Part shown: positions 1 to 64,000 of the stretch, in pieces | Position numbering within the stretch: position 1 is the first letter of the stretch | How the letters are laid out: every line of letters begins with the position of its first letter | Origin: Nitrospira sp. | GTDB lineage: Bacteria > Nitrospirota > Nitrospiria > Nitrospirales > Nitrospiraceae | Direction of reading: 5' to 3' | DNA length: 64,000 nucleotides | Assembly (NCBI GenBank): GCA_030123565.1 | Contig: CP126122.1 | Location: 3,672,800-3,736,799, forward strand | Made by a program: the position numbers and the translations under genes | The notes under the pieces: generated by a model | Told to the model about the DNA's origin: nothing | The model's database searches: none | What the model saw: the letters and a program-made list of their open reading frames with translations, nothing else

Positions 1-494
1 AATCCTTCAACGACCGCTACGGCTATGCCCGCGGCGACGAGGTACTGGTCGTCACCTGCCGGATCCTCACGACCGTCGTCAGTGAATTGGCCGGCACGGA
101 CGGGTTCGTCGGCCATGTGGGCGGAGACGATTTTGTATTTATGAGCGCGCCCTCGACCATCGATGCGATTTGCCGGACCCTCATCAAACGCTTCGATCTG
201 GTGATCCCGGATTTCTACGATCCGGACGATCGGCAGAAGGGCTGCATCGATTCCGTCGATCGCCGCGGCAATCGCGAGCGGTTCCCCATCATGAGCCTCT
301 CCATCGCCGTCGTCACCAACGAAGGGCGCACGATCTCTCACCCCGGCGATGTCAGCAAGATCGCCTCGGAGCTGAAGAAGGTCGCCAAGGGCCTGCAGGG
401 CAGCGTCTTTGTGAAGGATCAACGGCGGGCGGACGGGACCGGTCCGACCACCCACACCGGCCTGGCGGGAGGAGAGTCCCTTGCTCCTCGCTGA
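1..494 (+). CDS. GGDEF-domain protein, C-terminal part (truncated by window edge)
   Basis: Only the C-terminal part of the gene is in the window. The open frame enters at base 3 and has no start codon here. It reads FNDRYGYARGDEVL, the conserved segment near the start of a GGDEF domain, followed by GGDDF, a permitted variant of the GG[DE][DE]F active-site loop of diguanylate cyclases. An active enzyme would make cyclic di-GMP from two GTP in the cytoplasm. About 60 residues between GGDDF and the next conserved strand (SLSIAVV) are longer and more charged than usual, so activity is uncertain. Upstream sensory or receiver domains, if any, lie outside the window. Confidence 0.8.
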   Translation, partial: SFNDRYGYARGDEVLVVTCRILTTVVSELAGTDGFVGHVGGDDFVFMSAPSTIDAICRTLIKRFDLVIPDFYDPDDRQKGCIDSVDRRGNRERFPIMSLSIAVVTNEGRTISHPGDVSKIASELKKVAKGLQGSVFVKDQRRADGTGPTTHTGLAGGESLAPR

Positions 495-827
495 AGCGTG
501 ATGGTCCACCTGACCGTCACCCATCGGTGAAGCTTCCTCCGCACCGGCATACCGAACCTCAGACCTATTCCCTCCCGAAAGCATCCGACACCTCATCACC
601 AGTTCCGCACCCATCGAGATTCCGCTGAAAGGTCCTCACGGGCGGAGTGCGTTCTCGCTCCCGGTAGGATGCCGCAGTTCGGCAGGGATCACCGCCGACC
701 TGCACAGGGGACGAGGGGAACCGTGCCACCTGCCGCCGATCGGACGGTTCGACAAGCATAGGCGCGGGTTTGTGTGGAAACCCCTATGGCAGAAATGATA
801 CGTTCCCGTCGTCGATGGGGTGCCTCA

Positions 828-1397
828 ATGGACTACCGACGATTGAAATGGCTGTTGGTTGTCGTAGCGCTCGGTTTGCCTGCCTGTACGACGTTCGATG
901 TGAAAACCGACCATGATCCCACCGCGGATTTCGACAGATTCAAGACCTTCGCCTTCGTCGGACTGGTCGCGGCCGAAAAAGGCGGACTCTACGACAATTC
1001 GTTGATGCACAAACGGGTGGAGGCAGCCGTGGTGCGTGAACTCACGAACAAGGGACTGCGGCAAGTCGAGGTGCATCAGCATCCGGATCTGTCGGTCCAC
1101 TATTGGATCGGCGTGAAGGAAACACAGCGCATCGAGGGTGGCGGAACGGCCGTCGGCGCCCATGGTTGGCGAGGCGGATACGGGTGGGGGGCGGGATACG
1201 GGGGCGGGGTCACAACGTACGAATATCGGAAAGGCACCTTGATTCTGGATCTGGTGGAACCGGCCAAGAAAGAGCTGATGTGGCGCGCGACGATCGTCGG
1301 TGCGCTGGAAGATACGGTCGGCAAAAATATCGAGATCGGGAACAAAGCCATCACGAAGGCATTCCAAGACTATCCGCCCAAGAAACAGGGGCGGTGA
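828..1397 (+). CDS. DUF4136-type lipoprotein
   Basis: This encodes 189 residues. I start it at the ATG at 828 because it is followed directly by a lipoprotein signal peptide with lipobox LPAC (Cys20); an in-frame ATG at 774 would bury that signal behind 18 residues. The body has the DUF4136 pattern: D..ADF..FKTFAF near the N terminus, a V..EL..KGL..V helix, and a Gly/Tyr-rich loop around residues 105-130 (GGYGWGAGYGGG). A strand typical of the family follows (GTLILDLVEPAKKELMWR). It is probably anchored in the outer or inner membrane facing the periplasm. The function of the family is unknown. Confidence 0.8.
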   Translation: MDYRRLKWLLVVVALGLPACTTFDVKTDHDPTADFDRFKTFAFVGLVAAEKGGLYDNSLMHKRVEAAVVRELTNKGLRQVEVHQHPDLSVHYWIGVKETQRIEGGGTAVGAHGWRGGYGWGAGYGGGVTTYEYRKGTLILDLVEPAKKELMWRATIVGALEDTVGKNIEIGNKAITKAFQDYPPKKQGR

Positions 1398-1474
1398 AGT
1401 TCGAACAGGGCCGGCTCCCCGGCCGGGAGCTGTTCCGAAGACTTCGATCACACCTTTAACCAAGGAGATGCTCG

Positions 1475-1990
1475 ATGAAGGTTTTGATGACTTTGATGAC
1501 CGGAATGGTTCTGATGGCCGCCCCTGCCATGGCGCAGAGCACAGAGCCGGGCACCGGTCTCGGAGCGGCGGGCGGAGGCGGCACCGACTCAAACATGGAA
1601 ATTTTTATTCAAAAGGTGAAGGCCGACAAGAAACTGCTGGTCGCGAGCAACATGGATTTGAGCGACGCGGAAGCCAAGAAATTCTGGCCGCTCTACGAGA
1701 CCTATCAAAAGGAATTGGAGCAGCTCAATCAACGGCTCGACAGGACGATCAAGGGCTACGCCGATGAGTTCAACGCGGGCAAGGGAACGATTTCCAACGA
1801 CACGGCCAAGAAATTGTTGAACGAGGCGTTATCGCTCGAAGAGGCGGAGCTGAAGCTCAAGCGAACCTATGCGGGCAAGATCGGGAAGGTGCTGCCGGCG
1901 ACCAAGACCGCCCGCTACATACAGATCGAGAATAAAATTCGGGCCGTCCTCAAAGCGGAGCTGGCTCAGCAGATTCCCTTGGTCTATTGA
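1475..1990 (+). CDS. Small secreted helical protein (Spy-like character)
   Basis: This encodes 171 residues with a signal peptide (MKVLMTLMTGMVLMAAPAMA, cleavage predicted after AMA). The start at 1475 is supported by AAGGAG eight bases upstream. After a short Gly-rich linker the mature part is almost wholly alpha-helical. It contains the motif LSDAEAKKFWPLYETYQKEL and a later KKLLNEALSLEEAELKL helix ending in KVLPATKTARYIQIENKI. Proteins of this pattern are common small periplasmic proteins of unknown role with a resemblance to Spy/LTXXQ chaperones. The resemblance is my judgement of the helical pattern and not a domain match. It lies between a lipoprotein and the pqi operon and may be transcribed with either. 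Confidence 0.75.
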   Translation: MKVLMTLMTGMVLMAAPAMAQSTEPGTGLGAAGGGGTDSNMEIFIQKVKADKKLLVASNMDLSDAEAKKFWPLYETYQKELEQLNQRLDRTIKGYADEFNAGKGTISNDTAKKLLNEALSLEEAELKLKRTYAGKIGKVLPATKTARYIQIENKIRAVLKAELAQQIPLVY

Positions 1991-2033
1991 GGTGGATGGC
2001 GAGTCGGTAGGTTGCGGTGGGGAGCACGATCGC

Positions 2034-2636
2034 ATGGTCACTCTTCCGGTCATCGCCTGTCACGAATGCGATTTACTGCAACGAAAAATCGCCCTGCCGC
2101 CACAGGGGCGCGCCCGCTGCCGGCGCTGCCGTGCGATCCTCTATAGGGACTACCCGCCCGGTCCGGATCGAGCGCTGGCCTGTACCATTGCGGCATTGGT
2201 GCTGTTCCTGATCGCGAATGCCTACCCGATCGTCGGGCTTGAGGTACAAGGAAACCGGGAGACCGCCAGTCTCTACGATGCCGTCCATACGTTATGGGTC
2301 GAGGGGCGGGAGGATGTGGCGCTCCTCGTCGGCTTCACGGCGATGTTGACGCCGGCCATCGAGATTTCCCTGCTCATTTATCTCCTGCTCCCCTTGAAAT
2401 TCAATCGCGTGACGGAAGGCACCGTTCCCATCCTCCGTTTTTTGCAGACCGTCCGGCCTTGGAGCATGACGGAAGTGTTTTTGCTCGGGATCCTCGTGGC
2501 CCTCGTCAAGCTCGAGCACCTCGCCCGCGTGGAGGCGGGAATCGCGCTCTGGGCGTTCGGGAGCCTGATCCCCCTGTTGATCATCGCGTCCATGTCGTTC
2601 GATCCGGAGGAGTTGTGGGCGAAAGTGACCGGTTGA
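2034..2636 (+). CDS. pqiA: Paraquat-inducible protein A-like membrane protein (first copy)
   Basis: This encodes 200 residues. The ATG at 2034 is preceded by GGTGGGGA and places CxxC zinc-ribbon pairs at residues 9-12 and 29-32, as expected for the PqiA family; longer upstream frames are spurious. Four transmembrane helices follow, roughly at residues 47-66, 93-115, 143-162 and 170-190. PqiA is the inner-membrane partner of the MCE protein PqiB in transporting lipids between the inner and outer membranes. E. coli PqiA is a fusion of two such halves; here each half is a separate gene, and this one is followed six bases later by the second. Confidence 0.9.
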   Translation: MVTLPVIACHECDLLQRKIALPPQGRARCRRCRAILYRDYPPGPDRALACTIAALVLFLIANAYPIVGLEVQGNRETASLYDAVHTLWVEGREDVALLVGFTAMLTPAIEISLLIYLLLPLKFNRVTEGTVPILRFLQTVRPWSMTEVFLLGILVALVKLEHLARVEAGIALWAFGSLIPLLIIASMSFDPEELWAKVTG

Positions 2637-2641
2637 CCAGG

Positions 2642-3271
2642 ATGGCTTTCACGAGGACGGCGGGCCGGCTCGGACTCCTCTCCTGCCATTTGTGCAACTC
2701 GCTGACCGAGTCGGCGCCGGGGGCCTACGAAGGCCGGTGTTCCCGCTGCGGCTCGCATCTCCGCTTTCGGAAACCGGACAGCATCACGCGAACCTGGGCG
2801 TTGCTGATCGCCGGCTATCTCCTGTTCATCCCGGCGAACCTGCTGCCGATCATGCATACCAATTCCCTGTTCGGCGCGCAGTCGGACACGATCTTGAGCG
2901 GAGTCGTCTACCTCTGGACCTCCGGATCTTGGCACCTGGCCGTCATCGTCTTTATCGCCAGCATCCTGGTTCCCAGCGCCAAGCTCGTGACGTTGACCTT
3001 TCTGGTGGTGTCCGTGCAGCGCCGCTCAACGTGGGATCCGCTGCAACGAACGAACATGTACCGGATCCTGGAATCGGTCGGCCGGTGGTCCATGCTGGAC
3101 ATCTTCGTCGTGGCGATGTTGGTCGCGCTGGTTCATCTTCAAACGTTGGCCACCATCCGCGCCGGCGCCGGCGCCGTGGCCTTTGGGGCCGTCGTGGTCG
3201 TGACCATGTTGGCGGCCATGGCATTTGATCCCCGCTTGATCTGGGATCCGCGATGGACGCGCCATGAATAA
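2642..3271 (+). CDS. pqiA: Paraquat-inducible protein A-like membrane protein (second copy)
   Basis: This encodes 210 residues with the same plan as the gene before it: CxxC pairs at residues 15-18 and 33-36, then four membrane helices. The motif FIPANLLPIM in the first helix and RWSMLDIFVVAMLVAL before the third are typical PqiA sequences. Translation could also begin at a TTG at 2633 that overlaps the stop of the first copy; I prefer the ATG at 2642. The 3' end overlaps pqiB by eight bases, which implies coupled translation. Together the two proteins should form the PqiA part of a lipid-transport complex. Confidence 0.9.
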   Translation: MAFTRTAGRLGLLSCHLCNSLTESAPGAYEGRCSRCGSHLRFRKPDSITRTWALLIAGYLLFIPANLLPIMHTNSLFGAQSDTILSGVVYLWTSGSWHLAVIVFIASILVPSAKLVTLTFLVVSVQRRSTWDPLQRTNMYRILESVGRWSMLDIFVVAMLVALVHLQTLATIRAGAGAVAFGAVVVVTMLAAMAFDPRLIWDPRWTRHE

Positions 3272-4904
3272 GCCCATCGACGAACTGGACCTTGCGGATC
3301 TCCCCTCTGCCGTCGCCGAAGGCCGGCGCGGCTGGTCCTTCCAATTCATCTGGGTGGTTCCGATCGTGGCCGCGCTGATCGGCGGGTGGCTCGTCGTCAA
3401 GGGAATCCTGGAGCGCGGCCCCACGATCACGATCACCTTCAAGACGGCGGAAGGCCTTGAGGCCGGCAAAACGAAAATCAAATACAAGAATGTCGATGTC
3501 GGCGAAGTGAAGCAGGTCACACTCAGCGACGATCACCAGCGCGTCGTGGCGACCGCAGAGCTCGTCAAGGAGGCCGAACCCTACCTGGTCGAAGACAGCC
3601 GCTTCTGGATCGTGCGCCCGCGGGTGTCCGGCGGCCAGGTTTCGGGACTCGGAACGTTGTTCTCCGGCTCCTTCATCGGTCTGGATATCGGCAAATCCGA
3701 CAACCGACGGCGCCAATTCACCGGCCTCGATACGCCGCCGGTGTTCACTACGGATGTCCCGGGCCGCCAGTTCGTCCTGGTGAGCGACGACCTGGGATCA
3801 CTGGGGATCGGCTCTCCGGTGTATTACCGCCAGGTCGAGGTCGGCAGTGTGGTGGCGTATGAACTCAATCAGGACGGAAAAGCTGTCATGCTGAAGGTCT
3901 TCATCAATGCCCCCTATGATCAATTTGTGACGGCCAGTACGCGGTTTTGGAATTCGAGCGGCATCGATGTCGCCCTGGATGCGACGGGACTCAAAGTGGA
4001 CACGCAGTCGCTCGCCTCCATTCTCATCGGCGGGATCACTTTCGAGGTCCCCCCTGGTTCATCGCATGTACAGCCGGTCGAGGAGAACCATACATTCGCC
4101 TTGGCCACCAGTCGCTCCCAGGCGATGAAACTTCCGGACGCACTGGCTATTCCCGCCGTCATGTATTTCAAAGACTCGCTCCGCGGCCTGTCGATCGGCG
4201 CACCGGTCGAATTCCGCGGAATCGTCGTCGGTGAAGTCCAATCCATGCACGTGGAATTCGACGAGAGGCAGGGCGAATATCGCTTCCCGGTCGGGGTTAC
4301 GATTTATCCCGGACGTCTGGCGGCAATGGCCGCCGACGGTTCGCACGTCGTCGCAGACCCGGCCGCCCGCCGCGCGCGGTGGAATAGGCTGGCCGAACAT
4401 GGATTACGCGGCCAACTCCGAATCGGCAACCTCCTGACAGGGCAACTCTATGTGGCCGTGGATTTCTTTCCCGATGCTCCGAAGGAACAGATCGATTGGA
4501 CGAGAACGCCTCCCGTCCTGCCGACCGTCGTGGGTTCGATGACGGAAGTCCAGGACACACTCTCGCGATTGGCCAGAAGACTTGAAAAGGTGCCGTTGGA
4601 CCAAATCGGCAACGACATCCGACAGAGCCTGCAGGCCCTGAACCGCACCCTGGACAGCGCGAACCAACTCGTCAAGCGGCTCGATACGGATATCATGCCT
4701 GCGGCGAGAACGACCATGGAGGACGTGCGTAAGACCCTCAAGGCGGCGGAGCGCAGCATCGGATCCGATGCGCCGATCCAGCAGGATCTGCGTGAGACGC
4801 TCCGGGAGATGAATCGGACCGCGCAGTCACTCCGGGCGTTGACGGATTATCTGGAACGGCATCCGGAGTCGCTGCTTCGCGGAAGGAAAGGGAACGAAAA
4901 GTGA
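3264..4904 (+). CDS. pqiB: PqiB-like MCE-domain protein
   Basis: This encodes 546 residues. A single N-terminal membrane helix (about residues 26-46, FIWVVPIVAALIGGWLVVKG) is followed by three MlaD/MCE domains beginning near residues 52, 165 and 290. The C terminus (about 420-535) is a long helical, coiled-coil-like region with many L and R heptad positions. This is the PqiB plan: the MCE domains stack into hexameric rings and the helices form a channel that spans the periplasm for lipid passage. The gene overlaps pqiA and is itself overlapped by pqiC, so the four genes form one operon. Confidence 0.92.
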   Translation: MNKPIDELDLADLPSAVAEGRRGWSFQFIWVVPIVAALIGGWLVVKGILERGPTITITFKTAEGLEAGKTKIKYKNVDVGEVKQVTLSDDHQRVVATAELVKEAEPYLVEDSRFWIVRPRVSGGQVSGLGTLFSGSFIGLDIGKSDNRRRQFTGLDTPPVFTTDVPGRQFVLVSDDLGSLGIGSPVYYRQVEVGSVVAYELNQDGKAVMLKVFINAPYDQFVTASTRFWNSSGIDVALDATGLKVDTQSLASILIGGITFEVPPGSSHVQPVEENHTFALATSRSQAMKLPDALAIPAVMYFKDSLRGLSIGAPVEFRGIVVGEVQSMHVEFDERQGEYRFPVGVTIYPGRLAAMAADGSHVVADPAARRARWNRLAEHGLRGQLRIGNLLTGQLYVAVDFFPDAPKEQIDWTRTPPVLPTVVGSMTEVQDTLSRLARRLEKVPLDQIGNDIRQSLQALNRTLDSANQLVKRLDTDIMPAARTTMEDVRKTLKAAERSIGSDAPIQQDLRETLREMNRTAQSLRALTDYLERHPESLLRGRKGNEK

Positions 4905-5497
4905 CCGGTCACCTCAGCCGAATCTCGCTTCTCGCAGCGGTCATCTGGCTTGCCGGATGCGGCAGTTCGCCGCCGATCCATTTCTACACGTTGAGCGCGG
5001 AAGCCTCACCCGATCCCGTCGCCCCCGTCAAGAACGACCGATCCATTTCGGTCGGGCCCGTTACCTTGCCCGAAGTCATCGAACGTCCCCAACTCGTGTT
5101 ACGGACCAGCCCCAATCGGGTGACGTTGGTGGAGGAACACCAGTGGGCGGAACCGTTGCAGAGCGAAATCCCGAGGGTCCTTGCAGAGAATCTGTCCCGG
5201 CTGCTGGGAACGAAGCAGGTCGCCGTCCATCCGCAGAGCGCCGGCGACCACGCGGAGTATCGCGTGGCGGTGGATGTTCAGGGATTCGAATCCACGCTCG
5301 GCAGCAGGGTCTCGATCGATGTCCTCTGGACCATTCGTCAGAGCTCCAGAAGCGAGACTATATTCAAGACCGGACGATCGAGCGTGGAGGAACCGGTCGC
5401 CGATCCGAGTTATGAGGCGCTTGCGGCGGCCCATAGCCGAGGCCTGGTCCGGGTCAGTCGCGATATCGCGGATGCGATCCGGTCGTTGCACCAATGA
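4901..5497 (+). CDS. pqiC: PqiC-like outer-membrane lipoprotein (ABC-type transport auxiliary)
   Basis: This encodes 198 residues and starts with GTG inside the last codons of pqiB (GTGA overlap). The signal peptide ends in the lipobox LAGC (Cys20). It is followed by the family signature HFYTLSAE and then SVGPVTLPEVIERPQLVLR, typical of the PqiC/YmbA domain. The protein should be an outer-membrane lipoprotein that docks the far end of the PqiB channel. No strong terminator is visible in the 44 bases to the convergent gene downstream. Confidence 0.9.
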   Translation: MTGHLSRISLLAAVIWLAGCGSSPPIHFYTLSAEASPDPVAPVKNDRSISVGPVTLPEVIERPQLVLRTSPNRVTLVEEHQWAEPLQSEIPRVLAENLSRLLGTKQVAVHPQSAGDHAEYRVAVDVQGFESTLGSRVSIDVLWTIRQSSRSETIFKTGRSSVEEPVADPSYEALAAAHSRGLVRVSRDIADAIRSLHQ

Positions 5498-5541
5498 CAA
5501 TCCTGTCGGGCTCCGTCGATTCCCTTGCCGGGGGATGTGGA

Positions 5542-6063
5542 TCAATCAGGTCGTGGCTGGTCTGGTGGATCGCCCGGTGTCGCAGTCACGCTGTCGTTTC
5601 CGCCATGCCGGCGGCGAAGCTCCTTCTTGTACGCGCGACGTTCTTCGGGCGACATGCTCTGAAATTTTTCCCGCAACGCCTTACGCTGTTCGGGCGGTAA
5701 GGACCTGAACCACCGCCTGGCATTCCTGACAGATTCGCGCTCTTCAGGCGGGAGTTGGCGAAATCGCTGATACCGTTCACGCAGTTGTTGCTGCTGCTCA
5801 GGCGATAATGTCCGCCATTCTTTGAACCGTTGCTTCGCCTCTTGCCGCTCCTCCGGCGTCATCGTTCCCCAGCGCTGCGCCCCATTGCGCAACCGTTCCT
5901 GTTTACGCGGCGGCAACTGATCCCAGCTGTCGCTGAAACGCTCCAGCAGTTGCTGCTCACCGGGACTCAACTGACTCCAAGGCACGCCGGCCGGGTCGCC
6001 TTGCGCCCAGGCAGAGGCCGCCCCACATCCCAGCACTAACAGGTACACAATGAGCATTTTCAT
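5542..6063 (-). CDS. DUF3106 secreted protein
   Basis: This encodes 173 residues with a signal peptide (cleavage likely after SAWA). The mature part consists of repeated short helices built on LSPEQQQQLRERYQRF-like units: LSPGEQQLLERF, MTPEERQEAKQRF, LSPEQQQQL, LPPEERESVRN, LPPEQRKALREKF and MSPEERRAYKKEL. This is the DUF3106 pattern. Its role is unknown; such repeats resemble periplasmic Spy-type chaperones. It is the last gene of a minus-strand cluster behind an ECF sigma factor and a short membrane protein, an arrangement known for DUF3619/DUF3106 genes in other bacteria. Confidence 0.85.
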   Translation of the reverse strand: MKMLIVYLLVLGCGAASAWAQGDPAGVPWSQLSPGEQQLLERFSDSWDQLPPRKQERLRNGAQRWGTMTPEERQEAKQRFKEWRTLSPEQQQQLRERYQRFRQLPPEERESVRNARRWFRSLPPEQRKALREKFQSMSPEERRAYKKELRRRHGGNDSVTATPGDPPDQPRPD

Positions 6064-6093
6064 GGGCCGGTCGGCATCCTCATCGCAACGGGC

Positions 6094-6453
6094 CTAGCTG
6101 GTCGCGGCGGGACGGTCGGCCAGCCAGTCATAGAATTCGAGATCTTCCGACAGTTCGATATTTTCCGGCGATTGCACCAGTTCGAGATCTTCGAGCAGCA
6201 GGAGATGCGAATGGTTCACCCCGCCGGAGAGCGACAGCCACATCGTGAGGGCCAACGCAGCCATCGATGCCAACGCCGCTCCACCGGCCCACAGGAGCCA
6301 AGGTCGCCGGCGCGATGGCTGATCCAGCGCATGCCGCCGCGCGCGCTGCACCAGCAACACCGTCTTCGGATCAAGATCCTGCACACTGTGATCGAGCAGA
6401 CGTTTCGCCGCTGCCGCCAACGTATCCGCCTGCTCGTCCGACCGTTCACTCAT
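6094..6453 (-). CDS. DUF3619-like membrane protein, probable anti-sigma factor
   Basis: This encodes 119 residues. The start ATG at 6453 overlaps the stop of the sigma-factor gene (ATGA). The N-terminal half is helical and cytoplasmic (LAAAAKRLLDHSVQDLDPKTVLLVQRARRHAL split over two helices). One membrane helix lies at about residues 50-68. The C-terminal tail is acidic and contains EDLEFYDWLADRP, a motif I associate with DUF3619. Position directly behind an ECF sigma gene suggests a membrane anti-sigma factor, but no zinc motif is present, so this function is inferred from context. Confidence 0.65.
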   Translation of the reverse strand: MSERSDEQADTLAAAAKRLLDHSVQDLDPKTVLLVQRARRHALDQPSRRRPWLLWAGGAALASMAALALTMWLSLSGGVNHSHLLLLEDLELVQSPENIELSEDLEFYDWLADRPAATS

Positions 6454-7067
6454 GGCCAATGCTCCCCCAATCGCTTTCTCAAGACCTGGACGGCGCGAAA
6501 CAAATGGGTTTTCACGCTGCCTTCCGAACAGCCCATGGCCTGCGCCGTTTGTGCCACATCCAGTTCCTCCCAGACACGCAGGAGAAAGGCCTGTTGTTGC
6601 CGCAGCGGAAGGGCGCGCAATGCGACATCCAGCGCCGCACAGGCACGCTTGCGCTTCAGGTCTTCATCCGGCGCTACTGCGGCAACATCGGGAACCTGTT
6701 CCAGCGGATCTTCCCCCTCCTCGTCATTCTGCGGGCCGCCGAAAAATTCCCGGAGACGGTTCCGTACCCTGGTCCGGCGATACCAATCACGAATGCGGCT
6801 CTGCAGAATACAGTGAAAGAGCGGCCCCCACTCCCCTTCAGTCCGGTCGCCATACTGTTGAACCAATTTCAACATGGCGTCTTGCACGAGGTCCAGCGCC
6901 TCGTCCTCATTTCCCGTGGCAATGTGAGCCATGCGGAACGCACGCCGTTCAATCCCCACCAGGAATCGATCCAATGCCTGGGTTTGATCCAGAGGTCCCA
7001 CCCTCTCACCCAGGCAAAGGCTGCCGGGTTGTTCATCAACGGCTATATGGGGATGCCACCTGCTCAC
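6450..7067 (-). CDS. ECF-type RNA polymerase sigma factor
   Basis: This encodes 205 residues. Region 2 runs from about residue 34 to 100 (FLVGIERRAFRMAHIATGN, then DEALDLVQDAMLKLVQQY, the helix contacting core polymerase). Region 4 at about 143-200 has the HTH LPLRQQQAFLLRVWEELDVAQTAQAMG followed by SEGSVKTHLFRAVQVLRKRL. It should direct polymerase to promoters of its own cluster. It is translationally coupled to the DUF3619-like gene and followed by the DUF3106 gene. The acidic linker between regions 2 and 4 (EEGEDPLEQVPD) is somewhat long. Confidence 0.92.
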   Translation of the reverse strand: MSRWHPHIAVDEQPGSLCLGERVGPLDQTQALDRFLVGIERRAFRMAHIATGNEDEALDLVQDAMLKLVQQYGDRTEGEWGPLFHCILQSRIRDWYRRTRVRNRLREFFGGPQNDEEGEDPLEQVPDVAAVAPDEDLKRKRACAALDVALRALPLRQQQAFLLRVWEELDVAQTAQAMGCSEGSVKTHLFRAVQVLRKRLGEHWP

Positions 7068-7416
7068 CGCCTACCCCGCCGACATTCGAGGGGCGGTCAG
7101 GGCCCGATCCATGCTGGGTGTTGAACCGCGGCTTTTTCGATGACGGTGCGACCTCTTCCCGCCACCCTGACAAGCGGGACGAACCGAAGGGTGACCGACA
7201 ACGTTCCGATTTTCACCCCGCTCGGCCTCACCGTCAAGGAAGTGCACGAGTTGTACCTCTTCTTACAGAGAAGAACGCGATGGCGTCCCTTCGGTTGACC
7301 GTACCGCCCAGGCAAACCGTGAAACCTGTCGCCACAACAGCGGCCTGTCTCGGGAAGGAAGCTTCGAATCAGGTTAATTCTGACCGTATCACGCGGAGAA
7401 AGATGCGCGGGAGGGG
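7068..7416. other. Intergenic region upstream of the ECF sigma gene
   Basis: I see no convincing gene in these 349 bases. On the minus strand a GGAACG around 7208-7213, some 140 bases before the sigma start, resembles the -35 element of ECF-dependent promoters, but no clear partner -10 can be named. The small frame at 7097-7315 (minus) lacks a ribosome binding site and family features. The region must hold the sigma-cluster promoter and the 3' untranslated end of the long gene that follows. Confidence 0.35.
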
Positions 7417-10400
7417 CTACTTGACCCTATTCGATTCGGCAGGCCGCTTGCCGGCAGCCCATGAGGTCGGAGGAATCTGCACCACCAGATCGAACCGTTC
7501 TTGCGCTTCATTGTCCTTGAGGTCCGGTCCGACACTATAGAGAGTTCCCTTCTTCATATTGACCAGCATCGGGAATCCCGTAAAGGGATCGTAAAGGCCC
7601 TGTCCTGCCTTTGCAATCCTGGTGAGCAGATCCTGTTCCGGTGGAGTCCGGCGGAGCCAGGCTTGCAAGGACGCCAGGCGCAAACGTGCATCTGTTTCCA
7701 GTACTCGACCGGCATAGGTCTCCCAGGTCGGAAGCGGATCGATTCCGACGAGGCTCTCGATAGGATCGACGAGTAGGTCGGTCAGGCCGTACGGCGGCGT
7801 ACGTACAAACTGGGATTGCTTCGGGAGGTCCGCAACCCGGCCTTCTGCCGCAGCCTTGCCGGCGGCCTCGTAATATTCCGCATAGGCATTGAACAGGCGC
7901 TGTCTCGGCAACGGCAGCGAGGCGGCAATCGAGGCATAGAACGGACGGCTATCGGCCTTGTCCCGCTTCAGGCTCTCATCCAATGTCTTGACGGCCAGCA
8001 TGAACCGGCTCTGCATCGGCCAACGAACCGACTGCTCGGCCTGATCGAGCGGCCGCGCGAGCTTGGCCAGGCGGCTCACCAGCCTGTCGTCGAGATCCGG
8101 CCGTAAGAGCAGCCCACCCAACAGGACGACATCCTCATTGAGCGCGTCACTGGCCAGCATTTTCAGCGGCAAGGTTTTGGCCTGCCCCAATACCGTCCGC
8201 CAGGCTCCAAGATCGGTTTCGAGCCGCCCGATTCCTGCCTCCACATCCTGCGCGAATCCTTCCGCCACATAGAGTCGATGGGCATGGAGGATCAAGCCGC
8301 AGTTCGGACTGACCGCTTGCCCATAACCCCAATCCTCGAACGGCATGGTGAGCCACTGCCGATACCGGCCCATGGAAACCTCTGCCTGCGCCACCCATGA
8401 CTTCACACCGGTTGCCGACATCCGCATCTGGGCAGCCGGATCGACTCCTTTCAGCCACTTACCCAACACCTCGGCCGACGCACCCTGCGCACCTGAGACA
8501 TTTCCAGCCCCCATCAGACAGTTGTCGGTGAATGTCCGATCGGCCTCTTCGGCTCGTCGATCCATTCCAGCCTGCAGGGGGTCCTGGGTTGTGACAGCAC
8601 CGAAGCCGAGGAGGAGGAAGTAGCCGTTCCTGCCGGGTTCCTGCAACGTGTGTTGCGGTACCGCCGTCATGTTGTGATAGGCCGAGGTGGGTTGCTCTTC
8701 AAGGACCAGCCAGGTCAGGGCGATTCCACCGACGGCGCCGGCCATGAGAACCAACATAAGACCGATCAGGGCCAGGACCGAGATGACCAGCGAGCGTGTC
8801 GTCGAACAGGCGGCGCTCACGATGGACACCGCAGCCTGACCGATACGGTGCAAGCCCCGACCTTCCGCCTGCTTTCGCGGCTTAGGCTGGACAAATGAAG
8901 CTTCCACCGCAACCGGCTTCGCCTTCCCCGGCTGATCCACGGGGCTCTCCGCAACAACCGTAGTCGCCTCCTGTGGATCGACCAAGGGCGGGGCGGCAGA
9001 AGGTACTGGTTCTTCATGAGGCGGTGCCGGATGGTCGGCTTCAACAGGAGAGACAGGCGCAGGCTTCTTCAGCCAGCGCGTCAGCATGTTCCCGGTTGAG
9101 GCGCTCAGGGCAGGGGCCGATTGGGAGTTGTCCCACAAAATCCGAAGGCTTCCATCTGCAGCAGGCTCGGGAGCTGCCTGTGCCGCTGCAGTCGGCGCTT
9201 GTGCCTCGACAGCCGAAACCGGCTCGACCGACACAGTCAACTCCTCGGCGGCAGGGACAACGTGGGCAGCCTGTATCGACTCGACGAAAGGCAAGGCCGG
9301 CTCTTCCCGTAACACATGGGCCGATGCAGCCGATTCACCAGGCTGAGACCCTCCGACACCACAGGCAATGGCCTCCGGCATGGAGGAGACACTCTGCGTC
9401 ACCGGCGAAACCTCCGGCCCCGACGCCATGAGCGACCCATCCAATGGAGCGTCCGCCGGAGAAGTTTCACCCGATTCGGCCGGTACAGTCGATTGATCTG
9501 CCGGGAGAGCAGGCGTAACCGAAAATACCGACGATTCGGCAGCGGTCTCCTGGGTGATGGAAATCGTTGACTCATGGCTCGGAATCTGACTCACTGGTTG
9601 GTCGACCGGGACAGTCGGCTCCGAGAGCGCCGTTTCTGCCGATTCAACTACGGAAGCCTGGATTCCTTGTACAACTGTCTGTGCCAAGGCCAGCGGCGCC
9701 ACATCCATGGTTGCCGTCATGGCGGACTCGGCCGGCACTTCGACAGGCTGCTCACTGCGCTCCTCATGTCCTGGTGCCGCCATCGATTCATTCAGGGTCA
9801 GCCGGAACGGGCGTTCCGCAGACAGATCGATGGTTGATAGGGTCGGTCGGTCGCTTTCAGGCGGGGCAACCGGCGCCGGCTCTTCGACCGGTGCGATCGC
9901 CTCCACAGGAATATGGATGGGTTGTTCGCGCGGCTCGACCGGAGCATCCGAAGAAAGGATGCGAAACTCCGTTGTCGAGGGTACGTCCACATGAACGGGG
10001 CTGTCGGCTGCTATGACATCTGGAGGAACCGCCGTAACAGGCGCTGGCTCCCGACCCTCCGGCAAACTAAACAGGACCATGGTGGGACCGGAGTCTCCGC
10101 CGGCAGAACCGGAATGGACCGGCCCGAATTCCGGTTCAGGGTCCGGTCGTGGAATCGACACATTATCGATTTCGACCTGCTCCCAAGGCATGGGGGCAGA
10201 AAGGGGCGGGGCATCTCCGACTGAGATCCCGAAAGCACCAGTCGCCGGGTCAGCGAACGACAAAGAGCCAGTCTCTGAGGAATCAGCAGGCGGAGAGGCA
10301 GCCCCTGTCTCTTCAGGCAAAGTGCCCTCAGAAGAGAGGCCATTCTCTGCGCTCGACAGGTTCTGAGTAGGCGGGGGCGAAGCTTGCATCGCCGTGACCG

Positions 10401-11916
10401 CCGCCAGGATTTCTTCCCAGGTAAGCCCTGACGAGGTGATTTCTGAAGGGACCGGTGCAATGGGCGGCGCAACCGGCGCTTGGCCAATCGGAAGGTCCGT
10501 TGCGGGGGGCTCGACTACCCTGTCGGCCTCAACCGCCTCGATGTCGCGCTTCAACTCGTCAATTGCCGGCACCCCACTCACCGATTCTTCGACTTGGTCC
10601 CAGGGCATCGGCGCCGGACTCGCGGGCGGTTCTGTGATTGGATGGACACTCGCCTGCGTGAGCACTTCAATCGGCTGCTGCGATTCCTCTACAAGAGGCT
10701 CCAGAGGATGTTCTGTCTCAATGGGAGCAGCAGGAACCGCCTCGGCTGTAGCATACCCCTGGCTGTCTGTCGCTGAGGGAATTTCAGCCACCACATCTTC
10801 AATCTGATCCCAGGGCATGGGGGTCGGACCGGCCGGAGCTGCTGCAATCGGATGGGCCTCGGCCTGCGTGAGCACTTCGAACGTGGGAGATACTGTCTCC
10901 ACGACGGGCGTGGGAAGGTCGGCCTCCACTGGGGCAGCAGAAGCTGCCTCGACCGTTGTCGGCACCGGACTGTCTGCCGCTGCCGAGATCCCCGCGACAG
11001 CTGAGGGCCCACCCTCACCGAGAGTCTGCCGCTCCGACGTCGCAAACGAATCAGCAGACGGCGTGGCCGCGGTCGGTTCAGGTAGGGCCTCTTGCCGTGC
11101 TTCTTCCGTGATCGACTGGATCGAAACAGGCGCAGCACCAGCGCCCACCCTCTCGGACAAATCACCTACAACTGGGACCGGCACCGGTTCTTGAGGACTG
11201 TCGGCCGGGGTCTCAGTCGGCGCTGTCTCCACCTGTTCCCATGGCATGGCGGCCGCCGCTGAATGGTCCGCCGGAGGCTCCGAATGCGGTGGCGGTGACT
11301 CATGTTCCGAATCGACTACCGCCGACGGAGGAGTAACCTGTAACATTTGCCCCGTCACGGTATCGAACATGGCTGCGAAGCGGAAGGCGACCGGACTTCC
11401 TGGGGCAAGCGAACGAATCTTGCCGAAGAGGTCGCTGGCTCGGTTCGGGTTATCGCTGTCCGGATCTTCCAGCAACACCTCGATCGCCTTGCCGTACTCC
11501 GCCACCGCCGCCATGACGTCGCCCTTGTCCTCGTACACATGCCCCAACATTTCCAAGAAGGGAACGCAGCGAGGTCCTGCAGTCAGGTATTCCCGCAGAA
11601 GCGATTCCGCCAGCCAATAGTCCTGCCGCTCCATGGCCTCGCGAGCCAGCGATTCGAACGCCGCCCTGGCGCTCATGAGGCTGCCGAGTCGCAGGTGGAG
11701 GGTGGCAAAAAGGCGCCGGGCTTCGGCATTGAGTGGGTCGAGCGCGAGCAGGTCTTTCAGCACAGTGGACGCACGGCCGTATTTGCCTGCGTTCATTTGT
11801 GTAATGGCGTCTTCGAGGAGGGCCGACTTTTTGTTATAACCGACGACTCCCTTTTTCTGGACCTTCGCCGGTGTTTTTTTGTCGGATTTGAGGGGGGTTT
11901 TCTTATCGGATCGCAC
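7417..11916 (-). CDS. Very large TPR protein with disordered linker and single membrane helix
   Basis: This encodes 1,499 residues. Residues 1-25 are Lys-rich and contain the near-repeat KSDKKTP. About 29-185 form TPR-like helices (AGKYGRASTVLKDLLALDPLNAEARRLFATLHLRLG split in two repeats). From about 190 to 1040 the chain is Pro/Val/Glu/Ala-rich and surely disordered, with four copies of the motif MPW[ED]Q[VI]E. A membrane helix lies at about 1048-1072 (LIGLMLVLMAGAVGGIALTW). The remaining 425 residues are a folded, probably periplasmic domain with no family I recognise. The layout recalls FimV-like scaffold proteins in reverse. Function unknown. Confidence 0.85.
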   Translation of the reverse strand: MRSDKKTPLKSDKKTPAKVQKKGVVGYNKKSALLEDAITQMNAGKYGRASTVLKDLLALDPLNAEARRLFATLHLRLGSLMSARAAFESLAREAMERQDYWLAESLLREYLTAGPRCVPFLEMLGHVYEDKGDVMAAVAEYGKAIEVLLEDPDSDNPNRASDLFGKIRSLAPGSPVAFRFAAMFDTVTGQMLQVTPPSAVVDSEHESPPPHSEPPADHSAAAAMPWEQVETAPTETPADSPQEPVPVPVVGDLSERVGAGAAPVSIQSITEEARQEALPEPTAATPSADSFATSERQTLGEGGPSAVAGISAAADSPVPTTVEAASAAPVEADLPTPVVETVSPTFEVLTQAEAHPIAAAPAGPTPMPWDQIEDVVAEIPSATDSQGYATAEAVPAAPIETEHPLEPLVEESQQPIEVLTQASVHPITEPPASPAPMPWDQVEESVSGVPAIDELKRDIEAVEADRVVEPPATDLPIGQAPVAPPIAPVPSEITSSGLTWEEILAAVTAMQASPPPTQNLSSAENGLSSEGTLPEETGAASPPADSSETGSLSFADPATGAFGISVGDAPPLSAPMPWEQVEIDNVSIPRPDPEPEFGPVHSGSAGGDSGPTMVLFSLPEGREPAPVTAVPPDVIAADSPVHVDVPSTTEFRILSSDAPVEPREQPIHIPVEAIAPVEEPAPVAPPESDRPTLSTIDLSAERPFRLTLNESMAAPGHEERSEQPVEVPAESAMTATMDVAPLALAQTVVQGIQASVVESAETALSEPTVPVDQPVSQIPSHESTISITQETAAESSVFSVTPALPADQSTVPAESGETSPADAPLDGSLMASGPEVSPVTQSVSSMPEAIACGVGGSQPGESAASAHVLREEPALPFVESIQAAHVVPAAEELTVSVEPVSAVEAQAPTAAAQAAPEPAADGSLRILWDNSQSAPALSASTGNMLTRWLKKPAPVSPVEADHPAPPHEEPVPSAAPPLVDPQEATTVVAESPVDQPGKAKPVAVEASFVQPKPRKQAEGRGLHRIGQAAVSIVSAACSTTRSLVISVLALIGLMLVLMAGAVGGIALTWLVLEEQPTSAYHNMTAVPQHTLQEPGRNGYFLLLGFGAVTTQDPLQAGMDRRAEEADRTFTDNCLMGAGNVSGAQGASAEVLGKWLKGVDPAAQMRMSATGVKSWVAQAEVSMGRYRQWLTMPFEDWGYGQAVSPNCGLILHAHRLYVAEGFAQDVEAGIGRLETDLGAWRTVLGQAKTLPLKMLASDALNEDVVLLGGLLLRPDLDDRLVSRLAKLARPLDQAEQSVRWPMQSRFMLAVKTLDESLKRDKADSRPFYASIAASLPLPRQRLFNAYAEYYEAAGKAAAEGRVADLPKQSQFVRTPPYGLTDLLVDPIESLVGIDPLPTWETYAGRVLETDARLRLASLQAWLRRTPPEQDLLTRIAKAGQGLYDPFTGFPMLVNMKKGTLYSVGPDLKDNEAQERFDLVVQIPPTSWAAGKRPAESNRVK

Positions 11917-12340
11917 AATATAACCTTAGCAGATTCCAGGCTTTTCGCTCGGCGCTCCCCATCCGACCGATAGAGAGCTGTCCATAGCCGCTTTCAAGCC
12001 GGTCAACCAACGCGTGGGGTGAAGAAAAACCACTCTTGAATGCAAGGGAAATGCCGCAACCACTGTATGGTTTTTCCATGAGTAGCTTGAGCGCGCGATT
12101 CGAGGGGTCAGTTGGCTCCCTGACAATCGCCAGGACTTTGACAGAATCCTGTGTGCATACTTTTCGGCATGGCGGAATGTGATCTTGATCGGGGATTCTT
12201 CTGTGTCAGATGTGGAACAAACCGCACTGGCCGGCGTGGTCAAAAGGGGTCGAAGGAATCAGAGCGGACGATTCCCTAGTGCTCTGTTTTATCCACGGCG
12301 GTAAGTTCCGTATACTGCCTCCAAGGAGTTCCCATCGCCA
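11917..12340. other. Divergent intergenic region
   Basis: These 424 bases separate the large TPR gene (minus) from the phosphatase gene (plus). No supported gene is present. On the plus strand TTGACA at 12138-12143 and TATACT at 12311-12316 resemble promoter hexamers, but each lacks a well-spaced partner. AAGGAG at 12323-12328 is the ribosome binding site of the phosphatase gene. Confidence 0.35.
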
Positions 12341-13165
12341 ATGGGCCATATCGTCATTTTCACGGATCTGGATGGAAGTCTACTCGACGCAACCACCTAT
12401 TCCTACGAGGCTGCCGAGCAGGCGCTTACGGCCATTCAACAGCAAGGCGTGCCGCTCATCTTGGTGTCGAGCAAGACCCGTTCGGAGATAGAACCACTCC
12501 GCCTTCACCTGGACAATCACCATCCCTTTATCGTGGAGAACGGGGGCGCGCTGTTCATTCCAAGGGGCTACTTTCCCTTTCCAGTCGGTCACGCGACAAC
12601 CAACGCGGACTATCAGGTCATTGAGATCGGAACACCCTATGCCACGCTGCGGACTGCGCTGAAAAAAATCGGAGAGATTCTCGGTTGCCGGCTTCGAGGA
12701 TTTGGAGACCTGTCCGCCGAAGAGGTCGCGAGGCTCACGGGGCTGTCACCAGCCGATGCCCTCTTGGCCAAACAGCGGGAATATGATGAGCCTTTTGTGG
12801 TCGAGGAGCGGGTGATCTCCTGGAGCGATCTGCTGCGGGCTGCGGACACGCAGGGTCTGCGCTGTACGAAAGGGGGTCGGTTTTATCACTTGATGGGATC
12901 GAACGATAAGGGAACCGCCAGCAAGCTGCTGGCGCAGTATTATCGGCGGCTTGCGCAGGCTGCAGGGCACAGCTTGACGACCATCGGCCTTGGAGACAGT
13001 CTCAACGATCTTCCCCTCCTGGCAACGGTGGACTATCCCATCCTCGTCCAGAAGCCGGACCGTTCCTACGATCCGAACGTGCACCTGCCCCATCTCATCC
13101 GTGCCGATGGGATCGGCCCGGTGGGGTGGAACCGAAGCCTCATCGACCTTCTGTCGACCCTCTGA
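12341..13165 (+). CDS. mpgP: Mannosyl/glucosyl-3-phosphoglycerate phosphatase (HAD-IIB family)
   Basis: This encodes 274 residues. Motif I is FTDLDGSLLD with the nucleophile Asp9 and acid/base Asp11. Motif II is LVSSKTR. The family-specific FIVENGGALFIP segment follows near residue 65. Motif III is CTKGGRFYH and motif IV GLGDSLNDLPLL. This combination is that of the MPGP/YedP family, which removes phosphate from mannosyl- or glucosyl-3-phosphoglycerate to give the compatible solute mannosyl- or glucosyl-glycerate. AAGGAG precedes the start. A GT81-like glycosyltransferase two genes downstream on the other strand supports this role; which sugar is used cannot be told from sequence alone. Confidence 0.85.
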   Translation: MGHIVIFTDLDGSLLDATTYSYEAAEQALTAIQQQGVPLILVSSKTRSEIEPLRLHLDNHHPFIVENGGALFIPRGYFPFPVGHATTNADYQVIEIGTPYATLRTALKKIGEILGCRLRGFGDLSAEEVARLTGLSPADALLAKQREYDEPFVVEERVISWSDLLRAADTQGLRCTKGGRFYHLMGSNDKGTASKLLAQYYRRLAQAAGHSLTTIGLGDSLNDLPLLATVDYPILVQKPDRSYDPNVHLPHLIRADGIGPVGWNRSLIDLLSTL

Positions 13166-13229
13166 CGGTCGGCAGGCCGACAATCGCGAACAATCTTGTG
13201 CCAACGAGACCGTAACAACCGGCGCATGA

Positions 13230-13451
13230 TTACCCCCGCGGTGAAGATTCGGAACGGCGACAACACTGAAGGCCCGCCAAGAGCCCGCCGGTAAACCCCA
13301 GACCGACGGCGAGCGCCACGAGTCCGAGAAGCGAACGGTTGAAGACGAACGGAGAGGAACGTCGTTGCGGGTAACGGGGCACCGCGGCCTCTCCGCCCAA
13401 CCAGAGACGCGATTTTCCGTCCCCATCGACTTCCGATATTTTTTCAGTCAT
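13230..13451 (-). CDS. Small single-pass membrane protein, unknown
   Basis: This encodes 73 residues. An AAAGGA ribosome binding site stands eight bases before the ATG. The N-terminal 35 residues are hydrophilic, then a helix LLGLVALAVGLGFTGGLLAGL crosses the membrane, with a short basic tail containing CC. I know no family. It is followed by nothing else on this strand and lies in the osmolyte cluster, 42 bases downstream of the channel-like gene, so the two may be cotranscribed. Confidence 0.55.
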   Translation of the reverse strand: MTEKISEVDGDGKSRLWLGGEAAVPRYPQRRSSPFVFNRSLLGLVALAVGLGFTGGLLAGLQCCRRSESSPRG

Positions 13452-13493
13452 TCAATAGTCCTTTGCCGCGGGCGGCCGATGCTATCCACCTAA

Positions 13494-14201
13494 TCACATA
13501 TGTCGTAAATCATCAGGCGCCCCGTTTCGTGAACGAACGGAGAGTCCACGCTCAAGATACTCTTTCGCCAGATCCTTGGCACCCAGACCGAAGGCAATCG
13601 CCCCTGCCAGAACGATTCCCCCGAGCGTAATACCGAAACCCACCACCACGATATTCTGCGCAATCCCGAGTTGTTCGAGCGCCATCGCGACCGCCAGCAA
13701 TTGAATCCCCCAACGCGAACAGGTCGCCACGAGCCGGGCCGGGGGAAGCCCCGCATTCACGGCGGCGATCAGGACGGCCTGAGATACAAAATTCGACAAC
13801 AGCCAGCCGGCGACGAGAATGAGTCCCGCCGTCACGAGATGCGGCACATAGGCCAGGAACGACTTGGCAAAATCGTTGATCGGCTGGAGATTGAGCGCAC
13901 CCAATGCGGCCACGGTCGCAAAAATCATGACCAGCCAATAGGCGGCTTGCCCGACCAGCCGCGACGGGTCGGTTTTGACCCCGCCGCGCAGCAGCGCGCC
14001 CGTGACCCCTAAGCGATCGAAGAGCCGATCCAATCCGACCACCCGCAACAACCGCTCGAGCGCTTGACTCGCGGTCCAGGCCACCACCAGGCCGGCAAAG
14101 AAAATGATGGACATCGCCAGGATACTGGGCAACACAGCCAGCACCTGCCTCGCCATCAACTCCAAGGGGTCGAGTAGGCCCTTTTCAAAAAACTCTTTCA
14201 T
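13494..14201 (-). CDS. TM-helix repeat protein related to mechanosensitive channels
   Basis: This encodes 235 residues with a GGAGGGAAGC ribosome binding site at 14203-14212. Four or five membrane helices are visible at about residues 22-45, 88-105, 122-145, 165-180 and 185-205. The repeated pattern (ALPSI..., PHLVTAGLILVAGWLLSNFV) and the Gly-rich helix GFGITLGGIVLAGAIAFGLG match the conserved TM-helix domain (PF05552) that is found in small MscS-like proteins. It lacks the cytoplasmic beta domain of true MscS. Being next to compatible-solute genes, it may release solutes under hypo-osmotic shock; this is inference. Confidence 0.75.
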   Translation of the reverse strand: MKEFFEKGLLDPLELMARQVLAVLPSILAMSIIFFAGLVVAWTASQALERLLRVVGLDRLFDRLGVTGALLRGGVKTDPSRLVGQAAYWLVMIFATVAALGALNLQPINDFAKSFLAYVPHLVTAGLILVAGWLLSNFVSQAVLIAAVNAGLPPARLVATCSRWGIQLLAVAMALEQLGIAQNIVVVGFGITLGGIVLAGAIAFGLGAKDLAKEYLERGLSVRSRNGAPDDLRHM

Positions 14202-14263
14202 GCTTCCCTCCTCCGGCCTGTGCCGCAGCCGCCTTCAGCTTCAGCTGGATCGAGCGGCGCACA

Positions 14264-15565
14264 TCAGCTGGCATGGGGCTCATTCCACCGTGCCACCAGA
14301 TAGGACTTGTCCTTTTCAAATGCCTGACAGAGCGCTTCGATACGCTCCTCGGCCTCGGTCGAGGTGAGGCCCTGCGTATCCAACACGAACGAGGCGGTCC
14401 GCCCCAGGTACAAGGGGGTGAACGCCTTCAGCACGTGATCGAGCGGCAGCACGCGATTGCGATAGGCCACGGCCGCATCGTAGACGACCCGCGCCCACAG
14501 ACTGTCGGCGATGCGAAAATCCTGCAACGAACAGGTCCCCAGCGGCAGGAGACTCTGTCTGGTCCCGGGGGCGAGAATCTGATCCCAAATCGTGCCCAGA
14601 TCGCTCAGGCCCTGTCGAAAGGTGCTGATCATGCGATCGACGTTGACGTTGACCGGTTCGACCCCCACTTCGTACTGAAATCCGAATAACGGCACCACGT
14701 TCGAGCCTTCCATTTTGGCCCAGACGGCATAGTGGTCTTCCATCAGCGCGAAGACCGCGCCCAGCACCTGGACCAGCATCGCGGACAGGTCCGCGGCCGG
14801 ATCCTTGGGATTGTGGATCTTCGCACCCAGAAAACTTTGACAGACCCGAGCGCCGCTGGCAATCGCTTCCGTCGTCATCCAGATGTCGATGCCGAACTTG
14901 GCCACTTCCGATTCCCACACATGCTTGTCCAGATAGTGCTGGGCCAAGTGGCCGGAAAATCCGAAATCCCCGCCGATGGGCTGCCTGATTCGATGGCCGT
15001 ATAGGGTCCGCGTCAGCGGATACACGATGCTGTTCGTGATGGTCCCATCGTATTTGTGGCGCAAATAGTAGGGCGCGACATAGTCGAACCCCTGTTCGAA
15101 CACCGGACTCACCAGCAGTTCGATCCATTCCGGCGTGATGCTCCGCAGATCCGAATCCACGACGGCACAGGCCTTCGCTTTCAACCGGCGCGCGATTTCA
15201 AAGATGGTGCGAAACGCGCTCCCCTTGCCGGGGATGCCGTGATAGGGCGTGATGATCTTGTGAAGCGAACTCTGCTGGTCGCCGATGAACAGCGTCTTGA
15301 GGTCGACCACGGCCTGCGCCACGACCTGCTGCGTGCCGTCCGTCGAGCCGCCGTCCGAGTTCACCAAGACCGCGCGCGCCTGCGGAAAGTATTTGGCCAG
15401 GCCGGCACTGACCGCCCTGACGACATGGCCGATCGTTTCGACATTGTTGAAACTGGGAATTCCGACCAGGATGTCCGTGTGGGCGAATTGATCGACCTGC
15501 GCTTCAGTCTCAGGAGTCAACGGAGTGGTATGGACCGCGGAGGAAAGATTGGGACCAGGCGTCAT
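14264..15565 (-). CDS. GT81-like glycosyltransferase, candidate glucosyl-3-phosphoglycerate synthase
   Basis: This encodes 433 residues from the ATG at 15565. The GT-A fold begins with DILVGIPSFNNVETIGHVV near residue 31, followed by VNSDGGSTDGT. PGKG lies at 112-115 and the metal-binding DSD at 137-139 (AVVDSDLRS). PGKG-x-DSDL is typical of glucosyl-3-phosphoglycerate synthases (GT81), which couple NDP-glucose to 3-phosphoglycerate. The protein is longer than the roughly 320-residue mycobacterial enzyme, with an additional helical C-terminal domain. With the phosphatase at 12341 it would complete a two-step glucosylglycerate route. The longer upstream frame to 15697 lacks a ribosome binding site and I rejected it. 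Confidence 0.75.
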   Translation of the reverse strand: MTPGPNLSSAVHTTPLTPETEAQVDQFAHTDILVGIPSFNNVETIGHVVRAVSAGLAKYFPQARAVLVNSDGGSTDGTQQVVAQAVVDLKTLFIGDQQSSLHKIITPYHGIPGKGSAFRTIFEIARRLKAKACAVVDSDLRSITPEWIELLVSPVFEQGFDYVAPYYLRHKYDGTITNSIVYPLTRTLYGHRIRQPIGGDFGFSGHLAQHYLDKHVWESEVAKFGIDIWMTTEAIASGARVCQSFLGAKIHNPKDPAADLSAMLVQVLGAVFALMEDHYAVWAKMEGSNVVPLFGFQYEVGVEPVNVNVDRMISTFRQGLSDLGTIWDQILAPGTRQSLLPLGTCSLQDFRIADSLWARVVYDAAVAYRNRVLPLDHVLKAFTPLYLGRTASFVLDTQGLTSTEAEERIEALCQAFEKDKSYLVARWNEPHAS

Positions 15566-15796
15566 ACATACACTCTTGCAGGCCTCCGCCCTCGTGACCC
15601 GTCGATCATGGGCGCAAACTGGGCCGGCGAAAGGCCGATGGCTGCGACAATGTCTCTCAAAGTAAGAGACACTATATCGCCCGACGATGTCAAGCAATCC
15701 CGGAGCGACGATGTCTGTCTCAGGGTGTCGTGTCCTGCCAGTCCGGAGTCTGGATGAAGACGGTGACGCGGTCGAACGGAGGAGGTACCGAAACGG

Positions 15797-16162
15797 TCAG
15801 TCGGCGTCTGAAATCACGATCTGTTCTTTGCGGTCGCTGCTGAAAGGGGGAGTCGTTGCATTGGCGCTGACGAAGGCATTCAAACGAAGTTGGTCGTCGG
15901 CATCCATCAGGATGGGATCGACCCCGAGGCGTGACTCACTCGCCCATCGTATAGTCGCCAACCGCACGGAGAGAGGTTTGGGCTGTCCGGGAATATGCAG
16001 ATGAAGCTGAAGCAGGTCCCCCGCTTGCAATCCCTTGAGCCCTGTCCGTGACCATCCTGGAATCGAGAGATCCAGCATCCGGCCGTTCCAGATCAACAGA
16101 CCGTCTTCGGAACGCGATCCGGTGCACTCGACGATAAAACGCGGGCGATTCTGTGGTTCCAT
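15797..16162 (-). CDS. Small PilZ-like domain protein (copy 1)
   Basis: This encodes 121 residues. I start it at ATG 16162 because GAGGAA lies just upstream and the chain then begins directly with PQNRPRFIVECTG. The remainder shows the PilZ beta-barrel pattern: NGRMLDLSIPGWSRTG, G..GDLLQLHLHIPGQ, and SVRLATIRWASESRLGVDPILM. The canonical c-di-GMP motif RxxxR...D/NxSxxG appears as R-P-R-F and D-L-S-I-P-G, with the first part weak, so nucleotide binding is uncertain. It is the first of three similar genes on this strand. Confidence 0.7.
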   Translation of the reverse strand: MEPQNRPRFIVECTGSRSEDGLLIWNGRMLDLSIPGWSRTGLKGLQAGDLLQLHLHIPGQPKPLSVRLATIRWASESRLGVDPILMDADDQLRLNAFVSANATTPPFSSDRKEQIVISDAD

Positions 16163-16357
16163 CCATTCCTCCGAGCAAACGCCTCGGCAGAATATGAAAA
16201 ACAACGGATGGCCCGGTAGTCCCCGAAAGGGGGGATCTCCGGTGATGGCGCCGTGACACTCTTCGAGGATAGCCGGTTCTCTGCGAAGGGAGCCGGTCAA
16301 GATCGGGCGAAACGAGGGGACCGGACAGATCGAATGTGAGGAGGGAGAACACGCAGA

Positions 16358-16702
16358 TCAGGCGACACGAGAAGAACCCGCTGCCTTGAGCATCGATTCA
16401 ACAAACTTGTGAATACGCGCTTCCGCGGTGGCACTCATATTCACGGTCTCGAGACCGAATGCACGATCTTTTACCCACTGCACCGTCACCCCTTCGATAT
16501 CGATGGCCTTGGGCTGATCGGGCAAGAAGACGCGCAGCGTGAGGGTCGCACCGACCGTGACCGGCTTGTCCCCTTCGATCCGCCAGCCCTTCACGGAAAG
16601 GTCACAGACCTTGCCGGTTCCGACAAGACCCTCCCCCAGGTAATAGAGGAAACAGCTCACGGGCACCCGGGAATGCGAACGGGCTTTCAGCGGTTTGGCC
16701 AT
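16358..16702 (-). CDS. Small PilZ domain protein (copy 2)
   Basis: This encodes 114 residues. It has the PilZ elements R..SRVPVSCFLYYLGE, then CDLSVKGWRIEG (the DxSxxGxR motif) and LRVFLPDQPKAIDIEGVTVQWVKD, ending with FGLETVNM. HSRVPVS supplies the N-terminal arginine, so c-di-GMP binding is plausible. The protein has only this one domain and presumably acts by binding a partner. It is similar over its whole length to the neighbours on both sides. Confidence 0.8.
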   Translation of the reverse strand: MAKPLKARSHSRVPVSCFLYYLGEGLVGTGKVCDLSVKGWRIEGDKPVTVGATLTLRVFLPDQPKAIDIEGVTVQWVKDRAFGLETVNMSATAEARIHKFVESMLKAAGSSRVA

Positions 16703-16861
16703 GATTCGTGGCGAGGAAGTTTCGTATCGCGGGACTCCGGCCTCGACTACGGTCTAGTCTACTCATGCCGGAAGAGATGGCAAAGAATATTCCGTTTCTC
16801 ACCGCAGCCGCCGAACAGGATCAGACAGAGACAGGACGAATGAAACCGGAGAGGGACAGGG

Positions 16862-17236
16862 TCACACGAGGGTCGTCACAAACTGTTCGAGCCGAGCCTG
16901 CTCATCGGCCTTGATCGAACCGACTTCGATGCCGAATTCCTGCCCCCGCGACCAACGCACGATCGCGCGATCGACGAAGACGGTGGGGTACTGGCCGGGA
17001 AGAAAGACACAGAGGGTGAGTACCATGCCGGGCGCGACCGGCTGTGTCCCATCCACCCGCCATCCGTTGAGCGACAGATTCCAGGCCGTGCCGGTCCCTT
17101 GGAATTCATCACTGGAGTAATACAGGGAACAACGGACGGGGAAACGGCGGAACGACCGCAGGTGAAATCTGGTGCGAGGGAGCGCGGGCGAACGATGTAG
17201 TGTGAACGAAGAGATCTCCTTGCCGCCACCGGTCAT
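16862..17236 (-). CDS. Small PilZ domain protein (copy 3)
   Basis: This encodes 124 residues. The core reads FRRFPVRCSLYYSSDE, then WNLSLNGWRVDGTQPV and LCVFLPGQYPTVFVDRAIVRWSRGQEFGIEVG. Residue for residue it is closest to copy 2 (SLYY, NGWR, VFLP.Q, V.W). The N-terminal 20 residues are unlike the other copies. The gene ends the conserved chromosomal block: 37 bases beyond its start lies the left attachment repeat of the integrated element, so any promoter lies within that short gap or in the element. Confidence 0.78.
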   Translation of the reverse strand: MTGGGKEISSFTLHRSPALPRTRFHLRSFRRFPVRCSLYYSSDEFQGTGTAWNLSLNGWRVDGTQPVAPGMVLTLCVFLPGQYPTVFVDRAIVRWSRGQEFGIEVGSIKADEQARLEQFVTTLV

Positions 17237-17273
17237 ATCTCACCCCACTCGAGCTATTCGTACACACGAGCGT

Positions 17274-17296
17274 TGGGGTGAGTGACGGGTTTCGAA
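17274..17296 (+). repeat. attL core: 23-bp copy of the tRNA-His 3' end
   Basis: All 23 bases are identical to 29214-29236. It begins TGGGGTGAGTGACGGGTTTC. The flanks differ (T before it here, A at the other copy; ATG after it here, CCC there), so the repeat boundaries are sharp. It has only the T-arm and acceptor part of the tRNA and cannot make a tRNA. Confidence 0.9.
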
Positions 17297-17463
17297 ATGC
17301 TTCCGACCCCTCGCCCCATCAAGCAAATCAACCACTTACGTCTGCAGATCGCAGCAAAAGTGAGCAAATTGTACGCGAATCCGCAACCAGCCGCAACCAG
17401 GATTCCGGCTCCCAGGAGAGCTCGATATCCGATGGTCTATCAGACAAGGAGCGGAGTTCATGA
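17275..17463 (+). other. Detached 3' coding end of the integrase gene
   Basis: Reading on from the attachment core in the same frame as the integrase gives an uninterrupted 62-codon stretch that ends at TGA 17461-17463. Its product after the shared GVSDGFR is hydrophilic and rich in Ser, Asp, Glu and Gln. If the element circularises by recombination between the 23-bp repeats, this stretch becomes fused to the integrase gene and makes a 468-residue protein instead of the 424 residues of the integrated form. It has no start signal of its own. The frame match is seen directly; the conclusion that it is the ancestral C terminus is inference. Confidence 0.7.
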
Positions 17464-17759
17464 GCCACCGGCTGGCCCTACCCGAAGAAGCATTCCTTTC
17501 TCGTCAAGGGATTGGACTGCACGGCTCAGCCACTCCGCCGTGCACCGTAATAGCCTGCCTGAACTCGATCGCCCTGCAATCCGATGCACTTGCTCGCAAC
17601 GGTCGGTGACATGCACCTGAAGGCGAAGTTTGAGGCGACGGAGCCTGTTTTGGATTTGCCCGAGAGAAGAGTGCGTCGCTAGGAGACTGTTGCACCATAT
17701 TCGGGAAAAGTGTCCAATTCTCTATAACTGGTTTACACACCAAGCCGAAAGGTACCGTC
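17464..17759. other. Left-end noncoding region of the element with an inverted repeat
   Basis: I find no clearly supported gene here. A perfect inverted repeat TGCACGGC / GCCGTGCA with an 11-base loop lies at 17518-17544. It has no T-run and could be a protein-binding site or a hairpin near the element end. A frame from 17630 to 17926 becomes protein-like only in its last third and is discussed with the terminase gene. Confidence 0.4.
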
Positions 17760-18485
17760 ATGAGCATTCCGAAAGACGTGATGGACGCCGACTCGCAGCA
17801 GCGGGGGCCGATGTCGCTGGGATTGACGTGCGTGAAGAGATCCTTGCCAACTTTATCGGAGACGCCCTCGCCGACCCCGTCTTCTCCAAACGAGTCGTCA
17901 GAAATCGAACAAAAAGGTATGGATGAGCAGCATGACGACCCTACGAGAGCCAGAACATTGACCCAGAGAGAAGAGGCTTTTTGCCTGGCCGTGGTCGAGG
18001 GCCTGCGCCCGTCTGATGCCTATCGGAAGGTGTACAAGCCCCAGAAGGCTAAGGCCAAAACGATCAACGAGAAAGCCTCGCGGCTCATGTCGAAAGGCAA
18101 GGTTCGGGCAAGGGTTGAAGCGCTTCTGAAACCGCTCGTTCAGCGAGCGCAATTGCGCCGCGAGCAATGGTTGGAACGGATCGCTCGCATGATGCTCTTC
18201 GATGTGCGGAAAATGTTCGATACACAGGGCAATCCGCTCCCGATCACCGAGCTGGGTGAGAACGAGGCCGCTGCCCTGCTGGGCTTTGAGTGTTACGAGA
18301 ACTTTGAGGGCAAGGGCGAGGCGCGGCGAGTGGTCGGGCACACGAAGAAATTCAGGCTGGCCGATCGGATTCGAGCCTTCGAACTGTACGGGAAAGCGAT
18401 GGGGTATTATGCCGACAAAATGGAAGTGGCCGGGAAGGACGGGGCGCCCATTTCCCGCAACGTGGAGTTTGTCGATCCCGCATGA
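17760..18485 (+). CDS. Phage terminase small subunit
   Basis: This encodes 241 residues from the ATG at 17760; a shorter start at 17919 with AAAAGG upstream is equally credible and gives 188 residues. From about residue 62 the sequence LTQREEAFCLAVVEGLRPSDAYRKVY shows the DNA-binding HTH of the small-terminase family. It is followed by KTINEKASRLMSKGKVRARVEALL and a helical oligomerisation part. The protein recognises phage or satellite DNA for packaging. The residues before 62 may be spurious: another frame (17630-17926, ending VREEILANFIGDALADPVF and RVVRNRTKRYG) looks more protein-like just upstream. The gene overlaps the next start by ATGA. Confidence 0.8.
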   Translation: MSIPKDVMDADSQQRGPMSLGLTCVKRSLPTLSETPSPTPSSPNESSEIEQKGMDEQHDDPTRARTLTQREEAFCLAVVEGLRPSDAYRKVYKPQKAKAKTINEKASRLMSKGKVRARVEALLKPLVQRAQLRREQWLERIARMMLFDVRKMFDTQGNPLPITELGENEAAALLGFECYENFEGKGEARRVVGHTKKFRLADRIRAFELYGKAMGYYADKMEVAGKDGAPISRNVEFVDPA

Positions 18486-18729
18486 GCACAGCCGTCGTCA
18501 CCACTCCCACCGCCGAATTTCCGCGCAAGCTGGCACTGCTGTTATCGATACGGTTCGGAAGCTCCGCTGCTTTGACCTCATGGACGATCGGAGGTTCTCG
18601 CCCCTACCCCTGTACGAGTGGGACGCGACGGGGAATTATCACCTCGATACGCCCTACGCGAACCAAGACGGGGTGGTGTATTATCGCAATGCGTGGCCCC
18701 CGACACGCTGGGGGACGACACAGCGCTAA
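18482..18729 (+). pseudogene. Stump of a terminase large-subunit gene
   Basis: The ATG at 18482 overlaps the small-subunit stop, which is where a large subunit normally starts. The first 18 codons encode AEFPRKLALLLSI, like the xFPxKLxxLF segment that opens many large terminase subunits. The expected Walker A (GGRGSGKS-type) never follows. The reading then makes no sense in this frame. Another frame gives a short sensible stretch (RRFSPLPLYEWDATGNYHLDT) ending at 18729, which may be the tail of another deleted gene. I infer a deletion joining the two ends near 18540-18590. Confidence 0.45.
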
Positions 18730-18757
18730 GGAGATGTAACGTAACCAGGAGGTTCAC

Positions 18758-19105
18758 ATGCGACGTTTATTCGCTGTCACGTTCCTGTTTTCCCTCATTG
18801 CCATGCCGGCCGCTGGGCAAGTCGTCTGTACGCAGCTGGGCGCCTTCACGGATTGCTCCGGACCAAATAACCGTAGCCAGACACAAGTAGACCTTGGGAA
18901 CCATCAAGGCGTGATCATCGGCGATCGGACGACAACGCCCTATACCATCCTCACGCCGCCAGCTCCATCGGTTGGAGTGCCGAGCCTCAAACCATTGCCG
19001 ATGCTGGAACCGTTGCCGACCTTGGGAGGTACGACGCCAGCGCCACCGAGTACGCCCCTGTTCGTGCCCGGCGCGGATGGGCCGATTCTGATGCTGGGGC
19101 AGTAG
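18758..19105 (+). CDS. Small secreted Pro-rich protein, unknown
   Basis: This encodes 115 residues with an AGGAGG ribosome binding site nine bases before ATG. A signal peptide (MRRLFAVTFLFSLIAMPAAG) is followed by two cysteines in VVCTQLGAFTDCSG and a Pro-rich, low-complexity C terminus with the near-repeat LKPLPMLEPLPTLGG. I recognise no family. Within the element it stands between packaging remnants and the toxin-antitoxin pair and is probably cargo. Confidence 0.65.
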   Translation: MRRLFAVTFLFSLIAMPAAGQVVCTQLGAFTDCSGPNNRSQTQVDLGNHQGVIIGDRTTTPYTILTPPAPSVGVPSLKPLPMLEPLPTLGGTTPAPPSTPLFVPGADGPILMLGQ

Positions 19106-19140
19106 CAAGGGATCGGCAGGGAGGCTTGCGTGCCGCCGGA

Positions 19141-19168
19141 TTGACAGGCAAAGAGACTGGCTTATACT
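19141..19168 (+). promoter_or_regulatory. Sigma-70 promoter of the DUF433/DUF5615 pair
   Basis: A perfect -35 TTGACA at 19141-19146 and a -10 TATACT at 19163-19168 are separated by 16 bases. The DUF433 gene starts 67 bases beyond the -10 with AGGAGG at 19222-19227. Confidence 0.65.
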
Positions 19169-19234
19169 GTGACTCAATTTGACTGGGTTCCAGGACCAGG
19201 CTTGTTCCGACGCTAACACACAGGAGGCACGATC

Positions 19235-19471
19235 ATGACGGGGTATGATCGGATCACGTTCGATCACCAGATTCTCGGAGGGCGAGCGTGTATTCGTGGG
19301 ATGCGGTTGAGTGTATCCTTGCTCGTGAATCTAGTGGCTAATGGCATGTCTGTTGAACAGATTTTGAAGGAATACCCGCTGCTCGAAGCAGACGATATAC
19401 GCCAAGCCCTTCAGTATGCGGCAGCGCTCACCAATGAAGAGCTCCATCCGCTTACCACAAGTCCGTTGTGA
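19235..19471 (+). CDS. DUF433 antitoxin-like protein
   Basis: This encodes 78 residues. The sequence YDRITFDHQILGGRACIRGMRLSVSLLV is the DUF433 start (P.ILGG.P.IRGTRI.V). It is followed by the HTH region MSVEQILKEYPLLEADDIRQALQYAA. Such proteins are found paired with DUF5615 PIN-like proteins and are thought to be antitoxins. The last codons overlap the start of the partner by four bases (GTGA), so translation is coupled. A strong promoter and AGGAGG site precede it. Confidence 0.88.
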   Translation: MTGYDRITFDHQILGGRACIRGMRLSVSLLVNLVANGMSVEQILKEYPLLEADDIRQALQYAAALTNEELHPLTTSPL

Positions 19472-19845
19472 AGTGTTTGGCGGATATGGGGCTGGCGCTC
19501 AGCACGGTCCAGGCCCTTCGTCAGCGCGGTCACGACATCCGGCATTTGAGCGAAGAAGGCCTTGAGCGCTTGACCGATCCGCTCATCCTCCAAAAAGCGG
19601 GACGGGAAGAGCGTCTGATTATCACGTGCGATCTCGATTTTGCCGATCTTCTGGCACTGAGTGCCCGTACCCTCCCGAGCGTGATTCTTGTCCGACTCCA
19701 GAACCAAACACCTGGCTCGGTGATCCCTCGGCTAGTGCAGGTTCTCAGTGAATGCCGCGAGGCCTTGACCGCCGGCGCAATCGTCACCATCGAAGAAACC
19801 CGGTACCGACTGCGGCGCCTTCCTATTGAGCCCAGCCCACGCTGA
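19468..19845 (+). CDS. DUF5615 PIN-like protein, probable toxin
   Basis: This encodes 125 residues and starts with GTG at 19468 inside the DUF433 gene. The usual family opening is KFLADENL; here it reads KCLADMGLALSTVQALRQRGHDIRHLSEEGL. The second acidic motif is present as IITCDLDFADLLAL, and the end as VIVTIEETRYRLRRLP-like strands. These residues form the metal site of a putative PIN-type RNase. The Asp of LAD is present, but the following Glu of the usual ADENL is replaced by Met, so activity may be altered. With DUF433 it forms a type II-like pair in the element. Confidence 0.82.
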   Translation: MKCLADMGLALSTVQALRQRGHDIRHLSEEGLERLTDPLILQKAGREERLIITCDLDFADLLALSARTLPSVILVRLQNQTPGSVIPRLVQVLSECREALTAGAIVTIEETRYRLRRLPIEPSPR

Positions 19846-19851
19846 ACCATT

Positions 19852-20230
19852 TCATCGAGGAACGGTTGGACGAAGTTCTTGATGGATTGCACCTCGCTGC
19901 GTGAGCGAGTGCAGTCCCATATTACTCCCTCCCACGAAACGCGTCAGGCCTTCCAGGTCGCTTGCGCTGATCGGAAGGACCAATGCCGAGCCCGGCATGC
20001 GGCTCGTGATGCCCTCATGCCCGACAATCTTCCCATCCTTGACGTAGAAGAAGCGCATGGTTTCAATGCGGGGGTCGCGGAAAACTTAAACGAGCGAGGC
20101 GAGATCCGCTGTCGAGGTGACGGCATAGCCGCGCAAATCGACGCGGCCCTTGATGGCTAGGTCCTTGGAGATCGCAACGGCAGGGGTACGAACTCCGGCC
20201 CGTTCCAGGCCAGCAAGTCTTTCTCCTTCT
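19852..20230 (-). pseudogene. Decayed gene with RadC/JAB-associated segment
   Basis: On the minus strand one frame reads RTPAVAISKDLAIKGRVDL, then RGYAVTSTADLASLV, a TAA at 20086-20088, and then in the same frame VFRDPRIETMRFFYVKDGK and IVGHEGITSRMPG. I recognise the second part as the FRDPR.ET.R..Y.KDG..V..E..TSRLPG segment that stands before the JAB metalloprotease motif in RadC-like domains of phage and plasmid proteins. The HNHPSG part is missing, so the gene is cut short at its 3' end and has an in-frame stop. Its 5' part may continue, after a one-base shift, into the frame at 20157-20459. Confidence 0.45.
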
Positions 20231-20459
20231 GGTCGAGCGCTTGTAATTCCTCGATGGTCCCCATAAATTCCTCCGCGATCGGATACTCGGGGCAGTTCTT
20301 GAAGCCCTCTCGCTCCTGGTCTGTCAGCAAGCTCTCTAGGTACTGTTCGAGCTCCTGCTCGCTGAGCAAGCTCATCGAGGTCACTGAGAGCCTCTCGGGC
20401 GGCTTCTCGGTTTCGTTGTTCGGGCTCTCCGAGTCGTTGTTCATACGGTGATTGATCAT
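20157..20459 (-). CDS. Hypothetical acidic protein, possibly the 5' part of the decayed gene
   Basis: This encodes 100 residues, largely acidic and helical (LLSEQELEQYLESLLTDQER, then AEEFMGTIEELQALDQKEKDLLAW). No family is recognised. The last 15 residues overlap the frame of the RadC/JAB-like remnant, and a single inserted base near 20190 would fuse the two, so this may be a broken N-terminal part and not a gene of its own. No good ribosome binding site is seen before the ATG at 20459. Confidence 0.4.
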   Translation of the reverse strand: MINHRMNNDSESPNNETEKPPERLSVTSMSLLSEQELEQYLESLLTDQEREGFKNCPEYPIAEEFMGTIEELQALDQKEKDLLAWNGPEFVPLPLRSPRT

Positions 20460-20497
20460 CTCACAGCGACTGCCTACTGACTACAGCTTCGTCGCGG

Positions 20498-22276
20498 CTA
20501 TCGGTAGCATTCCAGCAGGAGTGTAAATTTCCTGGCTGCGGCGCCGATCTCAGCAGCCCCCACCGATTGTGAGGACACGCCTGTTTCGTACTCCACACTC
20601 TGGGAGTCAAGGAACGCCTTGGCAACGGCGCTGTTGATGGCGAAGTTGATGTTCTGCGGAATATCCCCTGTCGTTTTAGCGATGGTCAGGGCATTCAGCT
20701 TGCTGACCACAACACCCACGGTATTGCCGCTCTGATCCAAGAGGGGGCCACCACTGTTGCCGGGCTGAACAGGGGCGCTGATTTGAAGAAAGCGCGTATT
20801 ATTGCCGATACCTGCCAGGGCACTCACCGTTCCGGTGGTCACCTGCGCTTCAGACGCCAACAGTCCAGGTAATGGAAATCCGACCACGATCACCCCATCT
20901 CCTGGTCGGATCGTGCGTCCCTCTCGAAAGCGAGCCATACTCGGCACGGGGTCAGACAGTTGGAGGAGCGCCAGGTCATTCTCCGCATCAGTTCCAACGA
21001 TCGTGACCTCTTTCTTGCGGCCTTCCGTCGTGGCGCGAACAGTCCCGCATTTCTCGACTACGTGATAATTGGTCATGATGTGTCCTTGCTTGCTGACGAC
21101 AAAGCCTGTGCCTGTACTAGCTGGTGCTGCCTCTTTCTTGGCATCCTCCACCTTTGAAGGTGCGCGGTCCAACATTTCTGCAAGCTGAGCCAGCATGTTT
21201 ACCGCTTTTCCGGCCTCCATACTATTGGGAAATAATGTCACGACCTGCTTGAGCACTGCGGCCGCTCCCTTGGGATCTCTCACGGCAATATAGGAGTAGC
21301 CCTTCTTCAAGAGCGCAGCTGGCACCTTTTCGCTGAGGGGGTAGTCCAGTTCGACCCTATTATAGGCCTCGATCGCGTGCTGATAGTCTTTCCGGCCGTA
21401 GTACGATTCGCCCAACCAAAACCATGCATTCGGAGCCAAGACAGAACCGGGATAGCTTGCGATGAATGCCGTAAAGCCGCGCCGAGCCCCGTCGAGATCC
21501 CCATCTTTAAACAGCGTCAAGACACGTTCATACTGCCTCCTGTCCGGTGCCTCGCTATAGTGGCTCGCCTCACCAGCAGACGCTTGGGTTCCCGTCGTCG
21601 GCTTCCACTCGCGGGCCAGTTTTTGTGCTTCTGCGTGTTGGGTCGGAGTCATAAACGTCGCTATCTCGTCACGTTTCTTCACGTACTCGCTTTTTTTTGA
21701 AGCCGCGAGATTGACCCACATGTAGGCAAGCACGTAGTCCCGAGGCACGCCTTGCCCCCGATAGTACATCGAAGCAAGATCGTACTGCGCCCCTGCATCG
21801 CCGGCCTCAGCAGCTTTCGTGAACCAGCGCACCGCTTGTTGGTAATCTTGCGGCACGCCGTCTCCGTTCTCGTACACCACGCCGAGGGTGTACTGCGCGT
21901 CCGTAAGGCCCGCGAGGGCGGCTTTGGTGTACCACTGCACGGCTTGCTGAGAGTCCTGCGGTACGCCTTGTCCGATGTTATACATCACGCCAAGATAGAA
22001 CTGCGCCCTTGTGCGGTCCGCCTCAGGGCCCGAGCCATATTTCTTCAACCAGTACGAAGTGAGAGCTACGTCGGGGACTTCAGGATTGGCCGGGCGGGCT
22101 CTTGCAAGCCATTCGTCAAATGGAGGGCTGGAAACGGTTGCGGCGTTCATAAATTTGGCAAAAGCCGTGGCATAGTCCTTACGCTCATACGCAGCCAAGC
22201 CATCTTCAAAGTCGTTTGCCCTCGCGATGGTGCTTGTGCTGAACAAGATTACCAATATCAGCAGGACTCGCGTCAT
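20498..22276 (-). CDS. Secreted Sel1/TPR protein with C-terminal trypsin-like protease
   Basis: This encodes 592 residues from ATG 22276 (GGAGG four bases upstream; an ATG at 22279 is possible). The signal peptide is MTRVLLILVILFSTSTIARA. Three Sel1 repeats cover about residues 88-195 (LGVMYNIGQGVPQDSQQAVQ type). A YbgF/CpoB-like TPR stretch follows at about 250-365. The C-terminal protease domain has the triad His405 (NYHVVE), Asp434 (ENDLALL) and Ser508 (GNSGGPLL), all intact. It should act in the periplasm, degrading or sensing proteins. It is not a phage core gene and is presumably cargo of the element. Confidence 0.85.
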   Translation of the reverse strand: MTRVLLILVILFSTSTIARANDFEDGLAAYERKDYATAFAKFMNAATVSSPPFDEWLARARPANPEVPDVALTSYWLKKYGSGPEADRTRAQFYLGVMYNIGQGVPQDSQQAVQWYTKAALAGLTDAQYTLGVVYENGDGVPQDYQQAVRWFTKAAEAGDAGAQYDLASMYYRGQGVPRDYVLAYMWVNLAASKKSEYVKKRDEIATFMTPTQHAEAQKLAREWKPTTGTQASAGEASHYSEAPDRRQYERVLTLFKDGDLDGARRGFTAFIASYPGSVLAPNAWFWLGESYYGRKDYQHAIEAYNRVELDYPLSEKVPAALLKKGYSYIAVRDPKGAAAVLKQVVTLFPNSMEAGKAVNMLAQLAEMLDRAPSKVEDAKKEAAPASTGTGFVVSKQGHIMTNYHVVEKCGTVRATTEGRKKEVTIVGTDAENDLALLQLSDPVPSMARFREGRTIRPGDGVIVVGFPLPGLLASEAQVTTGTVSALAGIGNNTRFLQISAPVQPGNSGGPLLDQSGNTVGVVVSKLNALTIAKTTGDIPQNINFAINSAVAKAFLDSQSVEYETGVSSQSVGAAEIGAAARKFTLLLECYR

Positions 22277-22422
22277 CATGCCTCCAACCATGAATTGATG
22301 GGCCGTGCGTGGGGCTAGGGACAGCAATTCTTCACCGGCAACCCCTCCTCGGTCAAGCGACATCCTGTCAGTAACCGCACGGTCACTGACAAAGAATATT
22401 TCAGTTTAGCCGTCAACGGCGC

Positions 22423-22451
22423 TTGACCTCACCAGAAATACTGCATACAAT
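22423..22451 (+). promoter_or_regulatory. Promoter of the serine recombinase gene
   Basis: TTGACC at 22423-22428 and TACAAT at 22446-22451 are separated by exactly 17 bases. An inverted repeat GCCGT-CA-ACGGC lies directly upstream at 22409-22420 and may be an operator or part of a recombinase-binding site. Confidence 0.6.
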
Positions 22452-22476
22452 ATGTACATCTGATATGAGGTAGCGC

Positions 22477-23154
22477 ATGAAAACTGTTGGCTATGCCAGA
22501 GTAAGTACCGAAGTCCAGGCGCAAGACGGGGTCTCCCTGGACGCACAGCAGGCACGAATCGAAGCCTGGAGCCTCGCGAACGGATACGAACTTGCCACTG
22601 TACATGTTGACGCAGGACTTTCTGGCGGGCGGGCCGATAACCGCCCCGCCCTGCAAGCCGCCCTGGCAGAAGCGTGCAAGCTGAAGGCCGTCCTTGTTGT
22701 TTATTCACTTTCCAGACTGGCGAGATCCACGACTGATGCGATTGCCATCAGCGAGCGGCTGGCCAAGAGCGGCGCCGACCTCGCCAGCCTGAGCGAGCGG
22801 ATCGACACGACAAGCGCCTCTGGGAAAATGGTGTTTCGCATGCTTGCGGTGTTGGCCGAATTCGAGCGCGACCAAGTGGCTGAGAGGACCAAGACCGCGC
22901 TGGCACATCTCCGCCACCAGGGCAAACGCATCAGCGGCCGCATTCCATTCGGGTACAGTCTGGCAGCAAATGGGGTGGACCTGATCCCGCATTCTAAAGA
23001 ACAGGAGGCGATTCGCTTGATGCAGGAACTGAAAACGCAAGGCTGCAGCCTGCGCGAAATCGCAGCAGCTTTGACCGAGAGAGGCATACACACCAAAACG
23101 AGGACGGCCTGGAGTCCGGAATCTATCCGAGGAATCCTCAGAAAGGTTGCATAA
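22477..23154 (+). CDS. Serine recombinase of the resolvase/invertase class
   Basis: This encodes 225 residues with GAGG before the ATG. The catalytic domain opens with VGYARVSTEVQAQDG (nucleophile Ser10) and continues with LDAQQARIEAW, VYSLSRLARS and FRMLAVLAEFERDQVAERT, all standard. The C-terminal part (about 145-225: GRIPFGYSL, LREIAAALTERGIHTK, WSPESIRGILRK) resembles the start of the Recombinase domain of large serine recombinases but stops there. It may resolve element multimers or act on its own site. A small basic protein gene overlaps its stop. Confidence 0.9.
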   Translation: MKTVGYARVSTEVQAQDGVSLDAQQARIEAWSLANGYELATVHVDAGLSGGRADNRPALQAALAEACKLKAVLVVYSLSRLARSTTDAIAISERLAKSGADLASLSERIDTTSASGKMVFRMLAVLAEFERDQVAERTKTALAHLRHQGKRISGRIPFGYSLAANGVDLIPHSKEQEAIRLMQELKTQGCSLREIAAALTERGIHTKTRTAWSPESIRGILRKVA

Positions 23155-23384
23155 TGAAGAAATCCCAGCGATTTGACCGACTCGCCGCAGCACTGAGAGA
23201 TGTGTCTCCCGATCGCCTCCGCGATGTCCTCGTAAAAGACACACCCATCACGTTTCGCGTCACACGACAAGAGCGCGATGACATGCATCGGGTGGCAAAG
23301 GCCTGCAGCCTGACATTGACGGATTACCTCATACGACTCCACTTATTTGCTTCACGCAAACTGGCCGGCAAGGAGCATGAGTGA
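23154..23384 (+). CDS. Small RHH-like DNA-binding protein
   Basis: This encodes 76 residues. The ATG overlaps the stop of the recombinase gene (TAATG), so it is coupled to it. Residues 30-66 (TPITFRVTRQERDDMHRVAK and LTLTDYLIRLHLF) have the strand-helix-helix pattern of ribbon-helix-helix proteins. It may help the recombinase bind DNA or repress the shared promoter. No named family is assigned. Confidence 0.65.
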   Translation: MKKSQRFDRLAAALRDVSPDRLRDVLVKDTPITFRVTRQERDDMHRVAKACSLTLTDYLIRLHLFASRKLAGKEHE

Positions 23385-23499
23385 ATGATGTCCTGGAGAT
23401 AGGAAGGCCGCAGCGAGCAACGACCGACCGAGGAGAGCTTTGTGAGTGGCAATTGAGTTGACCCTTAACTCCTTACAGCAACAGAAAGGATAACGACCG

Positions 23500-23859
23500 A
23501 TGGGCAAGAGAATCTCCCAGCAGCAACACTCCTATCAAATTCAGATCGACCTCAGCTGGGAACGGTTGGACGGAGAAATATGTCATGCGTCCGCGGTATG
23601 CGATGACCTACGCCATATTCGCGGCGCGGTCGGACTCCTTCTAGACCTCTGCAAAGACGGCCGCAAAATCGATCCGGTGCATCTGAGCGGCGTCTTGGGA
23701 ATGTTGGATGAAACTCTCGATGGGACGGCGGATCTGGCGAATGGACAGCGCAGATTCCTTGAGCAACTCTTGCCAACCCCTGGCTTACAGGATGGTGCTG
23801 ATGGGAGCGAGAACGCAGGATTACACCTCGTTGCTGTGGATTCGATAGGCGAAAACTAG
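23500..23859 (+). CDS. Hypothetical protein
   Basis: This encodes 119 residues with AGAAAGGA eleven bases upstream of the ATG. The composition is that of a soluble, mostly helical protein (SAVCDDLRHIRGAVGLLLDL, LSGVLGMLDETLDGTADLA). No family is recognised. It follows the recombinase operon by 115 bases and may be transcribed with it. Confidence 0.55.
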   Translation: MGKRISQQQHSYQIQIDLSWERLDGEICHASAVCDDLRHIRGAVGLLLDLCKDGRKIDPVHLSGVLGMLDETLDGTADLANGQRRFLEQLLPTPGLQDGADGSENAGLHLVAVDSIGEN

Positions 23860-23965
23860 GCCCGAAACGGGAGGCAACGGCTGGGCTTGATCACCTAGCC
23901 GGCGGGCGTTCCTGGCGCCCGTGCCTCTCATACTCATTTCCAGATTCCTACAGGAAAGGACCATT

Positions 23966-24814
23966 GTGCATCACAAGGCCCCCTCCGCGCAGCCTCCCTA
24001 CCCACTTCCTTCCCTACCAGAACTCAATCCAGCAACGATCAAAAAACTTGATCGAAGAAATATCCAGAGGTTTATCCGCATCGAAGCGCTGCTTCGGTCT
24101 CAGGTGGTATGGGACCTTTATGAGAAGGCCACGCGACGAACCCGGCGGCGCAAATCAGCTCCTCCAATCAGAAGCGTGGACTTGTGGCTTTTCCTGTACG
24201 GTGGGAACAGGTTGAAGCTAATAGGTGAGGCCCATGCACCCATGCGGCGCCTTCTGTGGGATGACAGCCTGCGTGAACGGTTCCATGTTGAGGATGGGTG
24301 GGCTGTATTGTTGGGCTCTCATCATCGCTACTTGCGGCCACAGAGTATTTCGTTCCGAATTGGTGAAGGGATCGTTGATTTGTCCATTTTGCACCGGCGC
24401 GAGGACCTTAGCTTCAAACTCGAGTATCTGAATGAGGACCAGTCACGCTATTTGTACCTTATGATCGATAGTGCCGAAGTCTCGCTATCCGACCTGAGGG
24501 CGCTTCAAGATCTTTTACGAAAGCGCCAGAAGACAATCTTGTCGGAAGCGAAACTTCAGGCCCCTCACCCTGTTAAAGATGTCACTGCTTGGATGCTCTA
24601 CCTTCAGTCTCACGACATGCACCGCTACCAAGGGATGAGCGCTGAGAACGTCGGTAAGAACTTGTATGGAGCACCAGGCAGACGCTTAACTATGACACCT
24701 AAGGATCGCAATAAATGTGAGAACGCCCGCCGGCAAGTACTGCGAGCTTGCGCAAACGTGCAGAAGCTAATTGATTTTGCAGTGAAGGGTCCGTGGTTTC
24801 CCTCCCTCTTGTAG
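23966..24814 (+). CDS. Hypothetical element protein, 282 residues
   Basis: The start is taken at GTG 23966 because AGGAAAGGA stands six bases before it; an upstream ATG at 23921 lacks such a site. A basic segment (KATRRTRRRKSAPP, about residues 56-70) is followed by a mixed alpha/beta region with LWLFLYGGNRLKLIGEA, a strand-rich middle (HHRYLRPQSISFRIGEGIVDL) and a helical basic C terminus. The middle recalls DUF2285-type proteins of integrative elements only faintly, so I leave it unassigned. A terminator follows, marking the end of the cargo half of the element. Confidence 0.6.
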   Translation: MHHKAPSAQPPYPLPSLPELNPATIKKLDRRNIQRFIRIEALLRSQVVWDLYEKATRRTRRRKSAPPIRSVDLWLFLYGGNRLKLIGEAHAPMRRLLWDDSLRERFHVEDGWAVLLGSHHRYLRPQSISFRIGEGIVDLSILHRREDLSFKLEYLNEDQSRYLYLMIDSAEVSLSDLRALQDLLRKRQKTILSEAKLQAPHPVKDVTAWMLYLQSHDMHRYQGMSAENVGKNLYGAPGRRLTMTPKDRNKCENARRQVLRACANVQKLIDFAVKGPWFPSLL

Positions 24815-24854
24815 CTCTTATTCTCTCAGATACTTCTCAATCAATAAATTTTCA

Positions 24855-24897
24855 GGGGTGACAGTCTCTATGCAGGCTGTCACTCCTCGTTTTGTTT
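24855..24897 (+). terminator. Rho-independent terminator
   Basis: A stem GGGGTGACAG / CTGTCACTCC with a 12-base loop is followed by TCGTTTTGTTT. It lies 41 bases beyond the stop of the 282-residue hypothetical gene and separates the cargo from the replication genes. Confidence 0.7.
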
Positions 24898-24944
24898 CAC
24901 CCTTTTTGGGAGACTGCCCTTGTTCATGGAGCAAGGAGGTGAGC

Positions 24945-25121
24945 ATGGACGAGTTATTGACGACATCAGACGTGGCGCGGGCACTGAACCGCTCGGTAGA
25001 TAGCGTTCGCGATTACGAACGAAATGGGAAATTGCCGGCTCAAAAGACTCGCAGCGGCCAACGACTTTTCAGAATCGCCGACGTGGAACTTCTAGCCAAA
25101 CAACTGAAAGACCGGACATGA
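24945..25121 (+). CDS. MerR-like helix-turn-helix protein (excisionase-like)
   Basis: This encodes 58 residues. I start it at ATG 24945, which has an excellent AAGGAGGTGAGC site; the longer frame from 24858 runs through the terminator hairpin. LLTTSDVARALNRSVDSVRDYERNG and a short wing (KTRSGQRLFRIADVELL) are the winged HTH of MerR/excisionase-type proteins. It could control the replication operon that follows or assist excision. The stop overlaps the next start (ATGA). Confidence 0.78.
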   Translation: MDELLTTSDVARALNRSVDSVRDYERNGKLPAQKTRSGQRLFRIADVELLAKQLKDRT

Positions 25122-25291
25122 CCCCTTCTGATCATGGGCTGACACACATCAGCGGTCCTCTGGGCGAAGTTTTGAAAGAAATTCTCCAACGTGCAGAGTT
25201 ACGTGCTCGACTGGAAGCTGAGCTTGGCCGGCCGCTCACCGATACGGAGTTTCTCCAGGTCGCCGAGCGTGCCGGAGGGGTCAGTATATGA
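25118..25291 (+). CDS. 57-residue hypothetical protein in the replication operon
   Basis: This small gene is joined by ATGA overlaps at both ends, to the HTH gene before it and the initiator-like gene after it, which is strong evidence for translation. The protein is helical (LGEVLKEILQRAELRARLEA, then LGRPLTDTEFLQVAERAGG). No family is recognised. Position suggests a replication or regulatory accessory protein. Confidence 0.65.
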   Translation: MTPSDHGLTHISGPLGEVLKEILQRAELRARLEAELGRPLTDTEFLQVAERAGGVSI

Positions 25292-26223
25292 AGGCGCAGC
25301 CGGCGATTTGGTTTTACCCATCTGATTGGCTCCGCGATCCAGCCCTGCGAAGTTGTTCCCTGGAAGCGCGTGGGCTCTGGATTGACCTCCTCTGCTTCAT
25401 GCATGAGGGCTGTCCATATGGTCATTTTCAGTTCGGCAATCCAATTCCTTCAGAACAACTTCACAAAGTCATCGCGAGAATGACTGGCATAGATCTTCGT
25501 GCAGTTAGACGGTTGATAAATGAACTTCGCGCAGCAGAAGTGTTTAGTCTCAACGAGGATGGAGTGATGTATTCCAGACGCCTGACTCGGGATCATGACA
25601 TCCGAACCAAGCGTGCGCAAGGTGGCGTTCTCTCGCTGCAAAATCCGAATGTGCCGCGCAGGAAGCGTGACCTGCATGAAAGTCAAGAAGGATATCCTTC
25701 AGCCCATCCTTCCCCCCCATCCTTCGATACGTCCTTGGGGGTATCCCTTTCATCTTCATATTCAATTTCATCTTCAGAAGAAGAGAAGATAGCTGGTTCG
25801 ACTCCGTCTTCACCAGCCGCTGCCTCCTCCGGGAAGCGAAGGATGCAACTCACGGATGCAGAGTTTCTGAACACTCTGAGACTGAATCCCGCTTACAAGC
25901 ACCTCGATCTCGACGCTGAGCTGGGGAAAATGGACGCCTGGCTTGCGACCCCAAGGGGAAAGGGTAAGCAGAAAACACGGCAACGCGTCGTGAATTGGCT
26001 GAACCGAGCCGTCGACGATCATAGACCGATGGACTCGGCTTCTCCCTCGGCCGCCCCACACCTTTGCACAGAAAAAGTTCATGGCGCCGATGGCCGGCGT
26101 TACCAGATTTGCGGGAAACCTATCGCCCTGAACCAACAGCCCCAGAGCCTTCCCTACTGTTCCGAGCACCTTCGGGGCAGGCAACTGGTCGCCGCTCACC
26201 TCGCGAATGGACACGCATCATGA
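25288..26223 (+). CDS. Phage-type replication initiator-like protein
   Basis: This encodes 311 residues. The N-terminal 110 residues (IWFYPSDWLRDPALRSCSLE, ARGLWIDLLCFMHEG, LRAVRRLINELRAAEVF) match the winged-helix start of phage replication proteins such as DUF1376/replisome organisers. A Ser-rich disordered linker covers about 140-190. A C-terminal helical segment (LDAELGKMDAWLATPRGKGK, then RVVNWLNRA) is typical of helicase-loading domains. A Cys pair near 270-290 (ICGKP, YCSEH) may bind zinc. It directly precedes the DnaB helicase gene with an ATGA overlap and is probably its loader. Confidence 0.75.
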   Translation: MKAQPAIWFYPSDWLRDPALRSCSLEARGLWIDLLCFMHEGCPYGHFQFGNPIPSEQLHKVIARMTGIDLRAVRRLINELRAAEVFSLNEDGVMYSRRLTRDHDIRTKRAQGGVLSLQNPNVPRRKRDLHESQEGYPSAHPSPPSFDTSLGVSLSSSYSISSSEEEKIAGSTPSSPAAASSGKRRMQLTDAEFLNTLRLNPAYKHLDLDAELGKMDAWLATPRGKGKQKTRQRVVNWLNRAVDDHRPMDSASPSAAPHLCTEKVHGADGRRYQICGKPIALNQQPQSLPYCSEHLRGRQLVAAHLANGHAS

Positions 26224-27557
26224 CCACGATGACCATCGAACAACCCTGCCTGCCGCCACACGACCTCGAAGCCGAGCAGGCCATCCTCGGAGCCATCCTG
26301 CTCTGCCCCGCCGTCTTGGCGACCGTGGGCGAGCTCGTCACCGAACAGGACTTCTACGACGCTCCCCATCGCGCCATCTTTGCTGCCATGGGCCAACTGG
26401 AGAACGCCGGCCGAGCGATCGACCACATCACGGTGAGTGAAGAGCTGAGACGGACGGGAACCCTCCAGGAAGTCGGCGGATCGGCTGCGGTGGCTGAACT
26501 CATTCAAGCTGTGCCGTCGGCTTCCAACGTGATGACGCATTGCCGAGTCGTGCGAGAGAAAGCCCGGCGACGGGAACTTCGCCGCATCGGGTACGACCTG
26601 TGTGTCCAAGCCTATGACGAGAAAGCATCCCTCCCTGCCATCGTCGAGGAGGCAGAACAAGCAATCCTCGCGCTTGATCAGGCGAACACCGCTCAGGCCA
26701 TTGCCCCGATCAGGCAACTCGTCACTGATCGCCTGACCCACCTTGAAACCCTGTACAAGCAAAAAACCCCGATCACTGGGGTCCCGACAGGCTTCACATC
26801 CTTGGACAAACTCACCGCGGGGCTTCAGCCTGGAACCTTGAACATCATTGCCGCCCGTCCCAGCATGGGGAAAACAGCCCTCGCCCTTTCCATCGCCGCA
26901 CATGTCGCCATGCGTGAGCACCACCCGGTCCAGATCTTCAGTCTCGAAATGTCCAAGGAGGAGTTGACCGATCGGTTGTTGTCCCTCGCAGCGCTTGTCG
27001 ATCTCCATGCGATCCGGACCGGACAAGTCGGAAAGGCCGAGTGGGCTCGTATCGCCACCGCGGCGGACCAAATCTCGAATGCTCCGTTGCACATCGACGA
27101 TTCGGGGACCTTGACGGTGACACAGCTTCGGCGACGAGCCCGACGAGCAAAAGCCAAGACTGGCATGGCACTCATGGTCGTGGACTATCTCCAACTCATG
27201 ACGCCGAGCTTGCGGGGAGAGTCGCGGCAACAAGAAATCAGTGAGATCAGTCGCAGCCTGAAGCTTCTTGCCAAGGAGCTGGCCGTGCCAGTCGTGGCCT
27301 TGTCTCAACTGAGCCGGAAGGTCGAAGACCGGACTGACAAACGCCCGATGTTGTCCGATCTTCGGGAAAGCGGCGCGATTGAGCAGGATGCCGACTTGGT
27401 GGCGTTCATCTACCGAGATGAGGTCTATAACCCGGACTCCCTCGACAAAGGGATCGCGGAAGTTCTTGTCCGGAAACACCGTAGTGGGCCGATTGGCGAG
27501 CAGAAACTTCTGTTTCGGGAACAATATGCCAAGTTCGAAGAACTGCCGGCGGACTGA
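26220..27557 (+). CDS. dnaB: Replicative DNA helicase, DnaB family
   Basis: This encodes 445 residues from ATG 26220, which overlaps the stop of the initiator gene. The N-terminal domain opens LPPHDLEAEQAILGAILL, typical of DnaB. The RecA-like domain holds Walker A ARPSMGKTA at about residue 218, Walker B LMVVDYLQLM, and the motifs ALSQLSRKVEDR, LSDLRESGAIEQDADLVAFIYRD split over motifs 3 and 4. All catalytic residues are present. It should unwind element DNA during replication. It is an element-borne paralogue of the chromosomal enzyme, which is not in this window. Confidence 0.93.
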   Translation: MTTMTIEQPCLPPHDLEAEQAILGAILLCPAVLATVGELVTEQDFYDAPHRAIFAAMGQLENAGRAIDHITVSEELRRTGTLQEVGGSAAVAELIQAVPSASNVMTHCRVVREKARRRELRRIGYDLCVQAYDEKASLPAIVEEAEQAILALDQANTAQAIAPIRQLVTDRLTHLETLYKQKTPITGVPTGFTSLDKLTAGLQPGTLNIIAARPSMGKTALALSIAAHVAMREHHPVQIFSLEMSKEELTDRLLSLAALVDLHAIRTGQVGKAEWARIATAADQISNAPLHIDDSGTLTVTQLRRRARRAKAKTGMALMVVDYLQLMTPSLRGESRQQEISEISRSLKLLAKELAVPVVALSQLSRKVEDRTDKRPMLSDLRESGAIEQDADLVAFIYRDEVYNPDSLDKGIAEVLVRKHRSGPIGEQKLLFREQYAKFEELPAD

Positions 27558-27625
27558 CCAATGAAAAAGAACCAGGCCGCCTCTTTACAGTCGGGAACCG
27601 CATGGCAGGAGCGAGAAGGCGGGTG

Positions 27626-27895
27626 ATGACAACCTCACCAGCTCTGCCGAGCCCTGGGTATCTCGACCTGAAAGCCCTAGCGGCCTATAGCTCGTGTTCT
27701 GTGCGATGGCTGAGGGATCGACTCAATGACTCCACCGCCCCCCTGCCCTATCATCGTGTGGGAGGCAAGATTCTTATCCGGAGAGAGGACTTCGACGACT
27801 GGATCACCCGCTTTCGAACCGTTCAAGCGGCGACCGAACTAGAGACGCTTGTAGACGACGTGATGGCTGATCTGTTCAACAAGAAGGCCTCTTGA
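27626..27895 (+). CDS. Helix-turn-helix (excisionase-like) protein
   Basis: This encodes 89 residues from ATG 27626; an upstream ATG at 27602 is possible. YLDLKALAAYSSCSVRWLRDRL is a MerR-type HTH and PYHRVGGKILIRREDFDDWI is the wing of the helix_turn_helix_17/excisionase family. A 21-codon open frame (27561-27626) overlaps its start and may be a leader. Proteins of this kind next to a tyrosine integrase usually direct excision. Confidence 0.8.
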   Translation: MTTSPALPSPGYLDLKALAAYSSCSVRWLRDRLNDSTAPLPYHRVGGKILIRREDFDDWITRFRTVQAATELETLVDDVMADLFNKKAS

Positions 27896-27919
27896 CAGCC
27901 TTGCATCGGGATACCCAAG

Positions 27920-27997
27920 ATGACCGTCACCACTCACGATAACCGCCCCATCAACCGCAGTGATGCCCGGCAGCTGGTCCGGGCGATGAGGACCTAA
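27920..27997 (+). CDS. 25-residue open frame coupled to the integrase gene
   Basis: The frame MTVTTHDNRPINRSDARQLV plus five residues ends in TAA that overlaps the integrase ATG (TAATG). The exact overlap suggests translational coupling. There is no strong ribosome binding site. It could be a real small protein or only a coupling leader. Confidence 0.35.
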   Translation: MTVTTHDNRPINRSDARQLVRAMRT

Positions 27998-29271
27998 TGG
28001 GCGTCAAAGTTCGACAGTGGAAAGGTGCGTGGTGGATTTTTATCAATCACCACGGCATGCGGAAAGCCAAACGAGTCGGCATCGGAGAGCCCGGCAAGAA
28101 GGTTGCGAAACTAGCCGCGCAGCAGATTCAGGCCCGTCTCGCACTAGGCCAAGCCGCCTTTCAGAGTCAGAAATCCGGCATCACCATCGACGCCTACGCG
28201 CAGACCTTTCTACAGCGCATTGAGCACACCCGCAAGCATACGACCCTCGCCGACTACACCAAGATCCTCGACCGTGACATCGTACCTGCCCTAAAGGGTC
28301 TCGACCTGCAGGACATTACCCGCGAGAAGGTCAAAGCGCTCGCTCTGGCCGGGCTCCAGAAGGGTCAATCTCCAAAAACCGTACAAAACATCGTCCGATG
28401 CCTCAGCAGCCTTCTGAGCCACGCGCTGGAGGATGGCCACGTAACCGCGAACACGGCCCTCAAGCCGGGCAAGTTTCTGCCGAAGGTCGGCAAGCGCCAC
28501 AAGATTACGCCCCTCACTCGTGCAGAGGTCGCCCTGCTGATGGAGACCGCCAAGGCGAAATTGCCCCGCTACTATCCCTTGTTCCTCTGCGCCGTGCGCA
28601 CGGGCTTGCGGATGGGCGAGTTGTTGGCGCTCCAGTGGAATGATATCGATTGGCACGGCCGGTTCATCGAGGTCCAGCGGAACTACACCCACTGGAAGTT
28701 GACCACGCCGAAGAGCGGGGAAAGCCGGCGCGTGGACATGTCACGCGAACTGGCACGGACGCTTCACGATCTCCGAACAGAGCAGCAGATTGAGGCCGCC
28801 GCGAGAGGATGGCAAGAAACCCCGGCCTGGGTGTTCTGCAGCGAAGTCGGAGGCCTGCTCCATCCGCACAACCTCCGGGATCGCGTCTTCTACGGTCTCC
28901 TGACGAAGGCCAAGCTGAGGAAGGTCCGGTTTCACGACCTGCGGCATACGTTCGCGTCGCTCTTACTGCAGCAGGGTGAAAGCCTGGTCTATGTGAAGGA
29001 ACAGATGGGCCACTCGTCCATTCAGGTGACCGTGGATCTGTACGGGCATCTGATTCCCGGCGGGAATAAGCAGGCGGTCGATCGACTCGACACCCCAGTG
29101 GAGAAGGTGCTTTTCGAGGCCGATTCCGCAACCCCGGCGCAACCAGCGCAACCGGTGCTGATGCCTGCTTCGTCAGATCGTGTGGAGTATTCAGTAGTTA
29201 CGGAGAGAGGGTATGGGGTGAGTGACGGGTTTCGAACCCGCGACCTCCGGATCCACAATCCGGCGCTCTAA
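27997..29271 (+). CDS. int: Tyrosine integrase of the element
   Basis: This encodes 424 residues. An N-terminal arm-binding part is followed by a SAM-like core-binding domain (about 62-160) and the catalytic domain. Active residues are visible: Arg205 (TGLRMGELL), Lys239 (TPKSGESR), His313 and Arg316 (FHDLRHTFA), His339 (GHSS) and nucleophile Tyr349 (DLYGHL). It integrates the element into tRNA-His. Its last 18 residues are read from the antisense strand of the tRNA gene. In a circular element the frame would instead run into 17297-17463. This changes only the tail beyond the catalytic tyrosine, so both forms may be active. Confidence 0.95.
   Translation: MGVKVRQWKGAWWIFINHHGMRKAKRVGIGEPGKKVAKLAAQQIQARLALGQAAFQSQKSGITIDAYAQTFLQRIEHTRKHTTLADYTKILDRDIVPALKGLDLQDITREKVKALALAGLQKGQSPKTVQNIVRCLSSLLSHALEDGHVTANTALKPGKFLPKVGKRHKITPLTRAEVALLMETAKAKLPRYYPLFLCAVRTGLRMGELLALQWNDIDWHGRFIEVQRNYTHWKLTTPKSGESRRVDMSRELARTLHDLRTEQQIEAAARGWQETPAWVFCSEVGGLLHPHNLRDRVFYGLLTKAKLRKVRFHDLRHTFASLLLQQGESLVYVKEQMGHSSIQVTVDLYGHLIPGGNKQAVDRLDTPVEKVLFEADSATPAQPAQPVLMPASSDRVEYSVVTERGYGVSDGFRTRDLRIHNPAL
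29214..29236 (+). repeat. attR core: 23-bp repeat at the tRNA-His 3' end
   Basis: It is identical to 17274-17296. It consists of the CCA end, acceptor 3' strand and half of the T arm of tRNA-His, read from the complementary strand. The integrase coding frame passes through it. Confidence 0.9.
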
Positions 29272-29290
29272 CCAGCTGAGCTACACCCAC
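29214..29290 (-). tRNA. tRNA-His (GTG)
   Basis: The minus strand gives a complete cloverleaf. The acceptor stem GTGGGTG pairs with CACTCAC, with one G-T pair. The D arm is AGCTCAGCTGGTTAGAGC and the anticodon stem CCGGA/TCCGG holds the loop TTGTGGA with anticodon GTG. The T stem GCGGG/CCCGT is followed by discriminator C and an encoded CCA. The base at 29291 supplies the extra G-1 that is diagnostic of tRNA-His and pairs with C73. It is intact and was rebuilt by the inserted element. Confidence 0.95.
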
Positions 29291-29459
29291 CACACCGGAG
29301 CACGCAACGAAGCGGCATCTTAACAAACCATGGAGAATGCCCGCAACCACCGGGGAACCCCCTGTGAGGTGTCATATGTGAAGCGTCGTTCGCCGGACGG
29401 CGGGTCGCCTCTTGTCTGTCGTCTTTCATCCCACGATATATGTTTCACGAGGCACGGCT

Positions 29460-30179
29460 TCAGTTCCCGCGGGTATCGAACGCCGCTTGCATTTCCTCCA
29501 AAATGGCGGCGGCGGCGGCGGAAGGATCTTGCGCGTCTCGAATGGGACGCCCGATCACGAGGTAATCCGCACCGGCCGCGATGGTTTGTGTCGGCGTCGT
29601 GACCCGAGCATGGTCGTCGATTCCCTTGCCCGCCGGTCTGACCCCCGGCGTGACGATGGTCAGATTCGGTCCGACCTTGGCACGGATGGCCTGCGGCTCT
29701 TCTCCGGAGGCTACCACCCCGTCGCAACCCACCTCCGCCGCCAGCGCCGCCCGGGCCGTGACCAGATCCTGAACGGTCCGCTGAATCCCCATGTCCCGCA
29801 AATCCTGTCCATCGAAATTGGTGAGCACCGTCACGGCCAGCAACTTGAGAGCGGACTGACCCCGCCCCTGGACCGCCGCGATCAAGGCTTTTCTGTTCGC
29901 ATGGACGGTCAGGAAGGTCGCGCCCATGGCGGCGACCCGAGCCGTCGCCCGGCGGACGGTTTCTTCAATGTCCAAAAATTTGAGGTCCAGAAAGACACGC
30001 TTCCCCCGGTCAACCATCACCTGCACGATGTTCGGTCCCGCCACCGTATACAATTCCAAGCCGACCTTCACAAACCGCACCTGTTCTCCCATCCGATCGA
30101 CCAGCGCTTCCGCCTCCGCCGCAGAGGGGACATCCAGCGCCACGATCAGACGATCTCTCGCATCGATCCGCGTCATCAT
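29460..30179 (-). CDS. pyrF: Orotidine 5'-phosphate decarboxylase
   Basis: This encodes 239 residues and catalyses the last step of UMP synthesis, decarboxylation of OMP. The opening RLIVALDVPSAAEAEALVD, the catalytic block FLDLKFLDIEETV, the loop TVHANRKAL, and the phosphate-binding end VTPGVRP and DYLVIGRPI are all present. In most relatives the catalytic block is DLKFHDIPNT; here His is replaced by Leu while the essential Asp-Lys-Asp remain. It is divergent from rpsT with 115 bases between. Confidence 0.95.
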   Translation of the reverse strand: MMTRIDARDRLIVALDVPSAAEAEALVDRMGEQVRFVKVGLELYTVAGPNIVQVMVDRGKRVFLDLKFLDIEETVRRATARVAAMGATFLTVHANRKALIAAVQGRGQSALKLLAVTVLTNFDGQDLRDMGIQRTVQDLVTARAALAAEVGCDGVVASGEEPQAIRAKVGPNLTIVTPGVRPAGKGIDDHARVTTPTQTIAAGADYLVIGRPIRDAQDPSAAAAAILEEMQAAFDTRGN

Positions 30180-30294
30180 ATTTTGGCCGCGACCACCGCG
30201 TATCCCCGGAAGCCCTGCCGACTCCTTTCGGTCTCCTTGACCTCTCTTCTCATCCTATGTTACAAGCTCAAGCTTTGAACGTAGGAGAATCCCT

Positions 30295-30573
30295 ATGCCT
30301 GTTGTCCACAAATCCACGATTCGCCGTGCCCGTCAATCCGAGAAGCGCCGCTTGCGCAACCGCGCCACGCTCAGTTCGGTTCGAAGCGTCCTCCGCAAGG
30401 TTCAGGATGCCATCGCTGCCAAGAAACCGGACGAGGCGAACGCCACTTTGCGGGAAGCCACTGCAGCCCTGAGCAAAGCGGTCACCAAGGGCGTCTTGAA
30501 GCCGAATACGGCGTCGCGCCGCGTATCCAGACTCACCCTGCGCGTGAACGCCCTCACCGCCTCCCACGCGTAA
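30295..30573 (+). CDS. rpsT: 30S ribosomal protein S20
   Basis: This encodes 92 residues, rich in Lys/Arg/Ala, with STIRRARQSEKRRLRNRATLSS, KKPDEANATLREATAALSKA and GVLKPNTASRRVSRL, the S20 three-helix bundle that binds 16S rRNA. GTAGGAG stands six bases before ATG. The last 20 bases overlap the end of the convergent holA gene. Confidence 0.97.
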   Translation: MPVVHKSTIRRARQSEKRRLRNRATLSSVRSVLRKVQDAIAAKKPDEANATLREATAALSKAVTKGVLKPNTASRRVSRLTLRVNALTASHA

Positions 30574-31666
30574 CCGTTCTGACATTCGACACCGGTCTCG
30601 AACCTGATGGTCGCGGGACCGGTGATGTCGCCCTCTCCAGCTCCACCCTTGGCCCTTGTTTCGACGGCCTGCCGCAGAGCCGAAACAACAAATCTTCCAT
30701 TACACGGACAGGGGTGCTCCCGCTTCCTCCCTTGAGTTTCGAGTCGGTTTCCATAAACCAGTGAAAGGCCTGTGTCAGGTGGGCGTCTGTGAAGGTCTCG
30801 AGGAATCCCCGCACCCGAGCGGGATCCATTCGAAACGTGCGGGCTGTTTCGCCTTCCCGACCGCCGGACCTGACCTGCTCCTTCATTTTCCACAGCCGTC
30901 GATATTGCCAGACCAAGGCCCCGAGGATACGCAACGGGGCCTCTCCGTTCTCCAGATTTCTGGCAAGAATCCGCAATGCCCGCCCATGATCATGCGTTCC
31001 GATGGCGTTCATGAGATCGAACACCGAGGCGCCGGGCTCGGTCCCACGCAGCGCCGCCACATCCGCCGGTTGCACCGGTTTGCCCGACGGCACATAAGAG
31101 GCGAGCTTCTCAAGCTCTCTCCGCACCGCGTAGAGCGACTCGTTCCCCACATCCTTGAGTAGCTGGATGGCCTCTTCGTGAACATGCAGGCCCAGCGCCG
31201 CCGCTTCCTGACGAATCCAGGCCGCGAGCTGCGCATCGCGCAACGGTTCGCAGCTCACGGTCACGGCCCGTTTCGTCAGGGCCTGTGTCCACTTAACTCG
31301 GCCGTCCAGCTTGGCGCTCGCGACGATCAGGGTCGTCGTGTCGTTCGGGGCCGCCAGATAGGCCATGAGTTTGTCGCCTTCGCGCGCCGAGAGTTTCTCC
31401 GGGGATTTATACACGACGACGCGCCTCACGGCGAACACGGGAATTTCCGCCGCGCAGGCCAGGACATCCTCCACCGAGGCATCGTCGCCGTAAAAGACAT
31501 CATAGTTGAACCCGCTCTCCGACTCCGCCCCCAGCGCGGCCTCTCGAAGGGTGGCAACGGATCGGTCGCGGAGATAGTCCTCCTCACCGACGACCGCGTA
31601 GAGCGGCATCATCCCGCCACGCGCGAGGGACTGTGACAACTCCATGCTGGTGATCGACAGACTCAT
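30554..31666 (-). CDS. holA: DNA polymerase III delta subunit
   Basis: This encodes 370 residues. PLYAVVGEEDYLRDRSVATLRE begins the AAA-like domain of the clamp-loader delta subunit, followed by VFYGDDASVEDVLACAAEIPVFAVRRVVVYK. The helical part has GNESLYAVRRELEKLASYV and the C-terminal lid domain ILGALVWQYRRLWKMKE. The C-terminal 40 residues are an unordered basic tail. Delta opens the beta clamp ring during loading. It is the third gene of the leuS-lptE-holA order seen in many Gram-negative bacteria. Confidence 0.95.
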   Translation of the reverse strand: MSLSITSMELSQSLARGGMMPLYAVVGEEDYLRDRSVATLREAALGAESESGFNYDVFYGDDASVEDVLACAAEIPVFAVRRVVVYKSPEKLSAREGDKLMAYLAAPNDTTTLIVASAKLDGRVKWTQALTKRAVTVSCEPLRDAQLAAWIRQEAAALGLHVHEEAIQLLKDVGNESLYAVRRELEKLASYVPSGKPVQPADVAALRGTEPGASVFDLMNAIGTHDHGRALRILARNLENGEAPLRILGALVWQYRRLWKMKEQVRSGGREGETARTFRMDPARVRGFLETFTDAHLTQAFHWFMETDSKLKGGSGSTPVRVMEDLLFRLCGRPSKQGPRVELERATSPVPRPSGSRPVSNVRTVTRGRR

Positions 31667-31687
31667 CGGTGAAGACTCGTGAGACGA

Positions 31688-32323
31688 CTATCGCGCCGCG
31701 CCCGGTTGTGCATCGCCCGCCGGGACGGCATCCGCCTTGATCGGGCGTTTCAGCGCCTTCTCCAACTCGCCGCTATCCAGGAACATCAGAAATCGCGAGG
31801 CCAAATCCTCCGCGACGAAACGGCCCGCCTGCTCCAACGCCCGGTTCTGCAGGACGCGGTTGAACTGCAGGTCTTGTGTCAGGAAAAACTCCGAGGTGCC
31901 CTTGGCAACCTGGGACCAGACGAGCCTTCTCGTTTTCGCATCATCAATTCTCACACTCACGAGCATTTCCACGCGGCTTTCGAACGTCCTGGTCCGATCG
32001 AAGCTCAAGGTCGGCAATGAAATCTGCATGATCTGCCCTGACAGATAGAGATCGGCCCCCGCAGAGGGACCCACGATTTCCGCACCGGCTCCCGACGAAA
32101 ACTCCCGGCGCAAGTAATTGGCCAGCTTGACCTCGAAATTCGGTTCATAGGTCGTGTTGGTGATGGGAAGAATCGCCAGCCGCGGCGCCTGTGGACGCTT
32201 GGCAGCCGCTTCCGACGCACCGCCCACCGTCGGGCCGTCCCCCTGCACGCGAAACTGATAGCCGCAAGCGGCGACATTCAGTGCCGCAAGGCAAAGGGCA
32301 AAGGGTAAAAGGTACTGGCGCAC
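31688..32323 (-). CDS. lptE: LPS-assembly lipoprotein LptE
   Basis: This encodes 211 residues. The signal peptide ends in the lipobox AAC with GYQF following, the usual start of LptE. RLAILPITNTTYEPNFEVKL and YLRREFSS are family motifs. LptE plugs the LptD barrel and guides lipopolysaccharide into the outer membrane, which implies that this organism makes LPS. It lies four bases after leuS and 21 bases before holA. Confidence 0.92.
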   Translation of the reverse strand: MRQYLLPFALCLAALNVAACGYQFRVQGDGPTVGGASEAAAKRPQAPRLAILPITNTTYEPNFEVKLANYLRREFSSGAGAEIVGPSAGADLYLSGQIMQISLPTLSFDRTRTFESRVEMLVSVRIDDAKTRRLVWSQVAKGTSEFFLTQDLQFNRVLQNRALEQAGRFVAEDLASRFLMFLDSGELEKALKRPIKADAVPAGDAQPGAAR

Positions 32324-32327
32324 AGCC

Positions 32328-34763
32328 TCACACCACGAAATTGATCAGCTTTTTCTCCACATAAATGACCTTCTTCGGCTCTTTCCCCTGCAACCATTCC
32401 GCAACTTCCTGCCGGGCCAGGGGCTCCAGCTGGTCGCGCGAGGTCCCGGCATCGACCTCCAACTTTCCGCGGAGCTTTCCATTGACCTGGATCGGAATCG
32501 TCAGCCGGTCGCTGATCACCAGGGCCGGATCGAACTGCGGCCATGGTTGCTGCCCGACACTCGGTCGTTGCCCGAGCCGTTCCCACAACTCTTCACTCAG
32601 GTGCGGCGCGAACGGCGACAGCAGCAGGACGAACTGCTCCAACAGTCGCCGCGGTCGCTGCTCCAGCTTGGTCATCTCGTTCGTGAACACCATCATCTGC
32701 GAGATCGCCGTGTTGAAGCGCAACGCCTCGACATCCTCGGTGACTTTCTTGATGGTGCAATGGAGCAGCCGTTGTTGCTCGGGGTTCGGCTCCGCCTCGG
32801 TGATCGCAGGACTCCAGGTTCCATCCTCGCCGACCACCAGGCGCCAGACCCGATCGAGGAATCGCGTGATGCCTTCGACGCCGCGGCTGCTCCAGGGCTT
32901 CATCGCCTCCAGCGGACCCATGAACATCTCATAGAGCCGCACGGCATCGGCCCCGAACTGGTCGATCATCTCGTCCGGGTTCACGACGTTGCCGCGTGAC
33001 TTCGACATCTTCTGGTTGTCTTCCCCCAACACGATCCCTTGATGCACCAGCTTCTTGAACGGTTCCGGCGTGCTGACCACGCCCGCATCGAACAGGACCT
33101 TGTGCCAGAACCGGCTATAGAGCAGGTGCAACACCGCATGTTCGCTCCCGCCGATATAGAGATCGACCGGCATCCAGTAGCGCTCCTTCGCCGGATCGAC
33201 CAACCGCCCGGCATTTTTGGGATCGATGAACCGCAGGTAATACCAGCAGGACCCGGCCCACTGCGGCATGGTGTTCGTTTCGCGCCGCGCCGGTTTGCCG
33301 CTGGCTGGATCGGTGGTCTCCAACCATTCGTCGAGATTGGCCAACGGGCTTTCGCCGGTCCCGGAAGGCTTGAAGTTCTTCGTCTCCGGCAGGGTGAGCG
33401 GCAACTGCTCTTCCGGCAAGGGCCGCGGTTCTCCATCGACCCACACGATCGGAAAGGGCTCTCCCCAGTAGCGCTGCCGGGCAAAGAGCCAGTCACGCAG
33501 CTTGTAGTTGATGGTCTTCTTGCCGCTACCCTTGGTTTCGAGCCAGTTCGTGATCTTGGGGATGGCCTCAGCAGGCAAGAGGCCGTCGATCGAGAACGAC
33601 CCATCCGGCGTCGTCGAGTTCACCACCTTGCCGCGCTCAGTTTCGACGAAGGCCGCCTGGTGGATATCGCCGCCTTGAATCACTTCCCTGATCGGCAGAC
33701 GGTACTGCGTGGCAAAGACCCAGTCGCGCTCATCATGAGCCGGCACCGCCATAATGGCTCCGGTGCCGTAACTCATGAGCACGTAATCGGCGATCCAAAT
33801 CGGGAGGCGTTCCTGGTTCATGGGATTGACGGCATAGCCGCCGGTAAACACGCCGGTCTTCTCCTTTTCCAGTTCCTGACGTTGGAGGTCGCTCTTGCGG
33901 GCTGCCGCCGCGCGATATTCCGCCACCTGCCGCTGCTGCGACGGAGCCGTCACCACGTCCACGAGCGGATGTTCTGGCGCCAGGACCATATAAGTCGCGC
34001 CGAAGAGCGTATCGGGGCGGGTCGTGAACACACGAAGATTGCCGTGGGCATCGGCCAGGGGAAAGTCGACTTCTGCCCCGATCGACCGACCGATCCAGTT
34101 CTTTTGCATCTCCAGGGTGCTGGCCGGCCATTCGACCAGGGTGAGATCGTCGAGCAGGCGCTCCGCATAGGCGGTAATCTTCAACACCCATTGCTTCATC
34201 GGCTTGCGGACGACGTCGAACCCACCGACTTCGCTCTTGCCGTCCACGATTTCTTCGTTGGCCAGCACGGTCCCCAATGCCGGACACCAGTTGACCGGTA
34301 CTTCGGCGACATAGGCCAGGCCCCGTTCGAATAATTTGAGGAAAATCCACTGGGTCCAGCGGTAATAGTCCTGGTCGGTCGTGCTGAGTTCACGCTCCCA
34401 ATCATAGGAGAGGCCGGCCCGCTTCATCTGGCGCTTGAAGGTCGCGATGTTCTGCGCGGTCGTGATCGCGGGGTGCACGCCGGTTTTTACGGCATATTGT
34501 TCGGCCGGCAGCCCGAAGGCGTCCCACCCCATGGGATGCAGCACATTGAAGCCGCGCATCCGTTTATAGCGGGAGACAATGTCCGTGGCCGTATAGCCTT
34601 CCAAATGCCCGACATGCAGACCGGACCCGGAAGGGTAGGGAAACATGTCGAGGCAGTAGAACTTGGGTTTGGTGGGATCGTCCGTCGCCCGAAACGGGCG
34701 CTGTGCCTCCCAATAGGCCTGCCATTTGGCCTCGACGGCCAGGTGATCGTAGGTCTTGCTCAT
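32328..34763 (-). CDS. leuS: Leucyl-tRNA synthetase
   Basis: This encodes 811 residues from ATG 34763 (AGGA upstream; the longer frame adds 24 residues without family support). The class I signature is present as [12 protein letters not shown], and [13 protein letters not shown] closes the active site. Between them stands the CP1 editing domain ([21 protein letters not shown]). The C-terminal anticodon-binding and extension domains are complete. It charges tRNA-Leu in the cytoplasm. First gene of the leuS-lptE-holA operon. Confidence 0.97.
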
Positions 34764-34985
34764 TGTCCTGTATTCAGATGTTCGGCAACGGGTTACACTC
34801 AATTGAAGAACGTGCGACTCTAGCATACGCCGCATGGAGCGACAAGGACGAGACAGGACGAACCGATTCGACCGAACCTATGGTCTCTTGATCATGGATT
34901 CGACTTCAGGTGAAATGACCCGCAGGCTATTCGGACGCTCATCGGCAGACATTTCACCGCGCCCAGCCTCTCGGTTCACAGACCT

Positions 34986-35624
34986 GTGATGTGGTATGCC
35001 ACCTACATGTTCCCGCGGCTCATGGATTGGGTACTGCGCGGAGAACGGTTCCGATCCGAGCGGCAACGGCTGCTCACCCAGACGCAGGGAATCGTCCTGG
35101 AGATCGGCTTCGGTACCGGGCTGAACCTGCCCTACTATCCTCGGACGGTCACCGCCCTGCACACGGTCGATCCTGCACGGCTGTTGTCGGATCGAGTGGC
35201 CAGTCGAACGGCAGAGGCGCCCTTTCCGGTCCATATCCAATATGTGAGTGCGGAGCGATTGCCCTATGACGACGCCACATTCGACTGCGCCGTGAGCACC
35301 TTCACCCTCTGCACGATTCCGGATCCGGTGGCGGCGTTACGGGACGTGCGGCGGGTCCTGAAGCCGGGGGGCCGCTTGTTCTTCCTCGAACATGGACGGA
35401 GCGACGACGCGACGACCGCCCGATGGCAGGATCGCCTCAACCCCCTGCAGAATGTCTTCGCCTGCGGCTGCAACCTCAATCGACGCATCGACCACATCGT
35501 GACGCAAGCAGGAATGACCATTGAAGAGTTGGATCGATACAGACTGCCGGGTGTGCCGCGGATCGGAGGAGAGATGTACCGCGGTTCTGCTGTTCCTTAC
35601 CGGCAGGATCGGTCGCAAAATTGA
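34986..35624 (+). CDS. Class I SAM-dependent methyltransferase
   Basis: This encodes 212 residues. The SAM-binding motif I is VLEIGFGTGLNLPYY, motif II VDPARLL, and motif IV DCAVSTFTLCTIPDPVAALRDV, followed by LKPGGRLFFLEHG. The N-terminal YATYMFPRLMDWVL and the C-terminal GCNLNRRIDHIV are typical of the UbiE/METTL7-like group that acts on small or lipid substrates. The substrate cannot be told. The start may be GTG 34986 or the adjacent ATG 34989. Confidence 0.88.
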   Translation: MMWYATYMFPRLMDWVLRGERFRSERQRLLTQTQGIVLEIGFGTGLNLPYYPRTVTALHTVDPARLLSDRVASRTAEAPFPVHIQYVSAERLPYDDATFDCAVSTFTLCTIPDPVAALRDVRRVLKPGGRLFFLEHGRSDDATTARWQDRLNPLQNVFACGCNLNRRIDHIVTQAGMTIEELDRYRLPGVPRIGGEMYRGSAVPYRQDRSQN

Positions 35625-35704
35625 ATCCCTCCCGGCATTTTTGTACACTCATCCTCTCCCACGGCTCTGCGGTCATGGGTCTGCCCGAGGTGGGAGTGAG
35701 CGAG

Positions 35705-37964
35705 ATGTCTGCATCACAGTCCCCGCGCAACCGGCCCGGCCAGCCCCCCACGATGCCCCAAGAGACAGATTCAGCGCGCGAAGCCAATCTCCACGCCCAG
35801 CGTATAGCCCTCCTCTATGAGGCGTTGCCTGCAGCGCTCGTCGCAAGTATCGGCTGCGCCCTGGCGTTGGTCATCATCAATTGGAATGTCCTGCCCCAGG
35901 GCCCGCTGCTCATCTGGCTGGCCTACCAACTGGTCCTCTCGGCGGGCCGCTATAGGCTGGCCTGCTCGTTCAAAGCCGGAGCGCCGGCCCCTGCCGCCGT
36001 TCAGGATGGGACCGGGCCTTTGTGATCGGGACGGCGCTCGCCGGTTTCGGATGGGGCGCCTCCGCGCTGGTCTTGTTTTCCCCCTCATCGCCGGCCCACC
36101 AGGTCTTTCTGACTTTCGTACTCGGCGGTGTGACAGCCGGCGCCTCATCGACCTTGGCTGCGAGGTTCGACGCCTTTCTTTCCTTTTCCCTGCCGACCCT
36201 GCTTCCCCTCGTGCTCCGCTTTTTCATCCTCGGCACTGAGCAGGCCCTCGCCATGGGAATCTGTACCCTGCTGTTTTCATGCCTCATGGCCTACACGGCT
36301 TTCCGGATGTTCAACACCGTCTCGGAGACCCTGCGGCTGAAATACCACAACGCCCGACTCGTGGACCAACTCGCCGCGCAACTGCAAGAGGGGGAACAAA
36401 CGGAACTGCTCCTCAATGTGCATACCGAACACTACCGCTTCATCATGGAGCAGGCGCAGGACATCTTCTACCGGACCGACGGCAACGGTCGCTTTACCTT
36501 CATCAATCCGGCGGTGGTCCGGCTGTTGGGCTATCACGAAACGGAGCTGCTCGGCCATCGGGCGCTGGACTTCATCCATCCCAGCCACCGCCGGACCATG
36601 GTGAATTTTTACATCCGACAATTCCTCCGGAAGATTCCCAGCACCTATTACGAATTCCCCCTCTGCGCCACGCAACCTGGAACTGCGCCGCCGGAGAAAA
36701 GACGGGACGCTCGTCGATGTGAACATGTGGGGCAGCTTACTGCAGGGCCATGGGGGCCAGGCGACCGGTTCGATCGGATTCTTCGTCGATGTCACCGAAC
36801 ACAAACAGCTCGAAGACCAACTGCGCCAAGCCCACAAGATGGAAGGCATCGGCCGTTTGGCCGGCAGGGTTGCTCACGATTTCAACAATTTGCTGACCGT
36901 CATCAACGGCTGTGCCGCCCTCTTGCTGGAACAGGTGCGGCTTGAAGACCCTTTGCATCTGTCGCTGACGGAGATCCTGACCGCCGGCCAGCGGGCGGCA
37001 GCCTTGACCAAACAATTGCTCGCCTTCAGCCGGCGGCAAGTGCTGACCCTCCAGATCTTCGACCTGAACGAGGCACTTGTCTCGATCACCTCGATGATCG
37101 AGCGTCTGATCGGCGAGGACATCACCCTGGTGAGGGACCTGCACCATCAACCCTGTATCATTACCATTCATGCAGACCGGGGGCAGATCGACCAAGTCGT
37201 GCTGAACGTCGCGGTGAATGCCAAGGATGCGATGCCCGAGGGGGGGGCGCCTGACGATCGCCACGCGGACCATCGGCACCCAGGACAATCCTGTGCCCCA
37301 CTCCGTCTTACTCCCCGGAGCCTATGTGCACCTGATGATCCGCGATTCCGGGCAGGGCATGGACCGGGACACCCTGTCACACATTTTCGAACCCTTCTTT
37401 ACGACCAAGGAAGAAGGTAAGGGCACCGGCCTGGGACTGGCGATGGTGTATGGGATCGTCAAACAAAGCCAGGGCTTCATCTTCGCCGACAGTATCCCTG
37501 GCGGAGGCACGACCTTCGACCTGTACTTTCCGCTGGTCGAAACGCCTGTTCTCGCCGCTGCGCCGGCCCCCGCCGCCAGACCCCACAGCGGCCGGGAGAC
37601 GATCCTGCTCGTCGAAGACCAGCGGGCGGTCCGGCTGCTCCTCACCAATGTGTTGTCGGACTACGGGTACCGGTTGTTGGAAGCCTCCAAGGGCCAGGAA
37701 GCCCTGCGCCTGGTCGCCGCAACCAGTACCCCCATCGATCTTTTGGTCACCGACGTAGTCATGCCGCAGATGACGGGACCGGCCTTGGCCGAACAGTTGC
37801 GCCGGCAATGGCCCGACCTTCGTGTGCTCTTTATGTCCGGCTATGCAGAGGGGGCGGTGCTGCCGGCGTTTCTCGCCGAGCCCGGCACCGGCTTCATTTC
37901 GAAACCGTTCCTGCCCGCCGAGTTGGCCAAGAAGCTACGCGACCTGCTCGATCCCGCTGCATAA
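35705..37964 (+). pseudogene. Hybrid sensor histidine kinase interrupted by three frameshifts
   Basis: The protein is spread over four reading segments: 35705-36005, 36005-36660, 36680-37240 and 37245-37964. In order they encode five or six membrane helices, a PAS domain (FIMEQAQDIFYRTDGNGRFTF split), HisKA with the phospho-acceptor in VAHDFNNLLTVI, the ATPase domain (NAKDAM, FEPFFTTKEEGKGTGLGLA) and a receiver domain (LLVEDQ, phospho-Asp in LLVTDVVMPQMTG). If joined it would be about 750 residues. The shifts fall near 36006, 36655-36685, and in a run of eight G at 37240-37247. Protein sequence and codon use are well kept on either side, so this is either a recent pseudogene or sequence error. 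Confidence 0.8.
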
Positions 37965-38006
37965 GCCGGCGCCGCTTGCTCGCAGGCGCGATTTCGCAGG
38001 CATCAG

Positions 38007-38693
38007 TTAGCCGGGCAGAATCAACTGGAAACTCTCAATGGAAGGAAACCGCTCGGAAGGGATCGCAGAGGCCTGGGAACTCGACTTGGAACGATGAAAG
38101 ATTCTGCCGATCCCGAACTGTTCGGCAGCCGCCAGGCATTGCTCATCGTCGTCGATGTAGAGCGCCCGCGCCGGGTCGAATCCGACCAACCGCCGGCAGC
38201 TCGGCCAATACTCCGCACGCATCTTGAGCCACCCCACTTCAAACGCGTCCACAATACGATCGACCTGCCTGTCCAGGCCGGTCTTCGCCGTTTTGACCTC
38301 GACCCCGGCCCGATGGGCGTTCGTCAGGATCGTCACCCGCTTGCCCAACCGGCGCAAAGACGACAGGAACTCTTCCGCATCGGGAAGAAAGCCGATCATA
38401 TGGTCGAATTCACGATGCAGCGCCACCACATCGATCTCCACCCGCTGCGCCCAATAATGCAAATCGGTCCAGGCCAATTCCCCTTCCACCGAACGGTACA
38501 TGGTCATCAGCCGATCACGGGCCTCATCGACGGGCAGCGCATGTTTCACCGCATACCGTCTGGGCAGTTCCTCTTCGAAAAAGAAGTTATCGAAGTGGCG
38601 ATCAAGCAACGTGCCGTCCATATCGAGCAACACGTCGTCGATCCTGCTCCAATCGACCCGGTGCGACCCATTTCCAGAGTGGCTCTCGTTCAT
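38007..38693 (-). CDS. HAD-family hydrolase, GMP/IMP nucleotidase-like
   Basis: This encodes 228 residues from ATG 38693. Motif I is LLDMDGTLLDRHFDNFF, motif II VTILTNAHRAG, the conserved Lys lies in GWLKMRAEYW, and motif IV ALYIDDDEQCLAAAEQFG. The N-terminal FFFEEELPRRYA matches the YrfG-type nucleotidases that hydrolyse purine mononucleotides. The longer frame to 38723 overlaps the upstream der promoter region. The gene is divergent from der. Confidence 0.82.
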   Translation of the reverse strand: MNESHSGNGSHRVDWSRIDDVLLDMDGTLLDRHFDNFFFEEELPRRYAVKHALPVDEARDRLMTMYRSVEGELAWTDLHYWAQRVEIDVVALHREFDHMIGFLPDAEEFLSSLRRLGKRVTILTNAHRAGVEVKTAKTGLDRQVDRIVDAFEVGWLKMRAEYWPSCRRLVGFDPARALYIDDDEQCLAAAEQFGIGRIFHRSKSSSQASAIPSERFPSIESFQLILPG

Positions 38694-38779
38694 GACGGCA
38701 GTATACCGGAGATCGGCTGCCATGACGAGGCGTTGTGTTCCGTGAAATCTCTATGTTACGGTCCGAGACGAGTTCTACC

Positions 38780-40156
38780 ATGCCACGTACAAAACCCATA
38801 CAGGGGCCGATCACCCCGCTATTCACCCCTGAAGGCGCCCGGCTGCCGATCGTCGCCATTATCGGGCGGCCCAATGTCGGCAAGTCCACCCTGTTCAACC
38901 GGATTCTCGGCACCAGGGCTGCGATCGTAGACGATGTGCCGGGAGTGACCAGGGACCGTAATTATGCCGATACGGCCTACCGCAACAGGCACTTCCGCCT
39001 GGTCGATACAGGGGGGCTCGACCCGACGGCCCACGAAGGCATGCTCGCCTTGATCCGGCAACAGTCCCAACTCGCCATCGCCGAAGCGGATATTCTGATC
39101 CTCGTCCTCGACGGCCGGGCGGGGCTCACGCCGCCGGACGAAGAGGTCGTCCAAACGTTGCGCGGGACCGATAAACCCGTTTTCTATGTCATCAACAAGA
39201 TCGATACGCCGAAAGCCGATCCCCTCATCGCCGATTTCTACCGCCTAGGGCGGGAACAACTCTACCCCCTGTCGGCCGAACATGGCATCGGGGTCGCCGA
39301 GTTGCTGGACGATCTATTCTCCCACATGGCGGACGTTCCCGAGTCTGAGCAACCGGCGGACATCCCACGTATCGCCATTGTAGGCCGTCCAAATGTCGGC
39401 AAATCCACCCTGGTCAACTCGGTCCTCGGCGAAACGCGCGTCGTCGTGAGCGATATGCCAGGAACGACCCGCGATCCGGTGGACTCGATGGCCACCTTCA
39501 AGGACCGGCGCTATGTGTTGACCGATACGGCCGGAATCCGCCGCAGGGGCCGTGTCGAACGTGGTATCGAGGGCTACAGCGTGGCCCGATCGCTGCGCGC
39601 CATCGGCCGTTCGGACGTGGCGGTCCTCCTCCTCGATGCGGTGGAGGGCGTCACCGAGCAGGACACCAAGATCGCAGGCCTCATCCTCAAGCAGGGACGC
39701 GCCTGTATCCTCGTCGTGAACAAATGGGACCTCAAGGCCGATGATGTGCGGGCACGTGAGGCCTATAAGGAAGACCTGGAGCGCCGCTTTCCCTTCTTGG
39801 CCTGGGCGCCGGTCCTGTTCATCTCGGCGCTGGAGCAGGATTTTCTCCGCGGCTTCTTTGCATTGATCGACCAGGTCTATTTCTCGTTCTGCAAACGGAT
39901 TCCGACCGGCACGCTGAATCAGTTCTTCCAAGCACTGCTTGAAGAGCACCCCCTGCCGGTCCGAAAAGGCAAGCCGACCAAAGCGAGCAAGTCGGCCTTT
40001 GTGACGCAAGTTGCGACACGCCCCCCAGCCTTTGCCCTCTTTGTAGGGCATCCCGAAGACATGACACCGGTCTATCTCCGTTATCTCGAAAACCAAATCA
40101 GGAAGGAATATCGTTTTTCAGGGACGCCCCTTCGTCTGATGGTGCGAAAAAAGTGA
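38780..40156 (+). CDS. der: Ribosome-associated GTPase Der (EngA)
   Basis: This encodes 458 residues from ATG 38780; ATG 38753 is another possible start. Two tandem GTPase domains each have G1 (GRPNVGKSTLFN and GRPNVGKSTLVN), G3 (DTGG and DTAG) and G4 (NKID and NKWD). A KH-like C-terminal domain follows (TGTLNQFFQALLEEHPLP, FALFVGHPEDMTPVYLRYLEN). Der is essential for assembly of the 50S subunit. The 25 residues before the first G domain are longer than usual. Confidence 0.96.
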   Translation: MPRTKPIQGPITPLFTPEGARLPIVAIIGRPNVGKSTLFNRILGTRAAIVDDVPGVTRDRNYADTAYRNRHFRLVDTGGLDPTAHEGMLALIRQQSQLAIAEADILILVLDGRAGLTPPDEEVVQTLRGTDKPVFYVINKIDTPKADPLIADFYRLGREQLYPLSAEHGIGVAELLDDLFSHMADVPESEQPADIPRIAIVGRPNVGKSTLVNSVLGETRVVVSDMPGTTRDPVDSMATFKDRRYVLTDTAGIRRRGRVERGIEGYSVARSLRAIGRSDVAVLLLDAVEGVTEQDTKIAGLILKQGRACILVVNKWDLKADDVRAREAYKEDLERRFPFLAWAPVLFISALEQDFLRGFFALIDQVYFSFCKRIPTGTLNQFFQALLEEHPLPVRKGKPTKASKSAFVTQVATRPPAFALFVGHPEDMTPVYLRYLENQIRKEYRFSGTPLRLMVRKK

Positions 40157-40406
40157 GGCGCCTTTGCCGAAGAGATACGCGTTCGACACAATCGGATACA
40201 TTTTCCCTCGCCCCTGTCGGCACCCCTTCCTCCATTCAGTGAAAATTTCTTAGAATTCTTCTTCAGTCCTCCCACCAAGCGGTGGCTCGCATCTTGCTTT
40301 GTTCTTCGTAGGTGCTCACGGCACCGGCCGTTCGATCCATGAAATGGTGACTCAGACCGGCACATGCCATTCCGCACCGAACCCTCAGCAAGGGGAAAGA
40401 GACCTC

Positions 40407-40802
40407 ATGTTCAGCAGCCAACCACAACTTGCCGCCCAAACCATTTCCGCCCCCTCGACCGGCACCGGCGTGATCGTCCTCTCGATGGCCTGCCGCATTT
40501 TGCACATCGATGACTCGGCGCTCGACTTGGTGCGCAGGTTCGCGGAAAGACCTCCCCAACTTCAGCACCAGGCTCCGTCGGCATTGCCTCCACCGCTCAT
40601 GGACCTGTTTCATGATGTCCTGGCCGATCTGGAGAAACACATCGCCGCTGAAGACTGGAGCCAATTCGAGGTCACCCGACCGGTCAGGTCGATGGACGGC
40701 ATGGTATTGCTCCGCGGGTTCGGAATGCCCGACCGAACAAGACGCCAACAGTCGCGCATCATCCTGGTGCTCCAACCACGCTCGGGAGCCTCGCCGTCGT
40801 AA
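40407..40802 (+). CDS. Hypothetical protein, PAS-like
   Basis: This encodes 131 residues from ATG 40407, which has GGGAAAGAGA upstream. The segment TGVIVLSMACRILHIDDSALDLV followed by VTRPVRSMDGMVLLRGFGMPD and IILVLQP looks like a PAS fold of the kind placed before LuxR-type HTH domains, but no output domain is attached. Function unknown; perhaps a stand-alone sensory module. Confidence 0.55.
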   Translation: MFSSQPQLAAQTISAPSTGTGVIVLSMACRILHIDDSALDLVRRFAERPPQLQHQAPSALPPPLMDLFHDVLADLEKHIAAEDWSQFEVTRPVRSMDGMVLLRGFGMPDRTRRQQSRIILVLQPRSGASPS

Positions 40803-40863
40803 CGCCTGTCTGTTCTATTTTTCTTCTCGACTCCGCTTTCTCAGACTCCGAGGGCCTTTCAAC

Positions 40864-40892
40864 TTGACTCATCCGGATCAGCATGTTATTCG
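40864..40892 (+). promoter_or_regulatory. Candidate sigma-70 promoter
   Basis: TTGACT at 40864-40869 and TATTCG at 40887-40892 are 17 bases apart. The next gene downstream is the exported protein starting near 41006. Confidence 0.4.
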
Positions 40893-41005
40893 CACAGGAG
40901 ACGTGATATGCCATGCACGATGCGGCGTCATAGACGAACAGGTTTTCTTTCCACCCAATTCAATCGGCGTAACGCAATTTCGATCATGATGGTGCTGTGA
41001 ACAAC

Positions 41006-42013
41006 ATGGCCACCCTTGTCGTATCGTCCCGCCTCTTCCGGTTGATAAGTTTGAGCGTCCTGCTGTGGACGGCTTCTTCCGTCCCACCCACCTGGGCGGA
41101 GACAATCGTTTCTGACGTCGAACCGGCTCCGGCTGCCGAACAGGGTGAGTCGGCCGCAGCGGAAGCAGTAGAACCAGCCGATGCCCCCATTTCTCCTTCC
41201 GTACAACTTTCCGGTTCGATCTGGAGATCTAAACCCGGTATCGTCTTCCTGCAAACCCCGATCGGCCCCCTGTCGCTCAGTTCCAAGACCACCCTCCGCG
41301 ACATCCGCGGTTCGCAAAAAATCACGCTCTGGATCCATGGATCGACGACGGTCATCGATATTCGCGAGAAGGGAGCCGGAACCTTGGTCCATCGCTATGT
41401 GACCGGCATGCCCAACTTCTCTTCCCCCGAGAAGAAGGCGGTGACCCTCTGGACTCCGGACGGCGAACAATCGTTTACGCTCGGGGCGTTCGAAACCAAA
41501 ATTGCCGGACGCCCGGACCACCTTCCCTTCACCGTCGAAGTCGATGGATCCGGCGCAGTCCGTGGTCTCCATGACGTGCAATTCGATCTTCAGGTGAATC
41601 AAATTCCACGGACGCCTGCACAGGTGCGCATGTTGGTGAATGGAACGGTCTCAAAACTGAAGTCGAATTATGTCTTCCTGAAAACACCCCTCGGCATCGT
41701 GACCGTCAGTGGAAAAACCGGGGTGCGGAACGCCAAGGTGGGGCAGGAAATGTCGGTCTGGATACAAGAGCGGTACGTAGCCATCGATCTGTATCAAGAC
41801 GGCCTCACGACCCCCTCGCGCCGGTTCTTATCCGGCCCCCTCACCTATGCCTCGGCCGAGCACGACCGGCTCACCCTGCAGACGCCGGAAGGCGAACAGT
41901 CCGTTCCCCTCAGGCCACGGCCCGCTTCCCTTGCCGCTCTGAAGGAGGGTATGCCGATCACGGTCGAACTCGATCAGCAGGGCGCCCTCATCGATATCCG
42001 GCGCGTCAACTGA
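41006..42013 (+). CDS. Exported protein with internally repeated beta domain
   Basis: This encodes 335 residues from ATG 41006; a GTG at 40997 would add three. A signal peptide (cleavage near PTWAE) is followed by an Ala/Glu-rich linker. The mature part holds two related halves, each with the order FLQTPIGPLSLSSKT / FLKTPLGIVTVSGKT, IRGSQKITLWI / AKVGQEMSVWI, then LTLQTPEGEQS-type strands and a final VEVDGSGAV / VELDQQGAL. It is thus an ancient tandem duplication of a beta-rich domain. No family is recognised; periplasmic. Confidence 0.7.
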   Translation: MATLVVSSRLFRLISLSVLLWTASSVPPTWAETIVSDVEPAPAAEQGESAAAEAVEPADAPISPSVQLSGSIWRSKPGIVFLQTPIGPLSLSSKTTLRDIRGSQKITLWIHGSTTVIDIREKGAGTLVHRYVTGMPNFSSPEKKAVTLWTPDGEQSFTLGAFETKIAGRPDHLPFTVEVDGSGAVRGLHDVQFDLQVNQIPRTPAQVRMLVNGTVSKLKSNYVFLKTPLGIVTVSGKTGVRNAKVGQEMSVWIQERYVAIDLYQDGLTTPSRRFLSGPLTYASAEHDRLTLQTPEGEQSVPLRPRPASLAALKEGMPITVELDQQGALIDIRRVN

Positions 42014-42087
42014 CCGTCCGCCTCGGCGGCGTCGCAGCACCATTCGCTTGACAGGGTGGAACGCCCCCCGTAGACTCGCCCCCGCAT

Positions 42088-42729
42088 ATGGCATCACGGA
42101 AGAAAATCACGCCTGAATACGGCAACGCTTCCGCTCGTTCCTCCTCCCTCGCCGGTCCATTCGACCAACTCTACCGCGACCATGTGGACGTCATGTACCG
42201 ATTCGCCTACCGCCTGTGCGGCGAGGCCGAAGCGGCCAAGGACCTGGTCCAGGAAACGTTTCTCAATGCCTATCGGGCGTACGACCGGTTTCGCGGGGAC
42301 GCGCAGGTCTCGACCTGGCTCTATGCCATCGCCTCCCATGCCTGCCTGCGGATGCGCCGAAAGCGAAAAGGGGAACCGGAACGCGAGTTGTCCCTTGAGG
42401 AATTCGTGCCGACCTCGGAAGGCGAATTCACGCTGCAAATTCCGATGGAGGGCCTCAGTCCTCAGGAAGCCCTGGAGAACAAGGAGCTGCGCCAGATTCT
42501 GGATCGCGCCATCGCAAAGTTGCCGCGCAAATACCGCATGGTCCTGGTCCTCCGCGATATGGAAGGGTTGAGCGCCAAAGAAGTGGGGAGCATCGTGGGG
42601 TTGAACGAGCGCGCGGTGAAATCCCGGCTGCATCGAGCCCGACTCTTTGTCAGAAAAGAACTCAGCGCCAAGGGCATCGCGGGAGAATTCAACCGAGATA
42701 CCCCACGAAGCTCCAAGAGTTTGGTATAG
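42088..42729 (+). CDS. ECF-type RNA polymerase sigma factor (RpoE-like)
   Basis: This encodes 213 residues. Region 2 shows FDQLYRDHVDVMYRFAYRLCG, AAKDLVQETFLNAYRAYDRF and VSTWLYAIASHACLRMRR. Region 4 shows LPRKYRMVLVLRDMEGLSAKEVG and LNERAVKSRLHRARLFVRKEL. The acidic linker includes LSLEEFVPTSEGEF. The next gene, 18 bases on, is a zinc-type anti-sigma factor, so the two form a regulatory pair, presumably for envelope or redox stress given the cytochrome c downstream. Confidence 0.94.
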   Translation: MASRKKITPEYGNASARSSSLAGPFDQLYRDHVDVMYRFAYRLCGEAEAAKDLVQETFLNAYRAYDRFRGDAQVSTWLYAIASHACLRMRRKRKGEPERELSLEEFVPTSEGEFTLQIPMEGLSPQEALENKELRQILDRAIAKLPRKYRMVLVLRDMEGLSAKEVGSIVGLNERAVKSRLHRARLFVRKELSAKGIAGEFNRDTPRSSKSLV

Positions 42730-42747
42730 TCAAGCAGAAGGATCCCT

Positions 42748-43047
42748 ATGGCCGATCGAGTACGAACATATCCCGGCACCCGTAAGCCGATCCCTCACCA
42801 ACAGCACGGCAAACGACATTGCGTGAAGATTCTCGAACGGTTGTCTGCCTATTTGGACGACGAACTGTCCGGCGACATCTGCAGAGAGATCCGCGCCCAC
42901 CTCGGCGATTGCCCGAATTGCGAAATCTTTCTCGATTCCTTGCGCCAAACCGTCCAACTCTGCCAACACCGGCCGTCCCCCTCCCTCTCTGCCAAGGACC
43001 GTGCAGCGCTCCGCAGCCAGATTTTGAAGGCCGCGGCATCGGCGTGA
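42748..43047 (+). CDS. Zinc-binding anti-sigma factor (zf-HC2 type)
   Basis: This encodes 99 residues. The anti-sigma zinc motif is present as CREIRAHLGDCPNC (His-x3-Cys-x2-Cys), with HC upstream in GKRHCVKILERLSAYLDDELS. No membrane helix is present, so it is a soluble ZAS-type anti-sigma factor that may respond to redox state through its cysteines. It pairs with the ECF sigma gene just before it. Confidence 0.88.
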   Translation: MADRVRTYPGTRKPIPHQQHGKRHCVKILERLSAYLDDELSGDICREIRAHLGDCPNCEIFLDSLRQTVQLCQHRPSPSLSAKDRAALRSQILKAAASA

Positions 43048-43065
43048 CCGGTCACGAGCCCTCGG

Positions 43066-43539
43066 ATGATGGCGCCGACCGCCAAGAACCCGGAACCACC
43101 CGATGAGCGAGGCCCTGTTCTCCGCCGGCCCATGACACCGGCTGGTCGGCGAATCGCCCGCCTACCAGACAGTCTGTTTCTCGGCCTGCTGTCGGTCTGC
43201 AGCGGGGCCGGGTTGTTGCTGGCCCAGACCTCCGAAGGGCTCGATCGCGGCCAGGCCATCTATCTCGAACATTGCATGGATTGCCACGGTGCGGCCGGCA
43301 AGGGCGACGGCGTCAAGGCCCCGTTTCTCTCACCTCGGCCGGGCAACCTCGTCTCCGCCGCGACCTCCGCCAAGACGGATAAAGAACTGCTGCGCACCAT
43401 CGCGCAGGGTAAGCCCCACACCGCCATGCTGGCATGGCAAGACCGGCTGTCGAACGAGGACCAACAGGCCGTACTCCGATACATTCGGTCGTTGGTCCGC
43501 TTTACCCGCCCCGCAGCGCCGTCGCCTACGACGCCATAA
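43066..43539 (+). CDS. c-type cytochrome, single heme
   Basis: This encodes 157 residues. The heme site CMDCH lies at residues 70-74, in RGQAIYLEHCMDCHGAAGKGDG. A likely methionine ligand stands in PHTAMLAWQDRL. The N-terminal segment around residues 36-53 is a signal or anchor helix (LFLGLLSVCSGAGLLLAQ). Translation may begin at ATG 43132, which would give a shorter and more normal signal peptide. The protein would carry electrons in the periplasm. It follows the anti-sigma gene by 18 bases, which suggests joint control. Confidence 0.88.
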   Translation: MMAPTAKNPEPPDERGPVLRRPMTPAGRRIARLPDSLFLGLLSVCSGAGLLLAQTSEGLDRGQAIYLEHCMDCHGAAGKGDGVKAPFLSPRPGNLVSAATSAKTDKELLRTIAQGKPHTAMLAWQDRLSNEDQQAVLRYIRSLVRFTRPAAPSPTTP

Positions 43540-43627
43540 ACTCGCCCCGGCACCGGCTGTCCCCCTTTCGTCTGAAAAGAGCCGCATGGTACAGTGGGGT
43601 TTTTTACCGTTACCGGAGGTCGTTCGC

Positions 43628-45349
43628 ATGATCCGCTGGAACCTTTTCCATCGACGACAGATGATTGCCATCATGACCCTTGTGCTTTCTGCGGGTATCT
43701 GGAGCGGAACCGCGGCGTCGGCACTGGCCGCCGGCGGGAAGGGACACAAACCGGCCGCCGCCCCCAAGCATCCGCCGGCCGTGCAGACCGCCCTGCGGTA
43801 TGCCGAAGCGATCGCTCACGGTGATCGCGTCACCACCGGACAATTGGACTTTGCCTGCCAGTACCGTTTCGTCACGGCCTCACCGACGAAGGTCAAACAA
43901 TTCGCACCGGCCACCGACCCCTCCTATGAATCCTGTTGGCAAACCCTGAATGCAGCCCATGCGCCGATGCTGAAACGGTCGGACATCGCGATGGACGTCA
44001 TATGGCCGAGCACCGGGCCGTTGGTCTTCTTCGGAGACGACCTGCCGAGCGCTCCGGCCTCTGCGTTCGTCATGGATCTGCTGGGGGTTTCGCCTCCAGG
44101 AGGCGGCCTTCAGGTGACGGTGCTCAACAGCCGGCCCATTCCAGCCGGTTCGTTCCGCCTCACGACCACCGGCAAGGTCCTGGGCGTTCCGGCGACGCTG
44201 GTCCAGCTATCCGTGCAATACCATGACCCACTCTTGTCGCCGGTCACCTACGCCGCCGGGAACGTCAAATGGACCAATACGATCAAACGCCCGCGCCGCG
44301 CGTTGAAGTCCGTCACAACCCAGTGGGTCGTGTTCACCGGGCTGAAACAACATGGATTCCCCGGCGACGCCGCCGTGTTCAACCTGCCCGTTTCCTCACA
44401 ACCGGAAGCACCGGGTATGGCGGCGGACAAAATTCCGTTCGCCACGGAAACCAGCCGCGCCCTCCCGGAATCCTTGGTGTGGTGGGGGCCGGACGACCAA
44501 CCAGGCACCTTGACCGCAGCCGCAGCCCGCGCCGCAAGCTTTCCCGACCTGCGCGACCGGGTGGCTTTGCTCAATCGGGTGCTGCTCATCGATCCGAAAC
44601 AGCCCGACGCCCTCACGGTCCTGACGCGCCACCTCTACAGCGTGCTCTTGCGTGAGGGTCGGAATAACCATCAACTGAACGTGAAGGACCCGGCGCTGGG
44701 CATCGTGGTCGATGAGTTCTATTGGAACATCTATGCGCAAGGGGCCCGCATGGACCTCTCGAACGGGATGGAGATGGGAGGCCTCTCTCAGCCCACGCCA
44801 GCCGACTTCCTCTATCGATTGATCCCGGCCCTGCAAACCCTGGTCACGGTCAGGCCGGAACAGCTCGACAACCGTTTTCGGCTCGGCGTCGCGTACCGCT
44901 GGAACAACGACCAAATCCCGATGGTCGAGACCTTCGAGGCCTTGGTGAAGGATATTCCCGACAACCGGAAGACCCCGAAGGCGGAAGCGCTGCTTCAGTT
45001 GGCTTGGTCCCGCATCAACAAAGTGTCCTGGAACCGGATTCTGCACGACCCAGAGACCCCTCGTGCCTATGCCGATGCCGAAGCGTCGTTGGCGCAGGCC
45101 GAACTGCCGCTCGACAAGTTCTTGGCCGAATACACGATGGCCTACAGCATGATCTTTTTGCCGAACTACGGGGACAAGGCGAAGATGCTCCATCACCTCA
45201 CCGAAGCCAAACGCTGGTTCGATGAAGTGCCCGGCAAGACGGATGAGGTCTGGCGCTACTTCATGCACACGGAATTGCTCAAGGCCGTGCTCGACGCCGA
45301 CCCGATGTTCCAACCGATCCTGGCCTCCACCTCGGAGCCCCGCGCTTGA
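43628..45349 (+). CDS. Large exported protein of unknown function
   Basis: This encodes 573 residues from ATG 43628, which has GGAGG nine bases upstream; the frame continues further upstream but runs through the cytochrome gene. The signal peptide ends near ASALAAGG. The middle contains strand-rich parts (LVFFGDDLPSAPASAFVMDLLG, LQVTVLNSRPIPAGSFRLTT split). The C-terminal half is helical and TPR-like (DRVALLNRVLLIDPKQPDALTVL, FRLGVAYRWNNDQ). No domain is recognised. It is likely periplasmic. Confidence 0.75.
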   Translation: MIRWNLFHRRQMIAIMTLVLSAGIWSGTAASALAAGGKGHKPAAAPKHPPAVQTALRYAEAIAHGDRVTTGQLDFACQYRFVTASPTKVKQFAPATDPSYESCWQTLNAAHAPMLKRSDIAMDVIWPSTGPLVFFGDDLPSAPASAFVMDLLGVSPPGGGLQVTVLNSRPIPAGSFRLTTTGKVLGVPATLVQLSVQYHDPLLSPVTYAAGNVKWTNTIKRPRRALKSVTTQWVVFTGLKQHGFPGDAAVFNLPVSSQPEAPGMAADKIPFATETSRALPESLVWWGPDDQPGTLTAAAARAASFPDLRDRVALLNRVLLIDPKQPDALTVLTRHLYSVLLREGRNNHQLNVKDPALGIVVDEFYWNIYAQGARMDLSNGMEMGGLSQPTPADFLYRLIPALQTLVTVRPEQLDNRFRLGVAYRWNNDQIPMVETFEALVKDIPDNRKTPKAEALLQLAWSRINKVSWNRILHDPETPRAYADAEASLAQAELPLDKFLAEYTMAYSMIFLPNYGDKAKMLHHLTEAKRWFDEVPGKTDEVWRYFMHTELLKAVLDADPMFQPILASTSEPRA

Positions 45350-45424
45350 CCATGAAAGATAGAGGGGCTGACAGGCAGGCCCGGTAAGCGCTATCAGAAG
45401 AGCGTTATAAGAAGGACCTGTCTT

Positions 45425-46471
45425 ATGATCGACGTCCGAGGTTATGCAGCGATGAGCGCGACGACCCCGCTGGTGCCGTTCACCTTTTCGCGCCGCGAGG
45501 TGGGCCGGCAGGATGTGCTCATCGACATCCGCTACTGCGGCATTTGCCATTCGGATGTCCACCAGGCGCGGGACGAATGGGGCGGCTCGCTGTTTCCCAT
45601 GGTGCCGGGGCATGAAATCGTCGGGACGGTCGAGAAGGTCGGCTCCTCCGTCAAGCGATTCACGATCGGTCAAATGGTGGGAGTGGGCTGCTTCGTCGAC
45701 TCCTGCCGGACGTGTTCACAATGTAAGAAGGGCCTGGAACAATATTGCGAAGGCCACATTGCCTTCACCTACAACGGGAAAGAAAAAGACGGCGAGACGC
45801 CCACCTATGGCGGCTATTCCACCAAAATCGTCGTGGATCAACGCTACGTTGTCCGGATTCCCAAACGGTTGCGCCCGGAGGAAGCCGCACCGCTCCTCTG
45901 CGCCGGCATTACGACCTACTCCCCCCTGCGGCATTGGCGCGTGGGAAAGAACCATCGGTTGGCGGTGGTTGGACTAGGAGGCCTGGGGCACATGGCCGTG
46001 AAGATCGGGAGGGCCCTCGGCGCCCATGTGACGGTCCTCAGCCACTCCGACAAGAAAGCAGCCGATGCGAAACGACTGGGCGCGCAGGCCTTCTATTCAA
46101 CCGCGAAGCCGGAAACCTTTACCCAATTAGACAAGCGATTCGATTGTATTCTGGACACCGTCTCGGCGCCCCATGACTTGAATGTTTATCTGGCATTGCT
46201 CAAGACCGACGGCACGATGATCCTCGTGGGCGCGCCGGACAGCCCCGCTCAACTGGAAGCCTTTCCCTTGATTCTCAGGCGACGACGCCTCGTGGGCTCG
46301 TTGATCGGCGGCATCCAGGAGACGCAGGAGATGCTCGACTTCTGCGCCAAACACAAGATCGGAGCGGACGTCGAAGTCATACCCATCCAGCAAGTCAATG
46401 ACGCCTACGACCGCCTCGTCCGCGGCGACGTGCGGTATCGATTCGTGATCGACCTCGCGTCGCTGTCTTAG
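45425..46471 (+). CDS. Zinc-dependent NADP alcohol dehydrogenase (CAD/YahK type)
   Basis: This encodes 348 residues. The catalytic zinc ligands are Cys38 and His60-Glu61 (CGICHSDVHQARDEWG, VPGHEIVG). The structural zinc site has the four cysteines of CRTCSQCKKGLEQYC. The Rossmann motif is VVGLGGLGHMAVKIGRALG, followed by LSHSDKKA, which favours NADP. Members of this subfamily reduce aldehydes to alcohols in the cytoplasm with broad specificity. AAGGAC is near the start. Confidence 0.93.
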   Translation: MIDVRGYAAMSATTPLVPFTFSRREVGRQDVLIDIRYCGICHSDVHQARDEWGGSLFPMVPGHEIVGTVEKVGSSVKRFTIGQMVGVGCFVDSCRTCSQCKKGLEQYCEGHIAFTYNGKEKDGETPTYGGYSTKIVVDQRYVVRIPKRLRPEEAAPLLCAGITTYSPLRHWRVGKNHRLAVVGLGGLGHMAVKIGRALGAHVTVLSHSDKKAADAKRLGAQAFYSTAKPETFTQLDKRFDCILDTVSAPHDLNVYLALLKTDGTMILVGAPDSPAQLEAFPLILRRRRLVGSLIGGIQETQEMLDFCAKHKIGADVEVIPIQQVNDAYDRLVRGDVRYRFVIDLASLS

Positions 46472-46636
46472 CGCACGAAGGACCGGGAACCTCGGCGGCC
46501 GGCCCACCCCCCGAACCGTTCCTCATGGGATGACCTGACGTGGTCTGCCGGTCTCGTGACAAACTATTGCCAGAACATACCTCGGACGATACACTTGACC
46601 TGTACGGCACTCCTATTGTCCACTGAGGAACAAGGT

Positions 46637-48067
46637 ATGGATCCAGCGCGGACGCTCTCGCCTATCCGAGAAGAAGAGCTCCACAACAGTCAGAGTACCG
46701 CCACAGAACTTTCTTTCCCCATCATTCTCCGTCTGAGAAACATCTACCTTTCGGCGGCATTGCTGCTCCTGAACACGTTGGCGGCCCTGCTCATCGGCAA
46801 TCTCTTGCTGGCCGGCCTGTTTTGGATCAGAGATTTCGCCGAGAACAAGGCGATCGCCGCCCAACGGAGCGCCGTCAGCGCGGCACTCGCTTCCGGTCGA
46901 TTCTTCAATCCGGACGGGTCTCCGTTGGACAACGGGAAGCGAAACGAATATCAATCGGCATGGATCGATTTCAATGCCTATGGCAATCTCGAACCGGCCT
47001 ACGTCTCGGACGTATTGGATGATTTTTATGAACTAAGTAATTTAGGCATGACGTTTCAGCCGTGGGTGCTCTTTTCGGAACCGCCCTTTCAAGGCAAACG
47101 GGTGACGGTGGAAATCGATCCCCGCGGCTTTCCGAGGCGAAAGACCGTGAACCCCGAATACAAGCAGGGCATACCAGTCGTCCAAATCTTGGCATTGGGG
47201 GGTAGCACGACGTTCGGCTACAACGTCTCGGACGAACACACCTGGCCCACCTACCTGTCGGAGATTCTCAATCGACGGGCGCGAGAAGAGAACCTGAACA
47301 TCCACGTGGAGGTGCTGAATTACGGGAAGGGATTTTACCATCCCAGTCAAGAAACTCTCCTGCTTTTCGATCTGCTGAAAAACGGGTACCGCCCCTCGCT
47401 CGTCCTTTTCTTGGATGGGGTGAATTGGAGCGGTCCCCAGGATGTTCCCCAATTTTATGAACAGGCAAGGCGGCGATTCCAAAACTTGCAATTTGACGAT
47501 CAGTCGGCCCAGGGCCGGACGTGGGCCAACACATGGGGAACGGTCCCGATGGTCCGGCTTGCCAAATCGATCAGTCAGAGGTTCTTCGGCGTGACTCAAC
47601 CGACGGTGGCGCAGCGCGCGAGCGATGAGGGCCCCTCCCTGGTTCCGCACGTCGTGAACGGCTTCCGGCAGAACCGGATGGTCTCCGAGGCCATCTGCAA
47701 GAGCTACTCGATCAAACCCCTGTTCATCCTGCAGCCCCATGCCCTGTACAACTATCCGGTCGAGCTCTATCGCAGGCCTTTACCAGACGAGTTCTTCAGT
47801 TGGCGGAGCAAAACACAAGGAGTGTATCGGACCCTATCTTCAGATCCCGGGCTCCTCGATCTCAGCAACCTCTTTCAGACCTGGGGAACCGATCGAAAGG
47901 CGATCATCGACGAACTGCACTACAGTCCTCCCTTCAATCGCTTTCTCGCCGAACAGATCGCCGCGCACATTCATCTGAAAGCCCTTCCGACCCATGTTCA
48001 TCCCTATGATGAAACAGCCGTCACGGGGAATCCGCGTGAATCCGACCGGCCCGTGACGAAAAGATAA
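46637..48067 (+). CDS. Membrane-anchored SGNH-hydrolase-like protein
   Basis: This encodes 476 residues from ATG 46637 (GAGGAAC upstream). A membrane helix lies at about residues 37-65 (LSAALLLLNTLAALLIGNLLLAG). The SGNH block I is ILALGGSTTFGYNVSDEHTWPTYL, with the nucleophile Ser in GGST. Block III-like LVLFLDGVNW and block V DELHYSPPFNRFLAEQIA (Asp-x2-His) are present. It is probably an esterase or acyltransferase facing the periplasm; GGST-type proteins are common in polysaccharide gene regions. Substrate unknown. Confidence 0.82.
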   Translation: MDPARTLSPIREEELHNSQSTATELSFPIILRLRNIYLSAALLLLNTLAALLIGNLLLAGLFWIRDFAENKAIAAQRSAVSAALASGRFFNPDGSPLDNGKRNEYQSAWIDFNAYGNLEPAYVSDVLDDFYELSNLGMTFQPWVLFSEPPFQGKRVTVEIDPRGFPRRKTVNPEYKQGIPVVQILALGGSTTFGYNVSDEHTWPTYLSEILNRRAREENLNIHVEVLNYGKGFYHPSQETLLLFDLLKNGYRPSLVLFLDGVNWSGPQDVPQFYEQARRRFQNLQFDDQSAQGRTWANTWGTVPMVRLAKSISQRFFGVTQPTVAQRASDEGPSLVPHVVNGFRQNRMVSEAICKSYSIKPLFILQPHALYNYPVELYRRPLPDEFFSWRSKTQGVYRTLSSDPGLLDLSNLFQTWGTDRKAIIDELHYSPPFNRFLAEQIAAHIHLKALPTHVHPYDETAVTGNPRESDRPVTKR

Positions 48068-48221
48068 CCCATCTGCCGATTTCTCGTTTACCTGCCGCGG
48101 CGAAGCATCGACAAGCCGAACCGGCAACCGGGATGTTGTTCTTTTCGACGACACCTTCCCTCTTGGATTCGCCGCCCACTTCGCGCTTAAAATGCATGAT
48201 TCCCCCTAATAGTTATATGTC

Positions 48222-48264
48222 TTACATATGTAATATTGACTTACTTCACAAGAATTTGTAAGCT
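48222..48264 (+). promoter_or_regulatory. Promoter and palindromic operator of the toxin-antitoxin module
   Basis: A perfect palindrome TTACATATGTAA lies at 48222-48233, directly before a -35 TTGACT (48236-48241). The -10 TAAGCT (48259-48264) is 17 bases on. The stretch is much richer in A+T than its surroundings. AbrB-type antitoxins repress their own promoters, so the palindrome is a likely operator. Confidence 0.65.
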
Positions 48265-48290
48265 ACTGACGATGATGGGAGGAGCACTCT

Positions 48291-48554
48291 ATGGATGCCG
48301 CATACGTGACCACCAAAGGCCAACTCGTCATTCCGGCACGAATTCGCCGTAAGCTCGGCATCAGACCAGGCACGAAAGTGTGTTTTGTCGAACGGGGGAA
48401 CGACATTCTGTTTCAACCGGTGACCAAGGAATATATCCGCAGCATGGCCGGAATACTCAAGAGCCCCACGTCCGTGACTGATGAATTGCTGGACGAGCGA
48501 AAGAAGGACCGAGAGCGCGAGGAGGGATCGCTTGAAAAGCGCAGTGCTCGATAG
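48291..48554 (+). CDS. vapB: AbrB/MazE-type antitoxin (VapB-like)
   Basis: This encodes 87 residues with GGGAGGAGC before the ATG. The N-terminal swapped-hairpin fold is clear: AAYVTTKGQLVIPARIRRKLGIRPGTKVCFVE. The C-terminal helix LDERKKDREREEGS is charged and should wrap the toxin. The gene overlaps the toxin start by 23 bases. It should neutralise the PIN toxin and repress the promoter before it. Confidence 0.92.
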   Translation: MDAAYVTTKGQLVIPARIRRKLGIRPGTKVCFVERGNDILFQPVTKEYIRSMAGILKSPTSVTDELLDERKKDREREEGSLEKRSAR

Positions 48555-48930
48555 TTATGCCGTTCTCGCCTTTCTCTTCGGGGAGGCAGGCCACGACAAA
48601 GTAGGGAGCCTCCTTGAGAGAGCCGCAGAATCCGACAAGGTATTGCTGATTGCAGCCCCAAATTGGGCGGAAGTCCGGTACATGATCGAACGAAAGGCGG
48701 GAGCGGCCCGGTGGCGTGAAGTGCGAGCGAAGCTCTTGGGACTGCCGATCGAGATCGTTCCGGCAGACGAGGACCTGGCCGAAGCGGCGGGTGAGATCAA
48801 GGCAACGAAGAAAATGTCGCTGGCGGATTGTTTTGCCGCAGCCCTGGCCATACAGAGAAAAGTCGAAGTGTACACGGGTGATCCGGAGTTTCGGTCGGTA
48901 GAACACGAGACTAAAATCGTCTGGCTCTGA
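48532..48930 (+). CDS. vapC: PIN-domain ribonuclease toxin (VapC-like)
   Basis: This encodes 132 residues. I choose the TTG at 48532 because GAGGAGGG lies eight bases before it and the product then starts exactly at the PIN fold (SAVLDSYAVLAFLFGE). The four acidic active-site residues are Asp7, Glu47 (NWAEVRY), Asp99 (LADCFAAALA) and Asp117 (TGDPEF). A rare start codon within the antitoxin gene is a usual way to keep toxin below antitoxin. It probably cleaves tRNA or rRNA. Confidence 0.9.
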   Translation: MKSAVLDSYAVLAFLFGEAGHDKVGSLLERAAESDKVLLIAAPNWAEVRYMIERKAGAARWREVRAKLLGLPIEIVPADEDLAEAAGEIKATKKMSLADCFAAALAIQRKVEVYTGDPEFRSVEHETKIVWL

Positions 48931-48983
48931 TTCTCCCCACTCATCTCAAATCCACGGCAAAGAGCGGAATCAGGCGACTCTTC

Positions 48984-49030
48984 ACTGCGCGCATCGAACG
49001 AGCACATTCTGATCGTGCGCGTTCTGCGAG
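48984..49030. repeat. Intergenic repeat unit A (about 47 bp)
   Basis: This unit starts ACTGCGCGCATCGAACGAG and ends GCGTTCTGCGAG. It matches the unit at 49121-49167 with a few substitutions and two small gaps. Both contain partly self-complementary GCGCGC parts and may form hairpins. Confidence 0.6.
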
Positions 49031-49120
49031 TTGTGCGACGTGAGGAAAAACGAGCGTCACGTTCGCGCACACCAGTGAGCACTCCTCATCTGTCTGTCAG
49101 GGTGGCCTGTTTGGTCTCCT

Positions 49121-49167
49121 ACTGCGCGCGTCCAACGAGGGTCTTCTGAGGCCGCGCGTTGCGCGAG
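49121..49167. repeat. Intergenic repeat unit B (about 47 bp)
   Basis: This unit starts ACTGCGCGCGTCCAACGAGG and ends CGCGCGTTGCGCGAG. It is the second copy of the repeat at 48984-49030, between the toxin gene and the M20 peptidase gene. Confidence 0.6.
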
Positions 49168-49189
49168 CAAGGGAGACCATCAGGCCGCC

Positions 49190-50557
49190 CTATCTCTTTC
49201 CTATCTTTGCCACCTCCCCCAAATAATGCACGAAGGCCTTCATGCCGCCGGAGGCTTGCCCCCAGTCGAAGTACTCATTCGGCGCATGGTAGCCGTGTTC
49301 CGGCAAACTCAGTCCCATGAAAAGAATCGGCACCATCCAAGCTTTCTGCATCGTCACCACGGCGCCGATCGAGCCGCCTTCACGGATGAACGCCGGCTCC
49401 TTGCCGAACCCCGCCTTCACCGCCCGCTTCACCGCCTCGACATAGGGACCATCGAAGGTTCCGCGGAACGGCTGGAGCATCCCCTCACGTTCGACCTTCA
49501 CGGCAGGATTCAGCTTGGCGACATGTTTCTTGAGCAATGCGAAGGCCTTCTCCGGAGTTTGGTTCGGCACGAGCCTCATGCTGACTTTGAGTTCCCCATG
49601 TCCCGGTACCACCGTCTTCACCCCAGGCCCGTGATAGCCGCCGACGAGGCCGTGCACTTCGAAGGTCGGCGCAGCCCAAATGCGGCGCATGACCTCGGCC
49701 GGATCCTGCGTCCGAAGCGTCTTGAATCCATAGGCCTGCTTGAAGCGATTCACCTGGAAACCCGACTTCAGGAAACTCTTGATCTCCGCCTTCGTCGGCT
49801 CGACCACATCCTGGTAGAACCCTGGAATCTTCACCTTGCCGGTCTTCGCATCCACACAGGCATGGACGATGTCCATCAGTTCGGCCAGCGGATTGCGCGC
49901 CGCCCCGCCGGTCACGCCGGAGTGAGCATCCTTGTCGCCGGTGCGCAGGACAAGTCGCGCGCCGAGCAGACCCCGCAACCCATAGGGCATGGCAGGCCGG
50001 TCCTTGGAAATCCAAATCGTATCCGAAATCACCACCGAATCCGGCCGCGGAATCGCCGTACGGTTCTTGATGGCCGCCGCGAAACTCGGACTGCCGTTTT
50101 CTTCCTCCAACTCCCATACAAACCGCACGTTGATCGGCACCTCCTGTTCGACCGCATAACGCGCGCCGAACAGGGCCGCAAGGGCCGGACCCTTGTCGTC
50201 CGTGGCGCCGCGTCCGCGGTAGATGCCGTGATCCTTCTGAAAGGCAAACGGCGCCTGTTTCCACTCCGGCTCCTGGGCCGGCTGCACATCCATATGGTTG
50301 TAGATGGTCACGGTCGGATATTTCGGATTGTTCATCCACCCCCCGGAGACCACCGGATATCCCGGCGTCTCCACGACCTGCGCCTCCGCGCCGGCATGCC
50401 GCAGATACTGCGCCGCCAGCTCGGCCATGCGCCGGATGTCCTGGGCATGTCGGGGGTCCATGCTGATCGACGGAATCTCCACCGCCTGCCCCAGCATATC
50501 TTCATACCGTAGACGGACGTCACTGATATACGAGTCCAACAGGTCCTCTTCGTTCAT
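49190..50557 (-). CDS. M20-family dipeptidase/metallopeptidase
   Basis: This encodes 455 residues. Metal ligands stand in NHMDVQPA (His), RGATDDKGP (bridging Asp) and ELEEENGS (catalytic Glu plus ligand Glu); the last ligand is His in LPEHGYHAPNEYF. The dimerisation domain lies between, starting near RLVLRTGDKDAHSG. This is the M20 dipeptidase type that cleaves dipeptides or related amides in the cytoplasm using two zinc ions. The start has GGAGCGGAGATG upstream. Confidence 0.93.
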   Translation of the reverse strand: MNEEDLLDSYISDVRLRYEDMLGQAVEIPSISMDPRHAQDIRRMAELAAQYLRHAGAEAQVVETPGYPVVSGGWMNNPKYPTVTIYNHMDVQPAQEPEWKQAPFAFQKDHGIYRGRGATDDKGPALAALFGARYAVEQEVPINVRFVWELEEENGSPSFAAAIKNRTAIPRPDSVVISDTIWISKDRPAMPYGLRGLLGARLVLRTGDKDAHSGVTGGAARNPLAELMDIVHACVDAKTGKVKIPGFYQDVVEPTKAEIKSFLKSGFQVNRFKQAYGFKTLRTQDPAEVMRRIWAAPTFEVHGLVGGYHGPGVKTVVPGHGELKVSMRLVPNQTPEKAFALLKKHVAKLNPAVKVEREGMLQPFRGTFDGPYVEAVKRAVKAGFGKEPAFIREGGSIGAVVTMQKAWMVPILFMGLSLPEHGYHAPNEYFDWGQASGGMKAFVHYLGEVAKIGKR

Positions 50558-50692
50558 CTCCGCTCCTCTCCGATCATTGTCTCCGAGTCCGACTGAGGTC
50601 CTGCAATTCAGAACTCAGAATTCATAATTCAGCACGCGCTTCGTTCGGCGATTATACCCAGTGGTTCCCATGAGAGAAAGCGCAGGGCGACG

Positions 50693-51211
50693 ATGATGGT
50701 CGACACAAAGAATGGTAGAATGCGCCCGATGGGGGCCGACTCCTCACAGAACGCGCACGGCGTACGGGCATGGTTGCTCTGCTGTCTGACCGGCACGACG
50801 CTCGGCATGAGCAGCTCGTTCCTCTCGGCTCAAGAAACCACGACCGTGCAGGAGATCCTGGCCGATCCTTCGGTCTTTCACCTGCGGCAGGTCACAATCC
50901 GCGGAACCGTGCGCAACGTCCAGCCGCTCGACCCCTACGAAATCCCGGCCGGGTCCACCTGTTACGGCGGTTATCTCTTCGGTTTGGAGGACGACACGGC
51001 CACGCTGTCCGTCGCGGTGCCGGGGCTCTGCGGGGTGCCGATGGTGAAGGACCCCGATGTCGAAGATGGAGCGCGCGTCTCGGTGGATGCCACCGTGCAG
51101 GCCCCCAGCCACGGAGGGTATGCGCTGAGTTTCAAAGGAGGAAAGATCGCGGTGGATCAAGAAGGAATCGTGCAGGCGATTGCGACCCGCATCACACCGT
51201 TGGCCGAATAG
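50693..51211 (+). CDS. Exported OB-fold-like protein
   Basis: This encodes 172 residues; translation may begin at a later ATG (50729, MGADSSQNAHG). A hydrophobic segment (AWLLCCLTGTTLGMSSSFLSA) is the signal peptide. The mature part TTVQEILADPSVFHLRQVTIRGTVRNVQPL is the pattern of small OB-fold/TOBE-type exported domains. Two cysteines (STCYGG, GLCGVP) may form a disulfide. It ends three bases before the dehydrogenase gene. Confidence 0.65.
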   Translation: MMVDTKNGRMRPMGADSSQNAHGVRAWLLCCLTGTTLGMSSSFLSAQETTTVQEILADPSVFHLRQVTIRGTVRNVQPLDPYEIPAGSTCYGGYLFGLEDDTATLSVAVPGLCGVPMVKDPDVEDGARVSVDATVQAPSHGGYALSFKGGKIAVDQEGIVQAIATRITPLAE

Positions 51212-51214
51212 ACC

Positions 51215-52165
51215 ATGCCCCATCTGTTCTCAGAGTCCATTCCCCGTCTCGTCGCCCCCTCCGACACCCGTGTGGGCTGGATCGGCACCGGCGTCATGGG
51301 AGTGCCCCTGTGTCGCCATCTTCAGAACGCCAAATATCGCCTGACCCTCTATACGCGTCACCGAAGCAAGGCCTCCCCGATTCTTGCCAACGGAGGAACC
51401 TGGGCCGATTCTCCCGCTGCGGTGGCCGAACAGACCGACGTGGTCGTGACGATGGTGGGGTTTCCCGCTGATGTCCGCGAGGTCTACTTCGGCGACCATG
51501 GCGTACTGACTGTCGCACGACCTGGTATGGTCTTGATCGACATGACCACCACCGAGCCGGCCCTCGCGCAGGAGATCGCCCAGGCGGCCCGGACGCGCGG
51601 AGCCTTTGCCGTCGATGCGCCGGTTTCCGGCGGGGATGTGGGCGCGCACCATGCCACCCTCTCCATCATGGTCGGTGGCGCGACGAAAGCCGTCCAGGCC
51701 GTCATGCCGCTGCTCGAATGTCTGGGAAAGAAGATCGTGCATCAAGGCGACCCCGGCGCGGGACAACATGCCAAACTGAGCAATCAAATCGTGATTGCGG
51801 GCACCATGATCGGCGTCTGCGAGAGCCTGCTCTATGGCACCAAGATGGGGCTTCAGTTGGATCGGATGCTGGAGTCCATCAGCGGCGGGGCCGCCGCCTG
51901 CTGGACATTGGAGAATCTGGCGCCGCGTGTACTCGCCCGCGATTTCGCCCCCGGGTTTTTCGTCGAACATTTCATCAAGGACATGGGGATTGCGTTGGAA
52001 GAAGCGCGCAGGCGGCAACTCACCCTGCCGGGGCTCACCCTCGCCCGCCGCCTGTATGAGAAGGTTCACGCGCTCGGACATGGTCGATCGGGCACCCATG
52101 CCCTCATGCTGGCACTCGAAGATGTCTCCCAAAACGACCTCCCCGATCTTCGCGCGTCGTCATAA
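51215..52165 (+). CDS. NAD(P)-dependent beta-hydroxyacid dehydrogenase
   Basis: This encodes 316 residues. The Rossmann motif is VGWIGTGVMGVPLCRHL, followed by TLYTRHRSKA, which suggests NADPH use (Arg after the second strand). The substrate loop DAPVSGGDVGAHHATLSIMVGG and the catalytic Lys in AKLSNQIVIAGTM complete the family pattern of 3-hydroxyisobutyrate dehydrogenases and glyoxylate/succinic-semialdehyde reductases. The true substrate cannot be decided. Confidence 0.92.
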   Translation: MPHLFSESIPRLVAPSDTRVGWIGTGVMGVPLCRHLQNAKYRLTLYTRHRSKASPILANGGTWADSPAAVAEQTDVVVTMVGFPADVREVYFGDHGVLTVARPGMVLIDMTTTEPALAQEIAQAARTRGAFAVDAPVSGGDVGAHHATLSIMVGGATKAVQAVMPLLECLGKKIVHQGDPGAGQHAKLSNQIVIAGTMIGVCESLLYGTKMGLQLDRMLESISGGAAACWTLENLAPRVLARDFAPGFFVEHFIKDMGIALEEARRRQLTLPGLTLARRLYEKVHALGHGRSGTHALMLALEDVSQNDLPDLRASS

Positions 52166-52178
52166 CCAGAGGAGTCGC

Positions 52179-52910
52179 ATGAGAACGGCCATGATGCCCA
52201 TTCTGCTGATGTCCCTCGTCCTGCTGAGCCTTTCCGCCTGCGGCGGCAGTCGCGGTCTCAACCGCCAAGCCCTGCAGGAATCGTTTCATGAGAACCCCGA
52301 GGTCGTTACCGCTCAAGACATCGCGACCACCATGGCGCTGCAGGCGCGCCTGCCGACAGCCTATCGCCTGGCCATCTATTTCAAACACAAGGATTTCCCC
52401 GCCAGCCCGGCGCTGCGGAAAGTGGACTGGGTCAGTGCGGACGCCGATCGCCTGCAACGGGCGCTCGCTCCGGTGCAGGAGGAGGGGATTCTCCGGCAGA
52501 GTTTCCTCCTCGCCAATTCCACGGTACAAGGCACGACTTTTCGCGACATCCGCCTGGCGGCAGCCCGCTACAATGCCGACGCGATCCTCGTCATCGATGG
52601 GGCTTCCGCGGTCGAACGGTACAACAATGGCCACGCCTGGTGGTATGCCACCGGCATCGGCACCTACTTCGCCCACGGCACGGAAAGCCATGCGCTCTTC
52701 ATGATGGAGGGCACCTTGTGGGATGTCCGGACCGGCTATCTCTACGGCACACAAACGGCGGAGGGGGAGACAACGCTCATCGGCCCCGCCACGTCGCTGG
52801 AGGATCGGGACGCGATCGCCGAAGCGAAGGATGTGGCATTGGAGCGATTCGGGAAAGAAGTCGCCGACATGCTGCGGCTGGTGCGGGAGAAGTCGCGTAC
52901 CCAGAATTGA
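52179..52910 (+). CDS. Lipoprotein of unknown function
   Basis: This encodes 243 residues from ATG 52179, with AGAGGAG upstream. The signal ends in the lipobox LSAC (Cys20). The mature protein contains RLPTAYRLAIYFKHKDFPASPALRKVDW and later AARYNADAILVIDGASAVERY, the latter like proteins with a TolB-N/GNA1162-type alpha/beta fold that sense or assemble at membranes. A Trp/Tyr-rich stretch (HAWWYATGIGTYF) follows. Function unknown. Confidence 0.72.
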   Translation: MRTAMMPILLMSLVLLSLSACGGSRGLNRQALQESFHENPEVVTAQDIATTMALQARLPTAYRLAIYFKHKDFPASPALRKVDWVSADADRLQRALAPVQEEGILRQSFLLANSTVQGTTFRDIRLAAARYNADAILVIDGASAVERYNNGHAWWYATGIGTYFAHGTESHALFMMEGTLWDVRTGYLYGTQTAEGETTLIGPATSLEDRDAIAEAKDVALERFGKEVADMLRLVREKSRTQN

Positions 52911-52922
52911 TCCTGTCATTGC

Positions 52923-53047
52923 CCCGGATGCTCAAAATGACCTCCGGCAAGGCCGCAAGGAGCGAGAGACTGAGGCGTACTGTTTGTCGTACGTCGAGGT
53001 CTTGAGCGAACTGAGAACGACGCCAGAGGTCATTTTCAGCATCCGGG
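52923..53047. repeat. Intergenic repeat with 25-bp terminal inverted repeats
   Basis: The left arm 52923-52947 and the right arm 53023-53047 are inverted copies with two mismatches out of 25. The 75 bases between are GC-rich and contain the imperfect palindrome GTACTGTTTGTCGTAC. A related, more diverged copy lies at 60652-60770, so this is a dispersed element. It fills the whole gap between two convergent genes and may also act as a terminator. Confidence 0.7.
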
Positions 53048-54238
53048 TCACGGACTATCGAAGGTCCACAAGATCCCGAGCAACAGCAGATGCTGGTTCG
53101 GCGTCAAGCCGATCACGCCTGGTTGGATCTCCCTTCTGGTAAAAAACCCCCCGCCCGCCCCGGTGGATTCGTCCCATCGGTGCTCAAGCCTCACCATCGT
53201 GTTGGTCCATTTGTAAGGAATCCTGTATTCGACCGTGGACGTGACCGCCTTGACGAATTGCTCCGCTCCCGTCCAGCGGCCGTTCCGGTCCCAATAGAAC
53301 TCCGGCCGGACCGCCAAGGTCCAAGGCCCCGTCACATGCCACCGCGCGACGAGGTTGCCGCCCGTGACGAACGCCCTTGGATTGCCAGGACGCCCGGCAA
53401 TATTCTCGGTCCCGATATCGTAGGACAGGGCCAGCGTCAAGTCGTCGCCTTTCCACTCGACGATATGGTTGGCGTAGAAGCGCCAGAACTCCAGTGCGCT
53501 GTTGGCCTGATCCGGCCCCCCGTACAACGTTTGAGTCAGGCTCAGCCGCGGAGTGGCTCTGTACGCCCATTGCCCGCCGTAGCTCGGCTGATCGTTCGGA
53601 TTCGACAGGTGGTAGTACCCGTTTATAATGAAGGCGGTGAGCGTCAGGTTGTCGGTGACGGGATACTTCGCATTCACGCCGAACATCATGTAGGGGGTAT
53701 TGTCCGCAATCCACGAACGGGTGTAGTTCGCATTGTCCTTGGCATAGAGCGATTCGTAGCCGATCAGGCTGTTGAACAATCCTGCGGTGATCGTGAGACC
53801 CTTCCCGACCGGAGCCAGGTACGACACATTCGCGCGATGGAGGTGTCGCAGCGTGTCCGCCCCGCCGACCTCCCGCTCCCCCTGCAGGAAGGCAAAGTGC
53901 TCGGAATCGTAACCGCCTTGCACGCCGAACTCCATGCCCCAACGAGACGCTTCGGTCATATCCTTGCGGACGTAGGCCAAGGCCATGTTCGGCGCGAACT
54001 CGTTATGCCGCGCCGCCGTCGAGCGACTGCGCCAGAGATGGTTCTCGGGAAAGTTGAAGTTGACCACGTAGCCGAGATCGAGATAGGCGCCGTAGTGCCA
54101 GAGGCTTGCTTCGCCTCCTGTCACCGGCTCGGACTCCGGCACCGTGGTGGGCTCAGCGGCATGGGCCGGTGCAAGCAACGCCCAGAGGAGCACCGCCCGA
54201 CCGAGCCGGTTGGCCCACCCACGCAGGACGGTCTTCAT
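53048..54238 (-). CDS. Outer-membrane beta-barrel protein (BBP2 type), copy 1
   Basis: This encodes 396 residues from ATG 54238 (ATG 54244 also possible). A signal peptide ends near APAHAAE. The mature part is a long series of amphipathic strands (GAYLDLGYVVNFNFPENHLW, GLTITAGLFNSLIGYESLYA, NLTLTAFIINGYYHLS) ending in ILWTFDSP. The pattern fits the BBP2 porin-like family. It lies just downstream of kdpE on the same strand and is strikingly similar to the gene on the other side of the kdp locus at 62921. It may let ions or small solutes across the outer membrane. Confidence 0.85.
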   Translation of the reverse strand: MKTVLRGWANRLGRAVLLWALLAPAHAAEPTTVPESEPVTGGEASLWHYGAYLDLGYVVNFNFPENHLWRSRSTAARHNEFAPNMALAYVRKDMTEASRWGMEFGVQGGYDSEHFAFLQGEREVGGADTLRHLHRANVSYLAPVGKGLTITAGLFNSLIGYESLYAKDNANYTRSWIADNTPYMMFGVNAKYPVTDNLTLTAFIINGYYHLSNPNDQPSYGGQWAYRATPRLSLTQTLYGGPDQANSALEFWRFYANHIVEWKGDDLTLALSYDIGTENIAGRPGNPRAFVTGGNLVARWHVTGPWTLAVRPEFYWDRNGRWTGAEQFVKAVTSTVEYRIPYKWTNTMVRLEHRWDESTGAGGGFFTRREIQPGVIGLTPNQHLLLLGILWTFDSP

Positions 54239-54405
54239 GGCCATGCGGTCCCCTTCACCGGGCTGTACGCCGGATTTCCGTTCCTGTTCACAAGCCAGAC
54301 AAGATACGCAGTTCTTTCCATCCCCACTTTACCTCGTTGGAAATCAGGATGGGATTAAAACAGGATCGGGCGGTATCAAAGACTTGTAAAGATCGGCGAG
54401 CGGGC

Positions 54406-55107
54406 TCATTCGGTCCGGAGGCGATAACCGACGCCCAGTTCCGTCACCAGATAGCGGGGGTGAGCGGGATTGGCCTCCACCTTATTCCTCAGCTGACGCA
54501 TGTAGACGCGCAAATAATGGCCCTCTTCCACGTGCAGCGGGCCCCACACCTCCTTGAGCAATTGGCGGTGTGTCATGACCTTTCCCGCATGCAGGACGAG
54601 GGTCATGAGCAATTTATATTCGATCGGCGTGAGGTGCACCTCCTTCCCCGCCACGACGACCTGTCGTTTCCCGAGGTCCATCGTCAAGTCCCCGAAGGCG
54701 AACAACGATTCGCCGTCGCCGGGTGGTCGAGCCGCATGGCGCAGCGCAGCACGCATCCGGGCCAGCAACTCGTCCACCCCGAACGGCTTCGTCACATAAT
54801 CGTCGGCGCCGAGATCGAGCGCCGCCACCTTCACCTGTTCCTGATCTCTGGCGGACAGGACGAGAATCGGAATCGCCGTCCAGGCCCGGACCTGCCTGAT
54901 CACCTCGGCGCCGTCCATATCGGGGAGACCAAGATCGAGTAGGATGATGTCGGGATTTCTGGAAGCGGCTTGCACCAGTCCTTCCGCCCCGGTCGGCGCC
55001 TCGTACAGCCGATAACCGTGGGAAGGCAAGGTCGCGCGAAGGAACCGCCGGATTTCCGCTTCATCCTCGATGAGCAGGACGGTCACGTCATGGGTCGTTG
55101 ATGGCAT
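54406..55107 (-). CDS. kdpE: Response regulator KdpE
   Basis: This encodes 233 residues. The receiver domain has acidic pocket EDE at 14-16, phospho-acceptor Asp58 (LLDLGLPDMDG), Thr/Ser in VLSARDQ and Lys in YVTKPFG. The winged-helix OmpR-type domain ends with VEEGHYLRVYMRQLRNKVE and YLVTELGVGYRL, typical of KdpE. Phosphorylated by KdpD, it activates the kdpFABC promoter at low potassium. It starts 12 bases after kdpD. Confidence 0.95.
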   Translation of the reverse strand: MPSTTHDVTVLLIEDEAEIRRFLRATLPSHGYRLYEAPTGAEGLVQAASRNPDIILLDLGLPDMDGAEVIRQVRAWTAIPILVLSARDQEQVKVAALDLGADDYVTKPFGVDELLARMRAALRHAARPPGDGESLFAFGDLTMDLGKRQVVVAGKEVHLTPIEYKLLMTLVLHAGKVMTHRQLLKEVWGPLHVEEGHYLRVYMRQLRNKVEANPAHPRYLVTELGVGYRLRTE

Positions 55108-55119
55108 GCTGCGCAGGTC

Positions 55120-57828
55120 CTATGTCGTCACTTGACTACGCTCCGTCGGTTCCGGCTCGACGGTCGGCTGATTCTTCTCGATCGGGAGCGTGAAGCGAAA
55201 GACCGCCCCGCCACCGGATCGGGGCTCAGCCCAAATACGTCCGCCATGGGATTCGACAATCCCCCGACAGATCGTCAATCCCAGTCCGACGCCACCTTCC
55301 CGATCGGGGTGAAGCTGATGGAACTTGTCGAAAATCCGCCGTTCTTCTCCTTGCGGAATGCCGGGACCTCGATCCGCCACCTCCGTCACGATCACCCCAT
55401 CGGTCACCGCCGCCGCCACGTCGATGGGCGTGGCCGGAGGGGAATATTTGGCGGCATTTTCCAGCAAGTTGATCAACACTTGCTCGATCAAGACGCCATC
55501 GACCAGCACCAGAGGGAGATTATCCGGAAAGGTCGTCGAGACCGGGTGACCGACGAGTCGCGATTCCACTCGCGCCAACGCCGTGTCGACCACTTCCTCC
55601 AGCGCGTGCCATTCCTTGCGCAGCTGCATGGCGCCCGCTTCCAATCTGGTCATATCGAGCAGATTCTTCAGCAACCGATCCAATCGTCCGGCCTCGTCGC
55701 TGATGGATCGGATCAATTCCTGCCGGCTCGTTGTTTCCAGTGAGCGATCGTTGTTCAACAGCGCGCTGCTCGCGCCCACGATCGTCGCGAGCGGCGTCCG
55801 GAGGTCATGCGAGACCGAACTCAGGACGGCATTGCGCATCCGTTCTGTTTCCGTCTGTACGTGGGCTTCTTGTGTTGCTTCCGCCAATCGCGCACCTTCT
55901 AACGCCAATGCCATTTGATTCGCGAAGGTCTCGAGAAGATGAAGTTGTTCCGGATCAAGCAGATCCTTGGGGCGAGACGACCGGACCGCCAAGACACCCA
56001 CCGCGCCGTGCGCCCCCACCAACGGCAGATAGAGCGAATCCGACCCCGACAGTGTATTGGTGCCATGGCCGGAGGACTCCTTGTGATCGAAGACCCATTG
56101 TGAGATGCCGGCTTCCTTGGGATCCAGCTCGAAATGAAGCGCATCACCACGATGAAGATGGACCCGCCCGTCCCGATCCGGAAGGAAGACCGCCACCTGA
56201 CAATGAAAGACATCGTGAATATGCCGGGATGCGACGGAGGCCAGCCTGTCCAACCCGCGTTGAGTGACCAGGTCTCGGCTCATCGCGTAGAGCGCGGCGG
56301 TTCGTTGTTCACGAACCCGCGCCGCCTCGGCCTGCTGGCTCTTGTGAGACGCCAACCTGCTGATCAGCAGCGCCACGACAAGCATGACCGCAAAGGTCAG
56401 CAGATACTGCACATCGGAAACGGCGAACGAATAATAGGGAGGAATGAAAAAGAAATCGAAGGCCGCGACGCTCATCAACGAGGCGAGTGCAGAAGGCCCT
56501 CGCCCCCAACGCGTGGCGACGACCACCACTCCGCACAGATACACCATGATGAGGTTGGCCGGACCGAAGTAAGGGAACATGCCCCAACTCAATGCCGTGC
56601 AGGCGATCACCGCGACGGAGGCGTAGCCGTAGTTCCGACGATCACTGGTCCGTTGAAGAAGTCCGGTCATCAGGGGCTTCCCGACGCCGGCCTCACCGGT
56701 CATCACATAGATATCGATGTCACCGCTGCCGCGAACGAGATCGTCTACGACCGAACCGAAGAGCCACTCCTTCCAGCGAGACCGGAGCGGCTTCCCGACG
56801 ATGATTTTCGTGACGTTGCGGCCCCGAGCATAGGCCAGCAGTTGCTGACTCACGTCGTCCCCGGTCAACGTGACCGTCTCCGCGCCCATTTGTTCCGCCA
56901 ACCGCAAGGTCTCCACGCCTCGGCTTCGCTCGAGATCCGACAGGCGCAGATGCTGCGAAGTCTGAACATAGACCGCGATCCATTTGGCATGCAGCCCGAT
57001 GGCCATCTTCCTGGCCGCACGGATCAGCATCGGCCCGCGCGATTTCAGATTCACGCAGACCAGGATGGTTTCCGCCGCCGGCCAAGTGGCGACCACCGCA
57101 TGGTCTCGGCGGTAGACCTCCATCTGTTGATCGACACGTTCAGCCGTCCGGCGCAAAGCCATCTCCCGCAAGGCGATCAGATTGCCTTTCCGGAAAAAAT
57201 GTTTGAGGGCGTGCTGCGCCTGGTCCGGCAGATAGACCTTGCCGTCCTTGAGCCGTTGCAGGAGATCATCCGGCGGAAGATCCACCAATTCGACGTCATC
57301 GGCCTGTTCGAGGATGGAATCCGGCACGGTCTCGCTCACCCGCACGCCGGTGATCTGAGCCACGGCGTCATTGAGCCCTTCGATGTGCTGCACGTTGACG
57401 GTCGTATAGACGTTGATGCCCGCCTGCAGCAGTTCCCTCACATCCTGCCATCGTTTGGGATGTCTGGATCCCGGGGCATTCGTATGGGCCAGTTCATCCA
57501 TCAACAGGAGCCGAGGACGGCGCGTGAGCGCCGCGTCCAAGTCGAAATCACGGAGCGTGGTTCCTCCATACGCCACCGCGCGGGGAGGAAGCGCTGGCAG
57601 TCCCGTAACGAGGGCATCCGTGTCCGCCCGGCCGTGAGTCTCAACCCAGCCGATCATCACGTCGATGCCGTCTTCTTGTTGTTCATGCGCCGCCTGCAGC
57701 ATGGCGTAGGTTTTTCCCACGCCGGCGGTCGCCCCGAAAAAAATCTTCAGTTTGCCCCGCGCCTGCCTATCTTCGTCTTCGCGGATGCGTCGCAACAGGA
57801 CGTCGGGGTCCGGTCTTATGGAGTCCAT
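55120..57828 (-). CDS. kdpD: Potassium sensor histidine kinase KdpD
   Basis: This encodes 902 residues from ATG 57828. The N-terminal KdpD domain has the Walker A GATAGVGKT (32-40). A USP-like domain follows, then four membrane helices (DUF4118, about 395-490) and a GAF domain. HisKA has the phospho-His in SSVSHDLRTPLATIVGA and the ATPase domain DRGPGIPQGEERRIFDKFHQL and GVGLGLTICRGIVESHGG. All domains are complete. It senses potassium limitation in the inner membrane and controls KdpE. It follows kdpC by 89 bases. Confidence 0.96.
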   Translation of the reverse strand: MDSIRPDPDVLLRRIREDEDRQARGKLKIFFGATAGVGKTYAMLQAAHEQQEDGIDVMIGWVETHGRADTDALVTGLPALPPRAVAYGGTTLRDFDLDAALTRRPRLLLMDELAHTNAPGSRHPKRWQDVRELLQAGINVYTTVNVQHIEGLNDAVAQITGVRVSETVPDSILEQADDVELVDLPPDDLLQRLKDGKVYLPDQAQHALKHFFRKGNLIALREMALRRTAERVDQQMEVYRRDHAVVATWPAAETILVCVNLKSRGPMLIRAARKMAIGLHAKWIAVYVQTSQHLRLSDLERSRGVETLRLAEQMGAETVTLTGDDVSQQLLAYARGRNVTKIIVGKPLRSRWKEWLFGSVVDDLVRGSGDIDIYVMTGEAGVGKPLMTGLLQRTSDRRNYGYASVAVIACTALSWGMFPYFGPANLIMVYLCGVVVVATRWGRGPSALASLMSVAAFDFFFIPPYYSFAVSDVQYLLTFAVMLVVALLISRLASHKSQQAEAARVREQRTAALYAMSRDLVTQRGLDRLASVASRHIHDVFHCQVAVFLPDRDGRVHLHRGDALHFELDPKEAGISQWVFDHKESSGHGTNTLSGSDSLYLPLVGAHGAVGVLAVRSSRPKDLLDPEQLHLLETFANQMALALEGARLAEATQEAHVQTETERMRNAVLSSVSHDLRTPLATIVGASSALLNNDRSLETTSRQELIRSISDEAGRLDRLLKNLLDMTRLEAGAMQLRKEWHALEEVVDTALARVESRLVGHPVSTTFPDNLPLVLVDGVLIEQVLINLLENAAKYSPPATPIDVAAAVTDGVIVTEVADRGPGIPQGEERRIFDKFHQLHPDREGGVGLGLTICRGIVESHGGRIWAEPRSGGGAVFRFTLPIEKNQPTVEPEPTERSQVTT

Positions 57829-57917
57829 CTGTCTCCGGATGGTGGGAAGGTATCGGTGATCAGGCCAGCATAATTTTAGGGAAGCGCTCAAAACCCGTCA
57901 ATGTGCTGCCCCGCCGT

Positions 57918-58490
57918 TCACGGTATCCGGTCGAGGGCGTGGTTCAACTCCAGCACAGTGACTCGTCGTTCGCCAAGAAGCCCGAACTGCCGCTCTTCCG
58001 TATGGCTGGTAACGAGCTGTCGCACCGCGGCCTCGTCCAACCCACGCGCCCGCGCGACCCGGTGCACCTGATACTCAGCCGCGGCAGGGCTGATGTGCGG
58101 ATCGAGACCGCTCCCTGAGGCGGTCACCAGATCGACTGGAACCGGTGCGTCGTTGCCGGGATCCGCCGCCTTCAGAGCAGCCACCCTCGTTTTGACGGCT
58201 TCCGTCAGCGCGGGATTGGTGGGGCCGAGATTCGACCCGGACGAGGCGGCGGCATTATAGGGGAACGGAGCGGTCGCGGAAGGGCGCCCCCAAAAATACT
58301 TGGGATCGTCGAAGGGTTGGCCGATCAGCGTGGATCCGACCGGCTTGCCGTCTTTATAGATCAGACTTCCATTGGCCTGATGGGGGAACAGCAGCTGCGC
58401 GATTCCTGTCACGGCCAGCGGATAGGCCACGCCGGTCAGAACCGTCAGAATGAAAAACACCATCAGCGCGGATCGAAGTTGAGCGGCCAT
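57918..58490 (-). CDS. kdpC: Potassium-transporting ATPase subunit KdpC
   Basis: This encodes 190 residues. One N-terminal membrane helix ([22 protein letters not shown]) is followed by the family motifs [22 protein letters not shown] and [18 protein letters not shown], then [22 protein letters not shown]. KdpC is needed for high-affinity ATP binding of the KdpB pump. It lies ten bases after kdpB. Confidence 0.96.
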
Positions 58491-58500
58491 CGTGATCTCC

Positions 58501-60612
58501 TCAGACCAATCCCAGGGCGACCAGGAGCAGGTCTATCAATTTGATTCCGATGAAAGGAACAATAATGCCTCCCAGTCCGTACACCAGCACATTGTGGCGC
58601 AGCAGTAAGGAGGCCTCGATCGGCCGGAACTTGACCCCTCGGAGCGCGAGGGGGATCAATGCGACGATGATTAAAGCATTGAAAATCACTGCCGACAACA
58701 CAGCGCTTTCGGGCGTCGCCAGTCCCATGACGTTCAAGGCCCCAAGCACTGGATAGGTGGTGGCAAACGCGGCCGGAATGATCGCAAAATACTTGGCGAC
58801 ATCGTTGGCGATACTGAAGGTCGTGAGCGCGCCGCGTGTCATGAGGAGCTGCTTGCCTATTTCCACAATCTCGATCAATTTCGTGGGATTGGAATCCAGA
58901 TCGACGAGATTGCCCGCCTCCTTAGCGGCTTGGGTACCGGTGTTCATCGCGACCGCGACATCGGCCTGCGCCAGCGCCGGCGCATCATTGGTGCCGTCTC
59001 CCGTCATGGCCACGAGGCGGCCGCCTGATTGAAGATCACGGATGAGTTTCAATTTGGCTTCGGGAGTCGCTTGCGCGAGAAAATCATCCACGCCGGCCTC
59101 TGCGGCGATCGCGGCCGCCGTTTTCTGATTGTCGCCGGTGATCATCATCGTTCTGATGCCCATGCGGCGCAACTCGGCAAACCGTTCCTTGATGCCTCCC
59201 TTGACCACATCCTTCAAATGAATGACACCGAGCACCGACTTGCCTTCGGCCACGACCAGAGGCGTGCCGCCTTGCGTGGCAATCGTCTCGACCGCATTTC
59301 GTACGGTCGGAGGAAATGACCCGCCTTGTTGGGTTACGTAGTCTTCGATGGCTTCCGCCGCGCCCTTCCTGATCTGTCGGCCATCGAAATCGACACCGCT
59401 CATTCGCGTTTGTGCCGTGAACGGCAGAAAGGTGGCGCCCATCGCATGGATGTCGCGCCCTCTGAGTCCATAGCGCTCCTTTGCCAGAATCACGATGCTG
59501 CGGCCTTCGGGTGTCTCATCGGCAAGCGAGGCCAGCTGAGCCGCATCGGCCACAGATGCTTCCTGCACTCCTTCGGCTGGAATAAATGCCGTGGCCTGCC
59601 GGTTGCCCAGCGTGATCGTTCCCGTCTTGTCTAGAAGCAACACGTCCACATCGCCCGCCGCTTCGACGGCTTTCCCCGACATGGCGATGACGTTCGCCTG
59701 GACCATGCGGTCCATGCCCGCGATACCAATGGCGGACAAGAGCGCGCCGATCGTGGTCGGTATGAGGCAGACCAGCAGGGCCACCAGAACCGTCACCGTA
59801 ATGGGCGCACCCTGCCCCGTGGCATGCACGGAGTAGAGGGAAAAGGGGAGCAAGGTTACGGTCGCCAGCAAAAAGACGACGGTGAGGGCCGCCAACAGAA
59901 TATTGAGGGCGATTTCATTCGGCGTCTTCTGCCGCTTCGCGCCCTCAACCATGGCGATCATGCGGTCGAGAAACGTCTCACCGGCGCTGGCGGTGATCCG
60001 CACCACGAGCCAATCGGACAACACCCGCGTGCCGCCGGTCACGGCGCTCCGGTCACCGGACTCCCTGATCACCGGCGCGCTCTCGCCCGTAACCGCACTC
60101 TCATTGACGGACGCGATCCCCTCGATCACATCGCCATCGCTGGGAATATAATCGCCGGCCTCGACCAGCACGATGTCGCCTTTCTTCAGCAGACTTGCCG
60201 GAACCAGACTATAGACCTCGCCAGGTTTGCCGAGGGCAGCAGGCGCCGCCAGATAGTCTCCCCCGGAGGCCGGTTTTCCGAACCGCTTGGCAGTCAATTC
60301 AGTCCGAGCCCTCCGAAGAGAATCGGCTTGGGCCTTTCCTCTCCCTTCGGCAATCGCTTCGGAAAAGTTCGCGAAGAGCACGGTGAACCAGAGCCACAGC
60401 GAGATGGCGAGGATGAACCAGGTCGGCGCCTCGCCTGTCCCGAACAACGCCTGGAGGAACAGCAGCGACGTGAAGATGCTCCCCACGAAGACGACGAACA
60501 TGACCGGGTTGCGGACCTGAATGCGAGGATCGAGCTTTCGCAGCGAATCCAGCATGGCCTGTCGAACAAGCGGCGGATCGAAGAGCGGTCTGGCTTTCGT
60601 CGATGTCGTCAT
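58501..60612 (-). CDS. kdpB: Potassium-transporting P-type ATPase KdpB
   Basis: This encodes 703 residues. The P-type phosphorylation site is [12 protein letters not shown] with Asp328. The actuator loop has VTGESAPV, and the hinge [22 protein letters not shown]. Membrane helices are in the usual KdpB places. It hydrolyses ATP to drive potassium import through KdpA. The gap to kdpA (159 bases) is unusually long for a kdp operon because an intergenic repeat stands there. Confidence 0.97.
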
Positions 60613-60651
60613 GTGAATCCTCTTCTCGTTCAGACTATAGAAAACATCACA

Positions 60652-60770
60652 CAGGATGCCCCAAAAGCGCCGTTCAGCAAGGCCGCACCACGCTTGTGAA
60701 CGCCGCCGAGACGGTGAGGCGGCAGTGTCTAGCGAGAACGCCGCTGGCGGACTTTTTCAGCATTCTGCAG
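60652..60770. repeat. Diverged copy of the intergenic repeat, between kdpA and kdpB
   Basis: The left end (AGGATGCCCCAAAA, then CAGCAAGGCCGCA) and right end (CGAGAACGCCGCTGGCGG, then TTTTTCAGCATTCTGC) correspond in order to parts of 52923-53047. It also has inner complementary GCCGCC/GGCGGC parts. It stands within the kdp operon, where it may reduce or process read-through. Confidence 0.6.
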
Positions 60771-60771
60771 G

Positions 60772-62577
60772 CTACCGAGCGACCATCAGCAAATGTTCCA
60801 CCACAGGCCCCAATGCCAGGGCCGGAACGAAGGTCAGTGCGCCTACCATGATCACCACCCCGACCAGCAACCCCACAAAAAGCGGCGTATGAGTCGGGAG
60901 CGTACCCAGGCCAGGCGGCACGATCTTTTTTCGCGCCAGTGATCCGGCTAGCGCCAATGTCGGAATCGCCAACCAGAATCTGGAGACCAGCATCGTCAGA
61001 GCACCGGTCAGGTTGTAGAACGGAGTATTGGCATTCAATCCCCCGAAGGCGCTGCCGTTGTTGTTGCCCTGGGAGGTGTAGGCATACAGAATTTCGCTGA
61101 AACCATGCGCGCCCGGATTGAGAATGGACGACGTGCCGGACTCAGTCACAACCGCCACTGCCGTGAACCCAAGGACGATGATGGGCATGATGAGGATCAA
61201 CAGCGCCGCCATCTTCATGTCGTAGGGCTCGATCTTTTTCCCCAGGTATTCCGGGGTCCGGCCTACCATGAGGCCCGCGATGAACACCGCGATGATCGCG
61301 AAAACGAGCATCCCGTAGAGGCCCGAGCCGACCCCGCCCACAATCACCTCGCCGAATTGCATCATGAACAGCGGGACCAAACCGCCGAGTGGTGTGAATG
61401 AATCGTGCATGGAATTCACCGCTCCGGTGGATGTGGCCGTCGTCGCGGTGGCAAAGAGCGCCGAACGGGAGACCCCGAAACGAACTTCCTTTCCTTCCAT
61501 GTTGCCGCCCGGCTGCGTACTCCCGGCTGTCTGCTCGACACCCCACGCAGTCAGGCGTGGATTTCCTGCGGACTCGGCCCAATAGGCTCCCAGAACGAAG
61601 AGGGCCAGCACACTCAGCATCGCAGCGAGGATGGCCCAGCCCTGCCTGGTGTCTCCGACCATTGTTCCGAATGTGTAGGTGAAAGAAGCGGCGATTAGGG
61701 TTTCAGCTAGGATCAGAATGAAATCGGTCAGCGGCGTCGGGCTTTCATAGGGATGGGCGGCATTGGCATTAAAAAATCCGCCGCCGTTGGTTCCGAGGTG
61801 CTTGATGGCCACTTGTGACGCAGCCGGACCGACGGCCAAGGCTTGTTCAGTCCCTATTGTTGATTCGGTCTTGGCGACCCCCTTCTCGTCCAAGACCGGC
61901 TGCCCTGCGGCATCGACTACCGGTCTGTCATAGGTCACGGGCTGAAGGAGAGCGGTCTGGTGAAAAGACCCGAAGGTCTGAACCGTTCCCTGTGAGACGA
62001 GGACCAGCGCGAGAATGGCTGCCAGCGGTAGTAAGATGTACAGGGTGCTGCGGGTCAGATCGACCCAGAAATTGCCGATGGTCGCAGCCGTTCGAGCCGT
62101 TAACCCGCGGATGAGCGCGACCAGCATGGCCATGCCTGTCGCGGCAGAGACGAAGTTCTGGACCGTCAGGCCGAGCATTTGCGTGAGATAACTGAGCGTC
62201 GACTCTCCGGCATAGGCCTGCCAGTTCGTATTGGTGATGAAGCTCGAGGCGGTGTTGAACGCCAGGTCGGGCGCCACCGCCCCGAAAGCCGACGGGTTGA
62301 GCGGCAGAAATCCCTGCAGTCGCTGCAACGCATAGAGTGCGACCAACCCCGTGACATTGAAGAACAACATGGCCACGGCATAGGTCTTCCAATTCATGTC
62401 CTCGGTTGCACGCACGCCGCAGACACGATAGATCAGGCGTTCGAAGGGTCCCATTACCCGATCCATTCCGCAGGCCTGGCCCCTGTAGACACGTGCCATG
62501 TACCAACCCAGCGGCTTGACCAACGCCACCAGGACGAAAAAGAAGAGTCCGATTTGAGCCAACCCGTTGATCGTCAT
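60772..62577 (-). CDS. kdpA: Potassium channel-like subunit KdpA
   Basis: This encodes 601 residues from ATG 62577, which overlaps the stop of kdpF (TAATG). Ten or more membrane helices are present. Selectivity-filter-related motifs include [16 protein letters not shown], the conserved block [20 protein letters not shown], and [13 protein letters not shown]. KdpA binds potassium and passes it toward KdpB. It is complete and similar in length to the E. coli protein. Confidence 0.97.
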
Positions 62578-62666
62578 TAGAACCACTCCGCTTTCAGCAG
62601 CGCGATCATGAGGTACACCAACAACCCCAGTGACAACACTGCACCGAGCACGTACATCGCATTCAT
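62577..62666 (-). CDS. kdpF: KdpF, small stabilising subunit
   Basis: This encodes 29 residues, [20 protein letters not shown] followed by nine more ending KAEWF, a single membrane helix of the KdpF type. GGGGGTG precedes the ATG. The stop overlaps the start of kdpA. KdpF stabilises the KdpABC complex in the inner membrane. Confidence 0.88.
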
Positions 62667-62678
62667 GACCACACCCCC

Positions 62679-62759
62679 TTAGAGTCGGTCCAACGCAGAG
62701 ATGAGCCAGCCAGACAGCAGAAAAAATATGGCGGCGATCGTCAGATAGATGAGATCCAT
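62679..62759 (-). CDS. 26-residue membrane peptide upstream of kdpF
   Basis: This very short gene encodes [20 protein letters not shown] followed by SALDRL, one membrane helix with a charged end. AAGGAG lies seven bases before the ATG, and it ends 12 bases before kdpF. Similar MD-x-x-L-x-L... peptides stand before kdpF in other bacteria, to my knowledge without an assigned function. It is the first gene of the kdp operon and may be a further subunit. Confidence 0.7.
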
Positions 62760-62894
62760 GTGAGTGCTCCTTGCCGGGACATAGAATTTAGCGTGGCGCG
62801 CTTCGCCCGAAACACATATCCGAGCGGTCGCCAACCGTCCCACATCTCTTCACGCTCCTTCCCTTTCACTCCATGCTCAAGGTAACGCGTAGAA

Positions 62895-62915
62895 AGTAAA
62901 AACGGTGTAAAAACT
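62895..62915 (-). promoter_or_regulatory. Candidate KdpE-binding site upstream of the kdp operon
   Basis: The minus strand reads TTTTTACACCGTTTTTAC, a direct repeat of TTTTTAC with eleven-base spacing. It resembles the T-rich TTTATAC/TTTTTACACC box bound by KdpE before the E. coli kdp genes. It lies about 136 bases before the small-peptide start, just after the stop of the beta-barrel gene. Confidence 0.45.
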
Positions 62916-62920
62916 GCTGC

Positions 62921-64000
62921 CTACGGCGAATCCAGCGTCCAGATCAGGCCAAAGATCAGCATGTGCTGTGCCGGCGTCAGGCCGATGACGCCGGGCGCTA
63001 TCTCGTTGCCCTTGAAAAATCCTCCGCCCGCTCCTGTGGACTCGTCGTACCGATATTCCAGACGCATGATCATGTTGGTCCATTTGTAGGGCACCTTGTA
63101 CTCGGTGGTCGTCGTGACCGCCTTGACCAACTGTTCCGCACCGGTCATGAGGCCGTTCCGATCCCAGTAAAACTCCGGCCTCAACGCTACAGCCCAAGGT
63201 CCACCGATATGCCACCGCACGGGAAAGGCCGCCCCCATGTAAAACTGACGGGGGTTGCCCGGAGCCGTGGCATTCTTCTGCGTGCCGATTTGATAGTCAC
63301 CTGCGATGGTCACGTCGTCGTTGACCTTCCATTCCACGATGGAGTCCGAGAAGGACCGCCAGAACTCCAGTGAGGTGTTCGATTGATCGGGGCCGTAATA
63401 GACCGTTTCTTTAAAGGTCCATGAGCCGCTGGGTTTATACGCGACCTGCGCGCCGTAACTCGGAAGATTGTTCGAGTTTTGCAGATGGAAATACTCATTG
63501 ACCACGAACACCGTCCCGGTCCATTGATCGTTAAACGGATAGACTGCATTGGCCCCGAACATCAGATAGGGAGAGTAGTCGGCGATCCAGGCGCGCGTGT
63601 AGTTGGCATTGTCCTTAGCATAGAGTGATTCGTACCCGATCAAGCTGTTGAACAATCCCGCTTGAACAGTCAGGCCGTTCCCGACCGGGGCGAGATAGGA
63701 CACATTCGCACGACCGAAATGCCGCAAGGCATCGGAACCCTGGACGTGCGGCGAATTGGTCCCAAACCCAAACGCGAGGGCGTCCTGTCCGCCATGGACG
63801 AGCAACTCCGCTCCCCATCGTGATTGCTCCGTCGGATCCTTTCGGCCATAGATGCCCGCCATGTTCAGATCCAATTCATTGACGCGCGGCGTTGTGCCAC
63901 GGTTCCGAAACAGATGGTTCTCGGGAAAGTTGAAATTCAACGAGTATCCCAGGTCCACAAATCCGCCATAGTGCCAGTCCGACTGCTGAGTCTTCTCCTG
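62921..64000 (-). CDS. Outer-membrane beta-barrel protein (BBP2 type), copy 2, 5' end outside the window
   Basis: The reading frame is open to the right edge, so the signal peptide and start are missing; 359 codons plus the stop are seen. The sequence parallels copy 1 at 53048 through its length, for example LGYSLNFNFPENHLF, RANVSYLAPVGNGLTVQAGLFNSLIGY, LEFWRSFSDSIVEWK and RPEFYWDRNG, and it also ends TLDSP. It is upstream of the kdp operon on the same strand, with the possible KdpE site just beyond its stop codon. Confidence 0.88.
   Translation of the reverse strand, partial: QEKTQQSDWHYGGFVDLGYSLNFNFPENHLFRNRGTTPRVNELDLNMAGIYGRKDPTEQSRWGAELLVHGGQDALAFGFGTNSPHVQGSDALRHFGRANVSYLAPVGNGLTVQAGLFNSLIGYESLYAKDNANYTRAWIADYSPYLMFGANAVYPFNDQWTGTVFVVNEYFHLQNSNNLPSYGAQVAYKPSGSWTFKETVYYGPDQSNTSLEFWRSFSDSIVEWKVNDDVTIAGDYQIGTQKNATAPGNPRQFYMGAAFPVRWHIGGPWAVALRPEFYWDRNGLMTGAEQLVKAVTTTTEYKVPYKWTNMIMRLEYRYDESTGAGGGFFKGNEIAPGVIGLTPAQHMLIFGLIWTLDSP

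Follow-up and report, generated by a model that had tools for sequence, protein, structure and literature searches.

The window, a 64,000-nucleotide stretch of a 4.6 Mb Nitrospira genome, harbours a minus-strand gene that starts with GTG and codes for a protein of 1,499 residues (Table 1). An ORF of this length had been called in an earlier sequence-only reading, which left out the strand. The ORF is real, and the opposite (plus) strand of 7417-11916 contains many stops. The GTG start is plausible, since the N-terminal V-R-x-[DN]-K sequence is kept in nearly all relatives.

The protein is composed of a short basic tail, a TPR domain, a very long linker, one membrane helix and a large C-terminal domain. 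The TPR assignment comes from the Pfam TPR_19 profile (26.5 bits for a cut-off of 25), which places the region in the TPR clan, and from Foldseek searches in which the TPR model matches solved TPR structures at E<=0.001. The AF2 pLDDT values are mostly >90 over residues 31-180. The linker is rich in Ala, Pro and Glu, with a pI of 4.05 and a net charge of -104 over residues 191-1010, and the Nitrospira linkers have 16.6% DE and 2.9% KR. The hydropathy profile shows a sole hydrophobic helix in the protein, at residues ~1043-1071. Based on the basic residues that precede this helix and on an N-terminus unlike a signal peptide, the TPR domain and the linker are predicted to be cytoplasmic and the C-terminal domain extracytoplasmic, in an N-in/C-out topology.

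Table 1. Features of the gene and its product, with positions in the window
Feature	Residues	Position	Strand	Basis or remark
Whole gene, GTG start	1,499 aa	7417..11916	minus	ORF call
N-terminal basic tail	1-28	11833..11916	minus	pI 10.4, net +9 (computed for residues 1-33)
TPR domain, predicted cytoplasmic	29-190	11347..11832	minus	Pfam TPR_19; AF2
Linker, acidic and fast-drifting	191-1042	8791..11346	minus	entropy, charge, AF2 (residues 1-600)
Motif 1, MPWEQVE	224-230	11227..11247	minus
Two ~70-aa tandem repeat units, with motifs 2 and 3	~310-449	10570..10989	minus	self-alignment z = 19
Motif 2, MPWDQIE	367-373	10798..10818	minus	within tandem repeat
Motif 3, MPWDQVE	437-443	10588..10608	minus	within tandem repeat
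W500 helix (second motif), ITSSGLTWEEILAAVTAMQASP	493-514	10375..10440	minus	alignment, pattern, AF2
Motif 4, MPWEQVE	576-582	10171..10191	minus	part of longer conserved island 571-596
Third conserved island, LRILWDNSQSAP...STGNMLTRWLKKP	924-953	9058..9147	minus
Single TM helix	~1043-1071	8704..8790	minus	hydropathy; net +5 over residues 1011-1042
All-helical domain, predicted extracytoplasmic	1072-1499	7420..8703	minus	AF2 pLDDT 86.4, pTM 0.87

Conserved peptides in the acidic linker

The sequence-only reading described four MPW[ED]Q[VI]E motifs in the long linker as short conserved words of a drifting, disordered chain. All four were located, and the drift was borne out, as was the disorder in the modelled part. 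Among 26 aligned orthologues, mean column entropy is lowest in the TPR (0.25 bits), intermediate in the C-terminal domain (0.67) and highest in the linker (1.82), from which the motifs stand out as conserved islands. In an AF2 model of residues 1-600, most of the 200-600 region has pLDDT values <50, with local rises (block means) at motifs 2 (61), 3 (66) and 4 (60-65). The motifs are not all isolated words, however, as motifs 2 and 3 belong to a tandem repeat. Comparable repeat units were detected in four other species (z of ~10 to 24), with a spacing that is usually 68-74 residues and reaches ~100. The motif copy number differs between proteins because this ~70-residue repeat itself varies in copy number.

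The motifs are kept in the 27 of 29 Nitrospira genomes that have the gene, with a mean of 4.04 copies of MPW[DE]Q per linker (range 1-5; 0.0000 in composition-preserving shuffles). For the other genera, the mean number of MPW[DE][QH] copies per linker is 1.53 (range 0-3; 0.0005 in shuffles). Orthologues devoid of the motifs, which had been named as potential counter-evidence, were found nowhere in Nitrospira, but outside this genus the motifs thin out to between 0 and 5 looser [ML]PW[DE] copies per protein. Across genera, motif 1 is the most strongly retained, residues M224 to E227 being conserved at >=90% in 41 sequences. The motif codons vary at wobble positions, and thus conservation acts on the peptide; by this measure the MPW motifs are clearly under peptide-level selection. 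In one relative, L102, all MPW motifs and the greater part of the linker have been lost. Its TPR and C-terminal domain are retained, so the rest of the protein can persist without the motifs.

When MPW[DE]Q was searched for as a DNA pattern, the 29 Nitrospira genomes gave 115 matches, ~110 of them in this gene, whereas the reversed pattern used as a control gave 0 or 1 match per genome. The only other matches in these genomes, ~5 and scattered, are near chance level, and MPW[DE]Q is not a repeated word in their other proteins. The motif thus gives no pointer to the binding side.

The W500 helix harbours a second type of tryptophan motif. Of 45 linkers, 43 contain its pattern, [FLM][ST]Wxx[IVL][LF], and W500 is invariant in the 41-sequence alignment, in which the L101 row looks force-aligned. 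AF2 predicts a helix at residues 500-512, with block pLDDT values of 78-85 over residues 491-510. Judging from the alignment and the pattern, this motif is more universal than the MPW motifs. As a genome-wide word, LWD[ND] showed no excess over its control. The W500 helix, the repeat origin of motifs 2 and 3 and the third island were all absent from the sequence-only reading, as were the stand-alone relatives of the C-terminal domain and the TPR paralogue described below.

Predicted extracytoplasmic domain, distribution and gene neighbourhood

The C-terminal domain had been reported without a recognised identity, and structure prediction left it so. With 52 aligned relatives as input, AF2 gave a confident, almost wholly helical model. 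Foldseek found no match to it in the PDB at E<=0.001 (best E of 0.11), and the best Z in the VIA comparison with the PDB was 6.7, a value that generic helical arrangements also reach. Searches of Pfam, NCBIfam and the PDB by sequence profile yielded no credible relative, and the viral models compared with the domain did not match. No known fold was therefore recognised in the modelled domain, although this does not prove that its fold is new.

All but two of the 29 Nitrospira genomes have the gene, as do most of the sampled Nitrospiraceae; the two exceptions are G027 (97% complete) and G024 (89%). Of 395 Nitrospirota genomes sampled, 105 encode the extracytoplasmic domain; 102 of these belong to Nitrospiraceae and 3 lie outside that family. 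Phyla beyond Nitrospirota were covered by one pattern-seeded contig scan, whose matches are all labelled Nitrospira, Nitrospiraceae or Nitrospirae. In several genera other than Nitrospira, a stand-alone form of ~480 residues consists of the TM helix and the domain. A tblastn search of plasmids with a distant stand-alone form gave no match.

Analyses of the genetic environments revealed a strongly conserved gene order in Nitrospira: three PilZ-type genes, then genes for a GT2, an MscS-type TM protein and a HAD phosphatase, then the gene for the 1,499-residue protein, followed by genes for a sigma factor, a small TM protein and a DUF3106 protein. In all Nitrospira loci long enough to show it, this last cassette lies 3' of the gene. 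The only part of this order seen in other genera is the downstream cassette, at 5 of 19 loci with short flanks. The small TM protein, a possible anti-sigma factor, has no match in Pfam.

A proposed docking scaffold and alternative readings

With about even confidence, we read the protein as an inner-membrane docking scaffold, or hub, with tryptophan motifs on an acidic arm. The helical extracytoplasmic domain and the TM helix would fix the hub in the envelope, and the long cytoplasmic arm, which begins with the highly conserved TPR and its basic tail, would display the MPW[DE]Q[VI]E copies and the W500 helix. Clients would dock on the motifs, the TPR or both, and several weak sites per chain would give avidity. 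Several features argue for this reading. The motifs are conserved as peptides within an otherwise drifting linker, AF2 confidence rises locally at motifs 2 to 4 and at the W500 helix, and the copy number shifts by ~70-residue units, as a valency-tuned array would be expected to do. Furthermore, the TPR is nearly frozen across genera, the single TM helix has a basic N-terminal flank, the gene is widespread and the acidic linker resembles the cytoplasmic regions of FimV and HubP (PMC12918733). The multivalent docking suggested in the sequence-only reading fits the conservation of peptides in an acidic, unstructured chain, and docking by the motif array is likely; docking and the hub function are what we infer from these features. 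Counted against the hub are the loss of the motifs in L102, the two Nitrospira genomes without the gene and the fact that nothing points to a partner.

The MPW motifs might be ligands of the protein's own TPR, or of the TPR of a ~640-residue paralogue, in the manner of kinesin light chains. We regard this as possible if doubtful, and the scaffold reading can accommodate it as a special case. Binding in cis would fold the arm back, in auto-inhibition, and binding in trans would link molecules into a network. The paralogue is present in nearly every Nitrospira genome, with 34-41% identity to the TPR region of the 1,499-residue protein. The kinesin W-acidic ligand TNLEWDDSAI binds in the groove of the light-chain TPR (PMC6214655). 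The MPW motif, also part of a disordered chain, shares with this ligand a hydrophobic residue at p-2, Trp at p0 and an acidic residue at p+1 (PMC6214655), which makes the own or the paralogue's TPR the first candidate partner. Nevertheless, positions p-1 and p+2 are Pro and Gln, in contrast with Glu and Asp in the kinesin example, and the acidic residue lies only C-terminal of the Trp, unlike the two-sided EWD of the light-chain ligands.

The TPR itself contributes evidence on both sides. Its invariant basic residues include R48, K54, R67, R68 and R76, and the fold neighbours of its model include the TPRs of LGN and kinesin light chains, among the latter KLC2 with a W-acidic peptide. However, their Z values of 13-14 may, for helical repeats, mean only a common arrangement, and AF2 of residues 1-600 places no MPW motif confidently. 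The ratio of TPR to C-terminal domain divergence rises as the number of motifs falls, a trend that is confounded by clade. In relative-rate comparisons the effect on the motif-less L102 is slight (0.266 for its TPR, 0.213-0.236 for its sisters), and L056, with one motif, shows no relaxation of its TPR. TPR-motif co-evolution was rejected, and L102 speaks mildly against an exclusive pairing of motifs and TPR.

In the kinesin system the ligand and the TPR are not on one chain as they are in the Nitrospira protein, and any likeness would be convergence. A fuller version of this idea is a bacterial W-acidic-motif/TPR system convergent with kinesin light chains, in which the hub would switch or cross-link itself through one to five MPW[DE]Q motifs bound by its own or the paralogue's TPR; we consider it rather unlikely. 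This version includes anchoring by the extracytoplasmic helical domain of unrecognised fold.

Two other readings concern the outer domain, and gene neighbourhood is the only line of evidence behind both. An envelope sensor that feeds the adjoining sigma-factor cassette, with the outer domain sensing the periplasm and the arm sequestering or releasing regulators, is improbable in our view. The cassette follows the gene in all sufficiently long Nitrospira loci and in a minority of those from other genera. Nevertheless, this synteny holds inside a single genus whose loci share most of the region in any case, 14 of the 19 loci from other genera, with their short flanks, did not show the cassette, and the putative anti-sigma factor has no Pfam match to back it. 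A role in metal-chelate or cobalamin import, in which the outer domain would act as accessory to a BtuFCD-type importer, with the long form coupling this role to the cytoplasm, is very improbable: at 7 of the 8 loci inspected for the stand-alone form, it adjoins BtuF-like and BtuC-like genes, but no such genes were seen near the long form at the loci examined, and many genomes, including all sampled Nitrospira, have the long form only.

Relation to known scaffolds

Little work has, to our knowledge, addressed the cell organisation of Nitrospira, a genus of major nitrite oxidisers. If the docking-scaffold reading holds, a conserved, envelope-anchored hub with countable motifs would provide a handle on this organisation. 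In the literature searched, we found no FimV-type or TPR membrane scaffold of Nitrospira. The peptides SAPMPWEQVEIDN and SSGLTWEEILAAVTAMQ are defined enough to serve as baits for partners, and the extracytoplasmic domain is a candidate for a new Pfam family and a target for structure determination.

SgmX is a type IV pilus regulator of Myxococcus. Its model, NF052243, has no match in the 1,499-residue protein and matches the own-genome ~640-residue paralogue only in part, with 114 bits, far under the cut-off of 1800. SgmX identity was thus rejected, and TPR arrays look alike.

The closest parallels are FimV and HubP, the polar landmark proteins of gammaproteobacteria. The Nitrospira protein has no LysM domain, nor has any of 52 C-terminal domains scanned singly, whereas Pfam LysM matches occur elsewhere in the same genome. 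The C-terminal TPR family of FimV, TIGR03504, matches neither the protein (NCBIfam, E<=0.1) nor anything in its whole genome. FimV_core has no match in any control genome either, and its absence is uninformative. With no LysM, no FimV TPR family and a reversed domain order, membership of the FimV/HubP family was rejected.

The likeness lies in the architecture. FimV and HubP have a TM helix, an acidic cytoplasmic region, a cytoplasmic TPR and an extracytoplasmic domain, and the cytoplasmic region of HubP is largely unstructured, with imperfect repeats (PMC12918733). The Nitrospira protein shares with them the single TM helix and a long acidic region, placed in the cytoplasm on the basis of charge. 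In contrast, its TPR is N-terminal, its extracytoplasmic domain is unrelated and it has tryptophan motifs. By analogy, it may work like HubP but outside that family, with a similar proposed working principle. If so, a phylum other than that of FimV and HubP would have put the same principle together from different components.

Stand-alone extracytoplasmic-domain proteins

The stand-alone proteins, composed of the transmembrane segment and extracytoplasmic domain, are candidate accessories of a cobalamin or metal-chelate importer. They are about 480 residues long, and Pfam contains no family for them. At all seven loci listed in the table, BtuF-like and BtuC-like genes adjoin the stand-alone gene.

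Features in the window and at related loci
Feature	Location	Strand	Remark
Sigma factor, small single-TM protein and DUF3106 cassette	window 5542-7067	-
HAD phosphatase	window 12341-13165	+	Pfam-level
GT2	window 14264-15697	-	Pfam-level
Three adjacent small PilZ-type genes	window 15797-17236	-
Scaffold orthologue	L102:2849-5770	+	974 aa
TPR paralogue	L053:2702-4600	-	~640 aa
Stand-alone proteins	L118, L119, L120, L121, L125, L020, L021

Neighbours of the scaffold gene

The sigma factor cassette, whose small transmembrane protein is possibly an anti-sigma factor, lies immediately 3' of the scaffold gene. This arrangement is kept in Nitrospira, and the same downstream cassette is also found at five loci from other genera. 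Only one of the three small PilZ-type genes was confirmed as PilZ, the other two being similar-looking; throughout Nitrospira the arrangement of the set is conserved, with genes for GT2 and an MscS-type transmembrane protein lying downstream of it. As a guess from Pfam-level matches, the HAD phosphatase and GT2 might form a glucosylglycerate synthesis pair.

Variant and paralogue of the scaffold

The L102 orthologue has a short linker devoid of both the MPW and W500 motifs; this natural deletion variant can be used for functional comparison. The TPR paralogue, present in nearly every Nitrospira genome searched, matches SgmX, the Myxococcus pilus regulator, in part only.

Follow-up and report, generated by a model that had tools for sequence, protein, structure and literature searches.

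The Kdp pump, KdpFABC, is described as a heterotetramer from work on E. coli (PMC12629597, PMC6255902); the first of these papers gives KdpF and KdpC an unclear function, probably that of structural chaperones. A third paper (PMC5401905) describes the KdpE site as T-rich and 23 bp long, and cites the kdp operon of Clostridium acetobutylicum under the name kdpZYABCXDE. KdpF (PF09604/TIGR02115), the fourth subunit, is among the described proteins closest to the one presented here: it has ~26-30 residues and one span, adjoins kdpA in the genome, and a stabilising role has been proposed for it. Small helices that pack on large membrane proteins are also found in other systems, such as CydX and AcrZ or, on P-type ATPases, MgtR, phospholamban and sarcolipin; the peptide analysed here would be alike to these in its way of working, and no sequence relation to them is claimed.

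The window, i.e. the whole stretch of 64,000 nucleotides of Nitrospira sp. DNA under analysis, carries on its - strand, in this order, a BBP2-type porin, a KdpE-like repeat, the peptide ORF, kdpF, kdpA, kdpB, kdpC and then kdpD- and kdpE-like ORFs. The features are as follows:

62896-62911, - strand: KdpE-like direct repeat TTTAC-N6-TTTAC (TTTACACCGTTTTTAC), a likely operator, between the porin stop and the peptide
62767-62772, - strand: Shine-Dalgarno AAGGAG, 7 nt before the peptide ATG
62679-62759, - strand: peptide of 26 codons, single span, first gene of the kdp operon, from ATG (62759-62757) to stop TAA (62681-62679), identified as an ORF and by conservation
62577-62666, - strand: kdpF (PF09604), 29 residues from the ATG at 62666; an alternative GTG start at 62672 is possible
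60772-62577, - strand: kdpA (PF03814, E 1.8e-239 in the window's genome), its ATG sharing one base (62577) with the kdpF stop
58501-60612, - strand: kdpB (E1-E2 ATPase and hydrolase domains)
57918-58490, - strand: kdpC (PF02669)
55120-57891, - strand: kdpD, from a candidate start codon, an ORF named by eye from its sequence
54406-55107, - strand: kdpE, an ORF named by eye from its sequence

A preliminary description of this DNA had placed a 26-residue membrane peptide at the head of the kdp operon, with a good ribosome binding site and with kdpF 12 bases downstream, and coordinates, length, ribosome binding site and the 12-base spacing all proved exact. The peptide has one hydrophobic stretch, reads as a single-span membrane protein, and is single-copy in the window's own genome. 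A longer frame opens at GTG 62843, the upstream part of which is without conservation by eye; judged by conservation, the start is ATG 62759. Two similar beta-barrel porins flank the operon on the same strand, one at 62921-64000 (BBP2, PF07642; ending at 62921) and the other at 53048-54244.

Expression signals were then compared over the family. Of 173 loci with both ORFs, 168 have ATG as the start codon, 141 have a 4-mer of AAGGAGG ahead of the peptide start (found at 55 of 513 control positions), and 79 have a peptide stop and a kdpF start that overlap by exactly 4 nt (ATGA), with tight spacing in most others. We take the TTTAC-N6-TTTAC pattern to be the KdpE site, in line with the T-rich 23-bp description of PMC5401905. 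In 51 of 168 loci such a box was found no more than 260 nt upstream of the peptide, where 0.2 would be expected by shuffling; none of the 168 has one between the peptide start and the kdpF end. The same pattern, TTTATACTTTTTTTAC, is present upstream of kdpF in E. coli. Given this placement of the box, the peptide appears to be part of the KdpE-controlled message.

Is the peptide a real gene? Within the genus, a KdpA search and a peptide search returned the same 12 of 41 genomes, and direct reading of the loci located the peptide in two other KdpA genomes (G043, G045). A weak peptide match in G023 (E 2) and second matches in G003 and G009 were rejected as unrelated longer frames. In 7 independent pairs drawn from 15 family coding sequences, dN/dS was 0.228 for the peptide (47 synonymous and 37 nonsynonymous differences) and 0.367 for kdpF. 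On the strength of this co-occurrence and of these substitution patterns, the peptide ORF is a gene under purifying selection. The 4-nt overlaps and tight spacing reported above are also what would be seen if translation of the ORF only set up translation of kdpF/kdpA, by coupling or attenuation, the protein itself having no role. We consider this very unlikely, since the amino-acid sequence is conserved across phyla, has a dN/dS of 0.23 in the Nitrospira-family pairs above and covaries with KdpA residues (see below), and since in five Nitrospira loci (L018, L019, L023, L027 and L031) a repeat-like sequence of ~200 nt splits the peptide from kdpF while both frames remain intact, so that coupling is not kept. 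The single-sequence fold of the leader RNA is no better than that of shuffles (z -0.71), and there is no Rfam match at E<=1. The ~200-nt repeat-like sequence has similar ends (CAGGATGC... / ...GCATCCTGC) and recurs between kdp genes in several genomes of the genus. By eye, the kdpA-kdpB gap of the window (60613-60771) looks related to it, but no inverted repeat of at least 14 was found at 60500-60900.

The preliminary description had proposed conservation upstream of kdpF in other genomes as a check on the peptide and lack of amino-acid conservation between relatives as its refutation. The comparison was made, and the sequence is kept between relatives, in the genus itself as well as in many phyla, adjoining kdpF/kdpA. 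The starting loci comprised 80 KdpA loci from genome contigs, 25 from annotated plasmids and the loci of the genus, most of which show a one-span peptide ending [DE]-[RK]-L or similar directly before kdpF. An HMM built from 12 Nitrospira-family peptides matched the ORF at the peptide position in 24 of 85 other loci (E<=0.01), and its one other match among 17,727 ORFs was the true peptide of L023, situated outside the interval used for picking. A further HMM was trained on 99 peptides, from which the false picks L126 and L130 and the near-duplicates L019, L076 and L091 had first been removed, and was applied to new loci obtained in class- or phylum-wide draws (6 of 296 duplicated training loci and were excluded from the final counts; L302, with no upstream sequence, was left out of the second draw). 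It matched 174 of 290 further KdpA loci at E<=0.1 (83 of 129 in the first draw and 91 of 161 in the second). All 174 matches lie on the strand of kdpA just upstream of KdpA, and none was found elsewhere in 28,432 six-frame ORFs (15,833 + 12,599).

In the first draw (134 loci, E<=0.1), matches were obtained in alpha (25/30), gamma/beta (18/25), Bacteroidota (12/30), Chloroflexota (24/30) and Planctomycetota (9/19), figures that are not unbiased frequencies because larger searches contributed their best-scoring KdpA loci; in 24 more loci of this draw a clear, divergent relative could be recognised by eye. In the second (broader HMM, E<=1), they were obtained in Acidobacteriota (60/76), gamma (13/18), Chloroflexota (15/23), Bacteroidota (9/41) and alpha (2/4). 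The peptide is not universal, since 62-63 of the 162 second-draw loci have no match to the broader HMM. Members known from a single locus come from Deinococcus, Rhodococcus, Streptomyces, a Listeria innocua plasmid, Bacillus badius, Niallia and Subdoligranulum, and the peptide was not seen at the kdp loci of E. coli, a Listeria monocytogenes record, Enterococcus, Levilactobacillus, Halobacterium and Acinetobacter. The window peptide itself matches the profile, lies upstream of kdpF/kdpA on the same strand, and has D2 together with R86 in KdpA. By these searches, the family is not special to the window's genome. On plasmid pMESIL01 of Allomeiothermus silvanus (L129) the order is swapped to kdpF, peptide, kdpA, the peptide overlapping the kdpA start. 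In two Planctomycetota genomes, KdpA lies in open frames of 1003 (L268, G1097) and 775 (L266, G1043) residues, which greatly exceed the usual length and are possible fusions.

How does the peptide relate to named families? The kdpF product of the window scores 27.2 bits against PF09604 (cut-off 21.2) and also passes the NCBIfam KdpF model TIGR02115. The window peptide has no Pfam match and a sole NCBIfam match of 12.3 bits, far below the cut-off of 33, and none of 16 family members passes a curated cut-off in Pfam or NCBIfam. A PHROG identity was rejected, the best match (E 0.0018) being to an unnamed PHROG and obtained with one of the 16 members only. A PDB sequence search with the peptide gave no match, and one with the family alignment gave chance matches to a receptor, which were dismissed. 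The peptide and KdpF are of equal size, both have one span and they share an operon neighbourhood, and the peptide might on these grounds be taken for a diverged KdpF duplicate with the same site and role. We regard this as extremely improbable: comparison of the two profiles with hhalign returned a probability of 5%, neither the peptide nor 15 aligned relatives match PF09604 or TIGR02115, there being no sequence match either way, the peptide is without the PE-x-F type C-terminal ending of KdpF and has another motif there, and the two co-occur, whereas E. coli has KdpF and not the peptide. Their predicted places on KdpA are also separate, as described below.

The family has earlier records. 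RefSeq entry WP_212667346.1 of Mycetohabitans endofungorum (L037, NZ_CP062169.1), a protein of 34 residues whose gene overlaps kdpF by 4 nt, is named 'potassium ABC transporter ATPase'. The name is wrong in kind for single-span proteins of 26-34 residues with no match to a Pfam or ATP-binding domain, and no curated family model behind it was found. One plasmid record annotates a 41-residue 'hypothetical protein' at the peptide position, and the rhizobial version of the peptide has no annotated feature in the annotated records among the 30 listed of 162 matching Rhizobium records. Among openly accessible papers, none naming the family was found, which is weak evidence of absence; the main text of an S. 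meliloti small-proteome paper, in the portion consulted, does not contain 'kdp'. The kdpZ (orfZ) of C. acetobutylicum, known to us from a citing sentence, is probably this gene: it is a short ORF that precedes kdpA and the presumed kdpF (kdpY), and a clostridial plasmid locus (L136) with a member of the family has the gene order of the kdpZY operon. The suggestion of the preliminary description that the peptide had been overlooked thus has to be qualified for the RefSeq record, the plasmid record and, from what the citing sentence tells, kdpZ.

We next turn to KdpA, on which three features of the window are relevant to the covariation analysis:

62320-62322, - strand: codon of KdpA Arg86 (E. 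coli L82), the partner of peptide Asp2 predicted by covariation
62320-62388, - strand: KdpA residues 64-86 (TM2, D1M1), the contact helix predicted from the antiparallel ladder, with helix limits from hydropathy
60949-61011, - strand: KdpA residues 523-543 (TM9, D4M2), the contact helix predicted from the parallel ladder

Firstly, KdpA sequences were compared between loci with the peptide (193) and loci without it (25). The three columns that differ most correspond to E. coli F78 (Tyr in 88% of the former and 16% of the latter), W99 (Pro in 76% and 8%) and L82 (Arg in 88% and 24%). All of them lie where TM2 ends on the outer side or in the linker that leads on to the first pore helix. Secondly, mutual information with average-product correction was computed between peptide and KdpA columns, a simple method in which peptide columns 2 and 19 carry a broad background signal. 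Peptide position 2 and KdpA position 82 (E. coli numbering) rank first of 13,850 pairs over 193 peptide-KdpA pairs, and again first of 13,625 (z 11.6) over 291 loci (effective number 143), where ranks 2-4 are 9/74, 5/483 and 16/495 and rank 6 is 12/490. The covariation set includes 24 loci of the discovery set with peptides assigned by eye; L332 is left out of the 291 loci and is part of the 292-locus counts given below. These five pairs line up as two helix-packing ladders, an antiparallel one with TM2 (sum 83-84, p 0.007) and a parallel one with TM9 (difference 478-479, p 0.003), the p-values deriving from 300 permutations of KdpA columns with the maximum taken over all offsets, a null that does not keep phylogeny. 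Within KdpA, only one strong covariation pair joins TM2 and TM9 (73/499). No strong pair was found between the peptide and KdpF. Over 322 loci, KdpF, taken as a comparison, showed a significant parallel ladder with E. coli KdpA residues 125-148 (D1M2; p 0.007) and an antiparallel one at ~205-225 (p 0.02), the latter without a matching predicted helix; these best ladders of KdpF fall on other parts of KdpA than those of the peptide, which argues further against a KdpF duplicate.

The link between the two sites can be read directly from counts. Over 292 loci, an acid at position 2 goes with Arg in 253 of 254, and its absence with Arg in 3 of 38. The four classes (acid with Arg, acid without, Arg without acid, neither) thus number 253, 1, 3 and 35, and over 188 clusters at 80% identity 163, 1, 3 and 23 (p 2e-25). 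In the held-out set they number 87, 1 (L332, which is out of register), 0 and 11 (Fisher p 9.5e-14). The three loci with Arg and no acid reduce to one (L048), as L174 and L175 do carry an acid (GTG-D and M-E, respectively). Along the 580 branches of the KdpA tree, both sites change on 6, Asp only on 2 (start-codon mispicks that carry the acid) and Arg only on 1. In the second draw, 11 of 63 loci in which no peptide was found keep Arg82: 3 have an Asp peptide missed by the HMM, 3 are second kdpA copies in genomes where the other copy has the peptide, and 5 remain. The profile favours Asp2, and peptides without it are under-detected; this bias is not the source of the Asp-Arg link because KdpA had no part in picking the peptides.

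Second kdpA copies were observed without adjoining kdpF or peptide in L030 (G006), L340 (G653), L433 (G1390) and L434 (G1398), each with the Arg82 patch kept. In all four genomes another kdpA copy has the peptide, which might be shared in trans.

Taken together, the peptide is quite likely to be an accessory fifth Kdp subunit, a single-span protein with its N-terminus outside that would lie on KdpA in the groove between TM2 and TM9, held by an Asp2-Arg86 salt bridge. In this model, the peptide would be translated from the ORF that opens the KdpE-controlled operon, in many species with translation coupled to that of kdpF through the ATGA overlap, and would insert with its N-terminus outside. 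We infer this topology because Asp2 stands at the start, basic residues stand at the end, and the ladders have the directions found: D1M1 rises to the outside and D4M2 descends from it, so that both ladders run as they would for an N-out peptide. In the four-fold fold of KdpA, D1 is adjacent to D4. The peptide would then pack along KdpA between TM2 (D1M1) and TM9 (D4M2), with Asp2 pairing with Arg86 where TM2 approaches the outside, just ahead of the first pore helix. The Asp2-Arg86 contact is deduced from covariation, and the link could be indirect, through a third partner. The solved KdpA chains found comprise 3 distinct sequences of 557 residues, which we read as E. coli KdpA from their length and entries; the peptide may have gone unseen because solved KdpA appears to come from E. 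coli, a Kdp without it.

The preliminary description had offered either a subunit or a regulator of the Kdp complex, a proposal borne out in general terms, and covariation with KdpA favours the former. A regulatory peptide acting on the KdpD sensor or on another membrane partner, and not as a part of the pump, would have parallels, as small membrane peptides regulate sensor kinases and mycobacterial KdpF is discussed in such terms (PMC3618439). We nevertheless judge it unlikely in view of the covariation signal with KdpA, found in a comparison that covered KdpA and KdpF as partners. A fifth subunit would most probably help KdpA to assemble or stay stable within the complex, much as KdpF is proposed to do, or else tune it close to its filter.

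For annotation, the peptide is a family for pipelines to add, together with correction of the misleading RefSeq name. For the pump, the Asp2-Arg86 pair would make the fifth helix testable through a single residue. Combining a channel with a P-type ATPase, KdpFABC is a textbook chimera, and if most Kdp systems carry an extra conserved helix on KdpA, the E. coli model is incomplete, and work on Kdp in pathogens, symbionts and soil bacteria should cover the peptide gene. More tentatively, and with more doubt than confidence on our part, most bacteria beyond a few groups such as Enterobacteriaceae may have a five-subunit pump, the four-subunit form of E. coli being derived by loss of the helix along with the Tyr78/Arg82/Pro99-type patch that precedes the first pore helix of KdpA. 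If this were true, the known structures and kinetics would describe a derived four-subunit form.
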